Below are positions 1 to 48,914 of a DNA stretch of 48,914 nt, piece after piece. The stretch is from a virus: IMG/VR virus record IMGVR_UViG_3300036770_008698, positions 1-48,914 of that record. One strand, 5' to 3'. Under the pieces are notes generated by a model. That model was not told the DNA's origin. It saw nothing but the letters and a program-made list of their open reading frames with translations, and ran no database searches. How positions within the stretch are numbered: the stretch's first letter is position 1; every line of letters starts with the position of its first letter. Position numbers and translations under genes: made by a program.

Positions 1-363
1 TTAGCAGCACTTCTCGCAGACATGCACTCCATCTTTTTCAGTGAGTGTGTGGGAATCGACCATCATGCCGCACTCATCGCAGGGGTCTTGTGTGACTTCA
101 GCCTCGTTGATGGGTTCGTAGTTGCCCATGCTCCAGGCTGCCAGCTCACGTGGTGTGATTCTCTGGAATGATTCGTTCATGCTGCCCCGTGAGTTAGGGC
201 CCTTGGGGAATTTGAGCGCTTTGTTCTTTGGATCCGCCGGGTTCATAGCACCCATTTTGTTGGGCACACCGTAAAGAGATTCCTCTTTCTCGACGGGCCA
301 CCCATAGCACTCATTGACGACATCACGGATGATTTGACGCAGCTCTGAAATCTTGATCTTCAT
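1..363 (-). CDS. Small protein with QLRxII-type N-terminal helix and C-terminal zinc ribbon
   Basis: This 120-residue protein starts MKIKISELRQIIRDVVNE, the short amphipathic N-terminal helix shared with at least six other proteins here. The middle is polar and proline-rich. The C-terminus has two CxxC pairs (CDECG and CEKCC, about residues 94-120), as in a zinc ribbon. The stop codon is the first three bases of the window, so the gene is complete. Function is unknown; the tag plus a separate cargo domain suggests a targeting signal fused to a metal-binding module. Confidence 0.75.
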   Translation of the reverse strand: MKIKISELRQIIRDVVNECYGWPVEKEESLYGVPNKMGAMNPADPKNKALKFPKGPNSRGSMNESFQRITPRELAAWSMGNYEPINEAEVTQDPCDECGMMVDSHTLTEKDGVHVCEKCC

Positions 364-391
364 GGAGAATAAGTATGCGTGCCAGATGCAT

Positions 392-676
392 TCAGCGAAC
401 GCGGACTAAAAAAGCGCCTGGAACCCACCCACATCCATTCGGCCCCAGCACATAAGCATTGCGTCCGTCTGTTCGATCAATGGTGATGATCACACCGACG
501 TCTTTTGAGGAGAGGTGGTTACCCCCTGGATCACCCACAGACATTAAATGCGAAGGCGACATGGTCAAATCAACTTTCTTGCCCGCAATAGGCGAAAGCA
601 TGACCATGTCACCGACTGCAAATTTCACAAAATAATTATTCTTTATGCTTGACTGTGTAGAGGCGTTGAATGGCAC
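392..676 (-). CDS. Small SH3/KOW-like protein
   Basis: This 94-residue protein has a compact beta-rich pattern: VGDMVMLSPIAGKK early, a DVGVIITIDRTDG strand pair in the middle, and GCGWVPGAFLVRVR at the end. That resembles the SH3-like small proteins encoded elsewhere here (31017 and 43752). The start overlaps the end of the upstream membrane-protein gene by about 40 bases, so a shorter start is possible. No function can be assigned. Confidence 0.6.
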   Translation of the reverse strand: MPFNASTQSSIKNNYFVKFAVGDMVMLSPIAGKKVDLTMSPSHLMSVGDPGGNHLSSKDVGVIITIDRTDGRNAYVLGPNGCGWVPGAFLVRVR

Positions 677-860
677 CCAGCATAAAAAGTGACATTGTCA
701 ACCAGCATGCCTGCTCAAAGTTGATCTGATTTTTGAGTTCGAGCGCGGGGACAAGCGCCACATTCCATGTTTGGTGGAAAATGAAAGCTATGAGTGTAAA
801 GACAATGATTGCTGCAATGAGACTCGTGAGCCAAGTTGCTGTTTTATTTTTTTCTTCCAT
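636..860 (-). CDS. Small membrane protein, two predicted TM helices
   Basis: This 74-residue protein has a charged start (MEEKNKTATW), a hydrophobic helix at about residues 10-30 and a second at about 48-65, then a basic tail. A TATAAT-like -10 lies on the minus strand at about 870-875, but no match to the window's usual -35 is present. Small membrane proteins of this pattern are common in large phages; it could be holin-like, but nothing in the sequence proves that. Confidence 0.6.
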   Translation of the reverse strand: MEEKNKTATWLTSLIAAIIVFTLIAFIFHQTWNVALVPALELKNQINFEQACWLTMSLFMLGAIQRLYTVKHKE

Positions 861-944
861 GAGATGGAAATTATAACTTCACGCGCTGATTGGATCACTC
901 GAGGAATACGTATGGCTAAGTTTTGATCGTATAGGGGCTGCACG

Positions 945-3452
945 ATGGTGAAGAAAATTGATAAAAATCGCTTTAGGAAGACCTATTCTTTTTACCGCGC
1001 AGTGCCTGTGCTGCAGGCGGTGGGCGGTGACATCACGGCTGTGATAGCAGGCACTGGTCTCACAGGAGGGGGCACAGAGGGAGATGTGACCTTGTCAGTC
1101 GACCTAAATGCAGGCCCGAACATCACACTCACAGAAGAGATAGACGGATCAATTACTATTGAAGCTGCTGGTGGCACTGGCCTGCCCGCAAGCCCAGACA
1201 CAAGTGTGCAATATAATGGTGGGTCAGGGGCATTTGGGGGATCAGCAAACTTTACATTCGCAAATGACACGGTTTATTTGACAGGGTCTCTAGAAAACGG
1301 ATTTGAAGCAAGAGCAACAGGCGTTTATTCACATGCTGAAGGCAGCGGCTGCCTAGCAGTTGGAGATTATTCACATGCTGAAGGGTTCAATACTGAGGCA
1401 TCAACAATTGGTACACATGCTGAGGGTTCTACTACAAGTGCAGATGGAAATTATTCACATGCTGAAGGTTATGGGACGACAGCCACAGGCATGTATTCGC
1501 ATGCAGAAGGTGATAACACCATCGCAACAGGCGAATCCTCTCATGCTGAAGGAAATAGTACTACTTCTACAGAAAAATGGTCGCATGCAGAAGGCGTGAG
1601 CACTCAAACACTTGGAGAGGGTTCACATGCTGAAGGCTATAGCACATACACGTCACCAAATGGCGATTATTCGCATGCTGAGGGTTATGAAACACAGGTC
1701 GAGGGTGTGGGGGCACATGCTGAAGGCTACCAGTCAATAGCTTTAGCAAATTACTCGCATGCAGAGGGCCAAGAAACCAGCGTGGATGGCCTTGCCACAG
1801 GTGCTCATACAGAGGGCTATCAGACAACAGCGGAGGGAGAATGGTCACATGCTGAAGGTGATAATACCACGTCAGTGGGAGAATCTTCTCATGCTGAGGG
1901 GAGTAACACCACATCTACTGGAAAGTGGTCGCATGCTGAGGGTGTCAGCACGGATGCGCAAGGCGAAGGCTCACACACAGAAGGATATCAGACTATAACG
2001 TCAGGCCTGCACTCACATGCTGAAGGCTACAATACGACAGCGAGCGGGCAGTATTCACATGCCGAAGGTGCAGGAGATCTTGTCACACTACTTTTAAATG
2101 GCCCTACAGCATCTGGCGTGGGATCGCACGCTGAAGGAATTGGAACGTCAGCGTCAGGTGATTATTCCCATGCAGAGGGACAGGCTACACAAGCATCTGT
2201 CATAGGCGCACATTCTGAGGGTATTTCTACGACTGCGTCTGGCGATTATTCACATGCTGAGGGCTATGACACAACTGCGTCTGGTGATTATTCACATGCT
2301 GAGGGTGCGAGAAATGATAGCTTAGGACTCGGCGGACCGACAGCATCAGGGTTGGGCGCACATGCGGAAGGGCTTCTTACCTCGGCTGGGGGTGACCACT
2401 CACATGCCGAAGGATATGAGGCAGCAGCAACGGGGCTTGCATCGCATGCCGAAGGCCGTAACACACAAGCGACTGATACAGGCGCGCATGCTGAGGGGAA
2501 TGGTGCTCTCGCTGCAGGTGAATATTCACATGCAGAGGGCTTCAACACACAAGCGAATGCATACAGCTCCCATGCTGAGGGGAATGGTACAATCGCAGAT
2601 GCAGACTATTCCCATGCAGAGGGTGCAACAGCATATACACATGCGGGCGCAGAATATTCCCATGCAGAGGGTCTCAACACACACACATGGGGCGCATATT
2701 CGCATGCCGAAGGCCAAGCGTGCGAAGCATTTGGCTGGTATTCACACGCTGCAGGTATAGGAACCATTGCATCAGGATCGGGCCAGAATACGGTTGGGCA
2801 GTACAACAAGCGCGACAATACTGATTCATTATTTATAGTGGGAAATGGAACGGGCGATTTAGATGCAGACAGGAGTGACATCTTCCTTGTCAATCAAAGT
2901 GCTGTCTTAGTCGGTTCCGGTTCACTCAAGTCCGATACGTTCTTCTTTGTCAGCGGTGCGATAGGCCAGAGCACTGAAAAATCTCTATTCACTGGTGATG
3001 TTACTGTCAGTGGAACAATCAAATCAGCGACAGGTATAACAGGATCTCTGACTAGGTTGTTTGACAACACACCTTATCTTATTGCTGGGCCTAATATAAT
3101 AACTTCCACAGGTTCCAATGGTGCTGTGACTATCACCGCCAATGTCGACATGTCAGTCAATGCCGTGAGCGCTTCTGACATGGATCTCTCTAACAACGCA
3201 CGGTACTTCACAAAGACCGCATCTGGTGGATTAACGTGGACTTTCTCCAATGTTCCTGCGTCAGGTGCGGTGGTGGTTACACTGGAATTAACGAATGGTG
3301 GCACGGGCGTGCAACAGTGGCCCTTATCAGTTAAATGGCCGGGCGGCACAGCACCAACTCTAACTGCGTCGGGTGTGGACGTCCTCTCATTCGTCACAGA
3401 CGACGGAGGAACAACATGGCGAGGAGTCACACTCATGACGGACAGCAAGTGA
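945..3452 (+). CDS. Long tail fibre with YadA-head-like HAEG repeats
   Basis: This 835-residue protein has fibre architecture. Residues 1 to about 110 contain glycine-rich phage-fibre text (GTGLTGGGTEGDVTLSVDL). Roughly residues 115-620 carry dozens of YSHAEGxxTxASG-type repeats, the left-handed parallel beta-roll of trimeric YadA/Hep_Hag adhesin heads. A neck-like segment follows (GQYNKRDNTDSLFIVGNGTG). The last ~120 residues form a beta domain seen at the tips of many phage fibres (SVKWPGGTAPTLTASGVDV, FVTDDGGTTW). It should be a trimeric receptor-binding fibre. It leads a plus-strand tail module. No strong Shine-Dalgarno is visible. Confidence 0.9.
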   Translation: MVKKIDKNRFRKTYSFYRAVPVLQAVGGDITAVIAGTGLTGGGTEGDVTLSVDLNAGPNITLTEEIDGSITIEAAGGTGLPASPDTSVQYNGGSGAFGGSANFTFANDTVYLTGSLENGFEARATGVYSHAEGSGCLAVGDYSHAEGFNTEASTIGTHAEGSTTSADGNYSHAEGYGTTATGMYSHAEGDNTIATGESSHAEGNSTTSTEKWSHAEGVSTQTLGEGSHAEGYSTYTSPNGDYSHAEGYETQVEGVGAHAEGYQSIALANYSHAEGQETSVDGLATGAHTEGYQTTAEGEWSHAEGDNTTSVGESSHAEGSNTTSTGKWSHAEGVSTDAQGEGSHTEGYQTITSGLHSHAEGYNTTASGQYSHAEGAGDLVTLLLNGPTASGVGSHAEGIGTSASGDYSHAEGQATQASVIGAHSEGISTTASGDYSHAEGYDTTASGDYSHAEGARNDSLGLGGPTASGLGAHAEGLLTSAGGDHSHAEGYEAAATGLASHAEGRNTQATDTGAHAEGNGALAAGEYSHAEGFNTQANAYSSHAEGNGTIADADYSHAEGATAYTHAGAEYSHAEGLNTHTWGAYSHAEGQACEAFGWYSHAAGIGTIASGSGQNTVGQYNKRDNTDSLFIVGNGTGDLDADRSDIFLVNQSAVLVGSGSLKSDTFFFVSGAIGQSTEKSLFTGDVTVSGTIKSATGITGSLTRLFDNTPYLIAGPNIITSTGSNGAVTITANVDMSVNAVSASDMDLSNNARYFTKTASGGLTWTFSNVPASGAVVVTLELTNGGTGVQQWPLSVKWPGGTAPTLTASGVDVLSFVTDDGGTTWRGVTLMTDSK
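1318..2760 (+). repeat. HAEG-coding repeat tract
   Basis: The codon pattern for (Y/S)SHAEG recurs every 14-20 codons, mostly as TCACATGCTGAAGG or close variants. DNA identity between units is high enough for recombination to change the repeat number. A few units are expanded by short insertions (near 1800, 2095 and 2325). The tract explains the many overlapping ORFs on both strands in this interval. Confidence 0.9.
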
Positions 3453-3459
3453 GCCGGCT

Positions 3460-4398
3460 ATGGTGATGTTGCGATGGTTATTGGCGAGGCAGCCACAGAA
3501 CAATTTCGGCCTGTGCATAGCAGGCGCAAATTTCGGTTACGTCGTGTTCAACAATGTCGATAAGTACCAATTCTCCAACAACTCACGAACGGCGAGCACG
3601 AGTCTTTCAACTGGCAGGGAAGGCGCAGCATCTGCAGGGAATTTCTCTTTTGCAATAATAGCCGGAGGCGGAGTGCCTGCTGGTTCGCCTCCATCATCAG
3701 TGGCGGTCGTTTCTTCCTCTGAAAAATTTACATATACCACATCCGCTGTCTCGTCTGTGACGTCTCTTTCGACCGCACGAGCATATCTGGTGTCAGCAGG
3801 AAATTCCGAAAAGGCATATTTTGCAGGTGGCACCACTACTTTTAGTAGCGTCAATACGCTGATAGCGGAGTCATACACATATAACACTGACTCGGTCACA
3901 TCAGCAACAAGCCTGACAGGAACTGCTCGACGCGCTATGGCTGGATTCGCATCACAAACTCATGGCTTTTTCGCCGGCGGAGGTACTGACACAGTATACT
4001 TCACCACACACAACAAGTATCAGTTTTCCGACGGCGCTGTAACATCGGCAACAGCATTGTCGACCGGAAAATATAACATGGCAAGTGCTGGAAATAATAG
4101 CTTCGGCTTGATTACTGGCGGATATACTGGGTCAGTCATTTCGACGAGTGAAAAATACACGTTCTCGACAAATGCTTGGTCATCGGCGACCGCTCTCACA
4201 AATGCCGTGAATGCTCATGCAGGGTTTGGGAATTCATCTGTTGCGGTTTTCATCGGCGGCTTGAATTCATCATTCGCGTATCAATCAGCTAGCCAAGTTT
4301 ACACCTACTCGTCCAACACCGTCGCAGCTGGTGGGAGTCTTGGAACCGCAAGGTATAGCTTAGCCGGAGTATCCACAAACCCTGGACATTTATCATGA
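3460..4398 (+). CDS. Kelch-like repeat fibre protein, copy 1
   Basis: This 312-residue protein begins MVMLRWLLARQP and is built from about six repeats of roughly 48 residues. The repeat pattern is FxAGGxT, KYTFSTNAWSSATAL, TARxxLAxAGN. Such beta-propeller or prism-like repeats are common in phage tail fibres and bind host surface ligands. The start lies 7 bases after the HAEG fibre stop. The first ~30 bases of coding DNA are nearly identical to those of the next kelch gene, so the two arose by tandem duplication. Its stop overlaps the next ATG (ATGA). Confidence 0.8.
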   Translation: MVMLRWLLARQPQNNFGLCIAGANFGYVVFNNVDKYQFSNNSRTASTSLSTGREGAASAGNFSFAIIAGGGVPAGSPPSSVAVVSSSEKFTYTTSAVSSVTSLSTARAYLVSAGNSEKAYFAGGTTTFSSVNTLIAESYTYNTDSVTSATSLTGTARRAMAGFASQTHGFFAGGGTDTVYFTTHNKYQFSDGAVTSATALSTGKYNMASAGNNSFGLITGGYTGSVISTSEKYTFSTNAWSSATALTNAVNAHAGFGNSSVAVFIGGLNSSFAYQSASQVYTYSSNTVAAGGSLGTARYSLAGVSTNPGHLS

Positions 4399-4457
4399 TT
4401 GCAAAGAACGACAGCACTGACTTTTCTTGTACAAATTTCGGAGAATTGTCATGGTGA
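4395..4457 (+). pseudogene. Remnant MIAKN ORF 1 (20 aa)
   Basis: The ORF starts at an ATGA overlap with the kelch stop and reads MIAKND before stopping 21 codons later. The same MIAKN start after a kelch stop recurs at 5335 and 5444; only the last copy is full length. This looks like the 5' end left by an unequal tandem duplication, although translation of a short peptide is possible. Confidence 0.5.
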
Positions 4458-5338
4458 TGTTGCGGTGGCTATTGGCGAAGCAACCTCCGGCTGCCGCTGG
4501 TTCTGGATATTTTGCCGCAGGCACAGGTGGTTCGGCTGTTGCCACCGTTGACAAATATAAATTTTCTACAGATTCCAGAACGCTCGGAACGAGTTTGTCT
4601 GCAGCCAAGACGGGGCCAGGAGGAGCCGGAAATCTTTCGAAGGGGATATTTGTCGGAGGAGGAATAAGTGGCTTTGTTGCAAATGGAAACATTTATACAT
4701 ATTCTACCGATGTGGTTTCTACTTCGGCAAATTTATCGCAAGCAAGGTCTGACATTTCAGGGTGCGGGACTTTGACTGTTGGCATTTTCGCCGGAGGCTA
4801 TACCGGTGTAGAGGTAAAAACCACTGATAAATACACTTACAGCACCGACACTGCGGCAGCGACGACATCAATCAATCAATCGAAATCTGGCATTGGATCG
4901 GCAGGAAATTCAACTGTTGGCTATTTTACCGGAGGTTACACCTCAGTGACCACTGTGAGTAAATACACTTACAGCGGAGACACAGTCTCGAGCGGAACAG
5001 CGTTGGGAACTGCAAGAGATTACCATGGCGCGTCGGGAACGAGCGTAGTCGGCATCTTCGCGGGAGGCAGAAGCGGCTCGCCATTTGTGGCGACATCTGA
5101 TAAATACACATATTCAGGGGATACTGTTGCAGCGGGAACAAGCCTCGCAAACGCAAGAGGGTTTTTGACAGCTGCCAGTGATGCGACAGTCGGCATCTAT
5201 GCAGGCGGAAGCACTGGATCATTTGTTTCCACATGCGAGAAATATACATTCTCGAGTAATTCGGTCGCAAATGGAACGAGCCTTAGTTCCGCCCGAGGCT
5301 TTCTGAACTCGACATCATCAACTCCCGGTGGCCTATGA
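4451..5338 (+). CDS. Kelch-like repeat fibre protein, copy 2
   Basis: This 295-residue protein has repeats of the form GYFTGGYTSVTTVSKYTYS, SGDTVxxGTSLxxARG. ATG 4451 is chosen because MVMLRWLLAKQP aligns with the start of copy 1; an upstream start at 4427 exists in the same frame. The bodies of the two kelch proteins have diverged far more than their starts, consistent with diversification of receptor-binding surfaces. The stop overlaps the next small ORF as ATGA. Confidence 0.8.
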   Translation: MVMLRWLLAKQPPAAAGSGYFAAGTGGSAVATVDKYKFSTDSRTLGTSLSAAKTGPGGAGNLSKGIFVGGGISGFVANGNIYTYSTDVVSTSANLSQARSDISGCGTLTVGIFAGGYTGVEVKTTDKYTYSTDTAAATTSINQSKSGIGSAGNSTVGYFTGGYTSVTTVSKYTYSGDTVSSGTALGTARDYHGASGTSVVGIFAGGRSGSPFVATSDKYTYSGDTVAAGTSLANARGFLTAASDATVGIYAGGSTGSFVSTCEKYTFSSNSVANGTSLSSARGFLNSTSSTPGGL

Positions 5339-5418
5339 TTGCCAAGAACAACCGCCTCAACACCGATTTTCAGATTGACAATTTCCTTGTCGGCTCATGC
5401 TCACTAAACTTTTCTTAG
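5335..5418 (+). pseudogene. Remnant MIAKN ORF 2 (27 aa)
   Basis: The ORF reads MIAKNNRLNTDFQIDNFLVG, matching the start of the intact gene at 5444 (MIAKNNRRNTHFQIEHFLIG), and stops five residues after a shared SC. About 22 residues align and then the frame ends. It is best read as a duplicated, truncated 5' end of the downstream gene. Confidence 0.6.
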
Positions 5419-5443
5419 ATTATGGAGTACATTTCCAGCTTAT

Positions 5444-6070
5444 ATGATTGCAAAAAATAATCGTCGCAATACACATTTTCAAATTGAGCACTTTCTAATT
5501 GGGTCGTGCCACACGGCTGATGGTGCATACTCTCTGCTCTGCGATCTTCGTGAAGAAAGAAATGATGCTTTGGCACAAGTAGAAGCAAGCTCGCTTAGAA
5601 CTCGTGCTAAGCTTATAAAAGCTGAGCGCAATTTATCATCCCCTGATGAAGTCAAGAGACTTAAGGCGCAGGCAGACATATCAGAGATCACGGCACACGC
5701 AGATACACTGCAGCGCAACATCGCCGCGGCGAGGGCTGAACTTGCATTCATTGATGACTGCATCTCAAAGATACAGCCACACCGAAAGTTTGGACACCTA
5801 CCTGATCTTGAGGCGCATGAGGCGGCGCAGCGCGATGAATGGCGCCTCGAACTAGAGTACAGGGCAGTAAACTTCCTCGTCACAGCAGGAACAATACCGC
5901 ACGATCACTTCGCTTCAATGAGGCAACATCCTGACTTTGAGACGCACATATTACCTGCCATCGAGCAAACTAAAGCCCTGCTTGTCGATGGCAGAGTAGA
6001 ACTACTTCTAACTGCGCCCAAACCCGCTTTCTTAGCACTCGGAGGACCTGATGTACGCAAGGATCAATAA
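5444..6070 (+). CDS. Coiled-coil tail-fibre-associated protein (MIAKN family)
   Basis: This 208-residue protein has a conserved N-terminus, then a charged heptad-rich segment at about residues 35-110 (EERNDALAQVEASSLRTRAK) expected to form a coiled coil, then an alpha-helical C-terminus. Genes like this commonly follow kelch-repeat fibres in phages and may help fibre assembly or attachment; that role is inferred from position. It overlaps the start of the tail assembly chaperone gene by 20 bases, suggesting translational coupling. Confidence 0.65.
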   Translation: MIAKNNRRNTHFQIEHFLIGSCHTADGAYSLLCDLREERNDALAQVEASSLRTRAKLIKAERNLSSPDEVKRLKAQADISEITAHADTLQRNIAAARAELAFIDDCISKIQPHRKFGHLPDLEAHEAAQRDEWRLELEYRAVNFLVTAGTIPHDHFASMRQHPDFETHILPAIEQTKALLVDGRVELLLTAPKPAFLALGGPDVRKDQ

Positions 6071-6506
6071 CGGAGCAATTAACAACTATCCCGTCGATAT
6101 TTGGAGGGAACATCCTAATGTGAGTTTTCCCATCGGATGGACGGGAGGCCTGATCGAGGGACAAGAATATGCACTTGTCATCAGCACTTCAAGGCCTGAA
6201 ACGAACCATACACAGAACACTACAGAGGGCACGCCAGTCATTGACCCAAACAGCGGAAGATGGACTCAAGCATGGGTTGTGACGCAAGCACCCCCTGAGG
6301 AAATAGATGCACGTATATCAGCAAGGTGGGCATCTATACGAGAAGAACGCAATCATAAACTCTACAAGAGTGATTGGACACAGCTCTCTGACAGTCCGCT
6401 CACAGCTGAGAAGAAATCTGAGTGGCAAGTTTATCGACAAGAATTACGTGACGTCACACTCCAGTCTAACCCATTTGAACTTGCGTGGCCAATAATCCCC
6501 GCATAA
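6051..6506 (+). CDS. Phage tail assembly chaperone-like protein
   Basis: This 151-residue protein ends with the signature of the phage tail assembly chaperone family (Phage_tail_APC type): an R..RN.KLYKSDWTQLSDSPLT stretch, then YRQELRDVTLQSNPFELAWP. The N-terminal half is a beta-rich domain (NNGAINNYPVDIW). The family sits at the end of fibre operons and assists fibre folding or incorporation, which matches its place here. Confidence 0.8.
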   Translation: MYARINNGAINNYPVDIWREHPNVSFPIGWTGGLIEGQEYALVISTSRPETNHTQNTTEGTPVIDPNSGRWTQAWVVTQAPPEEIDARISARWASIREERNHKLYKSDWTQLSDSPLTAEKKSEWQVYRQELRDVTLQSNPFELAWPIIPA

Positions 6507-6528
6507 ATACTTATATTCAAGGTGCAAC

Positions 6529-6780
6529 ATGCAAACAGAAATTCAACCAGTGACATTCTTTCGTAAATCAGCAACTGTTCTCAAGATCATGGGTGTAAAC
6601 ATTCGTCAACTGGGTCCCGGCGGATCTGTACTCGTTCTTTGCATTCTGCAAAGCGCCTCGGGCGAACACCTGCATAATGAAGCTTTTACCCTAGCTGGAT
6701 CTGATTATGATCAGTGGGGAAGTGATGACAGTTATTTATTGACCAAAGCACTCGAGGCACTAGGTCTAACCGCTGCCTGA
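6529..6780 (+). CDS. Small conserved protein ending the tail operon
   Basis: This 83-residue protein starts MQTEIQPVTFFRKSATVLKI and contains VNIRQLGPGGSVLVLCIL. A Shine-Dalgarno-like AAGGTG lies 7 bases upstream of the ATG. Small proteins of this type often follow the tail assembly chaperone gene in phages; no biochemical role is known to me. Its end overlaps a convergent minus-strand fragment by 15 bases. Confidence 0.65.
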   Translation: MQTEIQPVTFFRKSATVLKIMGVNIRQLGPGGSVLVLCILQSASGEHLHNEAFTLAGSDYDQWGSDDSYLLTKALEALGLTAA

Positions 6781-6903
6781 TCTCCTTGTGTCTTTAGCGA
6801 TCTTACGAATGTGCCGTGACACCTCCGCATAAAAAGGGTTTTCCTGAAGAAACACAATGAGGCGCTTCTCTATGTTGAAATCGGTATTCGTTGCCTTCCA
6901 CAT
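6766..6903 (-). pseudogene. N-terminal fragment of the VWA/metallopeptidase gene
   Basis: The 45-residue reading starting MWKATNTDFNIEKRLIVFLQ aligns closely with the first 40 residues of the intact VWA protein (36669-38015, MWASTETDFNLERHLITFLQ) and then stops. The metallopeptidase and VWA parts are missing. The frame is open upstream (GWEYTVN before the ATG), so a longer product from a non-ATG start cannot be excluded. It may be a decayed duplicate or a stand-alone N-terminal domain. Confidence 0.6.
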
Positions 6904-6971
6904 GTTGACAGTGTACTCCCAACCCAACAGGCATTGCACAACACATAACAAAAAATTTTCGTCAATGAAAA

Positions 6972-7022
6972 ACGCACTGCCTAAATCATCAACGAACTTG
7001 TCGAAAAAGTAGTGCAGTGCGT
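6972..7022. repeat. 9-bp inverted repeat in an intergenic stretch
   Basis: ACGCACTGC at 6972-6980 is mirrored by GCAGTGCGT at 7014-7022, with a 33-base AT-rich loop. It lies in the ~150 bases between the VWA fragment and the next minus-strand gene, where no certain gene is seen. It could be a terminator for the 7056 gene or an operator. Confidence 0.4.
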
Positions 7023-7055
7023 GAGATGAGCTCAGAATATTCGAGAATATTCGAA

Positions 7056-7373
7056 CTAGGTAACCACCTTCTTGATGAGCAGACAGCGGTCTGTCATGCT
7101 CACGTACACTGGTGCGGCAGGCGTGTCAGCATAGTAGCCGGTTTCGTTGACTGAGTCCCACACCCACTTCTTTCGATTCCCATTTGAAATCTTGTTGTAA
7201 GAGCCTGAGCGGCCGCTCGAGTGAGATCGGGCGATTTGAATCATTTGTTTGTACCCATCAAGCTTGATTACCTTGCCCAGGGTAAGAAACGGCCCACCAC
7301 GATCAGAAACGTAAGCGATCGTGTCTCCAACTTCGATGGCGTTACCCATCATGTCCCTCGGTTCATAGCTCAT
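7056..7373 (-). CDS. Beta-rich protein of the small KOW-like group
   Basis: This 105-residue protein begins MSYEPRDMMGNAIEVGDTIA and includes GKVIKLDGYKQMIQIARSHS and a tryptophan-rich middle (KKWVWDSVN). The GDTIAYVSDR strand followed by a V-I-K-L strand resembles the small SH3-like proteins abundant in this genome. It has a Shine-Dalgarno (AAGGAGA) and starts one base after the ligase stop, so it is the second gene of the ligase transcript. Function unknown. Confidence 0.65.
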   Translation of the reverse strand: MSYEPRDMMGNAIEVGDTIAYVSDRGGPFLTLGKVIKLDGYKQMIQIARSHSSGRSGSYNKISNGNRKKWVWDSVNETGYYADTPAAPVYVSMTDRCLLIKKVVT

Positions 7374-7374
7374 T

Positions 7375-8739
7375 TCAGTCTCCTTGAATCTGGTTAGCTA
7401 CATACTGTCGTCCCGCATCGATCACCCTAGGATCAACATCGGACGGATCACGATACCTAGAAAACACCGGGAAACGAATCTTTCCATCGACCGTCAACCC
7501 ATTCTTCGTCAGCGGATCAGGCTGGCCCTCAACCTCAATGATTCGACCGCAAAAGGTGTCAGGGCCGAGGAGTTGAACTTCAGCCCGCAGAGCATCAGTA
7601 AAACCGCCACCTACACGAGTGATGACACCATTCGGAAGGACGACATTGAACCCACCGAACATGCCTTCACGCTTTGAGCCGCGCTGGCCCTCATACCATC
7701 CCACAATGACTCCCTCAAAAGTTGTAACGGGCTTGAGTTTCTGCACAGCGTCTGAGCGCTTATAAGCATAAGCTGCGGACAAGTCCTTCAGCATGATGCC
7801 CTCATATCCCTTCTGCGTCGTGAACCCATAGTATGTCAGCAATTCTTCGTCAGAATTGACGGTGACACCTTGGACTTGCTGGACTGGTCCTACCCCTACG
7901 GCAGCCATGACTCCCTCAACCAGTTTAAGTCGATTGCTATAGGGAAGATTTAGATTGACCCTCTGTCCTGTCCAGTCGCTGAGCGGGACTGCATCGAACA
8001 CATGGTACACGATATTTGAATCATCCTTGGCGAACTTTCGGGACATGACGACTGAGGCGGACTCATTCCAGTCCGCACCCATGGCCTCTCCGTCGAGAAC
8101 CACATTGTCGTAGTGTGTCGCCGCCTCGAGGACTGCCTTGATCGTCGGCAGAGTATCAAGCTCAGTTCCATTGCGGGTAAACATGGTGACTTTACCATCA
8201 CGCTTCACAGCAATGCATCTGAGGCCATCAAGCTTCGGTTCGGCACGAAGAGGGTACTTCGGGCGCTCATTGAGCACAATACCCTTCTGGGGGTCATGGC
8301 TGGCGCCCAGGGTCGTCGCAAGCTGGACATCAAATCCCTTGATGAGACCAGGCCACACCTTGTTGACAGTGGTGTCCTGAACGCCACACCGTAGATTCTT
8401 CAACAGAATACGCAAACACCATTTCTGCTGAAGGGCGGACATGGCACTAAACTTCTCAATGACTGCGCTCCGAGCTGAGTTACCTGTGATGGCACGTGTC
8501 GAGAGCTCTTTGTGACAAAATCTCAAAAATGAGTCGACGGTGTCATCGTCAGCTTTTGGAACTGAAGACGCATGTGGCATTTTGAACTTATTAACGTAAT
8601 ATACCGTGTATGGATCTTGTGCCGCAGCAAAAACTCCCTGCAGCAGAGCATTGTCCTTGTGCCGCACGAGAGTATCTCGTTTAGCGTTAGATCCTGAAGT
8701 TGATTCTAGCGACTCAAGAATATCGATGACAGTGTCCAT
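7375..8739 (-). CDS. ATP-dependent DNA ligase
   Basis: It seals DNA nicks through a lysine-AMP intermediate. In the reading frame beginning at 8745 the nucleotidyltransferase motifs are clear: motif I EPKLDGLR (adenylated Lys about residue 171), motif III-like DGEAMG (about 219-223), motif IV EGIMLK (about 315-320), and motif V-like VQKLKP (about 334-339). An OB-fold domain follows, and an N-terminal DNA-binding-like domain precedes. At about 455 residues it is of T4-ligase-like size. ATG 8739 is preferred over the TTG at 8745, because a promoter -10 (8746-8751) lies exactly 6 bases upstream, implying a leaderless message. Confidence 0.9.
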   Translation of the reverse strand: MDTVIDILESLESTSGSNAKRDTLVRHKDNALLQGVFAAAQDPYTVYYVNKFKMPHASSVPKADDDTVDSFLRFCHKELSTRAITGNSARSAVIEKFSAMSALQQKWCLRILLKNLRCGVQDTTVNKVWPGLIKGFDVQLATTLGASHDPQKGIVLNERPKYPLRAEPKLDGLRCIAVKRDGKVTMFTRNGTELDTLPTIKAVLEAATHYDNVVLDGEAMGADWNESASVVMSRKFAKDDSNIVYHVFDAVPLSDWTGQRVNLNLPYSNRLKLVEGVMAAVGVGPVQQVQGVTVNSDEELLTYYGFTTQKGYEGIMLKDLSAAYAYKRSDAVQKLKPVTTFEGVIVGWYEGQRGSKREGMFGGFNVVLPNGVITRVGGGFTDALRAEVQLLGPDTFCGRIIEVEGQPDPLTKNGLTVDGKIRFPVFSRYRDPSDVDPRVIDAGRQYVANQIQGD

Positions 8740-8775
8740 GTCCAAACCTTATCACTCTTAGTTGGGGGTTTGCAC
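8740..8775 (-). promoter_or_regulatory. Promoter for ligase, leaderless
   Basis: GTGCAAA (-35) occupies 8769-8775 and an extended -10 TGATAAGGT ends at 8746, with a 17-bp spacer. Only 6 bases separate the -10 from ATG 8739, so transcription should begin at or next to the start codon. Confidence 0.6.
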
Positions 8776-9213
8776 CTTCTTTTGGAGTTTTACGCTCTCG
8801 CGTGTACTGAGCACCTGTGACATTAGCTCGCTGATCATACAATCTACTGGACCAATGAGTACAGCATACTGGTCTGTGTGTGAGCCACAGGGGTTTTCCA
8901 CACCATTGAGTTCATCATGCCAATCAAAGCCTGAATCAGCCCCTGTGGTCCTGCGGCTCTCAGGTGTGCACTCACCAACAGGACAAGGTGGATAATCAAA
9001 TCCACCTTCTACTTGAAAAGGAATCCAGCCACGCCCCCTGCACTCTCTGCAACCTCCCTGCGCTAAAAAATTTTGATGTGTCTGCTTCTCAAGAGCAAAT
9101 ATTAAACCTCGCCGTATCGACTCAAGCTCTTGAAGTTGGGCTTCATAAGCAAGAAAAATTTCTGTGCTTGAATCAGGTGTGCGGTGCTTGATTTTCTTCT
9201 TCTTTCCATACAT
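8758..9213 (-). CDS. Zinc-finger protein with CxxCxGxGW motif
   Basis: This 151-residue protein has a basic start (MYGKKKKIKHR), an alpha-helical segment (about 20-50), then GCRECRGRGWIPF, the DnaJ-type CxxCxGxG half-site. Further Cys residues follow (CPVGEC), so one zinc could be bound. The C-terminal third is helical. The single zinc site suggests nucleic-acid or protein binding; no specific role is recognisable. Its stop lies inside the ligase promoter region. Confidence 0.65.
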   Translation of the reverse strand: MYGKKKKIKHRTPDSSTEIFLAYEAQLQELESIRRGLIFALEKQTHQNFLAQGGCRECRGRGWIPFQVEGGFDYPPCPVGECTPESRRTTGADSGFDWHDELNGVENPCGSHTDQYAVLIGPVDCMISELMSQVLSTRESVKLQKKVQTPN

Positions 9214-9228
9214 CGAGAGTGTGCCACA

Positions 9229-9672
9229 TCACTCTTCAGGAAGCTCAAAGAGCTCAACTTTTCGCTTTTTGGTCTTTTTTGTAGAAGGTTTCTGGAACAT
9301 AACATGCTCTCCTCCTTCTCCCACTGTGGTAGGCGTAGAATTAACGCTCTCATCTTCTTGGGTGAAGAAGGGTAGCTCTTCATTGGTTTCAGGGTCGATT
9401 GGTTTTCCTGTGACCTCCCGTATCACAGGTGGGGGCTCTAGCACGACAAGACCCTCTGCAGGAGAATTGACGACAGGAATGTTTAGTCCAGCAAATTCTT
9501 CCCTGCTGGGAGGTATAACACCAATCCTGGTGCACCTCTCGAGGAGAGCCTCATACGTGATGATGCCAAAATCATCGATGTATTCGCGCAGGGTCGCCCG
9601 CCGCCGGCGCAGGAGGTCTGTCAACTTTAGAGTTGAAATATTTGACTTAGAAAGGCTCTTTTGCTTCATCAT
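9229..9672 (-). CDS. Hypothetical protein with basic C-terminus
   Basis: This 147-residue protein has a helical N-terminal half (LTDLLRRRRATLREYIDDFG, then ITYEALLERC), a proline-rich linker and a lysine-rich tail (KKTKKRKVELFELPEE). A strong AAGGAGAG Shine-Dalgarno precedes the double ATG. It is not recognised; the helical core and basic tail would suit a DNA- or RNA-polymerase-associated protein, but this is speculative. Confidence 0.6.
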   Translation of the reverse strand: MMKQKSLSKSNISTLKLTDLLRRRRATLREYIDDFGIITYEALLERCTRIGVIPPSREEFAGLNIPVVNSPAEGLVVLEPPPVIREVTGKPIDPETNEELPFFTQEDESVNSTPTTVGEGGEHVMFQKPSTKKTKKRKVELFELPEE

Positions 9673-9716
9673 CTCGCTCTCCTTGAGAGTGTGCTAATTC
9701 AAAATAACTATTACTT

Positions 9717-10025
9717 TTATGTCGAAGAATTACGAACCCGCCGGAGTGCCTCGAGGCTGTGCAGGAGCTCTGCGATACCCTGCTGAAAGAATGGAGACTT
9801 GGCAATTTCGTCGATTCGATCCTCTGTGAGGTCGAGGTCCCAGCTCTCATCGAAGGCTACCGCAAACTTGCGCATGACACGCAGGACATAATTACGTGCG
9901 GACGAGTGGTTCATCGTGAATCCAATCTCGGTCATCATTTCTGCGATTTCACGATAGTTGACGCCCTCATCATCTGTGACCGTCGCGTATCCCCTGTCAA
10001 CTCGAGCACCTTTTTTCAAAGCCAT
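9717..10025 (-). CDS. Small HTH protein resembling sigma region 4.2
   Basis: This 102-residue protein has one clear helix-turn-helix at about residues 24-55 (YREIAEMMTEIGFTMNHSSA, then RNYVLRVMRKFA). The pattern EIAEMM-x-GFTMNHSSARNYVLRVMRK resembles sigma-70 region 4.2 (EVGKQF, TRERIRQIE, ALRKLR). ATG 10025 is supported by AAGGAGGA upstream; a longer frame from 10097 lacks one. It lies in the operon of the sigma gene (10293-11108), which itself ends before region 4.2. It could supply -35 recognition in trans, or be an independent regulator. Confidence 0.65.
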   Translation of the reverse strand: MALKKGARVDRGYATVTDDEGVNYREIAEMMTEIGFTMNHSSARNYVLRVMRKFAVAFDESWDLDLTEDRIDEIAKSPFFQQGIAELLHSLEALRRVRNSST

Positions 10026-10038
10026 TCCTAATTCCTCC

Positions 10039-10296
10039 TTACCTATTTTTTTGAATTTTCTGAGAGTGTGGAGAGCCCTGCTGCATCGTGGGGCCAAAAC
10101 GAGCCCGCCTAAACTCTTCTAGACGCTGCTGCAGTTCATCCACGGCCTGCTGAGGTTCTTCAGCTTGCAACGAGCGCTCTAGCGCGCTCTTCTTCATTCT
10201 AGTCTCTGACACAATGCGATGTGCACAGGCGAGCGATAAAAAAAGTGCACCGGAACCAACTCCAGTGCACAAAATGGTAATTGCTAGGTCTATCAT
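10039..10296 (-). CDS. Small single-pass membrane protein
   Basis: This 85-residue protein has an N-terminal hydrophobic helix (about residues 3-26) followed by a charged helical domain rich in Gln, Glu and Arg (VDELQQRLEEFRRARFG). It overlaps the sigma stop by four bases (ATGA), so it is translationally coupled to sigma. Tethered coiled-coil proteins next to sigma genes can act as anti-sigma factors, but no known anti-sigma fold is visible. Confidence 0.6.
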   Translation of the reverse strand: MIDLAITILCTGVGSGALFLSLACAHRIVSETRMKKSALERSLQAEEPQQAVDELQQRLEEFRRARFGPTMQQGSPHSQKIQKNR

Positions 10297-11108
10297 GTGA
10301 GGCTCTTACCACTCATGACAGACTGGAGCTCATCTTCCGATATCGGATACTTCTCGGGGTTCTCCTCATCGACGAGCCCAAATCGAAGCCGAATGATTGC
10401 AGCTTCTTTGGGCGTCAGCTCCGCGATTACTTTTTTAGCTATTTTCAAGAGCTCGACTTGTGCGACAGACTCAAACGGATTCGCCTGTAGGCTGTGGTCT
10501 TCGACTTTGTCTTCAATTGAGTCGCTCTCATCATCTGAGGACGAGATCGGCTGCTGGAGAGAAATGACGGCCCGTCCACCGTGCATCGTGGCCTTGACAA
10601 CGGTCGTCGAGGCACCCACGAGCTTCGTCAGCTCTTCTTGTGTGGGTTCACACCCCATCATCTCTCGATATTCATCAGCAGCCTGCAGAAGCTTACGCTG
10701 GACGGCCGCAGCATGGGCAGGCAGGCGTATGATGCGCTTTCGCTTCATGACATGCTGGCCGATGGCTTGCTTGATCCACCAAGTGGCATACGTCGAAAAT
10801 CGAAAACCTTTATCCCACTTGAAGCGCTCCACAGCCTTCATGAGTCCAATATTACCCTCTTGGATGAGGTCTTCCATTGGAATATTATGGCTGCGGTACT
10901 GCTTCGCGATCGACACCACGAGTCGTAGGTTGCACTCAATCAGGCGGGCGCGAGCCTTCTCTGCGGCCCGGCCGCCTGCTTCAAAGCGCTGAAAAAGCTC
11001 CACAACTTCGGGGTGCTTCAGCTGCGGAAAGGTCTGAAGATTGTTGAGATAATCATTGATTGCGACATTCACGTTTTTCTTCTCTTTTTCAGCACGCTTT
11101 GAGTGCAT
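10293..11108 (-). CDS. Sigma-70-family RNA polymerase sigma factor, truncated before region 4.2
   Basis: This 271-residue protein carries region 1.2/2.1 (NLRLVVSIAKQYR, about 60-72), region 2.3-2.4 (GNIGLMKAVERFKWDKGFRF, then STYATWWIKQAI, about 85-116) and region 3 (about 124-205). It has region 4.1 (LTPKEAAIIRLRFGL, about 231-245). Primary sigmas continue with the region 4.2 HTH; here the chain ends about 26 residues later with an unrelated acidic tail. It should bind core polymerase and melt -10 elements. The -35 contact would need another protein, or extended -10 promoters, which this genome uses. It overlaps the upstream gene as TAATG. Confidence 0.9.
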   Translation of the reverse strand: MHSKRAEKEKKNVNVAINDYLNNLQTFPQLKHPEVVELFQRFEAGGRAAEKARARLIECNLRLVVSIAKQYRSHNIPMEDLIQEGNIGLMKAVERFKWDKGFRFSTYATWWIKQAIGQHVMKRKRIIRLPAHAAAVQRKLLQAADEYREMMGCEPTQEELTKLVGASTTVVKATMHGGRAVISLQQPISSSDDESDSIEDKVEDHSLQANPFESVAQVELLKIAKKVIAELTPKEAAIIRLRFGLVDEENPEKYPISEDELQSVMSGKSLT

Positions 11109-11458
11109 TAGTTCACCAAACGCTTGTCGAAGTTGCCATCGACATAGTTGTCTTCCTCGGTGAGGAAGGCTGCGTTCTCGTACAGATAAGCCTCGTGTGC
11201 CTCACGACGTTGGCGGCGAATCTGTGATTCACGTCGCAGGTACGCAATCTCGATCTCCCAAAGATAAGGATCAAAGTTGCCGTCGATAACCTTGAGCCTG
11301 TCAGACTCCAGTTGATTTAGACGTGAAAAGAGCTCCTCATCTGGGACCAGTGCCGTCTCATCCATGTTGACGACTTCAGGGACTGCAACGGGGCACTGTG
11401 CATACGTGTACTGGGTCTCTGTTTGATGAAAACCTTGCTGGCGCTTCTTCTTAGACAA
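11108..11458 (-). CDS. Hypothetical charged helical protein upstream of sigma
   Basis: This 116-residue protein uses TTG 11458 as its first possible start; an internal ATG gives a shorter form. The C-terminal two thirds are helical and rich in Glu, Arg and Tyr (EIEIAYLRRESQIRRQRRE). Its stop overlaps the sigma start (TAATG), so the two are coupled. A promoter-like pair lies upstream at 11529-11558. Function unknown. Confidence 0.55.
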   Translation of the reverse strand: MSKKKRQQGFHQTETQYTYAQCPVAVPEVVNMDETALVPDEELFSRLNQLESDRLKVIDGNFDPYLWEIEIAYLRRESQIRRQRREAHEAYLYENAAFLTEEDNYVDGNFDKRLVN

Positions 11459-11528
11459 TTTTATTACTCACTTGTTTTGGAGTTTTTACACTCACATTGA
11501 AATACGGCTACTAGGCCGGTTGATGTGT

Positions 11529-11558
11529 ACTATAGTGCCACCGAGGCAAAAAGTACAC
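11529..11558 (-). promoter_or_regulatory. Candidate promoter of the sigma operon
   Basis: On the minus strand GTGTACT (11552-11558) is followed after 17 bp by TATAGT (11529-11534). A second -35-like GTGTAAA occurs at 11485-11491, with TAATAA 18 bp downstream next to the TTG start. Either could drive the sigma operon. Confidence 0.45.
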
Positions 11559-11562
11559 AAGC

Positions 11563-11799
11563 TCATCTCTTAATTTTTACTTTGTGCCGACGCTCAAGAG
11601 CGGTGATTGCATCAACGACCTCGAGCGCGAGTTGGGTATTACGATCGACTGTAGGTCTACCTGCAACAGCAGGTGCAAGCTCGGCTGCAAGCTCAATAAT
11701 CCTAATAAGATCGCGGTAGAGATCAGGGGTCAATTGAGGCTGACCCCTCTTTCCTGCAGCCGTGCCATTTACTTCCGCGACTGTTTTTAGCTTCACCAT
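11563..11799 (-). CDS. Small helical hypothetical protein
   Basis: This 78-residue protein (MVKLKTVAEVNGTAAGKRGQ at the start) has a helical body (DLIRIIELAAELAPAVAG) and a basic end (RRHKVKIKR). An AGGAGG Shine-Dalgarno lies 4 bases before the ATG. It follows the zinc-finger gene by 8 bases and probably shares its transcript. No family is recognised. Confidence 0.6.
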   Translation of the reverse strand: MVKLKTVAEVNGTAAGKRGQPQLTPDLYRDLIRIIELAAELAPAVAGRPTVDRNTQLALEVVDAITALERRHKVKIKR

Positions 11800-11807
11800 G
11801 TGGCCTC

Positions 11808-12152
11808 CTAGGTCATGCGACCCTTGTGGTTGGTCGCAGTTGATTGTGTTACAGTCGTGAATCGAACGCCTGGGTCATTTTTGCGGCGGCCGAGCTGGCA
11901 ACTTTTGCCCACCATCATCCCGCTATTAACCCACCACATTTGTCTATACGCCTCGCGGTCTTCTTGCGAAGAAAACTTGAGCACTGTGATGCCCGCCTGC
12001 TTGCCATCGCCTGCCGTCAAACCAAGATATTTGGTAGAAGATTCCGACGAACACTCAGCGCACGTGGTGATGAGCCCACCAATTCGGCGCTTCATGGGAG
12101 AGTTAGGGTCAAAATCACAACCGCATTCGATACATTCATGTGTCGTAATCAT
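11808..12152 (-). CDS. Zinc-ribbon protein from a leaderless promoter
   Basis: This 114-residue protein starts MITTHECIECGCDFDP and has a second Cys pair after a loop (TTCAEC), giving a CxxC-x~20-CxxC zinc ribbon in residues 7-37. The rest is mixed alpha/beta with a Trp-Trp pair (QMWWVNSG). No Shine-Dalgarno is present, but a promoter of the window's standard type ends 6 bases upstream of ATG, so the message is probably leaderless. Confidence 0.65.
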   Translation of the reverse strand: MITTHECIECGCDFDPNSPMKRRIGGLITTCAECSSESSTKYLGLTAGDGKQAGITVLKFSSQEDREAYRQMWWVNSGMMVGKSCQLGRRKNDPGVRFTTVTQSTATNHKGRMT

Positions 12153-12188
12153 GTTGTGATACTAACATGTGCTGTAGAATTTTTGCAC
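12153..12188 (-). promoter_or_regulatory. Promoter, leaderless type
   Basis: GTGCAAA (12182-12188), a 17-bp spacer and extended -10 TGTTAGTAT (hexamer 12159-12164) match the repeated promoter. The start codon begins 6 bases after the -10. Confidence 0.6.
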
Positions 12189-12193
12189 TGTCT

Positions 12194-12222
12194 TTTAAAA
12201 AGTTGTGGCCCGAAGGCCACAA
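12194..12222 (-). terminator. Intrinsic terminator after the lipoprotein gene
   Basis: On the minus strand TTGTGGCC-TTCG-GGCCACAA (12203-12222) forms a perfect 8-bp stem with a UUCG-type loop, followed by CTTTTTA. It ends the 12247-12567 transcript just before the next promoter. Confidence 0.8.
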
Positions 12223-12246
12223 GCTTTTCCAAATTTTACTATTTTT

Positions 12247-12567
12247 TCACTTGACAGCAGGAGTTGCAGGGGCAACTACAGGAACGACAACCGGAGGAGC
12301 AACAACTGGCTCAACAGGGGCCGGGGCAGGGGTCACAGTCTCAGCCGCAGGGCAGACTGGGCAGTTACACTCAGCAGGCGGACAGACATCAGCAGCAGGC
12401 GCATCCACGACAGCAGGAACCTTCGCAGGCTCAGCAGGCGCAGCAACCACCTCAGCTGCAGCAGCGACAGTCGCATCAGCGGCGACTTCATCAGTGGCAG
12501 GCTTGCAGGCAACAGTGTAGATGGAGCAAAGGGCAGCAACGATAGAAAGTGTGTTCTTGATTCTCAT
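12247..12567 (-). CDS. Proline/alanine-rich lipoprotein
   Basis: This 106-residue protein has a signal peptide with a lipobox-like YTVAC (residues 17-21), so the Cys would be lipidated. The mature part is Ala/Pro/Val-rich and contains a Cys cluster (CPPAECNCPVCP). It is predicted to be anchored in a membrane and to span periplasmic space as an extended rod. Size and style would suit an outer-membrane spanin, but a partner inner-membrane spanin is not identified. Confidence 0.65.
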   Translation of the reverse strand: MRIKNTLSIVAALCSIYTVACKPATDEVAADATVAAAAEVVAAPAEPAKVPAVVDAPAADVCPPAECNCPVCPAAETVTPAPAPVEPVVAPPVVVPVVAPATPAVK

Positions 12568-12621
12568 GGCTTCTAATATATTTTCATGAAGACCAGCTGT
12601 TCAAAAAAAGTGAAAATTTTT

Positions 12622-12691
12622 TGGGGAAAGAGGATTCGAACCTCTATAGTGAGAGTCAAAGTCTCAAGTCCTGCCGTTGAACGATTCCCCA
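12622..12691 (-). tRNA. tRNA-Gln (anticodon UUG)
   Basis: The minus strand folds as a cloverleaf. The acceptor stem pairs TGGGGAA with TTCCCCA. The anticodon stem TGAGA/TCTCA encloses loop CTTTGAC (anticodon TTG), and the T arm is AGAGG-TTCGAAT-CCTCT. The 3' CCA is not encoded. Lower-confidence points are the short D arm and the exact ends. Confidence 0.9.
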
Positions 12692-12694
12692 GCA

Positions 12695-12934
12695 TCAATC
12701 TTTAGACAAGCGGTGCTCAATCAGGCACAGCGCTGCTATGAGTAACAAGTTCTCTGAGTTGTAAGTGTCCCTCCCCCGGAGAAGAGTGATCATGAAGAAA
12801 CTTATCAAACAAGTCCAGAATGTAAAAACTACCAGTTTTTTCTTCAACCTGCTGAGGATATTCATATCATAGATAAGCTGTTTACTTTCTTTTATGGCAC
12901 AATTAGAGCGCCATAAAAGAAGCAAGGCATCCAT
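12695..12934 (-). CDS. Small membrane protein
   Basis: The frame encodes up to 79 residues; an internal ATG at 12865 gives a 56-residue form starting MNILSRLKKKLVVF. A hydrophobic helix (VVFTFWTCLISFFMITLL) is followed by a second, weaker one near the end. No clear Shine-Dalgarno supports either start. It is divergent from the plus-strand gene at 12946. Confidence 0.45.
   Translation of the reverse strand: MDALLLLWRSNCAIKESKQLIYDMNILSRLKKKLVVFTFWTCLISFFMITLLRGRDTYNSENLLLIAALCLIEHRLSKD
12887..12921. repeat. 12-bp inverted repeat between divergent genes
   Basis: TTCTTTTATGGC is mirrored by GCCATAAAAGAA after an 11-base loop. It lies about 25 bases upstream of the plus-strand gene at 12946 and inside the longer form of the minus-strand gene. 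It may be an operator or a leader hairpin. Confidence 0.5.
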
Positions 12935-12945
12935 ACATATTGATC

Positions 12946-13365
12946 ATGATGAACGAAAAAAAACCTTGGGAAATTGACCACGATGAAGCCGCATGTGAGG
13001 AAGGTGGCATGGCACTTGGATTCCTGCAGAGAACGCAGTCGATGATTAGCCAGGTGCAAGAGCTCCTTGACGCTGAGGATTCAATTCCGGCCTGGGTGAC
13101 GTCAAAGCTCACTTCCGTCTATGAAGACATGAACGACGTACATGCCTACCTGACGCAGCTCGATAGCTTCAGTAGGGCAAAAGGTGTAGATGGAATCTCT
13201 GAAGCTAAAAAGAGAAAAAAGAAGAAAGGGCTTTGGCACAACATTCACGCACGCAGGAAGGCTGGAAAGCGCCCCCTACGCCCTGGTGAAAAAGGTTATC
13301 CGAAGACGCTGGACATCGAAAGTGTGATTAGGGAATTTGTCTTTAACGAGCTGAAGAAGCGTTGA
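12946..13365 (+). CDS. Helical protein with the QLRxII-like tag at its C-terminus
   Basis: The protein has about 139 residues. Residues ~10-70 contain helices (GGMALGFLQRTQSMISQVQE, LDAEDSIPAWVTSKLTSVYE) of a type seen repeatedly in marine and large phages. A lysine-rich middle follows. The last residues, LDIESVIREFVFNELKKR, resemble the N-terminal tag of other proteins here but sit at the opposite end. It is the only plus-strand gene in this part of the window and converges on the 13343 gene, overlapping it by 23 bases. Confidence 0.65.
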   Translation: MMNEKKPWEIDHDEAACEEGGMALGFLQRTQSMISQVQELLDAEDSIPAWVTSKLTSVYEDMNDVHAYLTQLDSFSRAKGVDGISEAKKRKKKKGLWHNIHARRKAGKRPLRPGEKGYPKTLDIESVIREFVFNELKKR

Positions 13366-13675
13366 GGTAGTCAGGTGTCTCTTCAGGTGTCTCTTCAGGT
13401 GCCTCTTCACCTCCTTCTTCAGAGGTCGCAGTTTTAGCGCTCATCCCTATATAGTCGAGAGCATCACTAGGGCGCCCTGGATCCCCATCCGATCCCATTG
13501 ACCGTGCAGGAGAACGATACCAGAAACCCTGGATATCGTTCCCACGTGTCAATTCGTACGAATAAAAACCCTTTGGGTCAGTGGGATCCGAGCCAGAGGC
13601 CGAAGCGGCTTGTCCATATTCAGCCAACAGAATTTCTTTTATGAGAGCCCTCAAGTTTTTATGAGAAGACTTCAT
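13343..13675 (-). CDS. QLRxII-tag protein, acidic
   Basis: This 110-residue protein begins MKSSHKNLRALIKEILLAEY, a variant of the shared tag, then has a Gly/Ser/Pro-rich middle and an acidic tail with repeated EETPEETPEE. It starts inside the stop of the upstream tag gene (ATGA), so the two tag proteins form a pair. Unknown function. Confidence 0.6.
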   Translation of the reverse strand: MKSSHKNLRALIKEILLAEYGQAASASGSDPTDPKGFYSYELTRGNDIQGFWYRSPARSMGSDGDPGRPSDALDYIGMSAKTATSEEGGEEAPEETPEETPDYLNASSAR

Positions 13676-13839
13676 CCCTCATCCTCATCTTCTTCGTCCT
13701 CACCAAGGCGTTGAAGGTCATCTTCTTTAGCGGGCTTGCCTGTATTGGCTGCCCATTTATCGGGAGGCACAGAATCTTCTTGTACATCCTTGATCGCCTC
13801 ACGAATAATGCGCCGCAATTCACCAAGCTTGATCTTCAT
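13672..13839 (-). CDS. QLRxII-tag micro-protein (55 aa)
   Basis: This short gene reads MKIKLGELRRIIREAIKDVQ followed by a 35-residue acidic tail ending DEEDEDEG. AAAGGAT precedes the ATG. It consists of little more than the shared helix and an acidic tail, and it overlaps the next tag gene by four bases. Confidence 0.65.
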   Translation of the reverse strand: MKIKLGELRRIIREAIKDVQEDSVPPDKWAANTGKPAKEDDLQRLGEDEEDEDEG

Positions 13840-13857
13840 ATCCTTTAAGTATAAAAC

Positions 13858-13895
13858 AAAAAAGCTCCCTCACAAAATATCATGAAGGAGCATAC
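13858..13895 (-). terminator. Intrinsic terminator
   Basis: On the minus strand GCTCC (13890s) pairs with GGAGC across an AT-rich loop and is followed by TTTTTTG. It lies just after the stop of the 13915 lipoprotein and before the tag micro-gene. Confidence 0.7.
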
Positions 13896-13914
13896 ACAAA
13901 TCACCAGCTAATTT

Positions 13915-14166
13915 TCAATATCTCGAATATTCGCTGAGTCGAACCCAATAACACTGGCTATACACATAGTGTCCATGCCGTGACGGCTCACAGACATGAA
14001 TCCATGTCCCAAGAGATCGATATCCTGCGCTCACAACTCTTCGAGAAGGCGGGCGCGGAGACTCAACTCTCACAGGCTCAGGTCGAACAACACGCACAGG
14101 CTCATAAAAACAACCTGACGATATAATGCCCAACATAACAATAAACGTCAACAGTTTATTATACAT
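13915..14166 (-). CDS. Small lipoprotein
   Basis: From ATG 14166 the protein starts MYNKLLTFIVMLGIISSGC, a signal peptide with lipobox SSGC. The mature part is rich in Arg, Pro and Tyr, with RPEPVRVESPRPPSRR early and aromatic residues later. An upstream in-frame start at 14184 would overlap the endopeptidase gene. It directly follows the cell-wall endopeptidase gene, so a role in lysis or the envelope is plausible but unproven. Confidence 0.65.
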   Translation of the reverse strand: MYNKLLTFIVMLGIISSGCFYEPVRVVRPEPVRVESPRPPSRRVVSAGYRSLGTWIHVCEPSRHGHYVYSQCYWVRLSEYSRY

Positions 14167-14180
14167 GCTTGTGTATATCC

Positions 14181-14897
14181 TCACTTAACGGAGCCTGGGA
14201 TTAGGTCGTTAATACCAGGACGAATTAACCTCAGTGCGTGGTACGTCTTCGCCGGAGTCGCAGTCCCAAGCGGGCGCTGGTGCTTGATCACGCCCTGGCG
14301 CCGTGAACCATCGGGACCAACGCCTGTCGCATTGCCTTCAACAGTGTGGAAGATGCGTGTGGCAGGATCCCAACGCTCGACCAGCGTGACATGTGAGCCA
14401 TAACCATAACCTGGCGCAAAGCCCACCAGCAGAATGTCACCTGGGCGTGGGCCAAACGCCGTGACCTCTTCAGGTGTCGACGCCGCGGTCAACTTCAGGT
14501 ACTTGCGCCCATCAGCTACAGGTCGAGGATACTTCGCCGCGGTGGCCTTAGCATTTGCAGACGCAAACCCGGCAACATAACGCCCATAACAATCAAGACG
14601 ATACGTGGAAGGCCAGTACAACTGCCTCAGGTCGGGTTGAATAAACGGTTCCCAACAGTGAGCGTGAAAGGCTCCACACCACTCATAGTCACCATCCTTC
14701 TGATAAACGAACTTACCCGGATTCGACACGCCTCCCAACTGCGCGCCATTCCGAATGTACCCATCGATCGCCTTGCGGTCATCATCAAACAACGGATCCT
14801 GCAATGAACGACGCGGAGGATCAACCACATCACGCTTCCACTCGACCAGCGCGCGCTCTAACGCCAACTCACCAGCTTTTTTCAATAAATTGTCCAT
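14181..14897 (-). CDS. CHAP/NlpC-like cell-wall endopeptidase (endolysin candidate)
   Basis: This 238-residue protein has a likely catalytic Cys in YEWCGAFHAHCW (about residue 74) and a His in GYGSHVTLVE (about 169). A typical GDILLVG strand precedes the His and an EGNA segment follows. That order matches papain-fold CHAP/NlpC-type peptidoglycan peptidases. No signal peptide is seen, so it would need a holin or similar to reach the wall, or act in the virion. An AGGAG Shine-Dalgarno precedes ATG. Confidence 0.75.
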   Translation of the reverse strand: MDNLLKKAGELALERALVEWKRDVVDPPRRSLQDPLFDDDRKAIDGYIRNGAQLGGVSNPGKFVYQKDGDYEWCGAFHAHCWEPFIQPDLRQLYWPSTYRLDCYGRYVAGFASANAKATAAKYPRPVADGRKYLKLTAASTPEEVTAFGPRPGDILLVGFAPGYGYGSHVTLVERWDPATRIFHTVEGNATGVGPDGSRRQGVIKHQRPLGTATPAKTYHALRLIRPGINDLIPGSVK

Positions 14898-14942
14898 ATT
14901 AACTCCTACACCTAGATAGGTACCCGTTTTAGACTTAGACGA

Positions 14943-15269
14943 TTATTTGAAACTGCAAAGTGCTGCGATAAGTGCTGAAGTGTAGCTAGGATGTAGAGTC
15001 TGTCGCATAGATGTTGGAGGATCAACGACCCAGTCAGGTTCAGGGTCATGATAGAGTGCTCGGGGTTCCCAGCCGTGGTCACTTCGCATAACCCTTACCA
15101 AGTGCAAAATACAATTTAATGTGGTCTCATCATCAAGGTCAGGAATTGCTCCAGAAGGCACACCCCCAAACGAAACTCTAAAAGATTTACCATGAAGACA
15201 TGCTAACATACCCGGCATCCACCTCCAATATTTAGCTTTGACTGCTTGTGCTGCTAGAGCTACGGACAT
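14943..15269 (-). CDS. WRWxPGM-family protein A
   Basis: This 108-residue protein contains KYWRWMPGMLACLHG and, after a variable strand, DDETTLNCILHLVRV. This is the pattern of a widespread small phage family whose usual signatures are W-R-W-x-P-G-M and DPATLGCLL. Three more members lie at 16277, 18246 and 19367. Function unknown. Confidence 0.65.
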   Translation of the reverse strand: MSVALAAQAVKAKYWRWMPGMLACLHGKSFRVSFGGVPSGAIPDLDDETTLNCILHLVRVMRSDHGWEPRALYHDPEPDWVVDPPTSMRQTLHPSYTSALIAALCSFK

Positions 15270-15432
15270 CTTCTTTATCCAGATTTTTTTGATAATATTT
15301 TTTTATGTACCGCAGCTCACGACCGCGCATTTTATACCCGATTGCCATGCCAGCTGCGAAAATCACACCTAGAAAAAAGAAAGTGGCAATGTAGAGCAGG
15401 ATGATGAGCTCGATGTTCGACGTCAAATTCAA
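15232..15432 (-). CDS. Small membrane protein
   Basis: This 66-residue protein starts at TTG 15432, which overlaps the stop of the preceding gene (TTGA). It has a long hydrophobic helix (about residues 8-32), then a basic cytoplasmic segment and a serine-rich tail. The non-ATG start rests on the coupling. Confidence 0.45.
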   Translation of the reverse strand: MNLTSNIELIILLYIATFFFLGVIFAAGMAIGYKMRGRELRYIKKYYQKNLDKEDVRSSSSTSSQS

Positions 15433-15596
15433 GATTTGACATCCTCATCTTCCGCAAGGGGCTTGATATTCTTGAGTGAGGCCCACAACTGGCGGTCACG
15501 TGCATTATCACCATGCACATATCCCAAGAGGTACGCTCCGACCACAAGAGCCGCCACTCCGATTCCAAAAGAAATTTCAACAATTCCAAAATTCAT
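15429..15596 (-). CDS. Small membrane protein (55 aa)
   Basis: The frame reads MNFGIVEISFGIGVAALVVG and continues with a single helix ending in GYVHGDNARDRQLW and an acidic tail. The next gene starts within its stop. The two tandem small membrane proteins could be a pair. Confidence 0.55.
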   Translation of the reverse strand: MNFGIVEISFGIGVAALVVGAYLLGYVHGDNARDRQLWASLKNIKPLAEDEDVKS

Positions 15597-15598
15597 AA

Positions 15599-15913
15599 TT
15601 ACTCCTCTTCTTTTTTAGAAAATTCTCTAAGCTGCCGTGTGACCTCTCCTGAGGCCATTCCACGAATTTCTTCCACAAGTTTCCCAAAACTGATCTCATC
15701 GAGCTCGTAAGCAGAAATGAGCTCGCGCACCGCTGAATACGTGAGGCCTGCGGAGCGCCAGCGCTCTTGGTCTTTTTGCCCATGTGATAAGAGCAAGTTG
15801 ACAGTCTCTTGGAGGCGAGAGCGCTCGATATATCCGTGCTCAAAACCTGAAACCCATGCTTCAGCCTGCTGCTCTGAAAAACCTGCCTTGCGTGCCAATT
15901 CTCTGGGATCCAT
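15599..15913 (-). CDS. Helical hypothetical protein
   Basis: This 104-residue protein has an opening helix pair (PRELARKAGFSEQQAEAWVS) that looks HTH-like or UBA-like. A second helical segment follows (AVRELISAYELDEISFGKLV), then a charged tail ending KKEEE. A GAGG Shine-Dalgarno precedes ATG. Function unknown. Confidence 0.55.
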   Translation of the reverse strand: MDPRELARKAGFSEQQAEAWVSGFEHGYIERSRLQETVNLLLSHGQKDQERWRSAGLTYSAVRELISAYELDEISFGKLVEEIRGMASGEVTRQLREFSKKEEE

Positions 15914-15920
15914 AATCTCC

Positions 15921-16277
15921 TCAGCTCAAGACAAAATTTAGTGCTGCTCTATCAGACATGAGAGGGTGACGGTGTAGCGACCAGCTTGTGATGTGCTTCA
16001 TGTCGATGAGCTCTTCAATGTAGCGCAAACTTGCGCCCTCAAGGTCTGAAACCTGACCTGATTCTAGGTGTTCGACAGTTGTGTGTAGGTCTTGAATAGG
16101 AACTTCCAGCCCTAAGTGGACCTCGACAGGAACACCATCTTTTAGCTTTACTCTAAAGTTAGAAACTTCGGCACCATATTTTCTGAGATACCAGGAGCGC
16201 AGGGCACGCCCTGCGCCCTGCTGCCCTGATTCACGAGAGATGTTGAACTTTCCCGTGAGAATTTCCCAATACAACAT
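15921..16277 (-). CDS. Hypothetical alpha/beta protein
   Basis: This 118-residue protein has a beta-rich middle (VSNFRVKLKDGVPVEVHLGL) followed by helices. It starts in the stop of the upstream gene (TAATG). It belongs to the same run of coupled small genes and is not recognised. Confidence 0.55.
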   Translation of the reverse strand: MLYWEILTGKFNISRESGQQGAGRALRSWYLRKYGAEVSNFRVKLKDGVPVEVHLGLEVPIQDLHTTVEHLESGQVSDLEGASLRYIEELIDMKHITSWSLHRHPLMSDRAALNFVLS

Positions 16278-16651
16278 TACGAATCTTTCTCCCAGACCTC
16301 CGACAGCTTCACCAAGTCCAGCAGATCGTACATTTGTGCCTTGGTGTTGAGGTCTGGATTATTATATTTCGCTTCCGCCGTTTTGATCAACGCTTGAATG
16401 CATCCCACCGTCGCAGGGTCAGTGACATCTGGATATACCTTCATGTCCTGTAGACCCTGCACGTAGGGCATCCCGTCTCCCGATTGAGGATTCCCCATCA
16501 CCAGAGCTCGCCGACAACCAACATAGACTGGATCGTCAGAGATAACCCGACCTGCCCAACCGTTGTCAGCGACAAGGAGCATGCCTGGTGTGGGCCGAAA
16601 GAACTTGTTGTTTGCGATCCTGATGCCCAGGTCTCGAGAGTTGATACTCAT
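16277..16651 (-). CDS. WRWxPGM-family protein B (divergent)
   Basis: This 124-residue protein has NNKFFRPTPGMLLVADNG and then VTDPATVGCIQALIKTAE, so both signatures of the family are present though the first Trp pair is lost. ATG 16651 overlaps the stop of the upstream gene (TGATG). One of four paralogues in this part of the window. Confidence 0.65.
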   Translation of the reverse strand: MSINSRDLGIRIANNKFFRPTPGMLLVADNGWAGRVISDDPVYVGCRRALVMGNPQSGDGMPYVQGLQDMKVYPDVTDPATVGCIQALIKTAEAKYNNPDLNTKAQMYDLLDLVKLSEVWEKDS

Positions 16652-16773
16652 CAGGCAATCCACGGCACGGCAAACGCTGCTACGAACGCGCCAAGAAAAG
16701 AGAACAGAAAAAAACTGCTGAAGAAATCATCAACCTTGGAGACGAGCTTGCTATCGTTATGATACGGATTCAT
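16651..16773 (-). CDS. Small membrane protein (40 aa)
   Basis: From ATG 16773 the protein reads MNPYHNDSKLVSKVDDFFSS and then a single hydrophobic helix to its end. AAGAGAG precedes ATG. It is the first gene after the promoter at 16857-16885. Confidence 0.5.
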   Translation of the reverse strand: MNPYHNDSKLVSKVDDFFSSFFLFSFLGAFVAAFAVPWIA

Positions 16774-16856
16774 GTGTTTTCTCTCTTGATAATACGAGGT
16801 GTTAGGATACCTCGGCGACCCGCCAGAGAACCCTTCCACCGTTAGATGGTCCGCTG

Positions 16857-16885
16857 AATATAACCGGTTTTGAGAAGATTTACAC
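16857..16885 (-). promoter_or_regulatory. Repeated-type promoter
   Basis: GTGTAAA (16879-16885) and TATATT (16857-16862) are 16 bp apart. It drives the run of coupled genes beginning at 16773. Confidence 0.65.
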
Positions 16886-16899
16886 TATTTTGTAAAAAG

Positions 16900-16969
16900 C
16901 TTCTCTGGGAAGAGAACCACAGGACCTCCGTGCTTATGACATGTCGCTGGTGGTCTCTTCCCAGAGAAG
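16900..16969 (-). terminator. Large hairpin after the KOW gene
   Basis: CTTCTCTGGGAAGAGAACCAC pairs with GTGGTCTCTTCCCAGAGAAG with one bulge and a ~29-base loop. It lies between the stop of the 16980 gene and the next promoter, where a terminator is expected. There is no strong U-run, so it may be a 3' stabiliser or a processed structure. Confidence 0.6.
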
Positions 16970-16979
16970 TGGACGAGGG

Positions 16980-17618
16980 TTACCCCTCGGTGCCGGTGCG
17001 GGGGACGTCGTCAGCGATGGGCTCCACGTCCGAAGTGAAGAGGTAAACCGGCTTGTTGGCACCCGGAACTTCCACGAAGCAGCGGATTCGCTGAACTTTG
17101 GAGAGGGTCCCATGCACCCCATACCACTTGGGATCGCCACCAGTAATGCGAACTCGCTGGCCCACTTCAAGCTTCGCGCCCTGTGCCCGCTCCGTTGACT
17201 TTACCCTGTTGTGGTGAAGGATGTGTTGTGCCAAGGCGGCGAGCTGCTCCGCGCCCAGGTTGACGGTGATATCTTCAAAGATCGCCTGAGCAGTATCAAG
17301 GAGCCGGGGAAGCTTCGCACCTGCTCGATCGACCTTCGATATGCGGGTGGGTTTTTCACCTGCCGAAGCCTTAGCAGCACGCTTTGCTTCGCGCTCGACG
17401 AGCTGTGCGGCCTTACGAGCTGCACGCTCGACAAGGATCGCCTCCTTCTTCTTTGCGCGCTCTTCGGCACTCAACTTGACCTTCTTCACCGAGTTTTCCT
17501 GGCTCGAGGATGTGCCCTCTTCGGACTCTTGAGCCTCACGTGCAGCCTTGCGAGCCTTGGCCGCGGCGATGGCTGCATCAATTTTAGAAAGCTTGGCATT
17601 ATCAATAGCATCAGACAT
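16980..17618 (-). CDS. Helical protein with C-terminal KOW-like domain
   Basis: This 212-residue protein has an Ala/Lys/Glu-rich coiled N-terminal half (RAARKAAQLVEREAKRAAKA) and a C-terminal SH3/KOW-like domain from about residue 148 (LEVGQRVRITGGDPKWYGVH, then VEVPGANKPVYLF). The KOW fold binds nucleic acid or ribosome/RNA-polymerase partners in other proteins. The gene at 34968 has a similar layout. Confidence 0.65.
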   Translation of the reverse strand: MSDAIDNAKLSKIDAAIAAAKARKAAREAQESEEGTSSSQENSVKKVKLSAEERAKKKEAILVERAARKAAQLVEREAKRAAKASAGEKPTRISKVDRAGAKLPRLLDTAQAIFEDITVNLGAEQLAALAQHILHHNRVKSTERAQGAKLEVGQRVRITGGDPKWYGVHGTLSKVQRIRCFVEVPGANKPVYLFTSDVEPIADDVPRTGTEG

Positions 17619-17735
17619 TTTCTCTAATTCTCCGTGTGCATTCCGGATTGGCTACCGGGCATTTCTATTCGAGCCGAGGAACCACCCTCCGCTCTTCTTG
17701 AATGTAGTGTACCACAGCCCACAGGAGTTTTACAC
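17619..17735 (-). promoter_or_regulatory. Repeated-type promoter with ~80-base leader
   Basis: GTGTAAA (17729-17735), 17-bp spacer, extended -10 TGGTACACT (hexamer 17706-17711). It drives the 17618 gene. Confidence 0.75.
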
Positions 17736-17776
17736 CAATTCATCAAAAAAAATCGCAAGCCTACGGAGTTAAAGAT

Positions 17777-17802
17777 GAAGGCCACCTTGCGGTGGCCTTC
17801 AT
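17777..17802 (-). terminator. Hairpin terminator
   Basis: GAAGGCCACC and GGTGGCCTTC form a perfect 10-bp stem with a four-base loop, downstream of the 17826 gene on the minus strand and upstream of the next promoter. The following ATCTTTA is a weak U-tract. Confidence 0.7.
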
Positions 17803-17825
17803 TCTCACAGGCGAACTCTCGGGGT

Positions 17826-18236
17826 TTAGACTCCGTACTTTTTGTTCTGTTCCCACCTACGATGGTCGACACTGGCGACAAAATCACTCACGGCGCCGAA
17901 AGCGTCAGCAGGCTCCTGTCCCTCTTCAGGCTCGTTCACAACCGGAAGAAAATATTTCTGGGCGTCAGCACGATCTTCAGGATTGCTCAAGGACACATAA
18001 TCAGTGCGCGAGTTTTCTAGCGAAATTCCGTGCTTACCAAGCTCGTATTGCAGCCTCTTTATGTTCATTGTAATAGGGTAACCCGCATTTTTATTTTCCT
18101 CAGCAACACTTTCTAGGGCGTTGATTAGCTTCAATCTAAATTCACGATCAGCCTTTTTAGGCGGGGTGAGGGCCTCGTTGACGCGTGAGGCCTCTTCTTT
18201 AATAATTCTTTTGAGCTGTGAGAGTGTGATTTTCAT
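17826..18236 (-). CDS. QLRxII-tag protein
   Basis: This 136-residue protein begins MKITLSQLKRIIKEEASRVN, the clearest form of the shared tag. A basic linker follows, then a helical cargo region (FRLKLINALESVAEENKNAG, RLQYELGKHGISLENSR) and an acidic stretch. It is the last gene of the run 19025-17826. The N-terminal tag resembles those at 29626 and 45868, but the cargo differs. Confidence 0.7.
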   Translation of the reverse strand: MKITLSQLKRIIKEEASRVNEALTPPKKADREFRLKLINALESVAEENKNAGYPITMNIKRLQYELGKHGISLENSRTDYVSLSNPEDRADAQKYFLPVVNEPEEGQEPADAFGAVSDFVASVDHRRWEQNKKYGV

Positions 18237-18245
18237 GCTTATTAT

Positions 18246-18593
18246 CTATCTTGCCGCTTCAAGAATTTTTACCAAATCTTCTGTATTTTGTGCACAACCC
18301 AGCATGTGTGCTAAACACCCAAATGTCGCAGGGTCCTCAAGATCAGGCAGGCAGTCTCTATGGAATTTATCCAATCTCTTCTTCACAGCCACGATCTCTG
18401 TAGGCCGATTGATCCCGAGATCGTCTGCCACAAGATAGACATATTCATCATCCATGGTAATGAAGCGATCACCTACGTCACGCTCCGTACTATAAATTAC
18501 CCTCATACCTGACAACCAGCGCCAACTCGGACACAAAATGGCACGCCGTGCCAGAGATTCTCTGGGCGAGAGTTCATCCACGTTAGCTGCCAT
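18246..18593 (-). CDS. WRWxPGM-family protein C
   Basis: From ATG 18593 the protein has about 115 residues and includes CPSWRWLSGMRVIYS and LEDPATFGCLAHMLG, both family signatures. A longer frame upstream overlaps the preceding gene too far. It overlaps that gene by a few bases. Confidence 0.65.
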   Translation of the reverse strand: MAANVDELSPRESLARRAILCPSWRWLSGMRVIYSTERDVGDRFITMDDEYVYLVADDLGINRPTEIVAVKKRLDKFHRDCLPDLEDPATFGCLAHMLGCAQNTEDLVKILEAAR

Positions 18594-18780
18594 CCTCGCT
18601 GTAGACTGATAGATCTTCCATGTACTGTGGCTCTCCTCCGCGACGTATGTAGTCGAGACCGCCATCTACGAAGACAGATTGGCATTTACACCATTGAAAG
18701 TCATGGCGATGGCGGCTCTCGATGATAGTGTCACACTTTGTACACCGGCATGCATTACGTAAGAGTCGTTTATCTCTCAC
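18583..18780 (-). CDS. Small zinc-finger protein (65 aa)
   Basis: The protein starts at GTG 18780 inside the upstream stop (GTGA) and reads MRDKRLLRNACRCTKCDTII. Cys pairs (CRCTKC and WCKC) and His residues (SRHRHDF) form a likely zinc site, followed by DGGLDYIRRGG. Small proteins of this signature are common in diverse phages; no role is known to me. Confidence 0.7.
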   Translation of the reverse strand: MRDKRLLRNACRCTKCDTIIESRHRHDFQWCKCQSVFVDGGLDYIRRGGEPQYMEDLSVYSEDGS

Positions 18781-19025
18781 TCGTCGTCCTCTTCATCATC
18801 TTCTTCAGCATATTCTTCAGCAAGCTCAACGAGACCTGCATCAACAGCCATGTCATAAGCGCTCATGGAAGACACAAAATGCTCTTCATCAAGGCACTTT
18901 GCGTCGCCTGTATCATCGAGCTCCCTAATTCCGTCACTATTGAGAATAGCAACCGTACAGTCCTCAAGGTCTGTGTCATATGTAGAACCGTCCGAGTGAA
19001 TAACAACCAATCTCCACTTCTTCAT
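18777..19025 (-). CDS. Acidic hypothetical protein
   Basis: From ATG 19025 the protein has about 82 residues. The first half is beta-rich (MKKWRLVVIHSDGSTYDTD) and the last 15 residues are almost all acidic (EEYAEEDDEEDDE). The next gene begins within its stop (GTGA). Confidence 0.55.
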   Translation of the reverse strand: MKKWRLVVIHSDGSTYDTDLEDCTVAILNSDGIRELDDTGDAKCLDEEHFVSSMSAYDMAVDAGLVELAEEYAEEDDEEDDE

Positions 19026-19082
19026 GTCAAAAACCACTTCCTTTATTTAGACAACTCAAGCTCTCATTAAAATTTTCGAATC

Positions 19083-19274
19083 TCAGCGGCGGTGGAGCTG
19101 CTCCACCTGATAGCGAATGTGAACATCACCACGAATCAAATCGCGGTATGCGATGATCTTCTCATGTCGTTCCAGGGGTATGAAAGAATCCCAGTCAGGA
19201 CCACTGGCGACTTGAGAGACTGATAGAGCATCGTACTTATGGAACGCTTGCTGAACTATTCTTTTTGCAGACAT
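19083..19274 (-). CDS. Small hypothetical protein
   Basis: From ATG 19274 the protein has 63 residues, starting MSAKRIVQQAFHKYDALSVS; GGGAG precedes the ATG. The longer frame from 19349 would be interrupted by the terminator hairpin at 19303-19326, so the shorter start is preferred. Not recognised. Confidence 0.55.
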   Translation of the reverse strand: MSAKRIVQQAFHKYDALSVSQVASGPDWDSFIPLERHEKIIAYRDLIRGDVHIRYQVEQLHRR

Positions 19275-19302
19275 AAACTCCCTCAATAAATCTTCAAGGA
19301 AA

Positions 19303-19326
19303 GCTCTTGCCCCACTGCGGGGCAAG
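19303..19326 (-). terminator. Hairpin terminator
   Basis: CTTGCCCC and GGGGCAAG pair around a short loop; on the minus strand this lies between the 19367 and 19083 genes. Confidence 0.65.
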
Positions 19327-19366
19327 ACAAGGTTATCATACACATGCACAAATTTATAATAAAGAT

Positions 19367-19708
19367 TCAGTTTTTTTGAGCAAGTGCTGCTATCAATGCG
19401 GCAGCTTCAGAGGAGCCACCAATTGTCGGGCTGCAGTGCGTAACAACCCAACTACTATCAAACAACTTATGGCAGCCGAGACTAGGCTGTCCCCATGCCT
19501 CGCGTACAATGTGCAGGAGACAACCTAGTGTGGCTGGGTCAGAGAGGACAGGATAAGAAAATTTATCAGGTATCCAATCTAATACGACCCGCCCGCATGC
19601 TCCTCCTGGTGAAGTCCAAGCCATGCCTGGAATCCACCGCCATTTTTTACACTTTATGGCCTCTTGAGCCAAACGTTGCATTTCAGGGTCCAGTGACATT
19701 TCACTCAT
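19367..19708 (-). CDS. WRWxPGM-family protein D
   Basis: This 113-residue protein is the most typical member of the family: CKKWRWIPGMAWTSPGG near residue 25, LSDPATLGCLLHIVREAWGQ in the middle, and a helical end (SEAAALIAALAQKN) that matches the end of protein A (TSALIAALCSFK). It follows the transglycosylase gene by 12 bases. Function unknown. Confidence 0.7.
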   Translation of the reverse strand: MSEMSLDPEMQRLAQEAIKCKKWRWIPGMAWTSPGGACGRVVLDWIPDKFSYPVLSDPATLGCLLHIVREAWGQPSLGCHKLFDSSWVVTHCSPTIGGSSEAAALIAALAQKN

Positions 19709-19720
19709 ACGTCTAAAATA

Positions 19721-20557
19721 TTAGCCACCTGCTGAAGTGTCTAAAATGCGGTGCCACTTTTTCATCTCTTTCCAGTGAGATGACTGTGCCTTGCACCCAT
19801 GGGGCCTGTACTTCACACCATTCGCTGCTAGTGCCTCACCTACACGCCACGTGTCAATGCAACCCATCGCCCGCTTCTCACGACGATCCCCAGCACGCTT
19901 CCAGTAACACCCAAGTGCCGTGTAAAGATCATCAGCACCGCCCTCAGACAACCCACACCAATTACGATGCCATGACCACAACTGGGCTGGGCCATGAGCG
20001 TTGGCATGACTGCCGTGCCAATCACCACGAATTGGACCACCATCGCGCCCTTTTAGCATCATGGAGGCTTCAATGCACCACACAGCACCCAAGATTCCAC
20101 GAGCCTCATCAGGCACGCCAATCTCCTCCTCGAACCGTAGGACTGCCAACATAAGAAATGGATCAGCCACACCACGAATGTCGCGCTTGCAGTGGTCAAG
20201 CTGCACATCAATCATCCGCCTCTCCTCTTCGGTGGGCGGATCCTGTAAGAGAACACCAGTGCGATCAGGCGCCGGACCCTCTGGAGAGAAACACATCACA
20301 GTCTCTGGATCAACGGGCTTCTGCCGAACATGCAGCTTCGGAGACCTCGGCGAGGGCACCCGGTCACGCTCAATCTTATTGAGAATCACTGGCGGATCAC
20401 GGAGCTCGGCGCGGGCTTCGCCATCGCACCCGGTCGACATCGCCAAACCAAACATCGCAACGAGCCAAATCGTGAAAATTGCCAACATCTCATACCCCGT
20501 CGGCACATCACCCAGATCTCTGCTGCGCTTCTCAACCATATGATACTTTGATTTCAT
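19721..20557 (-). CDS. Membrane-anchored lytic transglycosylase-like protein
   Basis: This 278-residue protein has an N-terminal hydrophobic helix (about residues 24-41) ending STGC, which could be a membrane anchor or lipobox. The enzymatic part shows an SLT/lysozyme-like pattern: GAVWCIEASM with the probable catalytic Glu (about residue 163), then AHGPAQLWSWHRNW and DLYTALGCYWKRAG, as in goose-type/SLT folds. It would cut peptidoglycan glycan strands. It is driven by its own promoter with a structured leader. Confidence 0.7.
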   Translation of the reverse strand: MKSKYHMVEKRSRDLGDVPTGYEMLAIFTIWLVAMFGLAMSTGCDGEARAELRDPPVILNKIERDRVPSPRSPKLHVRQKPVDPETVMCFSPEGPAPDRTGVLLQDPPTEEERRMIDVQLDHCKRDIRGVADPFLMLAVLRFEEEIGVPDEARGILGAVWCIEASMMLKGRDGGPIRGDWHGSHANAHGPAQLWSWHRNWCGLSEGGADDLYTALGCYWKRAGDRREKRAMGCIDTWRVGEALAANGVKYRPHGCKAQSSHWKEMKKWHRILDTSAGG

Positions 20558-20674
20558 CTTTTACCTTCTTGTCAAGAGGCCAATTTCTTGGCCGCACCCC
20601 CAATCGGGAAGGGTAAATATTCACCCTCATATTTTGGGGGTTCAATTATAACCCAACCCATCTGGAGTTTACAC
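20558..20674 (-). promoter_or_regulatory. Promoter and structured leader of the transglycosylase gene
   Basis: GTGTAAA (20668-20674), a 17-bp spacer and a perfect TATAAT (20645-20650). The leader then folds: ACCCCCAA pairs with TTGGGGGT around an inner AGGGT/ACCCT hairpin, followed by GGCCAA/TTGGCC, before AAGAAGG and ATG. Confidence 0.7.
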
Positions 20675-20678
20675 CAAA

Positions 20679-21275
20679 TCACAAAAAAAACAAAAACCGC
20701 AGGACAAACTCATGGTTCTTCAGGCCAAAAAGAGAATTAAGCCGTGGAATCTCTCCAGCGTGAAGAGCCCTCTCGGCTGCTGTGTGCACGCCGGGCGCGA
20801 CCAAAACGAAGCTCAAATCGAGGGCGACATGGTCGTCGAAAAACACCTCAAATCCAATTCCACCATGATAACTCTCCCCCGGCGCTGCAATCAAAAACGC
20901 CTCGCTCAGGTGCGCTGCACCAGTGCCACCTATAAAATAAAAATTAAAATGCCCCAATGGAAGAGGATACAACAGCCCGCTCAGCCGTAACTTCGCCCGA
21001 TAATGCAGGTCGCCCTCCTCAGGGTGGGTCTGCAGCTCCGCATCCCGGGACATGTCATACGAATAATCAACACCAAAAATCCACAGGAACTTAAGACGCA
21101 CGCACGCTACGTTAATAAACGCCACATCCTCGCGAGAAACTTCGGGATGGAAGTGCTTGTTCACTCCCACCCCTGCTCCGATTCCTAGAGATAGCGGGAA
21201 TGGCTCGGACGCCTGGACGGGCGCCCCGAGAAAGAAGGCTGTAAGAGCGCTGCATACCTGCCGTGAGAACTTCAT
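20679..21275 (-). CDS. Outer-membrane-like beta-barrel protein with signal peptide
   Basis: From ATG 21275 the 198-residue protein has a signal peptide (MKFSRQVCSALTAFFLGAPV then QASEP). Alternating amphipathic strands with Gly/aromatic turns follow (LSLGIGAGVGV, LHYRAKLRLSGLLYPLPLG, YFIGGTGAAHLS, GIGFEVFFDDHVALDLSFVL). It ends in Phe-Leu, as outer-membrane barrels often do. A phage gene of this kind could alter the infected cell surface, for example for superinfection exclusion. The message is probably leaderless. Confidence 0.65.
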   Translation of the reverse strand: MKFSRQVCSALTAFFLGAPVQASEPFPLSLGIGAGVGVNKHFHPEVSREDVAFINVACVRLKFLWIFGVDYSYDMSRDAELQTHPEEGDLHYRAKLRLSGLLYPLPLGHFNFYFIGGTGAAHLSEAFLIAAPGESYHGGIGFEVFFDDHVALDLSFVLVAPGVHTAAERALHAGEIPRLNSLFGLKNHEFVLRFLFFL

Positions 21276-21312
21276 GTTACACAGTGTAACATGACACGAG
21301 GCGGTTTTACAC
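21276..21312 (-). promoter_or_regulatory. Promoter, leaderless type
   Basis: GTGTAAA (21306-21312), 17 bp, extended -10 TGTTACACT (hexamer 21283-21288), and ATG 7 bases after the -10. Confidence 0.65.
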
Positions 21313-21315
21313 AGA

Positions 21316-22032
21316 TCAGTTGTCGATCTGCGGGTCGGCCCAGAAGTAGCCTGCGTCCTGAACCTCTTCCTCGAACTTGTGCCGAAGCCCTTCCGGAATC
21401 TGGGCCAACACGGCACGGTGCGCGGCCTGCAGACGCTTCAACACTGCACCCTCGTCACCATGGCCCTCATACGCAGCGTTAAGGAAGTCCTCACTGTGCG
21501 ACGTGTAACAATCGTCGTTCGGGTCCTCAGTGTGGTACGCGTCGTGATGGACGCTCTGGCCTTTTGGTGGATGATCGGCGTCATCAAGAGGATACATGGC
21601 GCCGCGAGCCGCAGCCTTCGCGGCATACCCCCGCCACGCAGCCCTCGCCGAGGTCGACACGCTGGTCCGATCAGGCACAACCAATCCGGTCGGGGACAAG
21701 GCATACGCCAATCCATAAACAAGTCGACCAGGACCTGCGATGCCCGCGATCATCCAGGCGCCCCGGCAAGGTGCGCCCGTGGGCTTCCACAGGTTCACCC
21801 AACCGACAATGCATGAGCCATCAAAGCCAGCAACATCGCGCCATCGCTCTAAGGTCTCCTCCGCCCGATACACCGTGGCTGTAGCCCGCACGCCCGGTGT
21901 GCTTGTGACGCACACGGCCATGCCGTCATCAATAGCCCCTGATCCCTCACGGAGCAACCGCCTGTACACCCGCTCGGCCAACGTCTCATTCTTCATGAAC
22001 TCTAAATATCCTGGTGCGTGATACTTGATCAT
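21316..22032 (-). CDS. Phage protein of GPG-KxVYGxGYA family, copy 1 (GNAT-like, tentative)
   Basis: This 238-residue protein contains CRGAWMIAGIAGPGRLVYGL, then AYALSPTGLVVPDRTSVSTS and LDDADHPPK. The same order occurs in the plus-strand gene at 23105. The GPGxxKxVYGxxYA loop resembles the acetyl-CoA-binding region of GNAT acetyltransferases, but the assignment is weak. It directly follows the structural gene 22058 and both are read leftwards. Confidence 0.6.
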   Translation of the reverse strand: MIKYHAPGYLEFMKNETLAERVYRRLLREGSGAIDDGMAVCVTSTPGVRATATVYRAEETLERWRDVAGFDGSCIVGWVNLWKPTGAPCRGAWMIAGIAGPGRLVYGLAYALSPTGLVVPDRTSVSTSARAAWRGYAAKAAARGAMYPLDDADHPPKGQSVHHDAYHTEDPNDDCYTSHSEDFLNAAYEGHGDEGAVLKRLQAAHRAVLAQIPEGLRHKFEEEVQDAGYFWADPQIDN

Positions 22033-22057
22033 CGATCACCACACCAGGAATCGTTTA

Positions 22058-22912
22058 TCACGCAGGCGTGACCCGATAGGCGAGGAGCTTCAATAGTGCC
22101 TCGGTCGGGTCCGCGGCGCTGCTCGTGGACGTCACCGTGAGGATGAGGGGCAAGGTGGGGGAACCCGCATACGAAAATGAAGCATTGCACTTGATGTTCG
22201 CGCTGGAGACCGCGTAGGCACCGCCAAAGATCTCGTAGGACCCCTCGCCTGGCTTCAGGAAAGCCGTGCACCTGATGTAATACCTGTTGACGCCGTCGGG
22301 ATAGGCACCCACGCTTGAAATTCCTGGTGTGATGTGCCACAAGAGGGGCTCCGCGGCGGTGCCAATGTACACCTTCGGCACAAATGTGGGTATGCTGATG
22401 CCGCTTGCTGTAATATAGACCTGCATGCCCTCGCCCGCACCCCCACTGACGTCGTACACACCCTCCGTGTAATTCGACCCAGGATTGACAACTTCAAGGG
22501 GTGTAAACTCGTCTGTAAAAGTCACGACCGCCCCGCCATCCCCGCCCAAGATCGTCACCTGGTCCCCGGGTAAATACCCGGTCCCCGGGGCGGCGACGGA
22601 CCCATCCTGCACGAGGCCGCCCTGCGGGGGCGGCTCTGGGCACTCGACGAACGCATAGATCTCGAGGGCGTCGCCCACGCTCGAGCTCGCGGGCAGGGTC
22701 AGCGTCGACGCGAAGGCCGTCTCCCCTGTCGAGAGCGGGACGCCATCCCCAGTGGGACAAATGGAATCGTACGCCACCGCGCGGCCCTCGAGGGCCGCGA
22801 ACGAGGACGACAGCGCCCCGATGTTGCTCGACAGCACGTCACCCTCGACGATCAGGTTCGGCCCCCCGCCTCGCACCTCGTATAGCCCAATTGAGTCAAT
22901 CCTTGCAACCAT
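22058..22912 (-). CDS. Beta-rich structural (tail or fibre) protein
   Basis: This 284-residue protein begins MVARIDSIGLYEVRGGG; ATG 22912 is chosen because GGAG precedes it. The middle has the repeated phage-structural pattern GTGYLPGDQVTILGGDGGAV and NPGSNYTEGVYDVSGGAG, and the C-terminus is strand-rich. Such patterns are usual in baseplate or fibre proteins. It sits between two paralogous genes on opposite strands. Confidence 0.65.
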   Translation of the reverse strand: MVARIDSIGLYEVRGGGPNLIVEGDVLSSNIGALSSSFAALEGRAVAYDSICPTGDGVPLSTGETAFASTLTLPASSSVGDALEIYAFVECPEPPPQGGLVQDGSVAAPGTGYLPGDQVTILGGDGGAVVTFTDEFTPLEVVNPGSNYTEGVYDVSGGAGEGMQVYITASGISIPTFVPKVYIGTAAEPLLWHITPGISSVGAYPDGVNRYYIRCTAFLKPGEGSYEIFGGAYAVSSANIKCNASFSYAGSPTLPLILTVTSTSSAADPTEALLKLLAYRVTPA

Positions 22913-23057
22913 GTCGCGTCTCCTCTGCTGGGCAGCAGTATGCGCGCGGCCGCGATTAATTCGTGGGATTCTGTGCTCCGCGCCCACGCCAAGATACTTA
23001 GAGAAGAGCGCCCCAGGGGGCGCGAGAAAAAACTTGAAAATTCGGCAAGGAAATCCA

Positions 23058-23098
23058 CACCCCATTTTGCGGGGGGCCCCCGGGGGCCCCCGGAGGAA
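23058..23098. repeat. Poly-G/C palindromes before the 23105 gene
   Basis: Alternating GGGGG and CCCCC runs around 23070-23093 form a strong palindrome directly upstream of the GGAGG ribosome site, so the leader could be tightly folded. Confidence 0.5.
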
Positions 23099-23104
23099 AC
23101 GAGA

Positions 23105-23884
23105 GTGCCCCACACCACCCGACCCACCCGCCACATCTTCGAGGCCGTCGCGCGCCGCCTCCTCATCGAATCCCTGGGCGACGGCCTCGCCGTCGCCGTC
23201 ACCCGCCCGCTGTCGTCGCGGCTGGCGGCCGTCATCTACGACCCAGGGGCCCTCGCGCCCAACCTGGACCGCATCCTCGACCCGGCCACCCCCGGAACAA
23301 CTTACAAGGAAATCCTCGCGCGCACGGCGATCCGAGGGATCATCCGCCTCGCGGACACGCGCCACCCGTGCAACGGGGCATGGGAAGTCACAACGTCAGC
23401 AGGCCCAGGCATCGGCAAGATCGTGTACGGCGTGGGCTACGCCCTCGCCCCCAACGGCCGCATCATGCCCGACCGCCTCTCGGTGTCGGACGCCGCACGC
23501 GACGCGTGGGAAACACAATTCCACAAGGGCCGCCCCAAGTGGAAGCTCGACGACGTGGACAACCCCGCGACGCCACCCCCGGAGGACGACTGCGCGGTGC
23601 ACCTCCCGTTCCTCCAGAGCGACGAGGAGGAACAGTGGAAGGAGCAGCTCCGGCGCTCGGCGAAGGCGCGGCGGACGGGCGGGACGCCCGTCGAGGCGCC
23701 CGAGGGAGACTTCTACCTCGACTACGCGTACGGCCCCGAGGGCTGGGAGGCGGGCCTCCTCGCGCGCCTCGAAGCCGCGCACCAGCAGTTCCTCGACACC
23801 CTCGACCCGCAGGGCCGGCGCACGTTCGTCGCGCGCCTCCCGGAGGCAATCGGTAACTTCTTCAAGATCCACTACGACGGCTGA
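23105..23884 (+). CDS. Phage protein of GPG-KxVYGxGYA family, copy 2 (GNAT-like, tentative)
   Basis: From GTG 23105 (GGAGG 8 bases upstream) the protein has 259 residues. It shares with copy 1 the N-terminal helix (VARRLLIESLGDGLAVAV), CNGAWEVTTSAGPGIGKIVY, ALAPNGRIMPDRLSVSDAAR and LDDVDNP. The C-terminal half is longer. The gene is very GC-rich compared with the rest of the family and lies on the opposite strand, so an inversion or independent acquisition is likely. Confidence 0.6.
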   Translation: MPHTTRPTRHIFEAVARRLLIESLGDGLAVAVTRPLSSRLAAVIYDPGALAPNLDRILDPATPGTTYKEILARTAIRGIIRLADTRHPCNGAWEVTTSAGPGIGKIVYGVGYALAPNGRIMPDRLSVSDAARDAWETQFHKGRPKWKLDDVDNPATPPPEDDCAVHLPFLQSDEEEQWKEQLRRSAKARRTGGTPVEAPEGDFYLDYAYGPEGWEAGLLARLEAAHQQFLDTLDPQGRRTFVARLPEAIGNFFKIHYDG

Positions 23885-24224
23885 GGGAAACGAGCGCCCG
23901 CGAGGACCATTCCAACCCAAAAATGTTTCCAGAATTTTTCGGGACGCCGGGGGCCCTCCGGGAATCACCCCCCACCCCATACCCACTTTTAAGAAGACGA
24001 GGGAACACGAGAGGACACGAGTCCATGAGGTGGGCGGGAGCAAGGGGTGAACGGTGACGGAATTTTCTCCAGAATTTTTGAGTGCACTTAGCGCGCCCCA
24101 CCGCCAGTTTTGCACCACAAAGGTTGCCTTTTTTAGGGGCGGGGCCCCCCATTTAAACCAATGGTTTTAGGGGCTTAAGGGGCCCCATTTAATGGCCCTT
24201 AATGGGGGGCCCCGGGGCCCCCGT
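23885..24224. other. GC-rich low-complexity intergenic block
   Basis: There is no convincing gene here. From about 24135 the sequence is made of GGGGCCCC blocks separated by TTAATGG or TTTAAA-like steps, unlike anything else in the window. On the minus strand it would form the leader of a transcript from the 24225-24254 promoter. Confidence 0.5.
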
Positions 24225-24254
24225 ATTATAATGGGGCCGGGGCCCCTTTTACAC
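24225..24254 (-). promoter_or_regulatory. Strong minus-strand promoter in the GC block
   Basis: GTGTAAA (24248-24254), exactly 17 bp, and TATAAT (24225-24230). It points toward the 23105 gene antisense and the minus-strand genes from 22912, with no nearer gene. Confidence 0.65.
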
Positions 24255-24285
24255 GGTTTTTTAAAAAAACTAATTTTCGATTTTA

Positions 24286-24330
24286 GTGAAAAACGAAAAT
24301 GGCCTATGGTACAAATAATTCATCAGGTGG
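24286..24330 (+). promoter_or_regulatory. Orphan promoter cassette
   Basis: GTGAAAA (24286-24292), 17 bp, extended -10 TGGTACAAA, and the start of a leader like that of the real cassettes (ATTCATCAGGTGGGGATGG). No ORF follows before the next promoter at 24376. Confidence 0.6.
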
Positions 24331-24375
24331 GGATGGAAAGGAAAAAACCAACCTGGTAAAAAAAAGTTGGAAAAG

Positions 24376-24453
24376 GTGCAAAGCCCAACCAACCTATGGT
24401 ACAAATAAAACATCCGGTGGGGAGGAACCCCCCGGTAAATTGGAGGAAGCCAA
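24376..24453 (+). promoter_or_regulatory. Promoter + leader cassette
   Basis: GTGCAAA at 24376-24382, 17 bp, TGGTACAAA; leader hairpin TGGGG-AGGA-ACCCC within CCGG/CCGG; GGAGG before ATG 24454. Confidence 0.75.
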
Positions 24454-24756
24454 ATGCCCAATCTCGGAAATACCGCGCTCACCATCCTTCGTACCATCGC
24501 CGCCGCCGGCCCGACCGGGTGCACTTCCGCCGAGGCGCGGAAGCCGGTCATCCCCTGGGATAAGCCGGTGTGCCATCGAACCTGGGGCCAATCCTACTTC
24601 GCCCCTCGGTTGACCACCAATTACTTCGGCGGACCAACGGGCCACGGCCAGGCCTCATCCCTCTTCATCCGGGGGTTCATCCAGCCTGCGGGTAAGAAGG
24701 GGAACGCCACCCTTTGGACCTTGACCCCGGCCGGGAAGGCCTTCATCGGGGGTTGA
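24454..24756 (+). CDS. Small winged-helix-like protein
   Basis: This 100-residue protein begins MPNLGNTALTILRTIAAAGP and ends ATLWTLTPAGKAFIGG. An N-terminal helix pair, a G-x-SSLFIRGF helix and a final beta wing with LTPAGKA form a winged-HTH outline. The gene at 34480 has the same order (ITVAEVLEDLISNGPATESQ, ASLVKRGLVK, ITPKGRAAL). It could be a DNA-binding regulator; the similarity is by eye. Confidence 0.6.
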   Translation: MPNLGNTALTILRTIAAAGPTGCTSAEARKPVIPWDKPVCHRTWGQSYFAPRLTTNYFGGPTGHGQASSLFIRGFIQPAGKKGNATLWTLTPAGKAFIGG

Positions 24757-24774
24757 GGAATGTTGGGACCGGGG

Positions 24775-24850
24775 GTGCAAACCCCCGGGATCCTATTGTA
24801 TAATCGCCCGCTGCCCTCAGCGCGGTGGGGCTCAAAAAAAGTTCGCGGGG
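24775..24850 (+). promoter_or_regulatory. Orphan promoter with consensus -10
   Basis: GTGCAAA (24775-24781) inside GGGGG/CCCCC, then TTGTATAAT (to 24804). No ORF lies between it and the next cassette; the short transcript would contain CGCTG-CCCT-CAGCG and an A-run. It may encode a small RNA. Confidence 0.55.
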
Positions 24851-24852
24851 CG

Positions 24853-24931
24853 GTGCAAAAGCCAGCCCAACCATGGTACAACTGGTTCATCCGGTGGGGA
24901 ATGGATCCTCCCGGCAAAAGGAAGAAAGCAA
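24853..24931 (+). promoter_or_regulatory. Promoter + leader cassette
   Basis: GTGCAAA at 24853-24859, TGGTACAAC, leader CCGGTGGGGA pairing with TCCTCCCGG, and AAGGAAG before ATG 24932. Confidence 0.75.
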
Positions 24932-25132
24932 ATGCGCTACGCTTATACCAACGCCAACTATCCCGAGCTCGGAACCATCACTGGCACCCTCTTCGAGGAG
25001 GACGGTCCCTTCGGCGCCCTCTTCCTCCCGGACGAAGACCTCCATGACCATGTGTTCGCGGTCACGGGCCAGGAGCCGGACTCGGGCCTCTTCGTGGAGA
25101 AACCGGGGGTTACCATAATCCCCCTCTCTTGA
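24932..25132 (+). CDS. Small beta-rich hypothetical protein
   Basis: This 66-residue protein starts MRYAYTNANYPELGTITGTL and ends GVTIIPLS. It is acidic and strand-rich, without a recognisable motif. It is monocistronic, followed at once by another promoter. Confidence 0.6.
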   Translation: MRYAYTNANYPELGTITGTLFEEDGPFGALFLPDEDLHDHVFAVTGQEPDSGLFVEKPGVTIIPLS

Positions 25133-25152
25133 CGGGGTCCGTGGGCCCGGGG

Positions 25153-25386
25153 GTGCAAACCCCCGGGCCCATCCTTGTATAATAAGCCCAAGCGGAGTAG
25201 CGAGAGAGGTCCAGCCTGGACCCTCTCTTTTGTGATTAAGAGCCTCCGCTTGGTGTACTAGTAGTCTCTCCGGTGACTACTAGTTTGAGCTGAGTTGAAG
25301 CTTCTCTGGGCTCCTTGATGGACTACCTTCATGAGAGAAGCAGAGGGACGGGAGTGGGAGTGGCACTCCCCAGGCCGAGGTAGTAT
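25153..25386 (+). promoter_or_regulatory. Promoter with ~200-base structured leader
   Basis: GTGCAAA (25153-25159) in a GGGGG/CCCCC palindrome and -10 TATAAT. The leader contains several nested stems: an outer CCAAGCGGAG/CTCCGCTTGG helix enclosing GAGAG-GTCCAG/CTGGAC-CTCTC, then ACTAGTAGTC/GACTACTAGT, then GCTTCTCT/AGAGAAGC, then GGGAGTG/CACTCCC. A GAGGT site precedes ATG 25387. No other gene here has such a leader. Confidence 0.7.
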
Positions 25387-26034
25387 ATGACTAGACCGAA
25401 GCACATCGATCCTGACGGCAAGTGGCTTGACTTCCGCGGAGAGCCCCAGTACTGGGCACTACTGAAGGAGACCGCGCGGGCATGGTTGGGTCTCATGCGT
25501 GTCCGAGATGAACTAGCTCCCCATGGGGTCTCAGGCCTTCAGAGAAGTGCCCGTCTCACTGCCTTCAATAGAGCCACCAATGCGCTCCCGCAGCTGCCCG
25601 TCGAGTGGCGTGGGCCTGAGACGCGCTACAACCGAGCTCGGTGGCGCCTGGGTCCTGTGTCGGGGGGCACCCCGATGCACTGCGAGCACCCGTGGTCGAA
25701 GAAGGTCACCAAGAAGCTGATCGAGGACCTCGTGGCGAACAGGACCGTGGGAGACGACGGAGCGCTCGTCGACAGCATCTGTCTCATCCTGGACGCTCGG
25801 CAGGACACTGTCTTGCTCCCGACGGCGGCTCTGTCGACTTGGAGCGTGCTGTCAGAGCGGAGCCACGACGGGCTCGCGCAGCGGTACTCCACCGCGGTTG
25901 TGCACATGCTGGTCGACCGCAGGGACGGCAGGGCGCTGACCGCTGAGGACCTCCGGCACATCGATGCGGAGGCGGTGGACAAGGTGCACGAAGCCTTCGG
26001 CACAGTTGCGCCCGGGTTCGAGTGGAGCCGCTAA
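25387..26034 (+). CDS. Hypothetical protein with HCEHPW motif
   Basis: This 215-residue protein has a helical N-terminal half and a central MHCEHPWSKKVTKKLIEDLV, followed by a predicted helix-strand region (SICLILDARQDTVLLPTAAL). The HCEH segment with a following basic helix is reminiscent of metal-dependent HNH-like phage nucleases, but the remaining catalytic residues are not clear. It is the only gene with a long structured 5' leader, so it may be tightly controlled. Confidence 0.5.
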   Translation: MTRPKHIDPDGKWLDFRGEPQYWALLKETARAWLGLMRVRDELAPHGVSGLQRSARLTAFNRATNALPQLPVEWRGPETRYNRARWRLGPVSGGTPMHCEHPWSKKVTKKLIEDLVANRTVGDDGALVDSICLILDARQDTVLLPTAALSTWSVLSERSHDGLAQRYSTAVVHMLVDRRDGRALTAEDLRHIDAEAVDKVHEAFGTVAPGFEWSR

Positions 26035-26062
26035 GAATCTTTTAAAAAAGTTTGTTGCGGCG

Positions 26063-26130
26063 GTGCAAACCATCTCCAACCTATGGTACAACTAATTCAT
26101 CCGGTGGGGAATGGATCCTCCCGGTAAGGA
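26063..26130 (+). promoter_or_regulatory. Promoter + leader cassette
   Basis: GTGCAAA at 26063-26069, 17 bp, TGGTACAAC; leader ATTCATCCGGTGGGG pairing with CCTCCCGG; AAGGA before ATG 26131. Confidence 0.75.
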
Positions 26131-26382
26131 ATGAAAATGCCTGCCAAAACCGCCTATGTGCTCAGCATCAAAACCATCACGGACCGCCTTACCCCCAAGG
26201 AGTACGACGATTTTTGGGGTTACCTTGGCGACGAGGTTACCTCCAAGGAAGCCGACACCGGCATCGTTGGTCCGCGGACCGTCAAATTTGTCCTGGACCA
26301 AATCGGGTTGGGCCACATCATTGACCGCGAGATCAAAGGCATCGAGCTTCCCAAAGGTGCCAAATTCCAACTTGAGCGCTAA
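26131..26382 (+). CDS. FWxYLG-family protein, copy 1
   Basis: This 83-residue protein has SIKTITDRLTPKEYDDFWGY, LGDEVTSKEADTGIVGP and a C-terminal FPKGAKFQLE-like end (LPKGAKFQLER). Paralogues at 33292, 47352 and, more distantly, 43840 and 48128 keep the ITxxLTPxExDxFWxYLG core. They are all behind promoter cassettes. Function unknown. Confidence 0.7.
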   Translation: MKMPAKTAYVLSIKTITDRLTPKEYDDFWGYLGDEVTSKEADTGIVGPRTVKFVLDQIGLGHIIDREIKGIELPKGAKFQLER

Positions 26383-26398
26383 AAAAAGTGCGCCGGGG

Positions 26399-26478
26399 GT
26401 GCAAACCCCCGGCTCCTTATGGTACAACTAATTCATCCGGTGGGGAATACCTCCCCACGGAAAAACGGGGTAACCGCA
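26399..26478 (+). promoter_or_regulatory. Promoter + leader cassette
   Basis: GTGCAAA at 26399-26405 in a GGGGG/CCCCC palindrome, TGGTACAAC, leader hairpin GTGGGG-AATACCT-CCCCAC. Confidence 0.75.
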
Positions 26479-26766
26479 ATGGCACACGGCATCTGCTTCT
26501 TCGATGGCACCTTCACCGCCCAAACCGATACCGCCCAGCTCGATGACTTTGACTGCAAGGCGGCCACGGCCGGGCAAATCTCCAGGTTCAAGGCCGGGTT
26601 CGAAGAATACCACGCCCTCCTGGCAAAGGACACCAGCCGGCTCCACGAACTCTCCCTCGCCTTCGACAATAAGTTCCCCTCCACTCTCATCTGGCGGGAC
26701 GAGGACGGTGCCATCGAACCTGGGGTCTTCCTCATGGAATCCGTAGGCCTCAACCCCTACGAATGA
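26479..26766 (+). CDS. MAHGIC-family protein, copy 1
   Basis: This 95-residue protein (MAHGICFFDGTFTAQTDTAQ at the start, LIWRDEDGAIEPGVFLMESV near the end) is almost identical to the minus-strand gene at 45304. ATG 26479 is chosen because the copies align from there. No known domain is seen. Confidence 0.7.
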   Translation: MAHGICFFDGTFTAQTDTAQLDDFDCKAATAGQISRFKAGFEEYHALLAKDTSRLHELSLAFDNKFPSTLIWRDEDGAIEPGVFLMESVGLNPYE

Positions 26767-26788
26767 TCCCAAAAACTTGGGGCCGGCG

Positions 26789-26845
26789 GTGCAAACCGCC
26801 GGCCCTTTGTGTTATAGCGCAACTGCAACAGCCCTTGGAGAATCA
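26789..26845 (+). promoter_or_regulatory. Promoter cassette with CGGCGG/CCGCCG palindrome
   Basis: GTGCAAA (26789-26795) lies between CGGCG and CGCCG, a compensated version of the usual GGGGG/CCCCC. The -10 is TGTTATAGC. TTGGAG precedes ATG 26846. Confidence 0.7.
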
Positions 26846-27061
26846 ATGGAAAGTAAACTCTCACCTCGATTGAGGCTCGCGATCTCGTTCGTCTCGTACC
26901 TGCTCAGCTGTCTCGTGCTCCTCCTCCTCTGGAATGGCGTGGGCGTGCCCTTGGGCATCACCCTGCCCATCAACTACCTCGAGGCACTACTCATCAGCGG
27001 TGCGGTCCAGCTCCTCGAGCTCGGTGGAGCTGCTCTAGCCGGAACGCTCGTCCGCCGCTGA
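26846..27061 (+). CDS. Small two-helix membrane protein
   Basis: From ATG 26846 the protein has 71 residues, MESKLSPRLRLAISFVSYLL at the start and two hydrophobic helices (about residues 11-32 and 45-66). A basic end (GTLVRR) follows. Could be holin-like or another small envelope protein. Confidence 0.6.
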   Translation: MESKLSPRLRLAISFVSYLLSCLVLLLLWNGVGVPLGITLPINYLEALLISGAVQLLELGGAALAGTLVRR

Positions 27062-27376
27062 CTACCTCCTTACTACTCCGAGGCCTGCTCTGGATTCGTC
27101 CGGCGCGGGGCTCTTGCCATTAAGCATCCCCGCACTGCCCACTCGCATGCTCTGCAGTGCACGGCACCTTCACTCCATTTGAACGCATGATGGGGTCTAT
27201 GGGTAGACTATCACCTCGGGCCTGTAGCATGAATCTGGGCACTTCTGCCTGGAACGCTCAATAAAAAAGCCAAATGAATCAATGGTTTAACAGCGGGCTG
27301 TCAATGAGTTTTTGCCCCGCTAGGGGTGTGGGTGGTTCCGTCTATGGGGGATAGGAGCATGAAAGGACTAGTCCTG
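27062..27376. other. Non-coding stretch with hairpins
   Basis: No convincing gene. GCGGGG (about 27103) pairs with CCCCGC (about 27129), probably the terminator of the 26846 gene; AGCGGG pairs with CCCGCT near 27291-27323. A short AT-rich segment (AATAAAAAAG) separates them. Confidence 0.5.
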
Positions 27377-27423
27377 GTGCAAATCAACTAGTTGGTGTGA
27401 TAGATTAGCTGAGAGGTAGAGAA
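27377..27423 (+). promoter_or_regulatory. Promoter flanked by ACTAGT palindromes
   Basis: GTGCAAA (27377-27383), 17 bp, extended -10 TGATAGATT. GGACTAGTCC (27365-27374) lies just upstream and AACTAGTT (27386-27393) in the spacer, so a factor binding ACTAGT would cover the promoter. Confidence 0.6.
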
Positions 27424-28047
27424 GTGGATACTAGTTGGATGCCGATCGTCGTCGATCCTGATGACTACTCACGTGACCTCGCGTACTCTGCTGCGCGAGT
27501 GCAGTGTGAGTACTTCATGACACAGGGCGGCATTCGGCATCCAACTACTTGGTCCGACACTCTTCCCCCACGGCAGCAAGGGAACTTCGGCCTGTATGAG
27601 CCTCGGCGGGGTGGGAGGGTGAGCATCAATCTTTCCCGGACCCGGGTGCCTGTGAAGAACCCTGGGTTCGGATGGTCCTACACGGGCTGGAAGGCAGACC
27701 TCACGGCACCAGGCGTGCTGGCGCATGAAGTTGGGCACCACGTCGAGCATGTGGTGAAGGAACAGGTGTCGCGGTCTGAGCGGGAGCGGATCTCCCTGTT
27801 GTGGGAGCGGATCTGCATGGGTGAGCAGCGGGTGTCGTCGTACGAGCCCAATGGGAGCGAGGCGTTCGCGGAGGCGGTGAAGCTCTTCATCTTGAACCCC
27901 GACCTGCTCCGGGCCGGCAGGCCTCTCCGGTATCGCTTCATGTCTGAGGTCTTGTGTCTCCACCCGGTGCACGACCTGGACTGGCGCTCTGTGCTCCGCA
28001 ATGCGCATCCCAAGCTCATCTCTGCTGCCCAGAGCTGGATTGGCTGA
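27424..28047 (+). CDS. HExxH zinc metallopeptidase-like protein
   Basis: This 207-residue protein starts at GTG 27424 after GAGAGG. LAHEVGHHVEH (about residues 99-109) is the HExxH zinc site, and SEAFAEAVKLF (about 145-155) supplies a plausible third ligand, as in gluzincin-type folds. The N-terminal half is a probable prodomain or substrate-binding domain. There is no signal peptide, so it acts in the cytoplasm, the virion or a released lysate. The target is unknown. Confidence 0.7.
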   Translation: MDTSWMPIVVDPDDYSRDLAYSAARVQCEYFMTQGGIRHPTTWSDTLPPRQQGNFGLYEPRRGGRVSINLSRTRVPVKNPGFGWSYTGWKADLTAPGVLAHEVGHHVEHVVKEQVSRSERERISLLWERICMGEQRVSSYEPNGSEAFAEAVKLFILNPDLLRAGRPLRYRFMSEVLCLHPVHDLDWRSVLRNAHPKLISAAQSWIG

Positions 28048-28134
28048 GCGCTCCTGGCACGTGCGATGGTGGTCTAACCATGTACCCTGTGTCCGTGCAA
28101 CTCAGTTGGACGTGCTCAGTGCCATTAAAGCAGA

Positions 28135-28159
28135 ATGGCTCTGGGTTCTCCAGAGCCAT
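28135..28159. terminator. Bidirectional hairpin between convergent genes
   Basis: ATGGCTCTGG-GTTCT-CCAGAGCCAT is a perfect 10-bp stem between the plus-strand gene ending at 28047 and the minus-strand gene ending at 28181. Confidence 0.65.
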
Positions 28160-28180
28160 CTGTTCTCAGCCCTTGCAGGT

Positions 28181-28552
28181 TTACTCCCAGTCGAATGGGT
28201 ATCCCTTGAGGGACCGCCACTGTCCTGGTCCACCCACCTCGAGGACCTGCCAGCCGCCCAGCGACGGAATCCAGAGGTACCGCCACTCCGACCCAGAGTC
28301 AGGCCACCCATCGGCCGTGTGGGTGGTGGCGTCCACCCCGGTCTCTCCCCGGGTCCTGTATGCATCGGCGGTGCCAGCTTCACAGAGGCCTGACAGGTCG
28401 CCGAGGCTGAGGAGCTGGTCCACCCGCTGGTGATCGTTCCAGTGCTCCAGGAGGATCTTGCCCGTCCATGATGGATACCCATCCCAGTGACAGTAGATCG
28501 ACGTGATCGTGCCGTCGTCGTTGAGCTTACCGATTCTGCTGCGCGTTCCCAT
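28181..28552 (-). CDS. MGTRSRI-family protein
   Basis: From ATG 28552 (AAGGAGA upstream) the protein has 123 residues and begins MGTRSRIGKLNDDGTITSIY, then CHWDGYPSWTGKILL and QLLSLGDLSGL. This N-terminal signature occurs in a widespread phage and bacterial small-protein family of unknown function. The C-terminal half is Gly/Trp-rich. Confidence 0.75.
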   Translation of the reverse strand: MGTRSRIGKLNDDGTITSIYCHWDGYPSWTGKILLEHWNDHQRVDQLLSLGDLSGLCEAGTADAYRTRGETGVDATTHTADGWPDSGSEWRYLWIPSLGGWQVLEVGGPGQWRSLKGYPFDWE

Positions 28553-28617
28553 GTCGTCTCCTTCGCCCCGAGGGGCTCCATGTTCTCTTTGTACCATGGA
28601 GTCCCGAGGATTTACAC
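28553..28617 (-). promoter_or_regulatory. Promoter cassette
   Basis: GTGTAAA at 28611-28617, 17 bp, TGGTACAAA; leader hairpin GCCCC/GGGGC; AAGGAGA before ATG 28552. It lies 3 bases downstream of the tRNA-Lys gene. Confidence 0.75.
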
Positions 28618-28620
28618 TAT

Positions 28621-28696
28621 TGGTGGGACGGGCGGGGAACGATCCCGCGGCCATCAGATTAAAAGTCTGGTGCTCTACCAGCTGAGCTACCGTCCC
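28621..28696 (-). tRNA. tRNA-Lys (anticodon UUU)
   Basis: The minus strand folds as a cloverleaf with acceptor GGGACGG/CCGTCCC, D arm GCTC-AGCTGGTA-GAGC, anticodon loop CTTTTAA (TTT) and a T arm with a GC-rich stem. The 3' CCA is encoded. Confidence 0.93.
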
Positions 28697-28811
28697 GTGT
28701 GGTTACTGGGAGCCCGAGGTTTAGGCTCCTGTCACCTTCGTACTACATCTTGCGCCAGGGAGGACTGCGCAACCTCAAGATTGCATGTTGGCGTCCCCAA
28801 CCAACATTTTG

Positions 28812-28841
28812 AATGTACCACAGTCATTCCCGGTTTTACAC
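28812..28841 (-). promoter_or_regulatory. Promoter upstream of tRNA-Lys
   Basis: GTGTAAA (28835-28841) and TGGTACATT with 17-bp spacing. The transcript would cross about 110 non-coding bases, including a GGAGCC/GGCTCC hairpin near 28708-28730, before the tRNA. Confidence 0.65.
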
Positions 28842-28844
28842 CCC

Positions 28845-28868
28845 AACTCGCATAAAAGTTGGGGTCAC
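28845..28868 (-). terminator. Hairpin terminator
   Basis: CCCCAAC and GTTGGGG form a 7-bp stem around a 10-base loop, just upstream of the 28812-28841 promoter on the minus strand. It ends the transcript of the 29626-28923 operon. Confidence 0.6.
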
Positions 28869-28922
28869 CACGATGCACTCAGAATATTCGGGAGAATTCG
28901 ATATGGGTAATCCCCTTCAAAT

Positions 28923-29306
28923 TTACTTGAGTGGCACAGGGATCACCAGGATATCACTCCCGCACAGCTTGGCGAGTGGGTCGATCTTGTTGATGATGAG
29001 GTCGAAGGCGACTGCACATTGGCGGTGGAGGCGGATGGCCCGGGTAGGGCGTTGGGCACCGAGGCCGAATTTCTTGGCGAGTGCCCTGCGGTGGTTGGGA
29101 GAGTTCTTCCCCGCCGCCTGCCTCCGGAGGATTGAGCGCCACATCTTGCGAAACTTGCGCTTCATGCGGCGCGCATCTGCGGGGTCGAGACCGGCGAGGC
29201 ACCTGTTGATGTCTGCCCCGACGATCTCCATTGGAACGATGCCAGCCTGGAGCATCACCGCGTGGGTGACGAAGCGGCGAATTGGACTCGTGTACTCGTT
29301 CTTCAC
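28923..29306 (-). CDS. Basic helical hypothetical protein
   Basis: The start is taken as GTG 29306, which overlaps the stop of the upstream tag gene (GTGA). The ~127-residue protein is rich in Arg and Lys (RRMKRKFRKMWRSILRRQAA) with a final strand (DILVIPVPLK). It is likely nucleic-acid binding. It forms a two-gene operon with the QLRxII-tag protein. Confidence 0.55.
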   Translation of the reverse strand: MKNEYTSPIRRFVTHAVMLQAGIVPMEIVGADINRCLAGLDPADARRMKRKFRKMWRSILRRQAAGKNSPNHRRALAKKFGLGAQRPTRAIRLHRQCAVAFDLIINKIDPLAKLCGSDILVIPVPLK

Positions 29307-29626
29307 TGGCCCAAGCCCATCATCGCGATGAGCTTCACGATCACTGGAGTGGCGAGTGCTCTCGTTCCGATGGGGTCCATCCGCCAATCTGACGGGAGGC
29401 AATCATTCACGAGGGATGTGACCCCTGCGCGGACGAGGGCGGGTCCCGACACACCGCGGGCCGCATTGTCCTCGAGGGTCGCAATGACGGGATCAGGCCA
29501 GCATCCGCTCAAGCCTCCTTCTCTGCACAGGTCCACGAGGGCTTGCTTGTGGTCGGCGCGGTTGGGACCGATGTTGGTCAATTCTTCTTTGATGATCTTC
29601 TTCAACTGTCTCAGTGTAATCTTCAT
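29303..29626 (-). CDS. QLRxII-tag protein
   Basis: This 107-residue protein begins MKITLRQLKKIIKEELTNIG. The cargo region is helical (HKQALVDLCREGGLSGCWPD, PVIATLEDNAARGVSG). A GGAG site lies 9 bases upstream of ATG. A basic helical protein is coupled to it downstream. Confidence 0.7.
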   Translation of the reverse strand: MKITLRQLKKIIKEELTNIGPNRADHKQALVDLCREGGLSGCWPDPVIATLEDNAARGVSGPALVRAGVTSLVNDCLPSDWRMDPIGTRALATPVIVKLIAMMGLGQ

Positions 29627-29650
29627 CTGGCACTCCTAGATGTCCAGACC

Positions 29651-29971
29651 CTAAATATGGGGTGGTCCGAGACTTTTTGTGATGTTTGACCAGGCGAGTC
29701 TCCGGAGCTCGAGGTGCCGGGTCTCTCCGTTCCATGGGTCGAGGACGTACCCCAGTTGGGGTGTGACGCGCAGGAGCTTTCCACGGTGGTCACGGTGGCT
29801 CTTTCGAGAGACGAACCAGATCGTGTCCCCCAGGCGGAAGGACAGCGCGAGGACAAGATCAGGACCCCGGTAGACCCAGACCTCAAAGTGTGAGCCGGGG
29901 TGGGAGACGAGTTGGTACCTGTCCGCCCTCCAGTACACGTCATTGATGATGGGGTGCTCCGTGATGTTCAC
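29651..29971 (-). CDS. GDT-barrel paralogue A
   Basis: The gene starts at GTG 29971, inside the stop of the 33-residue ORF upstream (GTGA). The 106-residue protein has RYQLVSHPGSHFEVWVYRGP, LSFRLGDTIWF and LRRLAWSNI. The gene at 31302 is a clear paralogue (RLRVVSHPSSHFEVWAHRGQ, VKLGDTIPFF, LKWLAWWYF). The fold is probably a small SH3-like barrel; role unknown. Confidence 0.6.
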   Translation of the reverse strand: MNITEHPIINDVYWRADRYQLVSHPGSHFEVWVYRGPDLVLALSFRLGDTIWFVSRKSHRDHRGKLLRVTPQLGYVLDPWNGETRHLELRRLAWSNITKSLGPPHI

Positions 29972-30069
29972 CGGTGCTTCCGTTCGACCACCGCGGCGAC
30001 CGCGAGGCCGCCGAGGACTGCCCAGAGAGGCCAAGATACCCAAGAGAAGAAGAAGGTTTCGAGTTCCAT
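29968..30069 (-). CDS. Membrane micro-protein (33 aa)
   Basis: The frame reads MELETFFFSWVSWPLWAVLG and ends in a basic tail, with one hydrophobic helix. GGAGG lies 7 bases upstream. A competing start in another frame (ATG 30076) has no separated Shine-Dalgarno, so this frame is preferred. It is coupled to the 29971 gene. Confidence 0.5.
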   Translation of the reverse strand: MELETFFFSWVSWPLWAVLGGLAVAAVVERKHR

Positions 30070-30125
30070 GTTGCATCCTCCGACCTGATGAATCTGTTGT
30101 ACCACGGATCGCAGAGGATTTACAC
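30070..30125 (-). promoter_or_regulatory. Promoter cassette, CTCTGCGA spacer class
   Basis: GTGTAAA at 30119-30125, spacer containing TCCTCTGCGATCC, TGGTACAAC. The same spacer recurs at 30689-30717. No leader hairpin. Confidence 0.7.
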
Positions 30126-30172
30126 CGTGGTGCCCACTCGATTGAGGTGTGATTCCCGGGCGACGTCGGCTT

Positions 30173-30203
30173 AAAAAACAAAGGAGAGTCTTGTGGGCTC
30201 TCC
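30173..30203 (-). terminator. Intrinsic terminator
   Basis: AAAGGAGAG and CTCTCCTTT form a 9-bp stem, followed by GTTTTTT on the minus strand, just after the 30229 gene. Confidence 0.85.
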
Positions 30204-30228
30204 TTTCTGATTGGGGTGGAATTTACAG

Positions 30229-30609
30229 TTATTGGACTTCGAGGGCGTGGAGATCACCGAGGTCATCCGTGTCCTGCCACACGCTGAACCACTCCCAGGC
30301 CACTTCCTCGTCTGTGAAAGAAATTTGGACCACGGGATTGCCGCCGCCCGGACCTGATGGGTTGACGACTGTTGCAACAGTGCCGGGCGGTAATCCCGGA
30401 AGACCACGTAGATTCCGTGAAGCCTGGGCTAGAAGTTGGGTCACGTCATCTCCCATACGGGGGGCTTTACGGAAAAGCTCGTCGGAAATGTCCAGCTCAA
30501 TGGCGTAGTCTGAATCACCGAAACGGGATTCGCGCAGAGTTGATCGCTTCATTGACTTTTTCACTTCTTCCTTGATGATCTTTCTAAGAATACCGATTGT
30601 CAGTTTCAT
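30229..30609 (-). CDS. QLRxII-tag protein
   Basis: This 126-residue protein begins MKLTIGILRKIIKEEVKKSM. The linker is basic; the cargo contains a helix (DELFRKAPRMGDDVTQLLAQ), a Gly/Pro-rich loop and a strand-helix end (VVQISFTDEEVAWEWFSVWQ). It is expressed alone, from a promoter followed by a terminator-like leader hairpin, and is followed by an intrinsic terminator. Confidence 0.7.
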   Translation of the reverse strand: MKLTIGILRKIIKEEVKKSMKRSTLRESRFGDSDYAIELDISDELFRKAPRMGDDVTQLLAQASRNLRGLPGLPPGTVATVVNPSGPGGGNPVVQISFTDEEVAWEWFSVWQDTDDLGDLHALEVQ

Positions 30610-30717
30610 GTGTGTTCTCTCCCATGGTGAACGATAGTAATTATATTTCTAAGACAAAAATGGGACTTTTTGTCCCATTTTGAATCCCGTGTACCATGGA
30701 TCGCAGAGGATTTACAC
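30610..30717 (-). promoter_or_regulatory. Promoter with attenuator-like leader
   Basis: GTGTAAA at 30711-30717, TGGTACACG (hexamer near 30688-30693). Immediately downstream, AAAATGGGAC-AAAAA-GTCCCATTTT and a following TTTG (about 30655-30681) form an intrinsic-terminator-like hairpin before the ATG. Confidence 0.65.
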
Positions 30718-30762
30718 TGTGGTGCAATCTTTTTCACGAATTCAAGAGACTTCCTCCCACGT

Positions 30763-31017
30763 TCAAGCAGGCTCGAGCTGTTCGCCGGGGAACCAATGGA
30801 TTCCTCCACTGTGCTTCACCTGGTACCAGGGCTCGTCGGTCGTCCAGGTTCTCGCTTCGACGATGAGACCAACATCATCCCAGGCGAAGAGCCCATGGGA
30901 GGAAAAGCTGTATCGGGGACTGTCCGTATCGCGATCTTCGATCTCCCAACCAATCCTACCGGTCGTGCCGGGTGAACGGTCTTCGAACGGGAGTTTAACC
31001 ATGTCACCGGTCTTCAT
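30763..31017 (-). CDS. SH3-like GDMVKL protein A
   Basis: This 84-residue protein starts MKTGDMVKLPFEDRSPGTTG and ends EPWYQVKHSGGIHWFPGEQL. The 43465 gene has the same layout (IGDMVRLHRDR, TWYQVHNSSATGWLHKNALE). Both look like small SH3-type barrels. GGAGG precedes the ATG. Confidence 0.65.
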   Translation of the reverse strand: MKTGDMVKLPFEDRSPGTTGRIGWEIEDRDTDSPRYSFSSHGLFAWDDVGLIVEARTWTTDEPWYQVKHSGGIHWFPGEQLEPA

Positions 31018-31073
31018 ATTCCCTCCTCAGTCCTTATGGATCCAGTGTATCACGGTTCGTAGAGGATTTACAC
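31018..31073 (-). promoter_or_regulatory. Promoter cassette
   Basis: GTGTAAA at 31067-31073, spacer TCCTCTACGAACC, -10 TGATACACT. No leader hairpin. Confidence 0.7.
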
Positions 31074-31271
31074 CTATTCATCGTCAAGAAAGTCATCATC
31101 GTAGTCATTATCATCTTCTTCTTCGTCGTCGCCATCCCAAAAAGAAGAGCGACCTTTCCATCCTGAGTTTGAACTCCCTCTCCGTCGACGTCCTGGAGAA
31201 GGGTTTACAGGTGCCGGTGTACTCCTACGACGCGGCCGTGAAGGCCAGTAAAGAACATTAAAAAAACTCAT
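31074..31271 (-). CDS. Small protein with basic head and acidic tail
   Basis: This 65-residue protein has a basic, Pro/Ser-rich first half (RPRRRSTPAPVNPSPGRRRR) and a poly-acidic end (GDDEEEDDNDYDDDFLDDE). It is probably disordered; such proteins can mimic DNA or bind basic partners. Confidence 0.55.
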   Translation of the reverse strand: MSFFNVLYWPSRPRRRSTPAPVNPSPGRRRRGSSNSGWKGRSSFWDGDDEEEDDNDYDDDFLDDE

Positions 31272-31325
31272 GGTTAATCTCCTTTCCTTGATTCTGTTGT
31301 ATCACAGTTCGCTGCGGGTTTGCAC
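31272..31325 (-). promoter_or_regulatory. Promoter cassette
   Basis: GTGCAAA at 31319-31325, TGATACAAC, 17-bp spacer; AAAGGAG before the start at 31271. Confidence 0.7.
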
Positions 31326-31649
31326 TGCTTCCATGAAATACCACCAAGCGAGCCACTTCAATTCAAAGCGATGGATTCTCCCCGACTCCGGATGAAGGAG
31401 GTAACCCATCTTGGGTGTAATCTTGGACAGGCGACCTGGACAGTGTTGGACGCCGTCGAAGAAGAAGAACGGGATCGTGTCCCCGAGTTTGACGACATAT
31501 ACTTTGAGGAGATCCTGTCCCCGGTGTGCCCAAACCTCGAAATGAGAGCTCGGGTGGGAGACGACACGGAGACGATCGATGTTGTATCCTTCATCGTCGA
31601 GTCCCTCGACGAACATGGAGGGTCTTAGGTCGAGGTCGGAGATGTGCAT
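31302..31649 (-). CDS. GDT-barrel paralogue B
   Basis: This 115-residue protein aligns with the 29651 gene over SHPSSHFEVWAHRGQDLLKV, LGDTIPFFFF, GRLSKITPKMGYLLHPESGR and LKWLAW. It overlaps the upstream gene by about 25 bases. The repeated layout (strand-rich body, GDT, ITP, final tryptophan helix) defines a family in this window; function unknown. Confidence 0.65.
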   Translation of the reverse strand: MHISDLDLRPSMFVEGLDDEGYNIDRLRVVSHPSSHFEVWAHRGQDLLKVYVVKLGDTIPFFFFDGVQHCPGRLSKITPKMGYLLHPESGRIHRFELKWLAWWYFMEAVQTRSEL

Positions 31650-31864
31650 CGGCGCGCCACAATTGTTCGGTGAGTCTTTATCAGGCCCTTCCTCCGGAGA
31701 CGCATGAGGATGTACCTGATGACCTCGTGGGGCAGGAAAACATCGAACCAGATCTCTTCCACGGATGTCCCCCAGTGGGAGATGTGACGGAGCACAGCAT
31801 CCTCAGCAGCCGCAAGGTGAACTGGGTCGATGAGGGTTGCTGGTCTCTTGAATTTCTTTCTCAT
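31625..31864 (-). CDS. Winged-helix-like protein
   Basis: From ATG 31864 the protein has about 79 residues and starts MRKKFKRPATLIDPVHLAAA. The body AVLRHISHWGTSVEEIWFDV, PHEVIRYILMRLRRKGLIKT has the helix-helix-helix-wing order of a winged HTH. It is probably DNA-binding. Confidence 0.6.
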   Translation of the reverse strand: MRKKFKRPATLIDPVHLAAAEDAVLRHISHWGTSVEEIWFDVFLPHEVIRYILMRLRRKGLIKTHRTIVARRCTSPTST

Positions 31865-31877
31865 GTATATCCCCCAG

Positions 31878-32123
31878 TCAGAGGCGCACGATGTTTGCAT
31901 CATACATCGTCAAGAAGACGAAGCCGTCGTTCTCGAGTTGAACGTGTAGAAGTTCAGCCGGGTGATTCAGCTTGCGAACCAGGGCCTTTGCCGCCTCGAC
32001 ATGGTTCGCAAAGGCGCCGTTCGTGGGATTGAACTCGACCGTGATGGAACCTTCGAGAGCAGAAGCTTTTATCTTCTCGCCGGTCTTGTTGGTGGCAGGA
32101 ACGAACTTGGTCTTGATTCTCAT
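31878..32123 (-). CDS. TKYLGPTN-family protein A (divergent)
   Basis: From ATG 32123 the 81-residue protein reads MRIKTKFVPATNKTGEKIKA, then an acidic beta region, NHVEAAKALVRKL and a final strand (DGFVFLTMYDANIV). It is a paralogue of the 47002 gene, a member of a common small phage/plasmid family whose usual start is KITTKYLGPTNTRGxRIKA. Function unknown. Confidence 0.7.
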   Translation of the reverse strand: MRIKTKFVPATNKTGEKIKASALEGSITVEFNPTNGAFANHVEAAKALVRKLNHPAELLHVQLENDGFVFLTMYDANIVRL

Positions 32124-32196
32124 CTTCAATCTCCCCGGCAGGGAACCGTCCCCACCTGATGAACCAGTTGTACCACCGCTCACGGGAGATTTGCAC
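32124..32196 (-). promoter_or_regulatory. Promoter cassette flanked by a 12-bp inverted repeat
   Basis: GTGCAAA at 32190-32196, TGGTACAAC. GCTCACGGGAGA and its exact complement (32178-32189 and 32212-32223) flank the -35, so a hairpin or dimeric operator could cover the promoter. The leader has a partial GGG/CCC hairpin. Confidence 0.7.
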
Positions 32197-32261
32197 CGTC
32201 AGCGCACTTTTTCTCCCGTGAGCACGATGACACGGCTGGGCTTGCAGTTCGCCTGAGTGGG

Positions 32262-32504
32262 TTATACCTCACCGCGAAAGAGAGCGTCAATCTGGCTCAG
32301 CGCAGCCGCGGTCCATGCATCCGCAGCTTCCCTGGAGGAGAACGTGAAGCGAACGTTGGCCCAACCCCACTCATTCACTGTGGTGATCACAGCTCGGATG
32401 GGTGGTTCCACCCCGACGATCGCCCCCGCCAGGAAGACCGTGGCGTCGTTGCCAGGTACCTCCAGCTCGGGGGATGAGATGGGGCACTCAAGGTCCCACA
32501 TCAT
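32262..32504 (-). CDS. Small hypothetical protein in an operon
   Basis: From ATG 32504 the protein has about 80 residues (MMWDLECPISSPELEVPGND, IRAVITTVNEWGWANVRFTF, SREAADAWTAAALSQIDALF). The alternating strand and helix end suggests a compact alpha/beta fold. It starts 7 bases after the 32512 gene stop and shares its promoter. Confidence 0.55.
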   Translation of the reverse strand: MMWDLECPISSPELEVPGNDATVFLAGAIVGVEPPIRAVITTVNEWGWANVRFTFSSREAADAWTAAALSQIDALFRGEV

Positions 32505-32511
32505 GGATGTC

Positions 32512-32787
32512 TCAAAAGACGATGAGGATTTCAAATCCATCGTCCGAGCTGTAGGTGTCGACTCCATCGTCGGGTCCGTCGTCGTGGTCATAAGGGGCAT
32601 ATCCTTCCTCGAGGTAGAGGTACTGGGGGACATAGCGGGGCTTGAGCTTGAAGGTCTTCTCGACTCCGGTCCGGTCTGAGACGACCGTGAAGGCCGCGGG
32701 GGCTCGGCAGTCGGCCAGCAGGTCACCTGCAAAAGCGTAACCAGTTCCCTTGGGGCTCCATTCAAACTTGGAGGAAGCAAACTGCAT
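32512..32787 (-). CDS. Small acidic hypothetical protein
   Basis: The second ATG (32787) is preferred because GGAG lies 9 bases before it, while the first ATG overlaps the ribosome site. The ~91-residue protein has FAGDLLADCRAPAAFTVVSD, a Tyr-rich turn (QYLYLEEGYAPYDHDDG) and an acidic tail. Not recognised. Confidence 0.55.
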   Translation of the reverse strand: MQFASSKFEWSPKGTGYAFAGDLLADCRAPAAFTVVSDRTGVEKTFKLKPRYVPQYLYLEEGYAPYDHDDGPDDGVDTYSSDDGFEILIVF

Positions 32788-32860
32788 CGTCATTCTCCTT
32801 GGCGGGGTACCATCCCCACCACCTGAATCTGTTGTATCACGGTTCGTAGAGGATTTACAC
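32788..32860 (-). promoter_or_regulatory. Promoter + leader cassette
   Basis: GTGTAAA at 32854-32860, spacer TCCTCTACGAACC, TGATACAAC; leader hairpin with GGGG/CCCC and AAGGAG. Confidence 0.75.
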
Positions 32861-33198
32861 TAGACACCGCGAGAAACCTCTGAATTGTATGCTTCAGCCT
32901 CGCCGAGGTCGAAGCACCAGTTGCGCCATGAGAAGGTGTCGAAGTTGAGACACTTCGTCGATGACCCGTAGGTGGGACGGATGGCGACGCTTTTCGCTGT
33001 GATTGAGCGGATGGTGCCGAGATAGCGGAGGCCGAGATAGCGGGTATTGTCCGAGTCGTATTCCGCGGTGTCTCCTACGCGGAAGACCTTGACCGTTTCG
33101 AGAGCTCCGTTGCTGAAGGTGTAAAGTTCGATGCGGTCGCCGGGGGTGACGTAGGCGTGGATGAAGCCCCAGCCCAAGTGGTATTCGTTGATGATCAT
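32860..33198 (-). CDS. FxVGDTAEYDS-family protein A
   Basis: This 112-residue protein has RIELYTFSNGALETVKVFRV, GDTAEYDSDNTRYLGLRYLG, TIRSITAKSVAIRP and LNFDTFSWRNWCF. The 35987 gene aligns from RIEL to FAWRNW; a shorter relative is at 35695. The pattern is a small beta-barrel with a WRN tail common in phages; function unknown. Confidence 0.7.
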   Translation of the reverse strand: MIINEYHLGWGFIHAYVTPGDRIELYTFSNGALETVKVFRVGDTAEYDSDNTRYLGLRYLGTIRSITAKSVAIRPTYGSSTKCLNFDTFSWRNWCFDLGEAEAYNSEVSRGV

Positions 33199-33274
33199 GG
33201 TCGATCCCCTCCTGGGCGGGGACCGCCCCCCACCTCTCCAGTCTGTTGTACCACAGGGGGCCGGGGGTTTGCAC
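33199..33274 (-). promoter_or_regulatory. Promoter + leader cassette
   Basis: GTGCAAA at 33268-33274 inside CGGGGG/CCCCCG, TGGTACAAC; leader GGTGGGG/CCCCGCC with G-U pairing; AGGAGG before ATG. Confidence 0.8.
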
Positions 33275-33291
33275 CCCCGTGCCCAACTTTT

Positions 33292-33528
33292 TTAGAGCTC
33301 AAGCTGGAACTTGGCGCCCTTTGGAAAGACGATGCCGCGGTCGCGGGAGTCCTTCGCAGTGAGATCCATATAGAACCCCAGGATTTCTTTTACTTTGGAG
33401 GGGCCCACGATCCCGGTTTCGGCTTCACGAGAAGTAACCTCTCCTCCGAGGTAATGCCAGAACTCGTTGCGCTCGGCCGGGGTAAGAAGGTCAGTGATGG
33501 TCCGGATGCTGAGTACGTTCGTTGACAT
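33292..33528 (-). CDS. FWxYLG-family protein, copy 2
   Basis: From ATG 33528 the protein has 78 residues (MSTNVLSIRTITDLLTPAER, NEFWHYLGGEVTSREAETGI, VGPSKVKEIL). It aligns along its length with 26131 and has the same KGAKFQLE ending. One of about five related proteins here. Confidence 0.7.
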   Translation of the reverse strand: MSTNVLSIRTITDLLTPAERNEFWHYLGGEVTSREAETGIVGPSKVKEILGFYMDLTAKDSRDRGIVFPKGAKFQLEL

Positions 33529-33604
33529 TTTCGCTCCGTTGCCGGTTAGGGCACCATCCCCACCGGATGAATTGGTTATATCATGGAGCCGGGAGGGTTT
33601 GCAC
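33529..33604 (-). promoter_or_regulatory. Promoter + leader cassette
   Basis: GTGCAAA at 33598-33604 inside GGAGG/CCTCC (compensated stem), -10 TGATATAAC; leader CCGGT/ACCGG hairpin. Confidence 0.75.
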
Positions 33605-33625
33605 CCTCCCCCCACTTTTTCGGAA

Positions 33626-33874
33626 TTATCCGTGGTTGCTCTCCCACCATTCGATGGCGCTGTTCCAGGCCCAGCGTTCGTCGTCGCCCCCGTCATCGAA
33701 TCCGGCGCACGTCGCGGCGAGGAGGACTTCGTCCAGCAGCTCCTCCTCCTCCTCGATGGCGAAGACATCCACGATGGTCTCCAGCGCGGCGGGGAGCCGG
33801 GCCCCATCGAACGCCTTGATGGCGTTGGTTAGATTTTCGCGCGCCGAATCCTGTTCAACGAATTGATGATTCAT
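33626..33874 (-). CDS. Acidic helical hypothetical protein
   Basis: This 82-residue protein is helical and acidic (NLTNAIKAFDGARLPAALET, FAIEEEEELLDEVLLAATCA) and ends in Trp-rich WAWNSAIEWWESNHG. Possibly a protein-binding inhibitor by its charge. Not recognised. Confidence 0.6.
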   Translation of the reverse strand: MNHQFVEQDSARENLTNAIKAFDGARLPAALETIVDVFAIEEEEELLDEVLLAATCAGFDDGGDDERWAWNSAIEWWESNHG

Positions 33875-33946
33875 TTCGACCTCCGCGGCGGGGGACCATC
33901 CCCACCGGATGAATTAGTTATATCACGGTCGATTCGCGTTTTATAC
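33875..33946 (-). promoter_or_regulatory. Promoter + leader cassette
   Basis: GTATAAA at 33940-33946, -10 TGATATAAC; leader GGTGGGG/CCCCGCC-type hairpin and GGAGG. Confidence 0.7.
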
Positions 33947-33979
33947 CGTTTTCGAAAAAAAAGTTTTTTTCTGATCTGG

Positions 33980-34010
33980 GTGTAAATCTATTGCCAAGTT
34001 AGGCTACACT
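33980..34010 (+). promoter_or_regulatory. Plus-strand promoter diverging from the 33875-33946 cassette
   Basis: GTGTAAA (33980-33986) and TACACT (34005-34010) are 18 bp apart. It points into the structured block 34010-34279, opposing the promoter at 34280-34308. Confidence 0.5.
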
Positions 34011-34279
34011 CAAGGAGTCCACAGCACCTCCATGGCCATGGAGAGTGCAATCACAGTGGCGGTAGCGGTGAGGCTGGACACCCCCCAAGTGTGGCTCACC
34101 TCGAGGCACCTGCCACCGCACTCTTGCATCAAGAGCTCTTGAGCAGCAAGAGAGCCTCAACAAGTGGCAAGCTCTCTTGCTGCAGAGCTCAAGCCCGAGT
34201 ATCTTCGTGAGCCACAGCGCAGCAGGCGGGTGCTCATCTTCCTCTGGTGTGGAGGACCCTGTTGTCCTCCATGATTCTT
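34011..34279. ncRNA. Candidate structured RNA between convergent promoters
   Basis: There is no ORF of normal size. On the plus strand the sequence has nested stems: GTGAG-x-ACAC/GTGT-x-CTCAC inside GTGGC/GCCAC, then CTCTTGC enclosing CAAGAG/CTCTTG and closing with GCAAGAG. That GCAAGAG can instead pair, as GCAAGAGAGC, with GCTCTCTTGC about 15 bases downstream. The two pairings exclude one another. Either strand could encode the functional RNA. Confidence 0.5.
34157..34237 (-). CDS. Possible 26-residue micro-protein
   Basis: Behind the promoter at 34280-34308 and its GGAGGAC/GTCCTCC leader hairpin, the first ATG with a GAGG-like site reads MSTRLLRCGSRRYSGLSSAA and ends soon after. It overlaps the alternative hairpins; translation could be regulatory, or the ORF chance. 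Confidence 0.3.
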   Translation of the reverse strand: MSTRLLRCGSRRYSGLSSAARELATC

Positions 34280-34308
34280 TTGTATCACCGTTTAGGATTG
34301 ATTTACAC
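34238..34308 (-). promoter_or_regulatory. Promoter + leader cassette without a normal gene
   Basis: GTGTAAA at 34302-34308, -10 TGATACAAA; leader hairpin GGAGGAC-AACAGG-GTCCTCC, a compensated version of the usual stem. Confidence 0.65.
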
Positions 34309-34480
34309 CGAGCGTATCGAAGATGGCGCCCACTCGCCGCACTGCCTCCAGGTCCCTCCGAGTTTCCTCATCGTTATCCCAGTGTGTGTCGAACTCCAGC
34401 AGCCTATCGTGGAGGAGCTCAAGGGCCTCGAGGACAACCTCGACGTCTTCCTCTTCCAGCTGGATTGTCAAAGTCTTCAT
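34292..34480 (-). CDS. Acidic helical hypothetical protein
   Basis: From ATG 34480, overlapping the upstream stop (TGATG), the 62-residue protein reads MKTLTIQLEEEDVEVVLEAL and continues as one or two helices with an acidic middle (WDNDEETRRDLEAV). It is coupled to the winged-helix gene upstream and could be its partner. Confidence 0.6.
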   Translation of the reverse strand: MKTLTIQLEEEDVEVVLEALELLHDRLLEFDTHWDNDEETRRDLEAVRRVGAIFDTLGVNQS

Positions 34481-34803
34481 CACATCGTCCCGTACCGGCG
34501 GAGCGCCGCGCGGCCCTTCGGCGTGATGTCATACACACGGGCCCGATAGAGCGACCCGACCACCTTCACGAGCCCTCGCTTCACGAGCGAAGCCTCCGAG
34601 CCCAGGCCCTCGCCCACCAGGAAGAGGGAGTTGCCCCAACGATCACGAGAGTCGTTGCGATAGGGCCCGAGGAGCTGGCTCTCGGTGGCGGGGCCATTGC
34701 TGATGAGGTCTTCAAGTACCTCAGCGACGGTGATACCAATGCGGGGTGTGCGGTTGCGATTCGTGGAAGTGGCGGTTGCAGTGGTAGTAGAAGTCTTTCG
34801 CAT
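34480..34803 (-). CDS. Winged-helix-like protein
   Basis: This 107-residue protein has a Thr/Arg/Asn-rich start, then ITVAEVLEDLISNGPATESQ, ASLVKRGLVKVV and a wing YDITPKGRAALRRY. The layout is shared with the plus-strand gene at 24454. AAGGAG lies upstream of ATG. No promoter of the full repeated type is seen; a degenerate -10 TGGTAGAAT is near 34840. Confidence 0.6.
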   Translation of the reverse strand: MRKTSTTTATATSTNRNRTPRIGITVAEVLEDLISNGPATESQLLGPYRNDSRDRWGNSLFLVGEGLGSEASLVKRGLVKVVGSLYRARVYDITPKGRAALRRYGTM

Positions 34804-34898
34804 GTTCTCTTTGCTCCTTGCTTGTTGTGGTTATTCTACCATGAGGTAGTCCATTCGTACAAACCGTGTCATCGTACCAGATTCCACGGTGCATGTGG

Positions 34899-34991
34899 AC
34901 TAGTTGCCCAACCACTAGTTGGGCGCCTTACTAGTCCATTTGACTAGTCCGGAGACTAGTTCCTCCATTAGACTAGTTGGTCCACACTAGT
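34899..34991. repeat. Cluster of seven ACTAGT sites
   Basis: ACTAGT begins at 34899, 34914, 34930, 34943, 34955, 34972 and 34986, spaced 12-17 bases. GCCCAAC/GTTGGGC forms a stem around the second site. The last two copies lie in the final codons of the 34968 gene. Five more ACTAGT sites occur at 25258, 25279, 27367, 27387 and 27430. Confidence 0.85.
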
Positions 34992-35618
34992 CCAGACCAC
35001 CTGGCCGTTGGGGTCCTTGAGCCCCACCCGGGCGGACCAGGTGCCGCGATATTTCTTGGCGCCCTTCCAGAAGAGGTTTCCAGTGAAGCCCTCCTTGGTG
35101 GTGTAGGTCTTACCCTTGGCCACACCCTCGAGCAGGGCTTCCGCGGCGGCGCACTTGGCCTCGTCCGTGGCTTGGCGCTTCAGAGCCGCGGCCGACTTTT
35201 TGTCGGCGAAGGCCTGACGCTCCGCCTCAACCTGGGCGAAGAGACGAGCCCGGGCTTCCTCGGCCTCGCGAGCTTCGTCAATCTTGAATTGTTTGTAGAT
35301 GGTGAGGTTGGTCCACATCAGCGGCGCCTCGGGGTTGAGGGCCGACATGAAGTTGTTGGGAGCGCCGTCGACCACCGCGGTCTTGACGGGCTCACCACGC
35401 CAAGCGAAGAGGTTGGAACAATCAATCCACGTGAACTGGTCCTCCGGCTTGCCTTCGGGGCCGAGCCAGACGAGGGCATGGACGACCCGGACGGTCTGCC
35501 AGTCGCTGTAGTCCAGCGTGTCGCTCAGGTTGCGCTGTTCCCGGGTCTCGGTGACCTCAACAACGCGGCCGGTGTAGGTGGTGGTCTCTTCCCCATTGCT
35601 CTTGACGATGATCGGCAT
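34968..35618 (-). CDS. Coiled-coil protein with C-terminal barrel domain
   Basis: This 216-residue protein has a beta-rich start (ETTTYTGRVVEVTETREQRN), a helical Ala/Glu/Arg-rich segment (about residues 110-165) and a C-terminal domain (GNLFWKGAKKYRGTWSARVG, LKDPNGQVVWTSVDQLV) of a type widespread in phage small proteins. The layout resembles the 16980 gene. Probably a nucleic-acid or protein adaptor. Confidence 0.65.
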   Translation of the reverse strand: MPIIVKSNGEETTTYTGRVVEVTETREQRNLSDTLDYSDWQTVRVVHALVWLGPEGKPEDQFTWIDCSNLFAWRGEPVKTAVVDGAPNNFMSALNPEAPLMWTNLTIYKQFKIDEAREAEEARARLFAQVEAERQAFADKKSAAALKRQATDEAKCAAAEALLEGVAKGKTYTTKEGFTGNLFWKGAKKYRGTWSARVGLKDPNGQVVWTSVDQLV

Positions 35619-35691
35619 CTTCGTTCTCCTCGGCGGGGAGCCGTCCCCGCCTCATGAATTATTTGTATCACAGCTCGATGTTGATTTGCAC
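35619..35691 (-). promoter_or_regulatory. Promoter + leader cassette
   Basis: GTGCAAA at 35685-35691, spacer TCAACATCGAGC, TGATACAAA; leader GGCGGGGA-CGGC-TCCCCGCC, a compensated stem. Confidence 0.8.
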
Positions 35692-35694
35692 CCT

Positions 35695-35910
35695 TTAGGA
35701 ATTCTTCTTGACGAATTCCTCGTGCTTCAGGCGCCTGACACACCCGGTGTCGTCCACCATCACCACATTCTTCTGGGTGATGGACTTGATGGTTCCTTCG
35801 TAGGTGGCCAGGTAACCAGGAAGAGGTCCGTCTGAGGACACCCAGAGGGTATCACACACTGCTCGATCACCGGCCTTGAAGTCCTTACCACCAGCAATGA
35901 TAGTTCCCAT
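35695..35910 (-). CDS. FxVGDTAEYDS-family protein C (short)
   Basis: From ATG 35910 the protein has about 71 residues. It has FKAGDRAVCDTLWVSSDGPL, then YEGTIKSITQKNVVMVDDTG and RRLKHEEFVKKNS, matching the GTIKSITEKSITI core of 35987. It looks like a reduced member without the N-terminal strands. Confidence 0.6.
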   Translation of the reverse strand: MGTIIAGGKDFKAGDRAVCDTLWVSSDGPLPGYLATYEGTIKSITQKNVVMVDDTGCVRRLKHEEFVKKNS

Positions 35911-35985
35911 CGACATTCTCCTTGGTGGGGATTCCCCTCCCCACCTCTTGAATCTGTTGTATCACGGTCCGGTGAAGGTTTGCAC
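35911..35985 (-). promoter_or_regulatory. Promoter + leader cassette
   Basis: GTGCAAA at 35979-35985, TGATACAAC; leader GGTGGGGA/TCCCCACC; AAGGAG. Confidence 0.8.
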
Positions 35986-35986
35986 C

Positions 35987-36304
35987 TCAATCCATGAAAT
36001 TTCTGCTCCGTTCCTGGGCACCCTCGAGGGTCCAGTCCCAGTTCCTCCATGCGAAGGTATCCAGCTTGAGCCGGCGGGACCTGCTGCCCCAGCTCTCGGC
36101 GATCGTTATGGATTTCTCCGTGATGGACTTAATCTTCCCCCAGTAAGAGAGGTTGAACGAGTCGTACTCCGCCGCGTCGCCCACCGAGAAAGATCGCACG
36201 CTGATGAGCTCTCCTTTCCTATAGGAGTGAAGCTCGATCCTCTCCCGGGGGAGGACATAAGAGCGGATGATGATGTCGCCGTGATGTGTTTCGGTGATGT
36301 GCAT
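35987..36304 (-). CDS. FxVGDTAEYDS-family protein B
   Basis: This 105-residue protein contains RIELHSYRKGELISVRSFSV, GDAAEYDSFNLSYWGKIKSI, TEKSITIAESWG and RLKLDTFAWRNWDW. It is the closest relative of 32860. Function unknown. Confidence 0.7.
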   Translation of the reverse strand: MHITETHHGDIIIRSYVLPRERIELHSYRKGELISVRSFSVGDAAEYDSFNLSYWGKIKSITEKSITIAESWGSRSRRLKLDTFAWRNWDWTLEGAQERSRNFMD

Positions 36305-36377
36305 CTTCGTTCTCCTCGGCGGGGAGCCGTCCCCGCCTCATGAATCTGTTGTAACACAGTTCGATGTTGATTTGCAC
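36305..36377 (-). promoter_or_regulatory. Promoter + leader cassette
   Basis: GTGCAAA at 36371-36377, TGTTACAAC; the leader is identical in the stem to that at 35619 (GGCGGGGA/TCCCCGCC). Confidence 0.8.
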
Positions 36378-36380
36378 CTT

Positions 36381-36608
36381 TTACGCTGTGTCTTTCATGA
36401 AATAGAAGGCTGAGGCGATCCAGGCCACGCCCACGAAGATGCAGAAAGTGTCCAAGTTGTTGAGGGACTTATCATACAGCGCCCCGAGCGCCCACAAGAA
36501 CCCGCCTAGGACGAAGGCTGCGATGGGGGTCACGAAGCAGAAGAGTATGAGCCGGGGGAACATCCAACAGACAGCAAGGAAGATTACGATACCGATGACG
36601 ACTGGCAT
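36381..36608 (-). CDS. Small membrane protein, three predicted helices
   Basis: This 75-residue protein is hydrophobic almost throughout (MPVVIGIVIFLAVCWMFPRL, FVTPIAAFVLGGFLWALGAL, FCIFVGVAWIASAFYFM). GGAGG precedes ATG. It could be a holin or another small inner-membrane protein. Confidence 0.65.
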   Translation of the reverse strand: MPVVIGIVIFLAVCWMFPRLILFCFVTPIAAFVLGGFLWALGALYDKSLNNLDTFCIFVGVAWIASAFYFMKDTA

Positions 36609-36666
36609 ATAGCCTCCTCTCTCTATTCCTGGGTCAAGGATACCATGTTTCGTCGGCGATTTGCAC
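36609..36666 (-). promoter_or_regulatory. Promoter cassette
   Basis: GTGCAAA at 36660-36666 after GCGCTGACG, -10 TGGTATCC-like. The GCGCTGA motif upstream of the -35 is shared with 32124-32196 and 38016-38083. Confidence 0.65.
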
Positions 36667-36668
36667 CG

Positions 36669-38015
36669 TCAGCGCCAAGCTCCCGTCATTTTCCTCGCGT
36701 CATCCAGGAACACTTGGAGCTCGGAGGAGCTGAAGTGGAGCTTGCAGCCCCGGCTCAGGACCCAGCCACGCTTTACCCGGGACGATTCAGGCGCCGAGCA
36801 CTCCCCATCGGTCATGATGAGGAACCCATCCCAGCGTCCCCTGTGCTTCGGGTTGTTGATGAGCCGGGTGGGGGCGTTGAAGTCCGTGCCTCCACCCCGG
36901 ACCCGCTTGAGCTTCGGATTTGTGCCTTTCTTCCACTCAAAGATGTCGGACTCCTGTGCCGCGCAGTCGAATGGGAGGATATCCACCGACACCCGGCGCG
37001 TGAGGCTCGCAAGCTCAGAGAAGAAGCTCTGGAGCTGGCCGTCGTCTACCGAACCTGACTGGTCGATCGCGACGCAGAGGCGCGCAGTGTACCCTCGTTT
37101 CGTGCCTGGATGGATGTAAGGATACCTCTTATTGATGCGCTTGATCGAGGTCGAGCGCTCCGCTCGAGTGAGCGAGCCCACGAACTGGCGGAGGACGCTG
37201 CGCCAGTCGATCACCTGGGACACGGACTTGCGAATCTCGCGCTGGACGTCCGCAGGCATGGAACCCCAGCCATTCGGGCTGCTGTCAGCGTGGTTGACCG
37301 CCTTCTCCAGGATACCCTTGACCTTCCCCTCAAGGTACTCGCGCATGTCATCGGGCACACCGCCCCAGCCACTGTGGTCGTCCAGGGTGGGAGAGCCTGG
37401 GATGGTGTCACCATCTTGGTCTTGGTCTCCTCCAGGGCCGAAGCATGAACCAGGGTCGTTGCCCAGCTCTTCCAGGAGCTTGAAGAAATACCACTCTGAA
37501 GTCTGGAGCGGTGGGAAGGATGCGATGAGGGCCGACATCTTTTCATGCGCTTCCCGTACCTCAGGGGGCATCTTCTTCAGGGTCTCAGGGTCGATGGCGC
37601 TGGCTTGACCTGGGATGAGAGCGCCCTTGGGCAGGGGGCGTGCATCAGGTTTATCGCCCTCGCGGCGGTTGCCTGCTGAGGCGATGATGAGGGAGTTGAT
37701 CGCCAAGTCCGTGGCGATGTTCCAGAGCTTCGGGGGCTCGCGGTGGCGGGCAGCCAGGTGGCCGAAGACGAGGTGGTTAAACTCGTGGAGGAGGACGCCG
37801 CGAATCTCCCAGTTCGAGAGCTCCGCGAAGAACCCCGGGTTCCAGTACAGGGTCAGCTCGTCCGACTCCTTATTCCAGGCGATGGCCGCAGTCGGGAGAC
37901 GGGTCGTGGGGGTCTTCCGGACGTGCCGGGAGATTTCCGCGTAGAAGGGTGACTCCTGCAGGAACGTGATGAGATGCCGCTCGAGGTTGAAGTCAGTCTC
38001 AGTTGATGCCCACAT
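36669..38015 (-). CDS. VWA-like protein with HExxH metallopeptidase domain (DUF2201-like)
   Basis: From ATG 38015 (GGAGGAA upstream) the 448-residue protein has an N-terminal domain (ETDFNLERHLITFLQESPFY), a zinc site GVLLHEFNHLVFGH (HExxH at about 77-81, extra His about 86) and an acidic linker. A C-terminal VWA-like domain follows with MIDAS AIDQSGSVDDGQ (about 316-327) and a second acidic metal loop (ILPFDC). Bacterial relatives pair with MoxR-type AAA+ ATPases; one is encoded at 40529. Its N-terminal part is duplicated at 6766. Confidence 0.85.
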   Translation of the reverse strand: MWASTETDFNLERHLITFLQESPFYAEISRHVRKTPTTRLPTAAIAWNKESDELTLYWNPGFFAELSNWEIRGVLLHEFNHLVFGHLAARHREPPKLWNIATDLAINSLIIASAGNRREGDKPDARPLPKGALIPGQASAIDPETLKKMPPEVREAHEKMSALIASFPPLQTSEWYFFKLLEELGNDPGSCFGPGGDQDQDGDTIPGSPTLDDHSGWGGVPDDMREYLEGKVKGILEKAVNHADSSPNGWGSMPADVQREIRKSVSQVIDWRSVLRQFVGSLTRAERSTSIKRINKRYPYIHPGTKRGYTARLCVAIDQSGSVDDGQLQSFFSELASLTRRVSVDILPFDCAAQESDIFEWKKGTNPKLKRVRGGGTDFNAPTRLINNPKHRGRWDGFLIMTDGECSAPESSRVKRGWVLSRGCKLHFSSSELQVFLDDARKMTGAWR

Positions 38016-38083
38016 ATTTCCTCCGGTGGTGTCCGTTGCCACCTCATGATCCCTTTGTAACATGGACCAATCGAGGTTTGCAC
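38016..38083 (-). promoter_or_regulatory. Promoter + leader cassette
   Basis: GTGCAAA at 38077-38083, -10 TGTTACAAA; leader GGTG-GCAACGGA-CACC; GGAGGAA. Confidence 0.75.
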
Positions 38084-38101
38084 CATCAGCGCAAATTAAA
38101 G

Positions 38102-38242
38102 CTAGGGTTTAACACAAATGTTCAAGAGTGCCATGAAGAAGATGAGGGTCGCGTAAATGTATGTCAAGTGCCGTCTGAACTGGGGTGGTGCAAGCCCCAC
38201 GAGGCACGCAGCCAGGAGCACCATGACAATGATGAGGCTCAT
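38102..38242 (-). CDS. Membrane micro-protein (46 aa)
   Basis: MSLIIVMVLLAACLVGLAPP, a basic loop and a second hydrophobic helix (IYATLIFFMALLNI). It begins inside the stop of the upstream gene (ATGA) and ends the five-gene operon from 39311. Confidence 0.55.
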   Translation of the reverse strand: MSLIIVMVLLAACLVGLAPPQFRRHLTYIYATLIFFMALLNICVKP

Positions 38243-38604
38243 GGGAGCCCGTCCAATCGATCCAGGAATTTCTTGGCGATGTCCTGCGCGGCGGGGAACT
38301 CCAGGTAGAAGGGTCCTCCGCCGTGGGCGGCACGGCACACCTCCCATGCCACCTTCTGTTCAGGAGTAAGTGGAGTCGTTGAGGGTCGTGCCTGGCCTGC
38401 CTCATAGATCCACTTTGCCAGTTCATCGATCACCATCTTCTGTGCCGCCTTCAATGCAGCCGTGTCAGGAGTGACGTCCCTCGTCCACGAAGTGATGCCG
38501 GGCTTGACTGTGACCAGATAGTGACCTTCCGGAAGAGCGTCACGTGTCATGTGTTCTGCGACTGGATAGTATCGACGTCCCCGCTTCTCATAGTACGTAG
38601 TCAT
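38239..38604 (-). CDS. YEKxGRRYxPV-family protein
   Basis: This 121-residue protein starts MTTYYEKRGRRYYPVAEHMT, then GHYLVTVKPGITSWTRDVTP and a helical end with TPLTPEQKVAWE. The signature recurs in many phage small proteins of unknown role. It is coupled to both neighbours by four-base overlaps. Confidence 0.65.
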   Translation of the reverse strand: MTTYYEKRGRRYYPVAEHMTRDALPEGHYLVTVKPGITSWTRDVTPDTAALKAAQKMVIDELAKWIYEAGQARPSTTPLTPEQKVAWEVCRAAHGGGPFYLEFPAAQDIAKKFLDRLDGLP

Positions 38605-38825
38605 GGTCCCTCCCGGTCCTTGAGCCAGACCTCTGCTGTGATTCTAACACGCTGAGAGATCCGTACGGAGCTGTGATCGAGGGCACGCTTTACGCCCTCG
38701 GTGTCTCCCTCTCTCATGCGCCTCAAGACTATGAGGTCGAGCACGGCCTGGAGCACGCCCCATGTGACGAATGCCGCGAGCCCGACGCCCAGCAGGATGA
38801 CACCAGCGATAATGAGAGTGTTCAT
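38601..38825 (-). CDS. Small membrane protein
   Basis: From ATG 38825 (inside the upstream stop) the 74-residue protein has an N-terminal hydrophobic helix (MNTLIIAGVILLGVGLAAFV) and a charged helical tail. The operon alternates membrane and soluble small proteins. Confidence 0.55.
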   Translation of the reverse strand: MNTLIIAGVILLGVGLAAFVTWGVLQAVLDLIVLRRMREGDTEGVKRALDHSSVRISQRVRITAEVWLKDREGP

Positions 38826-39100
38826 AGTTCCGTCGCCTTGAAGTATCGTTGTTGTTCTTCGAAGAAGCTGATGACCGTCCGGAGGTCTGCGATCCACTCC
38901 ACCGTGTCGTCAGTGGACCATGCTGCAAGGCCCGGGGGAGGGTCCACAGGGGCGCTAAAGCCCCAGTCTCCCCTGGGAGTGCGCCAGAACATGGACACCT
39001 GTGGTGAGCCACCCACTCGAGCCCACCACCTGCCTCCGTATTCGATCACGTGAATCCGCCTGGTTGGATCTTTGGCGGATGGGATGAAGTGCTCTCTCAT
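38822..39100 (-). CDS. Small hypothetical protein
   Basis: From ATG 39100 the 92-residue protein reads MREHFIPSAKDPTRRIHVIE and includes WWARVGGSPQVSMFWRTPRG. The C-terminal half is helical (VEWIADLRTVISFFEEQQRY). It starts 11 bases after the 39111 gene. Confidence 0.55.
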   Translation of the reverse strand: MREHFIPSAKDPTRRIHVIEYGGRWWARVGGSPQVSMFWRTPRGDWGFSAPVDPPPGLAAWSTDDTVEWIADLRTVISFFEEQQRYFKATEL

Positions 39101-39110
39101 GTGGTCTCCC

Positions 39111-39311
39111 TCAGGTGCGAGTGTTGAAGTCCTCGTATGCGAAGGTCTCTTCGTTCGCGTAGAAATAGTTGCCCCGGTACGCGCCCTGGCCGTCGACTGT
39201 CGCCGCACGCCACGTCACCCAGGGCGTCACCTTGTTCTCAGGCAGGTGGCACAGGATGACGTACTCGCCACCTGTGGTTCGGCGGGCTCGCATGATGGTA
39301 AACTCTTGCAT
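39111..39311 (-). CDS. Small beta-rich hypothetical protein
   Basis: This 66-residue protein starts MQEFTIMRARRTTGGEYVIL and is strand-rich, with FNTRT at the end. It is the first gene of the only clear five-gene operon in this part of the window. Confidence 0.6.
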   Translation of the reverse strand: MQEFTIMRARRTTGGEYVILCHLPENKVTPWVTWRAATVDGQGAYRGNYFYANEETFAYEDFNTRT

Positions 39312-39382
39312 CGCTCATCTCCTGGGCGGGCACTCTCCCACCCCACAGTTCTGTTGTACCAAGATTGGCGGGCTATTTGCAC
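39312..39382 (-). promoter_or_regulatory. Promoter + leader cassette
   Basis: GTGCAAA at 39376-39382, TGGTACAAC; leader GGGTGGG-AGAGTG-CCCGCCC; AGGAGAT. It serves the 39311-38102 operon. Confidence 0.75.
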
Positions 39383-39394
39383 ACATTCACGAAT

Positions 39395-39796
39395 TTAATC
39401 GTCGACAGGCTTCACTCCGTCGAGAGTGCTGAGGATGTATCGTTGTCCCCGGCAGATGACCGTGTGACGTACGACACGCAGAGAACTCTTTGAAGTCTCC
39501 TCCTCGTAACGTACAGTGCCGGCATAGATGACAAGGTCACCCCGATGAGCGACAGTGGGCGCCGCCTGTGCCCAGGCTGGATCGCTCGTGACAAGGAGCG
39601 GATGGGGAAGATTCGTGTGGTACGTGTCCACGTATAGTTCTCGTTCGCAGGCAAGGAGCGCTCCTGGGTACAACTGGTCAGCGATCTTCTCCAGGTGAGA
39701 GGTGCTCTGCGCTCCCCTGTACCGTGGGGGAGGTGCAGGGCGTCCGGCAACCGCCGGGTCCTCGCCTGCCTTCCATGTCACCTTACGTCCTTTCAT
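39395..39796 (-). CDS. Hypothetical protein, probably leaderless
   Basis: This 133-residue protein begins MKGRKVTWKAGEDPAVAGRP. A helical middle (EKIADQLYPGALLACERELY) and a strand-rich C-terminal half (DLVIYAGTVRYEEETSKSSL) follow. Its ATG lies 6 bases after a -10, so no ribosome site is needed. Confidence 0.6.
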   Translation of the reverse strand: MKGRKVTWKAGEDPAVAGRPAPPPRYRGAQSTSHLEKIADQLYPGALLACERELYVDTYHTNLPHPLLVTSDPAWAQAAPTVAHRGDLVIYAGTVRYEEETSKSSLRVVRHTVICRGQRYILSTLDGVKPVDD

Positions 39797-39832
39797 GGTC
39801 CAACTCTACAATGTGCCTGTGGAAGTTTGCAC
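39797..39832 (-). promoter_or_regulatory. Promoter, leaderless type
   Basis: GTGCAAA at 39826-39832 and extended -10 TTGTAGAGT (hexamer 39803-39808), 17 bp apart; ATG 6 bases downstream. GGAGGTG/CACAGG-like pairing surrounds the -35 weakly. Confidence 0.6.
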
Positions 39833-39934
39833 ACCTCCACAAACTTTTTTTTCGGTTGGCAGGGTGGGCTGAGATGGGCTCTCGTAAATTCCATGGGAGC
39901 AAACCTATCTCATTTTGTCTCTTTTATCTGAGCC

Positions 39935-40498
39935 TCACTCAGGGTCAATTGTGGTCGAGGATCCCCAGGACTTGGAAGCCCAATCAATGTAAGTCCTCAA
40001 CATCTTTACCCGCGTGTCGTCGTAGCATGCACGATCCGACCGGATGAAGACCCCCAGCTTCCGGCCCAGCTTCCAGCCCCGGTGCCATGCCTCGAACTCT
40101 TCCTCGATGACGTCTAGCTTGTGCTGGGGGGAGCGGAGGGCCCGATCGTTCTTCACCCCGTAGCCCATGCTGAAGCGGCCGCCGGGCTGTTTCGGGCCAA
40201 TGAGTGCATGACCACACTCATGGAGGAGATAGTGGAGCTGAAGCTTGGGCACCGCCCGCTCGCTGATTGTGATCTTGTCCTGTGCGGGGAAGAAGATCCC
40301 TCCATGCTGGTTCTTGAAGACCACGGTCAGTGAGCGTGCGGTGCACCACTCCACCACCACGCGGAGTCCCTTGATATATCGAAGATCGTCCTCCCACTGT
40401 GACTGCACCTTGGCAGGCGCTCGGCCTGCCCGACGAGCCTTCTCGCGCCGGGCTTCGGCCCGTTCAATCCAGCGTTCTTCGATGAAGTGTGTTGCCAT
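39935..40498 (-). CDS. HExxH protein downstream of the AAA+ ATPase
   Basis: This 187-residue protein has LQLHYLLHECGHALIG (HExxH at about 93-97) after an Arg-rich helical N-terminus, and EEEFEAWHRGWKLG (about 132-145) as a plausible third-ligand helix. It resembles IrrE/minimal zinc peptidases. It follows the AAA+ gene by 30 bases with no promoter of the repeated type between, so the two are probably co-transcribed. Confidence 0.7.
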   Translation of the reverse strand: MATHFIEERWIERAEARREKARRAGRAPAKVQSQWEDDLRYIKGLRVVVEWCTARSLTVVFKNQHGGIFFPAQDKITISERAVPKLQLHYLLHECGHALIGPKQPGGRFSMGYGVKNDRALRSPQHKLDVIEEEFEAWHRGWKLGRKLGVFIRSDRACYDDTRVKMLRTYIDWASKSWGSSTTIDPE

Positions 40499-40528
40499 GT
40501 TAATATCTAGGCCCGAGGCCTGCCCACC

Positions 40529-41662
40529 TCACTTTTTGTTCTTCAACATCTCAGGAATGTTGGGGGTGACCCCGATGCCCTTCTCGCCCATGGGCACCCC
40601 GAACACATCCAGGATCGCAGCGGCACACCACTTGTGCACGGACTTCGCGAGCTCCAGCTTATCGAGTCCGTGGGCCGTGAGCTTGGACCAGCACGAGACC
40701 CGGAGCTCGCCTGGGATGTCCTTGATGAAGTCCTGGAGGTTCTTGCCCTGCTTGTCGGACAAGGTCGACAGGTTCTTCGTGACGTACTCGGCCACCTTTT
40801 CGACCAGGCCGTTGAGCCGGTCTTGGGAGAGCTTCTCGACTTTCTTCTTGAACTTGGGGTACCGCTCCACCACGTCCTCGCCCGTCACCCGGTTGTCAAC
40901 CGACTTGGCGAAGTCGTAGAAGGCGATCGAAGCATCCACACCAATGTAGCCGAGAGAGAGGGAATAGAAGGCGGAGTCCTCCGGATTGTCCGCGACCCCC
41001 GTGGCCATGAGACACTTGGAGAGACGCTCCCAGGAGCGGCGGCTTGGGTGGACCGAGCCTGCCTCGGTGTGCTTCGGGGGATCGAGCCACTTGTCGGCCG
41101 AGGAGATGAAGTCCGTGATTGTGGGGTGGATGGCACCCGGACCCCGGGCCCAGTTGAGCCAATCCTCGGTGGTGGGGGTCAAATCAATCGCCCAGAAACG
41201 ATCGAGAAGGGCCGGGTCCATCTCATTCACCGTGTACTCGGCCGAGGCATTGACCGCAGCAAACACCCGGGTCTGGGGATGCAGTTTCCATCCATTCAGC
41301 TCCCGGTCCAGGACGACCTGGAACGCAGCCTGCATCACCTCGTGGGTGGCGCGGTTGAGCTCGTCCAGGAAGAGGGTGACGGGGGCGTCGCAGGCCGCCT
41401 TGTACCAGTCGGGTGGGTTGAAGCGGGTGACGTTGCCGTCGGTGGATGGGAGACCAATCATGTCGCCCTCCGTCATCTGGGAGAGCCGGCGATCGATGAC
41501 CGGGAAGTTCTTGATGCCCTCCTTGGCGCCGATGGCAGCCGAGACCTGGCGGACGACCTGGGACTTGCCGATGCCGTGAGGGCCGCGGATGAGGATCGAG
41601 GTGTCCCGGGGGAGGAGAGGGGCAATTTCTACGAAGCGTGAGATGCTCATTGGGTTGTTCAT
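40529..41662 (-). CDS. MoxR-like AAA+ ATPase
   Basis: From ATG 41662 (AAGGAAA upstream) the 377-residue protein has Walker A GPHGIGKS (about 27-34), Walker B LFLDELNR (about 97-104), and a sensor-like RVFAAVNAS (about 132-140). A helical C-terminal lid region follows. Such ATPases act as chaperones for VWA proteins; the VWA/metallopeptidase at 36669 is the likely partner. Confidence 0.85.
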   Translation of the reverse strand: MNNPMSISRFVEIAPLLPRDTSILIRGPHGIGKSQVVRQVSAAIGAKEGIKNFPVIDRRLSQMTEGDMIGLPSTDGNVTRFNPPDWYKAACDAPVTLFLDELNRATHEVMQAAFQVVLDRELNGWKLHPQTRVFAAVNASAEYTVNEMDPALLDRFWAIDLTPTTEDWLNWARGPGAIHPTITDFISSADKWLDPPKHTEAGSVHPSRRSWERLSKCLMATGVADNPEDSAFYSLSLGYIGVDASIAFYDFAKSVDNRVTGEDVVERYPKFKKKVEKLSQDRLNGLVEKVAEYVTKNLSTLSDKQGKNLQDFIKDIPGELRVSCWSKLTAHGLDKLELAKSVHKWCAAAILDVFGVPMGEKGIGVTPNIPEMLKNKK

Positions 41663-41722
41663 GGTTTCCTTCCGTGGTGGTGAAGTAAGAACAGAGTACC
41701 ATGCCGGGCCGGGGCTTTGCAC
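41663..41722 (-). promoter_or_regulatory. Promoter cassette
   Basis: GTGCAAA at 41716-41722 inside GGGG/CCCC, with TGGTACTCT. No leader hairpin of the usual form. Confidence 0.7.
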
Positions 41723-41739
41723 CCCGGCCCAGCTTTTTT

Positions 41740-42501
41740 TTACGAGAGCTGGCTGAGGGAGCCCTTCTCATAGAGGCCCTTGTCGCTGAGGCCGAGGACA
41801 TAGGCGCGGCCTGAACAACCGAACCGGTTCTTGGTAACCTCGAAGATGCGCTCGCCAAAGGTCTCACTCTTCTTGTCGGTGTCGAGGAAGATGCGACCAC
41901 GGACGTCGACCGCATGGAGAATGCCGTTCTTGCCTGCAAACTCGCCCGACTTATTGACCTGGCCGATGAAGATGACGTTCGTAAAGTTCGTCTTCGCCCA
42001 GTCCGTGAGGCGCTCGACGACACGGAGCGGGGTGACGCTGTTGGGGCCATCCTTCCACTTTCCGTCGTCGAGGGTTTGGAGGGAGTCCTGGAGGATGAAG
42101 ACCTGCTTGCCAGGGTTCGCCTCGCGGAGGGCGTCCGCATGAGCGAGGAGGTCCTGCACCATCGTGTCCTGACCTGCCACGAAGCCACTCTTCAGCTTGA
42201 GGCGCTCGGTGACCATGCGCACCTGGTAGAGGCTCTCCTCGCCGGTGTTGTAGAGGCAGATGTGGCCTGCCGATGTGATGGAATCCGCGAGCTGCAGGAG
42301 CATCGTCGTCTTGCCCGCACCGGGGGTACCGGTGAGCATCATGACGCAGGAGGGGACGAAGCCTGTGCCACCGATGGCGTCGTCGAACCACTCGATGCCC
42401 GTGGGCATCCGGGTCCGGAGCTGCTCGGGCACCTTGATTTCCATGATGTTGGTGCCGTTGCGGAGGTTCTTGATACCGACATTGAGGTTCATCGAAGACA
42501 T
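41740..42501 (-). CDS. RadA/RecA-like ATPase
   Basis: This 253-residue protein has Walker A GTPGAGKT (about 58-65), Walker B VFILQDS (about 134-140) and the RadA-specific KNRFG motif (about 224-228). The zinc finger and the Lon-like C-terminal domain of bacterial RadA are absent. It should be a DNA-stimulated ATPase in recombination, branch migration or replication restart. It could instead be a replicative helicase relative, but KNRFG favours RadA. Confidence 0.85.
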   Translation of the reverse strand: MSSMNLNVGIKNLRNGTNIMEIKVPEQLRTRMPTGIEWFDDAIGGTGFVPSCVMMLTGTPGAGKTTMLLQLADSITSAGHICLYNTGEESLYQVRMVTERLKLKSGFVAGQDTMVQDLLAHADALREANPGKQVFILQDSLQTLDDGKWKDGPNSVTPLRVVERLTDWAKTNFTNVIFIGQVNKSGEFAGKNGILHAVDVRGRIFLDTDKKSETFGERIFEVTKNRFGCSGRAYVLGLSDKGLYEKGSLSQLS

Positions 42502-42583
42502 GGTCTATTGACTCCTAGAGGCCGGCGGGGATCCGTCCCCGCCTCATGAATTTGTTATATCAAGCTGGGCAGGTGCTTTGCAC
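42502..42583 (-). promoter_or_regulatory. Promoter + leader cassette
   Basis: GTGCAAA at 42577-42583, -10 TGATATAAC; leader GGCGGGGA-CGGA-TCCCCGCC; AGGAG. Confidence 0.75.
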
Positions 42584-42596
42584 TGTCCTGGTAAAT

Positions 42597-42803
42597 TTAT
42601 CCGTGAAACCAGTTGCTTTCACTGGTCTCGCCCTTCAGCCAGGCGTCGATGTCCCGGCGGGCGAGGGCCTCGAACACGCTCGGGTTGCACGAGCGGCACT
42701 GGTTGAGCACCGGGGTGCCGTGGTGGTGGAAGACCGCCACCGGAACGCGGCGGCTGTTGCAGGAGTCACAGTTGTCACGGCGAATGCAGTTGATATCGGT
42801 CAT
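42597..42803 (-). CDS. Small zinc-ribbon protein
   Basis: From the second ATG of the leader (42803) the protein has about 68 residues with Cys groups CIRRDNCDSC and CRSCNP and an HHH stretch. This suggests one zinc site. The end is helical. The usual GGAG ribosome site lies 9 bases upstream. Confidence 0.65.
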   Translation of the reverse strand: MTDINCIRRDNCDSCNSRRVPVAVFHHHGTPVLNQCRSCNPSVFEALARRDIDAWLKGETSESNWFHG

Positions 42804-42878
42804 CGTCATTCTCCACTCCGCGGGGTACCATCCCCGCCGGATGAATTTGTTGTACCACAAGGGTCCGGGGGTTTGCAC
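42804..42878 (-). promoter_or_regulatory. Promoter + leader cassette
   Basis: GTGCAAA at 42872-42878 inside CGGGGG/CCCCCG, TGGTACAAC; leader GCGGGG/CCCCGC; GGAGAATGACG before ATG. Confidence 0.8.
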
Positions 42879-42895
42879 CCCCGGCCCAACTTTTT

Positions 42896-43180
42896 TCACA
42901 GGCTAAGAACCCAGGCTTCGAAGTTCTTCACGTCCTGGGGCGTGGTGGTCCGCCATCCACCAACTCGAGGTTGACCCCACCTGGAATAGACGTTGTAGAG
43001 CCTACCCTTCGCGTCCTTGAAGCGCCACTCGAGCCCGTCGTATCCCTTCTCAGGATCGATGTTGACCTCGACTGGCTGCCACTCCGCCTTGCGGCGGATG
43101 ATGTTGAACACCTCATCAGAGAGGTCATCGACAAGGAAGCTACCAGAAACTTCAGCGTGACGCGAAAAGAAGAAGTGCAT
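42896..43180 (-). CDS. KGRLYNVY-family protein A
   Basis: This 94-residue protein has LEWRFKDAKGRLYNVYSRWG and DVKNFEAWVLSL at the end. The 45918 gene aligns over the same part (EWRFTDAKGRLFNVYTRDGS, DVARFEAWVLSF). Probably a small alpha/beta fold; role unknown. Confidence 0.65.
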   Translation of the reverse strand: MHFFFSRHAEVSGSFLVDDLSDEVFNIIRRKAEWQPVEVNIDPEKGYDGLEWRFKDAKGRLYNVYSRWGQPRVGGWRTTTPQDVKNFEAWVLSL

Positions 43181-43255
43181 CTTTGCTCTCCATTCCGTGG
43201 GGCACCATCCCCACCTCTTGAATCAGTTGTACCACAAAGAGGTGGGGGTTTGCAC
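43181..43255 (-). promoter_or_regulatory. Promoter + leader cassette
   Basis: GTGCAAA at 43249-43255 inside GTGGGGG/CCCCCAC (compensated), TGGTACAAC; leader GTGGGG/CCCCAC. Confidence 0.8.
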
Positions 43256-43267
43256 CCCCACCCGAAC

Positions 43268-43396
43268 TTATTTACGTTCGTTCGTTGCGTCGTTACACGA
43301 GCGGATTACCCGCCCGTCTTTGGTGAAACCGATCTTGTATGACTTTTCCCCGCAAACGGGGCACAGGCTTTTCTTTTTCGTAGTCAAGATTGTCAT
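43268..43396 (-). CDS. Zinc-knuckle micro-protein (42 aa)
   Basis: From ATG 43396 (GGAGG upstream) it reads MTILTTKKKSLCPVCGEKSY and then a strand with one further Cys (RSCNDATNERK). CPVCG suggests half a zinc ribbon. Confidence 0.55.
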   Translation of the reverse strand: MTILTTKKKSLCPVCGEKSYKIGFTKDGRVIRSCNDATNERK

Positions 43397-43470
43397 TTTA
43401 GCCTCCACTCCGTGGGGTACCATCCCCACCGGATGAATCTGTTGTACCACGGCTGAGCGGCACTTTACAC
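43397..43470 (-). promoter_or_regulatory. Promoter + leader cassette
   Basis: GTGTAAA at 43464-43470, TGGTACAAC; leader GTGGGG/CCCCAC. Confidence 0.75.
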
Positions 43471-43752
43471 CGGTTCTAGAGCGTTTTTGTGGAGCCATCC
43501 CGTGGCGCTAGAATTGTGTACTTGGTACCAAGTGCCTGACGCCTCAGACTTCCCACGTCGCCCGGGCCAGGGCGCCTCGAGGTATACCTCACCCAGGACG
43601 ATACAGATTTCATCATAGCGCACTTGGCTGGCGGTCTGTTGCATCCACCCATCTTCATACTTCCAGACGTTTTGTCCTCTGTACCCAAACTTGTCGTGGT
43701 TGCGATCCCTGTGAAGCCGAACCATGTCTCCGATCCGGAATGAGTGTGACAT
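43465..43752 (-). CDS. SH3-like GDMVKL protein B
   Basis: This 95-residue protein (MSHSFRIGDMVRLHRDRNHD) is a relative of the 30763 gene; both end in a WYQV strand and LEPV/LEPA. Its stop overlaps the next promoter -35 by a few bases. Confidence 0.65.
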   Translation of the reverse strand: MSHSFRIGDMVRLHRDRNHDKFGYRGQNVWKYEDGWMQQTASQVRYDEICIVLGEVYLEAPWPGRRGKSEASGTWYQVHNSSATGWLHKNALEPV

Positions 43753-43822
43753 AGGTAACTACCTTTGTGGGGTGAAGAGAGGGCATTCTGCTCATCGGGC
43801 TCCTGCAGCCGGGGGTTTGCAC
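43753..43822 (-). promoter_or_regulatory. Degenerate promoter cassette
   Basis: GTGCAAA at 43816-43822 is inside a perfect CGGGGG/CCCCCG palindrome, but the -10 position reads GCCCGAT instead of TACAAC and the leader hairpin is lost. The gene may be weakly expressed or use another start site. Confidence 0.5.
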
Positions 43823-43839
43823 CCCCGGACGAACTTTTT

Positions 43840-44097
43840 TCAACCCTTGACCGCGACCAACCCGCCGCGCCCCTCGAGGATGTCGATGTCGATGCCGCGG
43901 GCGAGGAGGTACTGGTGGCCGAAGGTCTGGTCCAGGAGCGCGACCACTTCACGCATAGGAAAGAGGGTATACTCTGCATCGCCCCAGGTAAAGTATTCGC
44001 CAAGGTCGACGTAGACCTGGTCGCGCTGTTCAGGAGTGAGGGGTGCGATGATGGAGTCAAGGAGGGTGGGCTGAAGTTCAACGGTCTTGAGTTGCAT
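43840..44097 (-). CDS. FWxYLG-related protein (divergent)
   Basis: From ATG 44097 the 85-residue protein has LDSIIAPLTPEQRDQVYVDL and GEYFTWGDAEYTLFPMREVV, resembling the LTPxExDxFWxYLG core, then a helical end (ALLDQTFGHQ). Confidence 0.55.
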   Translation of the reverse strand: MQLKTVELQPTLLDSIIAPLTPEQRDQVYVDLGEYFTWGDAEYTLFPMREVVALLDQTFGHQYLLARGIDIDILEGRGGLVAVKG

Positions 44098-44170
44098 CGT
44101 CATTCTCCTGGGTGGGGTACCATCCCCACCTCTTGAATCTGTTGTACCACAAGGGGCCGGGGGTTTGCAC
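44098..44170 (-). promoter_or_regulatory. Promoter + leader cassette
   Basis: GTGCAAA at 44164-44170, spacer CCCCCGGCCCCTT, TGGTACAAC; leader GTGGGG-ATGGTA-CCCCAC; GGAGAATGACG before ATG. Confidence 0.8.
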
Positions 44171-44192
44171 CCCCAACCCAACTTTTTTAGGT

Positions 44193-44474
44193 TCAGGTGG
44201 AGAGGGCCTCTTGGATGAGGTCATCAACATCCTGGCGGGACAATTCCGGGGAGTCGGAAAGCATCCACTCCTTGACCTTTTCAAGGTCAGTGTACTCCAC
44301 AACCCCCTGGATGAGGTCGTTTTCCCGGTCCGTGATGACCTTCTTGACGGTTAGGCCGTAAGGGAGGGCCGAGGCCTTGAAGAAGGCTTTGTATGCAGTC
44401 AGATTCTTATAGGCACCGTCGGTGATGAGGTCCTTGGCATTGGAGAGGGAGTCCAGAGTAAGCGTAATCTGCAT
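44193..44474 (-). CDS. Small helical hypothetical protein
   Basis: From ATG 44474 the 93-residue protein starts MQITLTLDSLSNAKDLITDG and has YKAFFKASALPYGLTVKKVI and a final helix (LSRQDVDDLIQEALST). Not recognised. Confidence 0.6.
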   Translation of the reverse strand: MQITLTLDSLSNAKDLITDGAYKNLTAYKAFFKASALPYGLTVKKVITDRENDLIQGVVEYTDLEKVKEWMLSDSPELSRQDVDDLIQEALST

Positions 44475-44549
44475 GGTCAGTCTCCATCCGGTGGGGTACC
44501 ATCCCCACCTCTTGAATCTGTTGTACCATAGGTTGGCGGTGGTTTGCAC
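44475..44549 (-). promoter_or_regulatory. Promoter + leader cassette
   Basis: GTGCAAA at 44543-44549 inside GGTGG/CCACC, a compensated palindrome; TGGTACAAC; leader GTGGGG/CCCCAC. Confidence 0.8.
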
Positions 44550-44562
44550 CACCTTGTGCAAT

Positions 44563-44715
44563 TTACTTTTGAAGCTTGGGGGTCACTGTGATGGCGACGG
44601 TGTTGTTACCTTCCCGGGCGCGGAGCTCCTCAACCGCGGCACCGGCCGTGCGGGCGAAAATCATTGACGTACCGTGGTCGCGCTTGTTAATCCACTGGAT
44701 GATGTAAGCTCGCAT
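44563..44715 (-). CDS. Micro-protein (50 aa)
   Basis: From ATG 44715 it reads MRAYIIQWINKRDHGTSMIF and ends in a strand (NTVAITVTPKLQK). It is a compact alpha/beta unit with no motif. Confidence 0.5.
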   Translation of the reverse strand: MRAYIIQWINKRDHGTSMIFARTAGAAVEELRAREGNNTVAITVTPKLQK

Positions 44716-44787
44716 CTTCGTTCTCCCCGGTGGCCGGGGTGGCCACCTCATGAATCCTTTGTACCAAAAGGGGCCGGGGGTTTGCAC
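44716..44787 (-). promoter_or_regulatory. Promoter + leader cassette with a re-paired hairpin
   Basis: GTGCAAA at 44781-44787, TGGTACAAA; leader GGTGGCC-ACCCC-GGCCACC keeps pairing with different bases. Confidence 0.8.
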
Positions 44788-44804
44788 CCCCAACCCAACT
44801 TTTT

Positions 44805-45221
44805 TCAGTCGCCGATGCTATTAGTATCGACGTGCCAGAACAACTGGACCCGGGACTCTCCCTTCTCCCACCCGGGATTCCGGATGATGATGGGATTAGG
44901 ATCCCCGTAGAAGATGCCCTTCTTGAGTTCGTCCTCAAAGTCCTGGATAAGCGAGGACCTACCCACCCGGCCCGAGTCCAGAGGTGCAATCCTGTATTCT
45001 ACGAAATACCCAACCTTGTCGGTCCAGGCACCTTGCTCGTCAGCCCACCCAAAGTCCTCTAGGATGAGAATCTGGGGAGCATACCTGTCGTTGGGGAAGT
45101 GCTTCGTGCAGTTGTGCTTGATGGCCTCGTGGATCGCCATCAGCTTGGAGACCATGTGCGCTTGGCGGGCGTCGTTGACCTTGAAAGAGGTCTTGGCGGG
45201 GACTTTGCAAGTGAAAGACAT
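44805..45221 (-). CDS. Hypothetical protein
   Basis: From ATG 45221 the 138-residue protein starts MSFTCKVPAKTSFKVNDARQ. A helical segment (AHMVSKLMAIHEAIKHNCTK) is followed by a strand-rich region and an acidic helix (LIQDFEDELKKGIFYGDPNP). Not recognised. Confidence 0.6.
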   Translation of the reverse strand: MSFTCKVPAKTSFKVNDARQAHMVSKLMAIHEAIKHNCTKHFPNDRYAPQILILEDFGWADEQGAWTDKVGYFVEYRIAPLDSGRVGRSSLIQDFEDELKKGIFYGDPNPIIIRNPGWEKGESRVQLFWHVDTNSIGD

Positions 45222-45298
45222 TTGCGCTCTCCGGGTTGGGGGTGGCCACCTTGCCACCCCGTGATTCTGTTGTACCAGGATTCAGAGAGGATTTACAC
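45222..45298 (-). promoter_or_regulatory. Promoter + leader cassette with a re-paired hairpin
   Basis: GTGTAAA at 45292-45298, TGGTACAAC; leader GGGTGGC-AAGGTG-GCCACCC. Confidence 0.8.
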
Positions 45299-45303
45299 TG
45301 TCA

Positions 45304-45591
45304 TCACTCAAAAGGATTGAGGCCAACTGATTCTAGGAGGAAGACCCCGGGCTCAATGGCACCATCTTCATCACGCCAGATGAGCGTGGAGGGGAACTTA
45401 TTATCGAAGGCGAGGGAGAGTTCTGGGGCACGACTGGTGTCCTTTACCAGGAGGGCGTGGTATTCTTCAAACCCAGCCTTGAACCTGGAGATTTGACCGG
45501 ACGTGGCCGCCTTGCATTCGTAGTCATCAAGCTGGCCGGCGTCGGTTTGAGCGGAGAAGGTGTCATTGAAGTAGCAGATGCCGTGTGCCAT
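45304..45591 (-). CDS. MAHGIC-family protein, copy 2
   Basis: From ATG 45591 the 95-residue protein differs from the plus-strand copy at 26479 at about ten positions (for example MAHGICYFNDTFSAQTDAGQ, VKDTSRAPELSLAFDNKFPS). The copies are on opposite strands about 19 kb apart. Confidence 0.7.
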   Translation of the reverse strand: MAHGICYFNDTFSAQTDAGQLDDYECKAATSGQISRFKAGFEEYHALLVKDTSRAPELSLAFDNKFPSTLIWRDEDGAIEPGVFLLESVGLNPFE

Positions 45592-45669
45592 TGTGATTCT
45601 CCAGTTGCCGGCGGGATCCATTCCCCACCGGATGAATTAGTTGTACCACGGTTCACTGAAGGTTTACAC
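45592..45669 (-). promoter_or_regulatory. Promoter + leader cassette
   Basis: GTGTAAA at 45663-45669, TGGTACAAC; leader CCGG-GGG/CCC-CCGG hairpin. Confidence 0.75.
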
Positions 45670-45682
45670 CATTCTGTAAACT

Positions 45683-45868
45683 TTACATGTCAGCAAAGGG
45701 CTCAAGCTGGAGGATGAGATCGTCCAGGCCTGCACGGACAGCGCGCCAGTTCTTTTCATCAAGATCATCGCGTATTTTGTAAAGTGCGTCCACCGTGTCC
45801 CCGTAAGGAAATTGGGCGCTCGACGATTCTTTAATGATCTGCTTCAGCTGTTGTAGTGTTATCTTCAT
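45683..45868 (-). CDS. QLRxII-tag protein (short)
   Basis: From ATG 45868 the 61-residue protein reads MKITLQQLKQIIKESSSAQF, then a helical cargo (VDALYKIRDDLDEKNWRAVR, AGLDDLILQLEPF). A GGAG site is upstream; no promoter of the repeated type is seen in front of it. Confidence 0.65.
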   Translation of the reverse strand: MKITLQQLKQIIKESSSAQFPYGDTVDALYKIRDDLDEKNWRAVRAGLDDLILQLEPFADM

Positions 45869-45917
45869 GCCATACACTCCTGTGTATAACTATGTTGATG
45901 GCTGCCCCGCGAACTTT

Positions 45918-46193
45918 TTAGAAGCTAAGAACCCAAGCCTCAAACCGGGCTACGTCAGCTGGGGATGTGTCCTCGTAGCCACTGACTCGAGGGCTACCGT
46001 CCCGTGTGTAGACGTTGAAGAGCCGGCCCTTAGCGTCCGTGAAGCGCCACTCCTTGGCACCGTTGAGCCCATCGGACACCACCCAGGTGGGTGCCCACTG
46101 GCGATTTGCTTTGATGCGTGCGAACGCCGCTTCGGAGATGAGAGCGACATAGAATGGACAATTGACTCGCAGCGCAGGCTTGCAGTAGTACAT
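45918..46193 (-). CDS. KGRLYNVY-family protein B
   Basis: This 91-residue protein aligns with the 42896 gene (EWRFTDAKGRLFNVYTRDGS, DVARFEAWVLSF). The N-terminal halves differ. Role unknown. Confidence 0.65.
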   Translation of the reverse strand: MYYCKPALRVNCPFYVALISEAAFARIKANRQWAPTWVVSDGLNGAKEWRFTDAKGRLFNVYTRDGSPRVSGYEDTSPADVARFEAWVLSF

Positions 46194-46266
46194 CTTCTCT
46201 CTCCCCGGTGGGGTACCATCCCCGCCACCTGAATCTGTTGTACCATAAGCCGCCGGGGGTTTGCAC
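46194..46266 (-). promoter_or_regulatory. Promoter + leader cassette
   Basis: GTGCAAA at 46260-46266 inside CGGGGG/CCCCCG, TGGTACAAC; leader GGGG-ATGGTA-CCCC. Confidence 0.8.
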
Positions 46267-46292
46267 CCCCGGCGAACTTTTTTGTGAACGGC

Positions 46293-46640
46293 TCAGACCA
46301 GCTGGTCCTCGTCCATCATGGTGTTGAAGATGGCTCGAGCGACCACATGGGGAGTAGCCACCACGCCGGTGTCACACTTGGTCCAAACCGGTTTACCTTT
46401 ACGGAGGGTCACCTCCAAGGCGTAGGCATCGAGCTCCTCTTTCCAGTGGCGCGTCCGGACCACCAAGGTCTTCTTGGTCCGGGAGATGCTGTAGGTCACC
46501 CGGTCGATGACGTCGAACAGAACCACCCACACCTTGTTCCCAGGACCCACCTCCATGGACACATTCCAGGTGTTGGCGTCGCCACTGTCACCAAGTTCCA
46601 CCATTGCCGCCAGGAAGTGCTTCAGATTGAAGAGCAGCAT
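46293..46640 (-). CDS. Hypothetical protein
   Basis: From ATG 46640 the 115-residue protein starts MLLFNLKHFLAAMVELGDSG, has strands (KVWVVLFDVIDRVTYSISRT) and a helical end (HVVARAIFNTMMDEDQLV). Not recognised. Confidence 0.6.
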   Translation of the reverse strand: MLLFNLKHFLAAMVELGDSGDANTWNVSMEVGPGNKVWVVLFDVIDRVTYSISRTKKTLVVRTRHWKEELDAYALEVTLRKGKPVWTKCDTGVVATPHVVARAIFNTMMDEDQLV

Positions 46641-46713
46641 CGTACTTCTCCTCGATGAGGTACCATCCCCACCTCTTGAAACAGTTGTACCATAAGCCGC
46701 CGGGGGTTTGCAC
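46641..46713 (-). promoter_or_regulatory. Promoter + leader cassette
   Basis: GTGCAAA at 46707-46713 inside GGGGG/CCCCC, TGGTACAAC; the leader hairpin is weakened (GGTGGGG against CCTCATC). Confidence 0.75.
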
Positions 46714-46728
46714 CCCCGAGCGAACTTT

Positions 46729-46905
46729 TCAGCGCCAGGGTCCTGGGTTCTCCAGCTCCTCGACCCGGCGGTAGATGACATTCTGCAGGCTGAGGTCACC
46801 TGGGACAGAGAGTCGTGCGAGCTTGTCGCGTCCCCGGGTAAGGGCAGTGACGATCCAGTTGAGACCCTCGCACGTAACGACGTCGCCAATCTTGATGCGC
46901 TTCAT
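46729..46905 (-). CDS. Small KOW-like protein (58 aa)
   Basis: From ATG 46905 it reads MKRIKIGDVVTCEGLNWIVT, then ALTRGRDKLARLSVPGDLSL. The IGDVVTCEGLNWIVTAL start is typical of a short SH3-like barrel. Confidence 0.6.
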   Translation of the reverse strand: MKRIKIGDVVTCEGLNWIVTALTRGRDKLARLSVPGDLSLQNVIYRRVEELENPGPWR

Positions 46906-46984
46906 ATTCGCTCCTTGCTCTTCCAGTGGGGTTCTTTCCCCACCACCTGAATCTGTTGTACCATGGATGTCCGGGGGTTTGCAC
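46906..46984 (-). promoter_or_regulatory. Promoter + leader cassette
   Basis: GTGCAAA at 46978-46984, spacer CCCCCGGACATCC, TGGTACAAC; leader GTGGGG-AAAGAA-CCCCAC. Confidence 0.8.
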
Positions 46985-47001
46985 CCCCGGCTCAACTTTT
47001 T

Positions 47002-47259
47002 TCAGAGGGCGACCGTTTCGGCGCCCGTCAGGAACACGTACCCTTCCTTGGTGTGATGGGCCAACAGTGTCTCGCACGGAGCCTTGAGGTAGTGCTTCGC
47101 GATGAAAGCCCGCATGGCCTCGCAGTGGTTGGCGTACGAACTGAGGGCATGGTCGTACTCGACCGTGATTGGCGGGAAGTTGAGTCCGTCCTCGCGGCTC
47201 GCCTTGATGCGACCGCCGCGGGTGTTGGTGGGGCCGAGGTACTTGGTGGTGATAATCAT
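47002..47259 (-). CDS. TKYLGPTN-family protein B
   Basis: From ATG 47259 the 85-residue protein reads MIITTKYLGPTNTRGGRIKA, then ITVEYDHALSSYANHCEAMR, AFIAKHYL and GYVFLTGAETVAL. It is a typical member of a small family found in many phages and plasmids; 31878 is a divergent paralogue. Confidence 0.75.
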   Translation of the reverse strand: MIITTKYLGPTNTRGGRIKASREDGLNFPPITVEYDHALSSYANHCEAMRAFIAKHYLKAPCETLLAHHTKEGYVFLTGAETVAL

Positions 47260-47334
47260 CTTCGTTCCTCCGCAGGTGGGGTACCATCCCCACCTCTTGA
47301 ATCTGTTGTACCATGGATGTCCGGGGGTTTGCAC
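47260..47334 (-). promoter_or_regulatory. Promoter + leader cassette
   Basis: GTGCAAA at 47328-47334, spacer and -10 identical to 46906-46984; leader GTGGGG-ATGGTA-CCCCAC. Confidence 0.8.
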
Positions 47335-47351
47335 CCCCGGCTCAACTTTTT

Positions 47352-47600
47352 TCAGAGAAAGACGCGGACGAGAGAGACCTTGCCCGCCGCCGAGTAGCGA
47401 GCCACGTCGATGCCCAGGCCCTCCAGGTCCTTGTGGGTATACTCCAATCCATCCACCAAGACCTCCTCGATGGTGGACCACCGGGCAACCAAGGTGTCTG
47501 CCTCCTGGCTCGAGATGAGGTCCCCCAGGTGGCCCCAGAAGTCGTCGCGGACGGGGTCGGGAAGCTTGTCAACGATCTTGCTAACGTGAGGGATAGCCAT
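47352..47600 (-). CDS. FWxYLG-family protein, copy 3
   Basis: From ATG 47600 the 82-residue protein has SKIVDKLPDPVRDDFWGHLG, DLISSQEADTLVARWSTIEE and a variable end. It keeps the FWGHLG and SQEADT core of 26131. Confidence 0.65.
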   Translation of the reverse strand: MAIPHVSKIVDKLPDPVRDDFWGHLGDLISSQEADTLVARWSTIEEVLVDGLEYTHKDLEGLGIDVARYSAAGKVSLVRVFL

Positions 47601-47671
47601 ATTTCCTCCACCGTGGGGCACCATCCCCACCGGATGAATTAGTTGTACCACGGCCCGCTTGGGGTTTGCAC
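47601..47671 (-). promoter_or_regulatory. Promoter + leader cassette
   Basis: GTGCAAA at 47665-47671 inside GGGG/CCCC, TGGTACAAC; leader GTGGGG-ATGGTG-CCCCAC; GGAGGAA. Confidence 0.8.
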
Positions 47672-47687
47672 CCCGGGGCGAACTTTT

Positions 47688-47849
47688 TTACGCCTCGCCA
47701 TCCAGTTCGAACTCGATCCTCTCGATGATGCCCTCAACCTCCGCGGTGTACACTGCACGGTCGGTCGGCGGCAGGTTGGGGATGCCCTTCTCCTGGAAGA
47801 ACTTGACAGCCTCGAGAATATAGTTGAGCTCTAGTTCACAGAAGGTCAT
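47688..47849 (-). CDS. Helical micro-protein (53 aa)
   Basis: From ATG 47849 it reads MTFCELELNYILEAVKFFQE and continues as helices (YTAEVEGIIERIEFELDGEA). It overlaps the end of the upstream gene by 14 bases and has GGAGG upstream. Confidence 0.55.
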   Translation of the reverse strand: MTFCELELNYILEAVKFFQEKGIPNLPPTDRAVYTAEVEGIIERIEFELDGEA

Positions 47850-48036
47850 CTTCGCCCTCCTCCCCCTCATCTTCGCCCTCATCCTCGTACTCAAAGAGGT
47901 CTTCGAGCTCAGCCTCGACCATTCCAGCGACGTCATCCTCCGACATCCAGCAGAGCGCCATTCGCAGTGCGACCTGAGCGTCGAGCGTGCCCTCCTCGAC
48001 CGCCTCGAGGACCTTGTTCGTGTAGAAACGTGCCAT
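47836..48036 (-). CDS. Acidic-tail helical protein
   Basis: From ATG 48036 the 66-residue protein reads MARFYTNKVLEAVEEGTLDA with a helical body and a tail FEYEDEGEDEGEEGEDDLL. Acidic tails also end 19025 and 31271. Confidence 0.6.
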   Translation of the reverse strand: MARFYTNKVLEAVEEGTLDAQVALRMALCWMSEDDVAGMVEAELEDLFEYEDEGEDEGEEGEDDLL

Positions 48037-48110
48037 CGTCTTTCTCCTTGGCGGGGATTCCGTCCCCACCGGATGATTCAGTTGTACCACAAGGGGGCGG
48101 GGGTTTGCAC
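48037..48110 (-). promoter_or_regulatory. Promoter + leader cassette
   Basis: GTGCAAA at 48104-48110 inside GCGGGGG/CCCCCGC, TGGTACAAC; leader GGTGGGGA/TCCCCGCC; AAGGAG. Confidence 0.8.
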
Positions 48111-48127
48111 CCCCGCCCGAGCTTTTT

Positions 48128-48415
48128 TCACCAGTGTTCGCGCTCCAGCTTGAACTTCGTCCTCGGAGGATAACCATCCGCAGCCTTTGCAATGCGTTCA
48201 GCCATCACGGCAGCGATGGGATAACGGTCGGCCTTCGCCACGAAGGTATTGGATAGGTCCAGCAAGGCCCTTTGAACCTTGTCCAGGTCGACCTTGCCCG
48301 TGGAGCGTGGACCGAGCGGCAGCATATAATCGATGAGGCGATTCCAGAACAGGATCTCCACGCCGGGGAGACGGGCAACAACTTCCTTGATAGAAACGAT
48401 CTGGGTAGTAGCCAT
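48128..48415 (-). CDS. FWxYLG-related protein (divergent)
   Basis: From ATG 48415 the 95-residue protein has VSIKEVVARLPGVEILFWNR, LIDYMLPLGPRSTG and a KFKLE-like end. The outline (S-I-K-E/T, FW, K-F-x-LE) links it to 26131, though identity is low. Confidence 0.55.
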   Translation of the reverse strand: MATTQIVSIKEVVARLPGVEILFWNRLIDYMLPLGPRSTGKVDLDKVQRALLDLSNTFVAKADRYPIAAVMAERIAKAADGYPPRTKFKLEREHW

Positions 48416-48491
48416 CGTCGTTCTCCATTTCCGTGGGGCACCATCCCCACCGGATGAATTAGTTGTACCACGGCTCACGGAAGGTTTGCAC
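48416..48491 (-). promoter_or_regulatory. Promoter + leader cassette
   Basis: GTGCAAA at 48485-48491, TGGTACAAC; leader GTGGGG-ATGGTG-CCCCAC; GGAGAACGACG before ATG. Confidence 0.8.
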
Positions 48492-48570
48492 CAACCACGC
48501 AAAAAAAGTTCGTTGAGCACGATGACACGGCTTGCAATGAAAGCTTGTCCCCTTGGTGTTCTATCACAAG

Positions 48571-48611
48571 CGCCACTCCAGCCTAACGAGGGTGTCCTGC
48601 ATGGCTGGAGT
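48571..48611 (-). terminator. Long hairpin after the thioredoxin-like gene
   Basis: CCACTCCAGCC and GGCTGGAGTGG form a perfect 11-bp stem around a 19-base loop, after the 48627 stop. A second GCTTGT/ACAAGC stem follows. There is no long U-run. Confidence 0.65.
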
Positions 48612-48626
48612 GGTTAGACTCCCCCT

Positions 48627-48914
48627 TTAGTTTGAAGGGGTTGCCACGAGGATATTGTTGAGGCGTGTGGTGAGACGGTCGACGTTGTTGCCTGTCCAGG
48701 ACTTGACTTGAGTCCCGTTGGTCCAGAGAGTGTTGTAGGGAAGTTCGAAGATGTCCTTGAGCCAGCCGGAGTGTGCGCGCTTGAAGTCAGTGACGCCTCC
48801 GCCGTCGAGGACGAGCTTGCCCCAGCGGACTCCTGGGATGTCCTGGGTCTCCAAGAAAGAAGTCAGCTCCTCCGTCCACTTGATGCAAGCTGGACAATCT
48901 GTCTTCCCCACCAT
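48627..48914 (-). CDS. Thioredoxin/glutaredoxin-like protein (start may lie outside the window)
   Basis: The 95 visible residues start MVGKTDCPACIKWTEELTSF, with CPAC as the redox-active CxxC at the N-terminus of a helix. Strand and helix segments consistent with a thioredoxin fold follow (VRWGKLVLDG, LPYNTLWTNGTQVKSW). The first codon is at the window edge, so the true start could be further upstream. It may supply reductant to phage ribonucleotide reductase or modify host thiols. Confidence 0.7.
   Translation of the reverse strand: MVGKTDCPACIKWTEELTSFLETQDIPGVRWGKLVLDGGGVTDFKRAHSGWLKDIFELPYNTLWTNGTQVKSWTGNNVDRLTTRLNNILVATPSN

Follow-up and report, generated by a model that had tools for sequence, protein, structure and literature searches.

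A small zincin behind the MoxR-like ATPase of the phage MoxR-VWA pair: a candidate ATP-driven remodelling and processing module

Genes and promoter-like elements of the locus

The analyzed window is a whole IMG/VR virus record of 48,914 bases, in which all genes of the studied set lie on the minus strand (Table 1). Using profiles, motifs and alignments, we found all four proteins that an initial annotation of this DNA had placed at the locus, i.e., a MoxR-like ATPase, a DUF2201 protein with both HExxH and MIDAS, a second HExxH protein and a RadA-like ATPase. Since the contigs that carry relatives of the set reach 369 kb, the record is likely to be a jumbo phage fragment. Elsewhere, the window encodes tail-fibre-type proteins, a DNA ligase and a phage sigma factor (10293-11108), and no structural genes were found beside the set. 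A DNA-level search against phages with the first 20 kb of the window returned no match. Membership of the set in a defence system was rejected, since PADLOC gave only weak matches.

Table 1. Positions of the genes and regulatory features of the set in the window
Feature	Position	Strand	Basis or remark
DUF2201 zincin + VWA domain protein, N4 gp25 relative	36669..38015	-	PF13203, PF09967, HExxH, MIDAS
Promoter-like element of the VWA gene	38055..38083	-	pattern match
Small conserved neighbour gene, 133 residues, possible accessory	39395..39796	-	homologues in 13 related groups
Small zincin (HExxH2), distant M78 (IrrE/ImmA)-like metallopeptidase	39935..40498	-	motifs, AF2 model, position behind MoxR
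Gap between MoxR stop and HExxH2 start, 30 bases	40499..40528	-	Shine-Dalgarno-like GAGGTGG, no promoter element
MoxR-like AAA+ ATPase, N4 gp24 relative	40529..41662	-	AAA_5, phrog_1297, Walker motifs
Promoter-like element of the MoxR-HExxH2 unit, GTGCAAA-N14-TGGTACTC	41694..41722	-	variant; matches the layout of the 34 copies
RadA-core ATPase without zinc finger and LonC, loose neighbour	41740..42501	-	KNRFG, PDB RadA, TIGR00416
Promoter-like element of the RadA-core gene	42555..42583	-	pattern match

The MoxR reading frame, 40529-41722(-), matched AAA_5 with 43.4 bits (cut-off 22) and phrog_1297 at 2e-56, with the CobS-like phrog_249 as a secondary match. Its product is an AAA+ ATPase in which Walker A (GxHGxGKS) and Walker B (LDELNR) are kept, along with N158, R175 and R229, as judged from 13 aligned proteins. 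The true start at 41662 was set by alignment with relatives; the GTG at 41722 lies within a promoter-like repeat.

The VWA reading frame, 36669-38063(-), with a true start at 38015 according to the alignment with relatives, matched PF13203 with 59.8 bits (cut-off 23.2) and PF09967 with 30.3 bits (cut-off 26.4). The protein thus combines a VWA domain with an N-terminal zincin, and both active sites are intact: HEFNH in the zincin, and the full MIDAS set DQSGS...T...D. Its predicted model has a middling pLDDT of 69.5 and matches VWA folds; comparison of the protein with solved structures gave weak matches only. Among the homologues, HExxH is present in 58 of 58 true VWA proteins and therefore is not a chance occurrence; no substitution was seen in HExxH, the downstream D or the MIDAS residues, a count in which a few residues are absent where a contig ends and from which the gene adjoining MoxR in phiKT1024 was excluded. 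The same motifs are present in N4, RaK2, SCTP-2, phage G, Thermus phiFa and one Ruegeria phage. Proteins of PHROG 1314, including N4 gp25, the gp25-like protein of RaK2 and gp576 of phage G, are widely annotated as "HNH endonuclease". We rejected this label for the VWA protein, which has no HNH Pfam match and consists of DUF2201_N and VWA; the annotation apparently traces to one label. As a separate observation, the last ~45 residues of the frame 6769-7125(-) are similar to the N-terminal end of the VWA protein (37 bits), and this frame may be a truncated second VWA copy or a remnant.

The small zincin carries HECGH and EEEFEAW. Across 27 aligned family members HECGH, E133, E134, A137, W138 and G141 are invariant, and its HExxH is therefore not a chance match either. 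The window protein itself matched no known family, the M78 profile PF06114 included; 17 of the 27 family members touch that profile, and at least one relative exceeds the cut-off (24.7 versus 22 bits). The best match in the viral library was an unnamed 143-residue protein (E 2.6e-4). An AlphaFold2 model of high quality (pLDDT 91.9) has the HExxH helix followed by a helix with the invariant EE, and its leading PDB matches are zincins with IrrE on top, none of them significant (none with E <= 0.001). The protein resembles the M78/IrrE-ImmA peptidases in HExxH, a downstream acidic residue and a putative zincin fold, and differs from them in lacking both a PF06114 match and a significant PDB fold match. 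We call it a putative M78-like zincin, a distant relative rather than a member of M78.

The fourth protein has a RadA/KaiC-type ATPase core with an invariant KNRFG motif and aligns with RadA from PDB over residues 29-246 (7e-31). Its match to TIGR00416 reaches 106 bits (cut-off 403) and covers only model positions 54-285 of 454; with the N-terminal zinc finger and the C-terminal LonC missing as well, identity with full-length RadA/Sms was rejected. A RadA-core gene lies within 10 kb of MoxR in 16 contig groups, in varying positions and on either strand. The RadA-like ATPase of the initial annotation is thus present as a core, but the gene is a frequent, mobile neighbour, and we rejected it as a fixed component. 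The same annotation had suggested that five small genes at 38102-39311, three of them for membrane proteins, may belong to the system. This suggestion was not supported: their homologues occur in 0-1 of 32 related contig groups, so they were rejected as components, and only two of them (38102 and 38601) have a clear, strongly hydrophobic transmembrane segment. Homologues of the 133-residue neighbour gene lie mostly within 2 kb of MoxR.

A promoter-like element, GTG(C/T)AAA-N14-TGGTACAA, occurs 34 times in the window, for instance at 42878, 44170 and 46266 on the minus strand and at 24376 and 26399 on the plus strand. The copies were found with a slightly degenerate pattern in which spacers of 10-26 were allowed; the spacer is 14 in all copies, and 0.2 copies were expected from mononucleotide shuffles. 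A stable fold follows 31 of the 34. The elements are probably the phage's own promoters. Downstream there is usually a 5'UTR hairpin with varying arm sequence and a GGAG site. In front of many minus-strand genes (e.g., at 42878, 44170 and 48110), the GTGCAAA box itself often falls within the loop of a strong GC hairpin that has an A-run before it; seen from the other strand, this arrangement would look like an intrinsic terminator.

MoxR, the VWA gene and the RadA-core gene have one element each, and the small zincin has none of its own in the window. Given this lack and the gap of 30 bases between the two genes, the natural inference is that MoxR and the zincin are probably placed on a shared transcript.

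Conservation of the MoxR and VWA genes in phages

We surveyed 136 loci, collapsed by shared 40-mers into 89 contig groups, with profiles of the four families; these groups are phylogenetically non-independent and most of the records are incomplete. MoxR is immediately followed by a VWA gene on the same strand in 39 contig groups, a count that does not represent a population frequency, since relatives were drawn from pattern-seeded scans. Both profiles were found in 10 of 10 isolate phages, which had been selected for a match to either one. Conversely, neither was found in a small, hand-picked set of controls (T4, phiKZ, SPO1 and P-SSM2). MoxR and the VWA-metallopeptidase are therefore a conserved pair in large phages. 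The initial annotation had named a lack of joint conservation in relatives, together with a lack of physical interaction, as speaking against its proposed system; joint conservation is what was observed. We consider the MoxR-VWA partnership well supported.

Direct adjacency of the two genes is usual and not required. Both are present in the window, 2.4 kb apart on the same strand; elsewhere in this lineage they are 4-9 kb apart or inverted. They are separated by ~4 kb and lie on opposite strands in PVP-SE1, and are ~45 kb apart in the Vibrio phage phiKT1024, where the gene adjoining MoxR was rejected as a VWA gene, the true one being at 81976-83097 of the record. In CMS1, gp28 lies between the gp24- and gp25-like genes and is not a zincin.

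A different reading of such a conserved pair is that it represents a chaperone for metal insertion or activation, like NorQ/NorD, CbbQ/CbbO and CobS/CobT, with the zincin fold as a relic that does no cutting. To our knowledge, proteolysis is not known for bacterial MoxR-VWA pairs of this kind, which speaks for the reading, as does the secondary match to the CobS-like phrog_249. Conversely, an HExxH retained in every true VWA protein and a second intact zincin accompanying the ring speak against a relic, and the MoxR profile had no match in P-SSM2, which was chosen as a control because it carries cobS. We regard this reading as quite improbable. Active-site conservation in both zincins suggests instead that the module likely has peptidase activity.

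The pair itself is not new, since it has been described in several phages and viruses (PMC7824862, PMC7650795, PMC2147016, PMC4124505). Iyer et al. 2021 (PMC7824862) described a MoxR and metallopeptidase-vWA pair in group 2.2 jumbo phages and suggested for it a part in virion assembly that includes processing; the proteins are the same two, with the zincin N-terminal to VWA and MoxR as the partner, but the passages on the pair make no mention of a second zincin behind MoxR, and in the window VWA is displaced with a zincin in its slot. N4 gp24/gp25, which one or more of three methods placed in the core of N4-like phages (PMC7650795), encode a homologous ATPase and HExxH-MIDAS protein, adjacent and on one strand; there is no small zincin alongside, and the record annotates gp25 as "HNH endonuclease". 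For Bacillus phage 0305phi8-36, a MoxR pair was reported in 2007 (PMC2147016). The archaeal virus ATV has a MoxR protein, p618, and a VWA partner, p892, which interact experimentally and are linked to tail development: p892 binds p618 strongly and raises its ATPase activity (PMC4124505). Unlike the phage pair, the ATV system has no peptidase domain, according to PMC7824862. A literature search for DUF2201 together with MoxR found nothing, nor did we find in the literature an experimentally reported function of the MoxR-VWA-zincin pair in phages. In E. coli, RavA-ViaA likewise joins a MoxR ring to a VWA partner, with a LARA domain in RavA and without a zincin in ViaA.

A second zincin in the slot behind MoxR

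In 24 contig groups from the lineage of the window, the window among them, the small zincin is the gene that immediately follows MoxR on the same strand, and three contigs binned into bacterial MAGs have the same arrangement. In these 24 groups it fills the slot held by VWA in the 39 groups above. The VWA gene is retained elsewhere, sometimes far off, in 11 of the 11 searched records of at least 41 kb that have a MoxR-zincin unit; the three MoxR-zincin records lacking it are all fragments of 30-35 kb. In three further records (L050, L110 and L134), the small zincin is 6.5-7.7 kb from the MoxR-VWA pair. One record (L016) has two copies, at 3659-4213 and 5076-5573, and here too the zincin is found behind MoxR. 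It is thus very likely that the second HExxH protein belongs to the set, as the initial annotation had it. We did not find in the literature a description of a small zincin behind MoxR as part of a MoxR-VWA system, and this element appears to be new.

The small zincin is not essential to the module, since two long records from this broad group, L003 (340 kb) and L089 (324 kb), lack it, as do most of the distant MoxR-VWA phages. In a rival reading, MoxR and VWA would work as a module and the small zincin would be an unrelated passenger held in place by inherited gene order, for instance a protease of the ImmA/IrrE type that cleaves a regulator or defence protein of the host. Besides its absence from close relatives such as L003, the weak M78/IrrE resemblance is consistent with a passenger, and so are the homologues found in records with no detected MoxR, many of which are fragments. 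MoxR identity among the linked contigs is 45-89%, and the divergences of MoxR and the zincin are moderately correlated (r = 0.54); the fixed position could come partly from shared ancestry. However, 24 groups retain the adjacency even though VWA, RadA and the small neighbours were relocated or lost, the zincin occupies the usual slot of VWA with no promoter element between it and MoxR, and even the duplicated zincin of L016 remains behind MoxR. A passenger zincin is, in our view, unlikely. On balance, partnership of the small zincin with the MoxR ring is favoured.

Possible functions of the module

We consider it reasonably probable that the set is an ATP-driven module for protein remodelling and proteolytic processing. 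A hexameric AAA+ ring would be built from the MoxR-like protein, and the VWA protein would dock on it through its MIDAS, with an acidic residue in either the ring or the client as the ligand. The N-terminal zincin domain of the VWA protein would then cut the client loosened by the ring, and the small zincin, probably co-transcribed with MoxR, may be a further cleaving or adaptor subunit of the same ring. A more specific version, held tentatively and with less than even confidence, is a three-part AAA+ machine composed of a MoxR ring, a VWA-fused zincin and a free zincin in the operon slot of VWA, i.e., an ATP-dependent metalloprotease of an undescribed kind.

The likeliest client would be a structural or assembly protein of the phage, because ATV p618/p892 acts in virion assembly and, in some phages, structural genes are found close to the pair: the pair follows three virion protein genes in RaK2, and four virion proteins are encoded near the gp24/gp25 homologues in roseophage RPP1 (PMC4193335). 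This is a partial analogy, since structural genes are lacking beside the set in the window and the SCTP-2 pair sits among replication genes. The module might instead cleave or remodel a host complex during takeover. Such a role would fit the position of gp24/gp25 among the middle genes of N4 (PMC4193335), the location of the pair among replication and metabolism genes in SCTP-2 and a Moorella phage, and its spread over phages with very different virions. It fits poorly with ATV p618, a virion protein with tail-linked partners (PMC4124505), and with the virion genes near the pair in RaK2 and RPP1, and we find a host target rather unlikely, if less so than a passenger zincin. As the gene context is mixed, virion assembly is a leading guess only.

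The MoxR-VWA-zincin pair belongs to the core set of N4-like phages and is also present in phage G, RaK2 and many marine phages. The strict conservation of active sites, the co-occurrence of unlinked genes and the tight coupling of another zincin to the ring gene provide concrete partners and residues to test. If the proposed mechanism is true, phages would own an ATP-driven metalloprotease, which would bear on the maturation of large virions or on host takeover.
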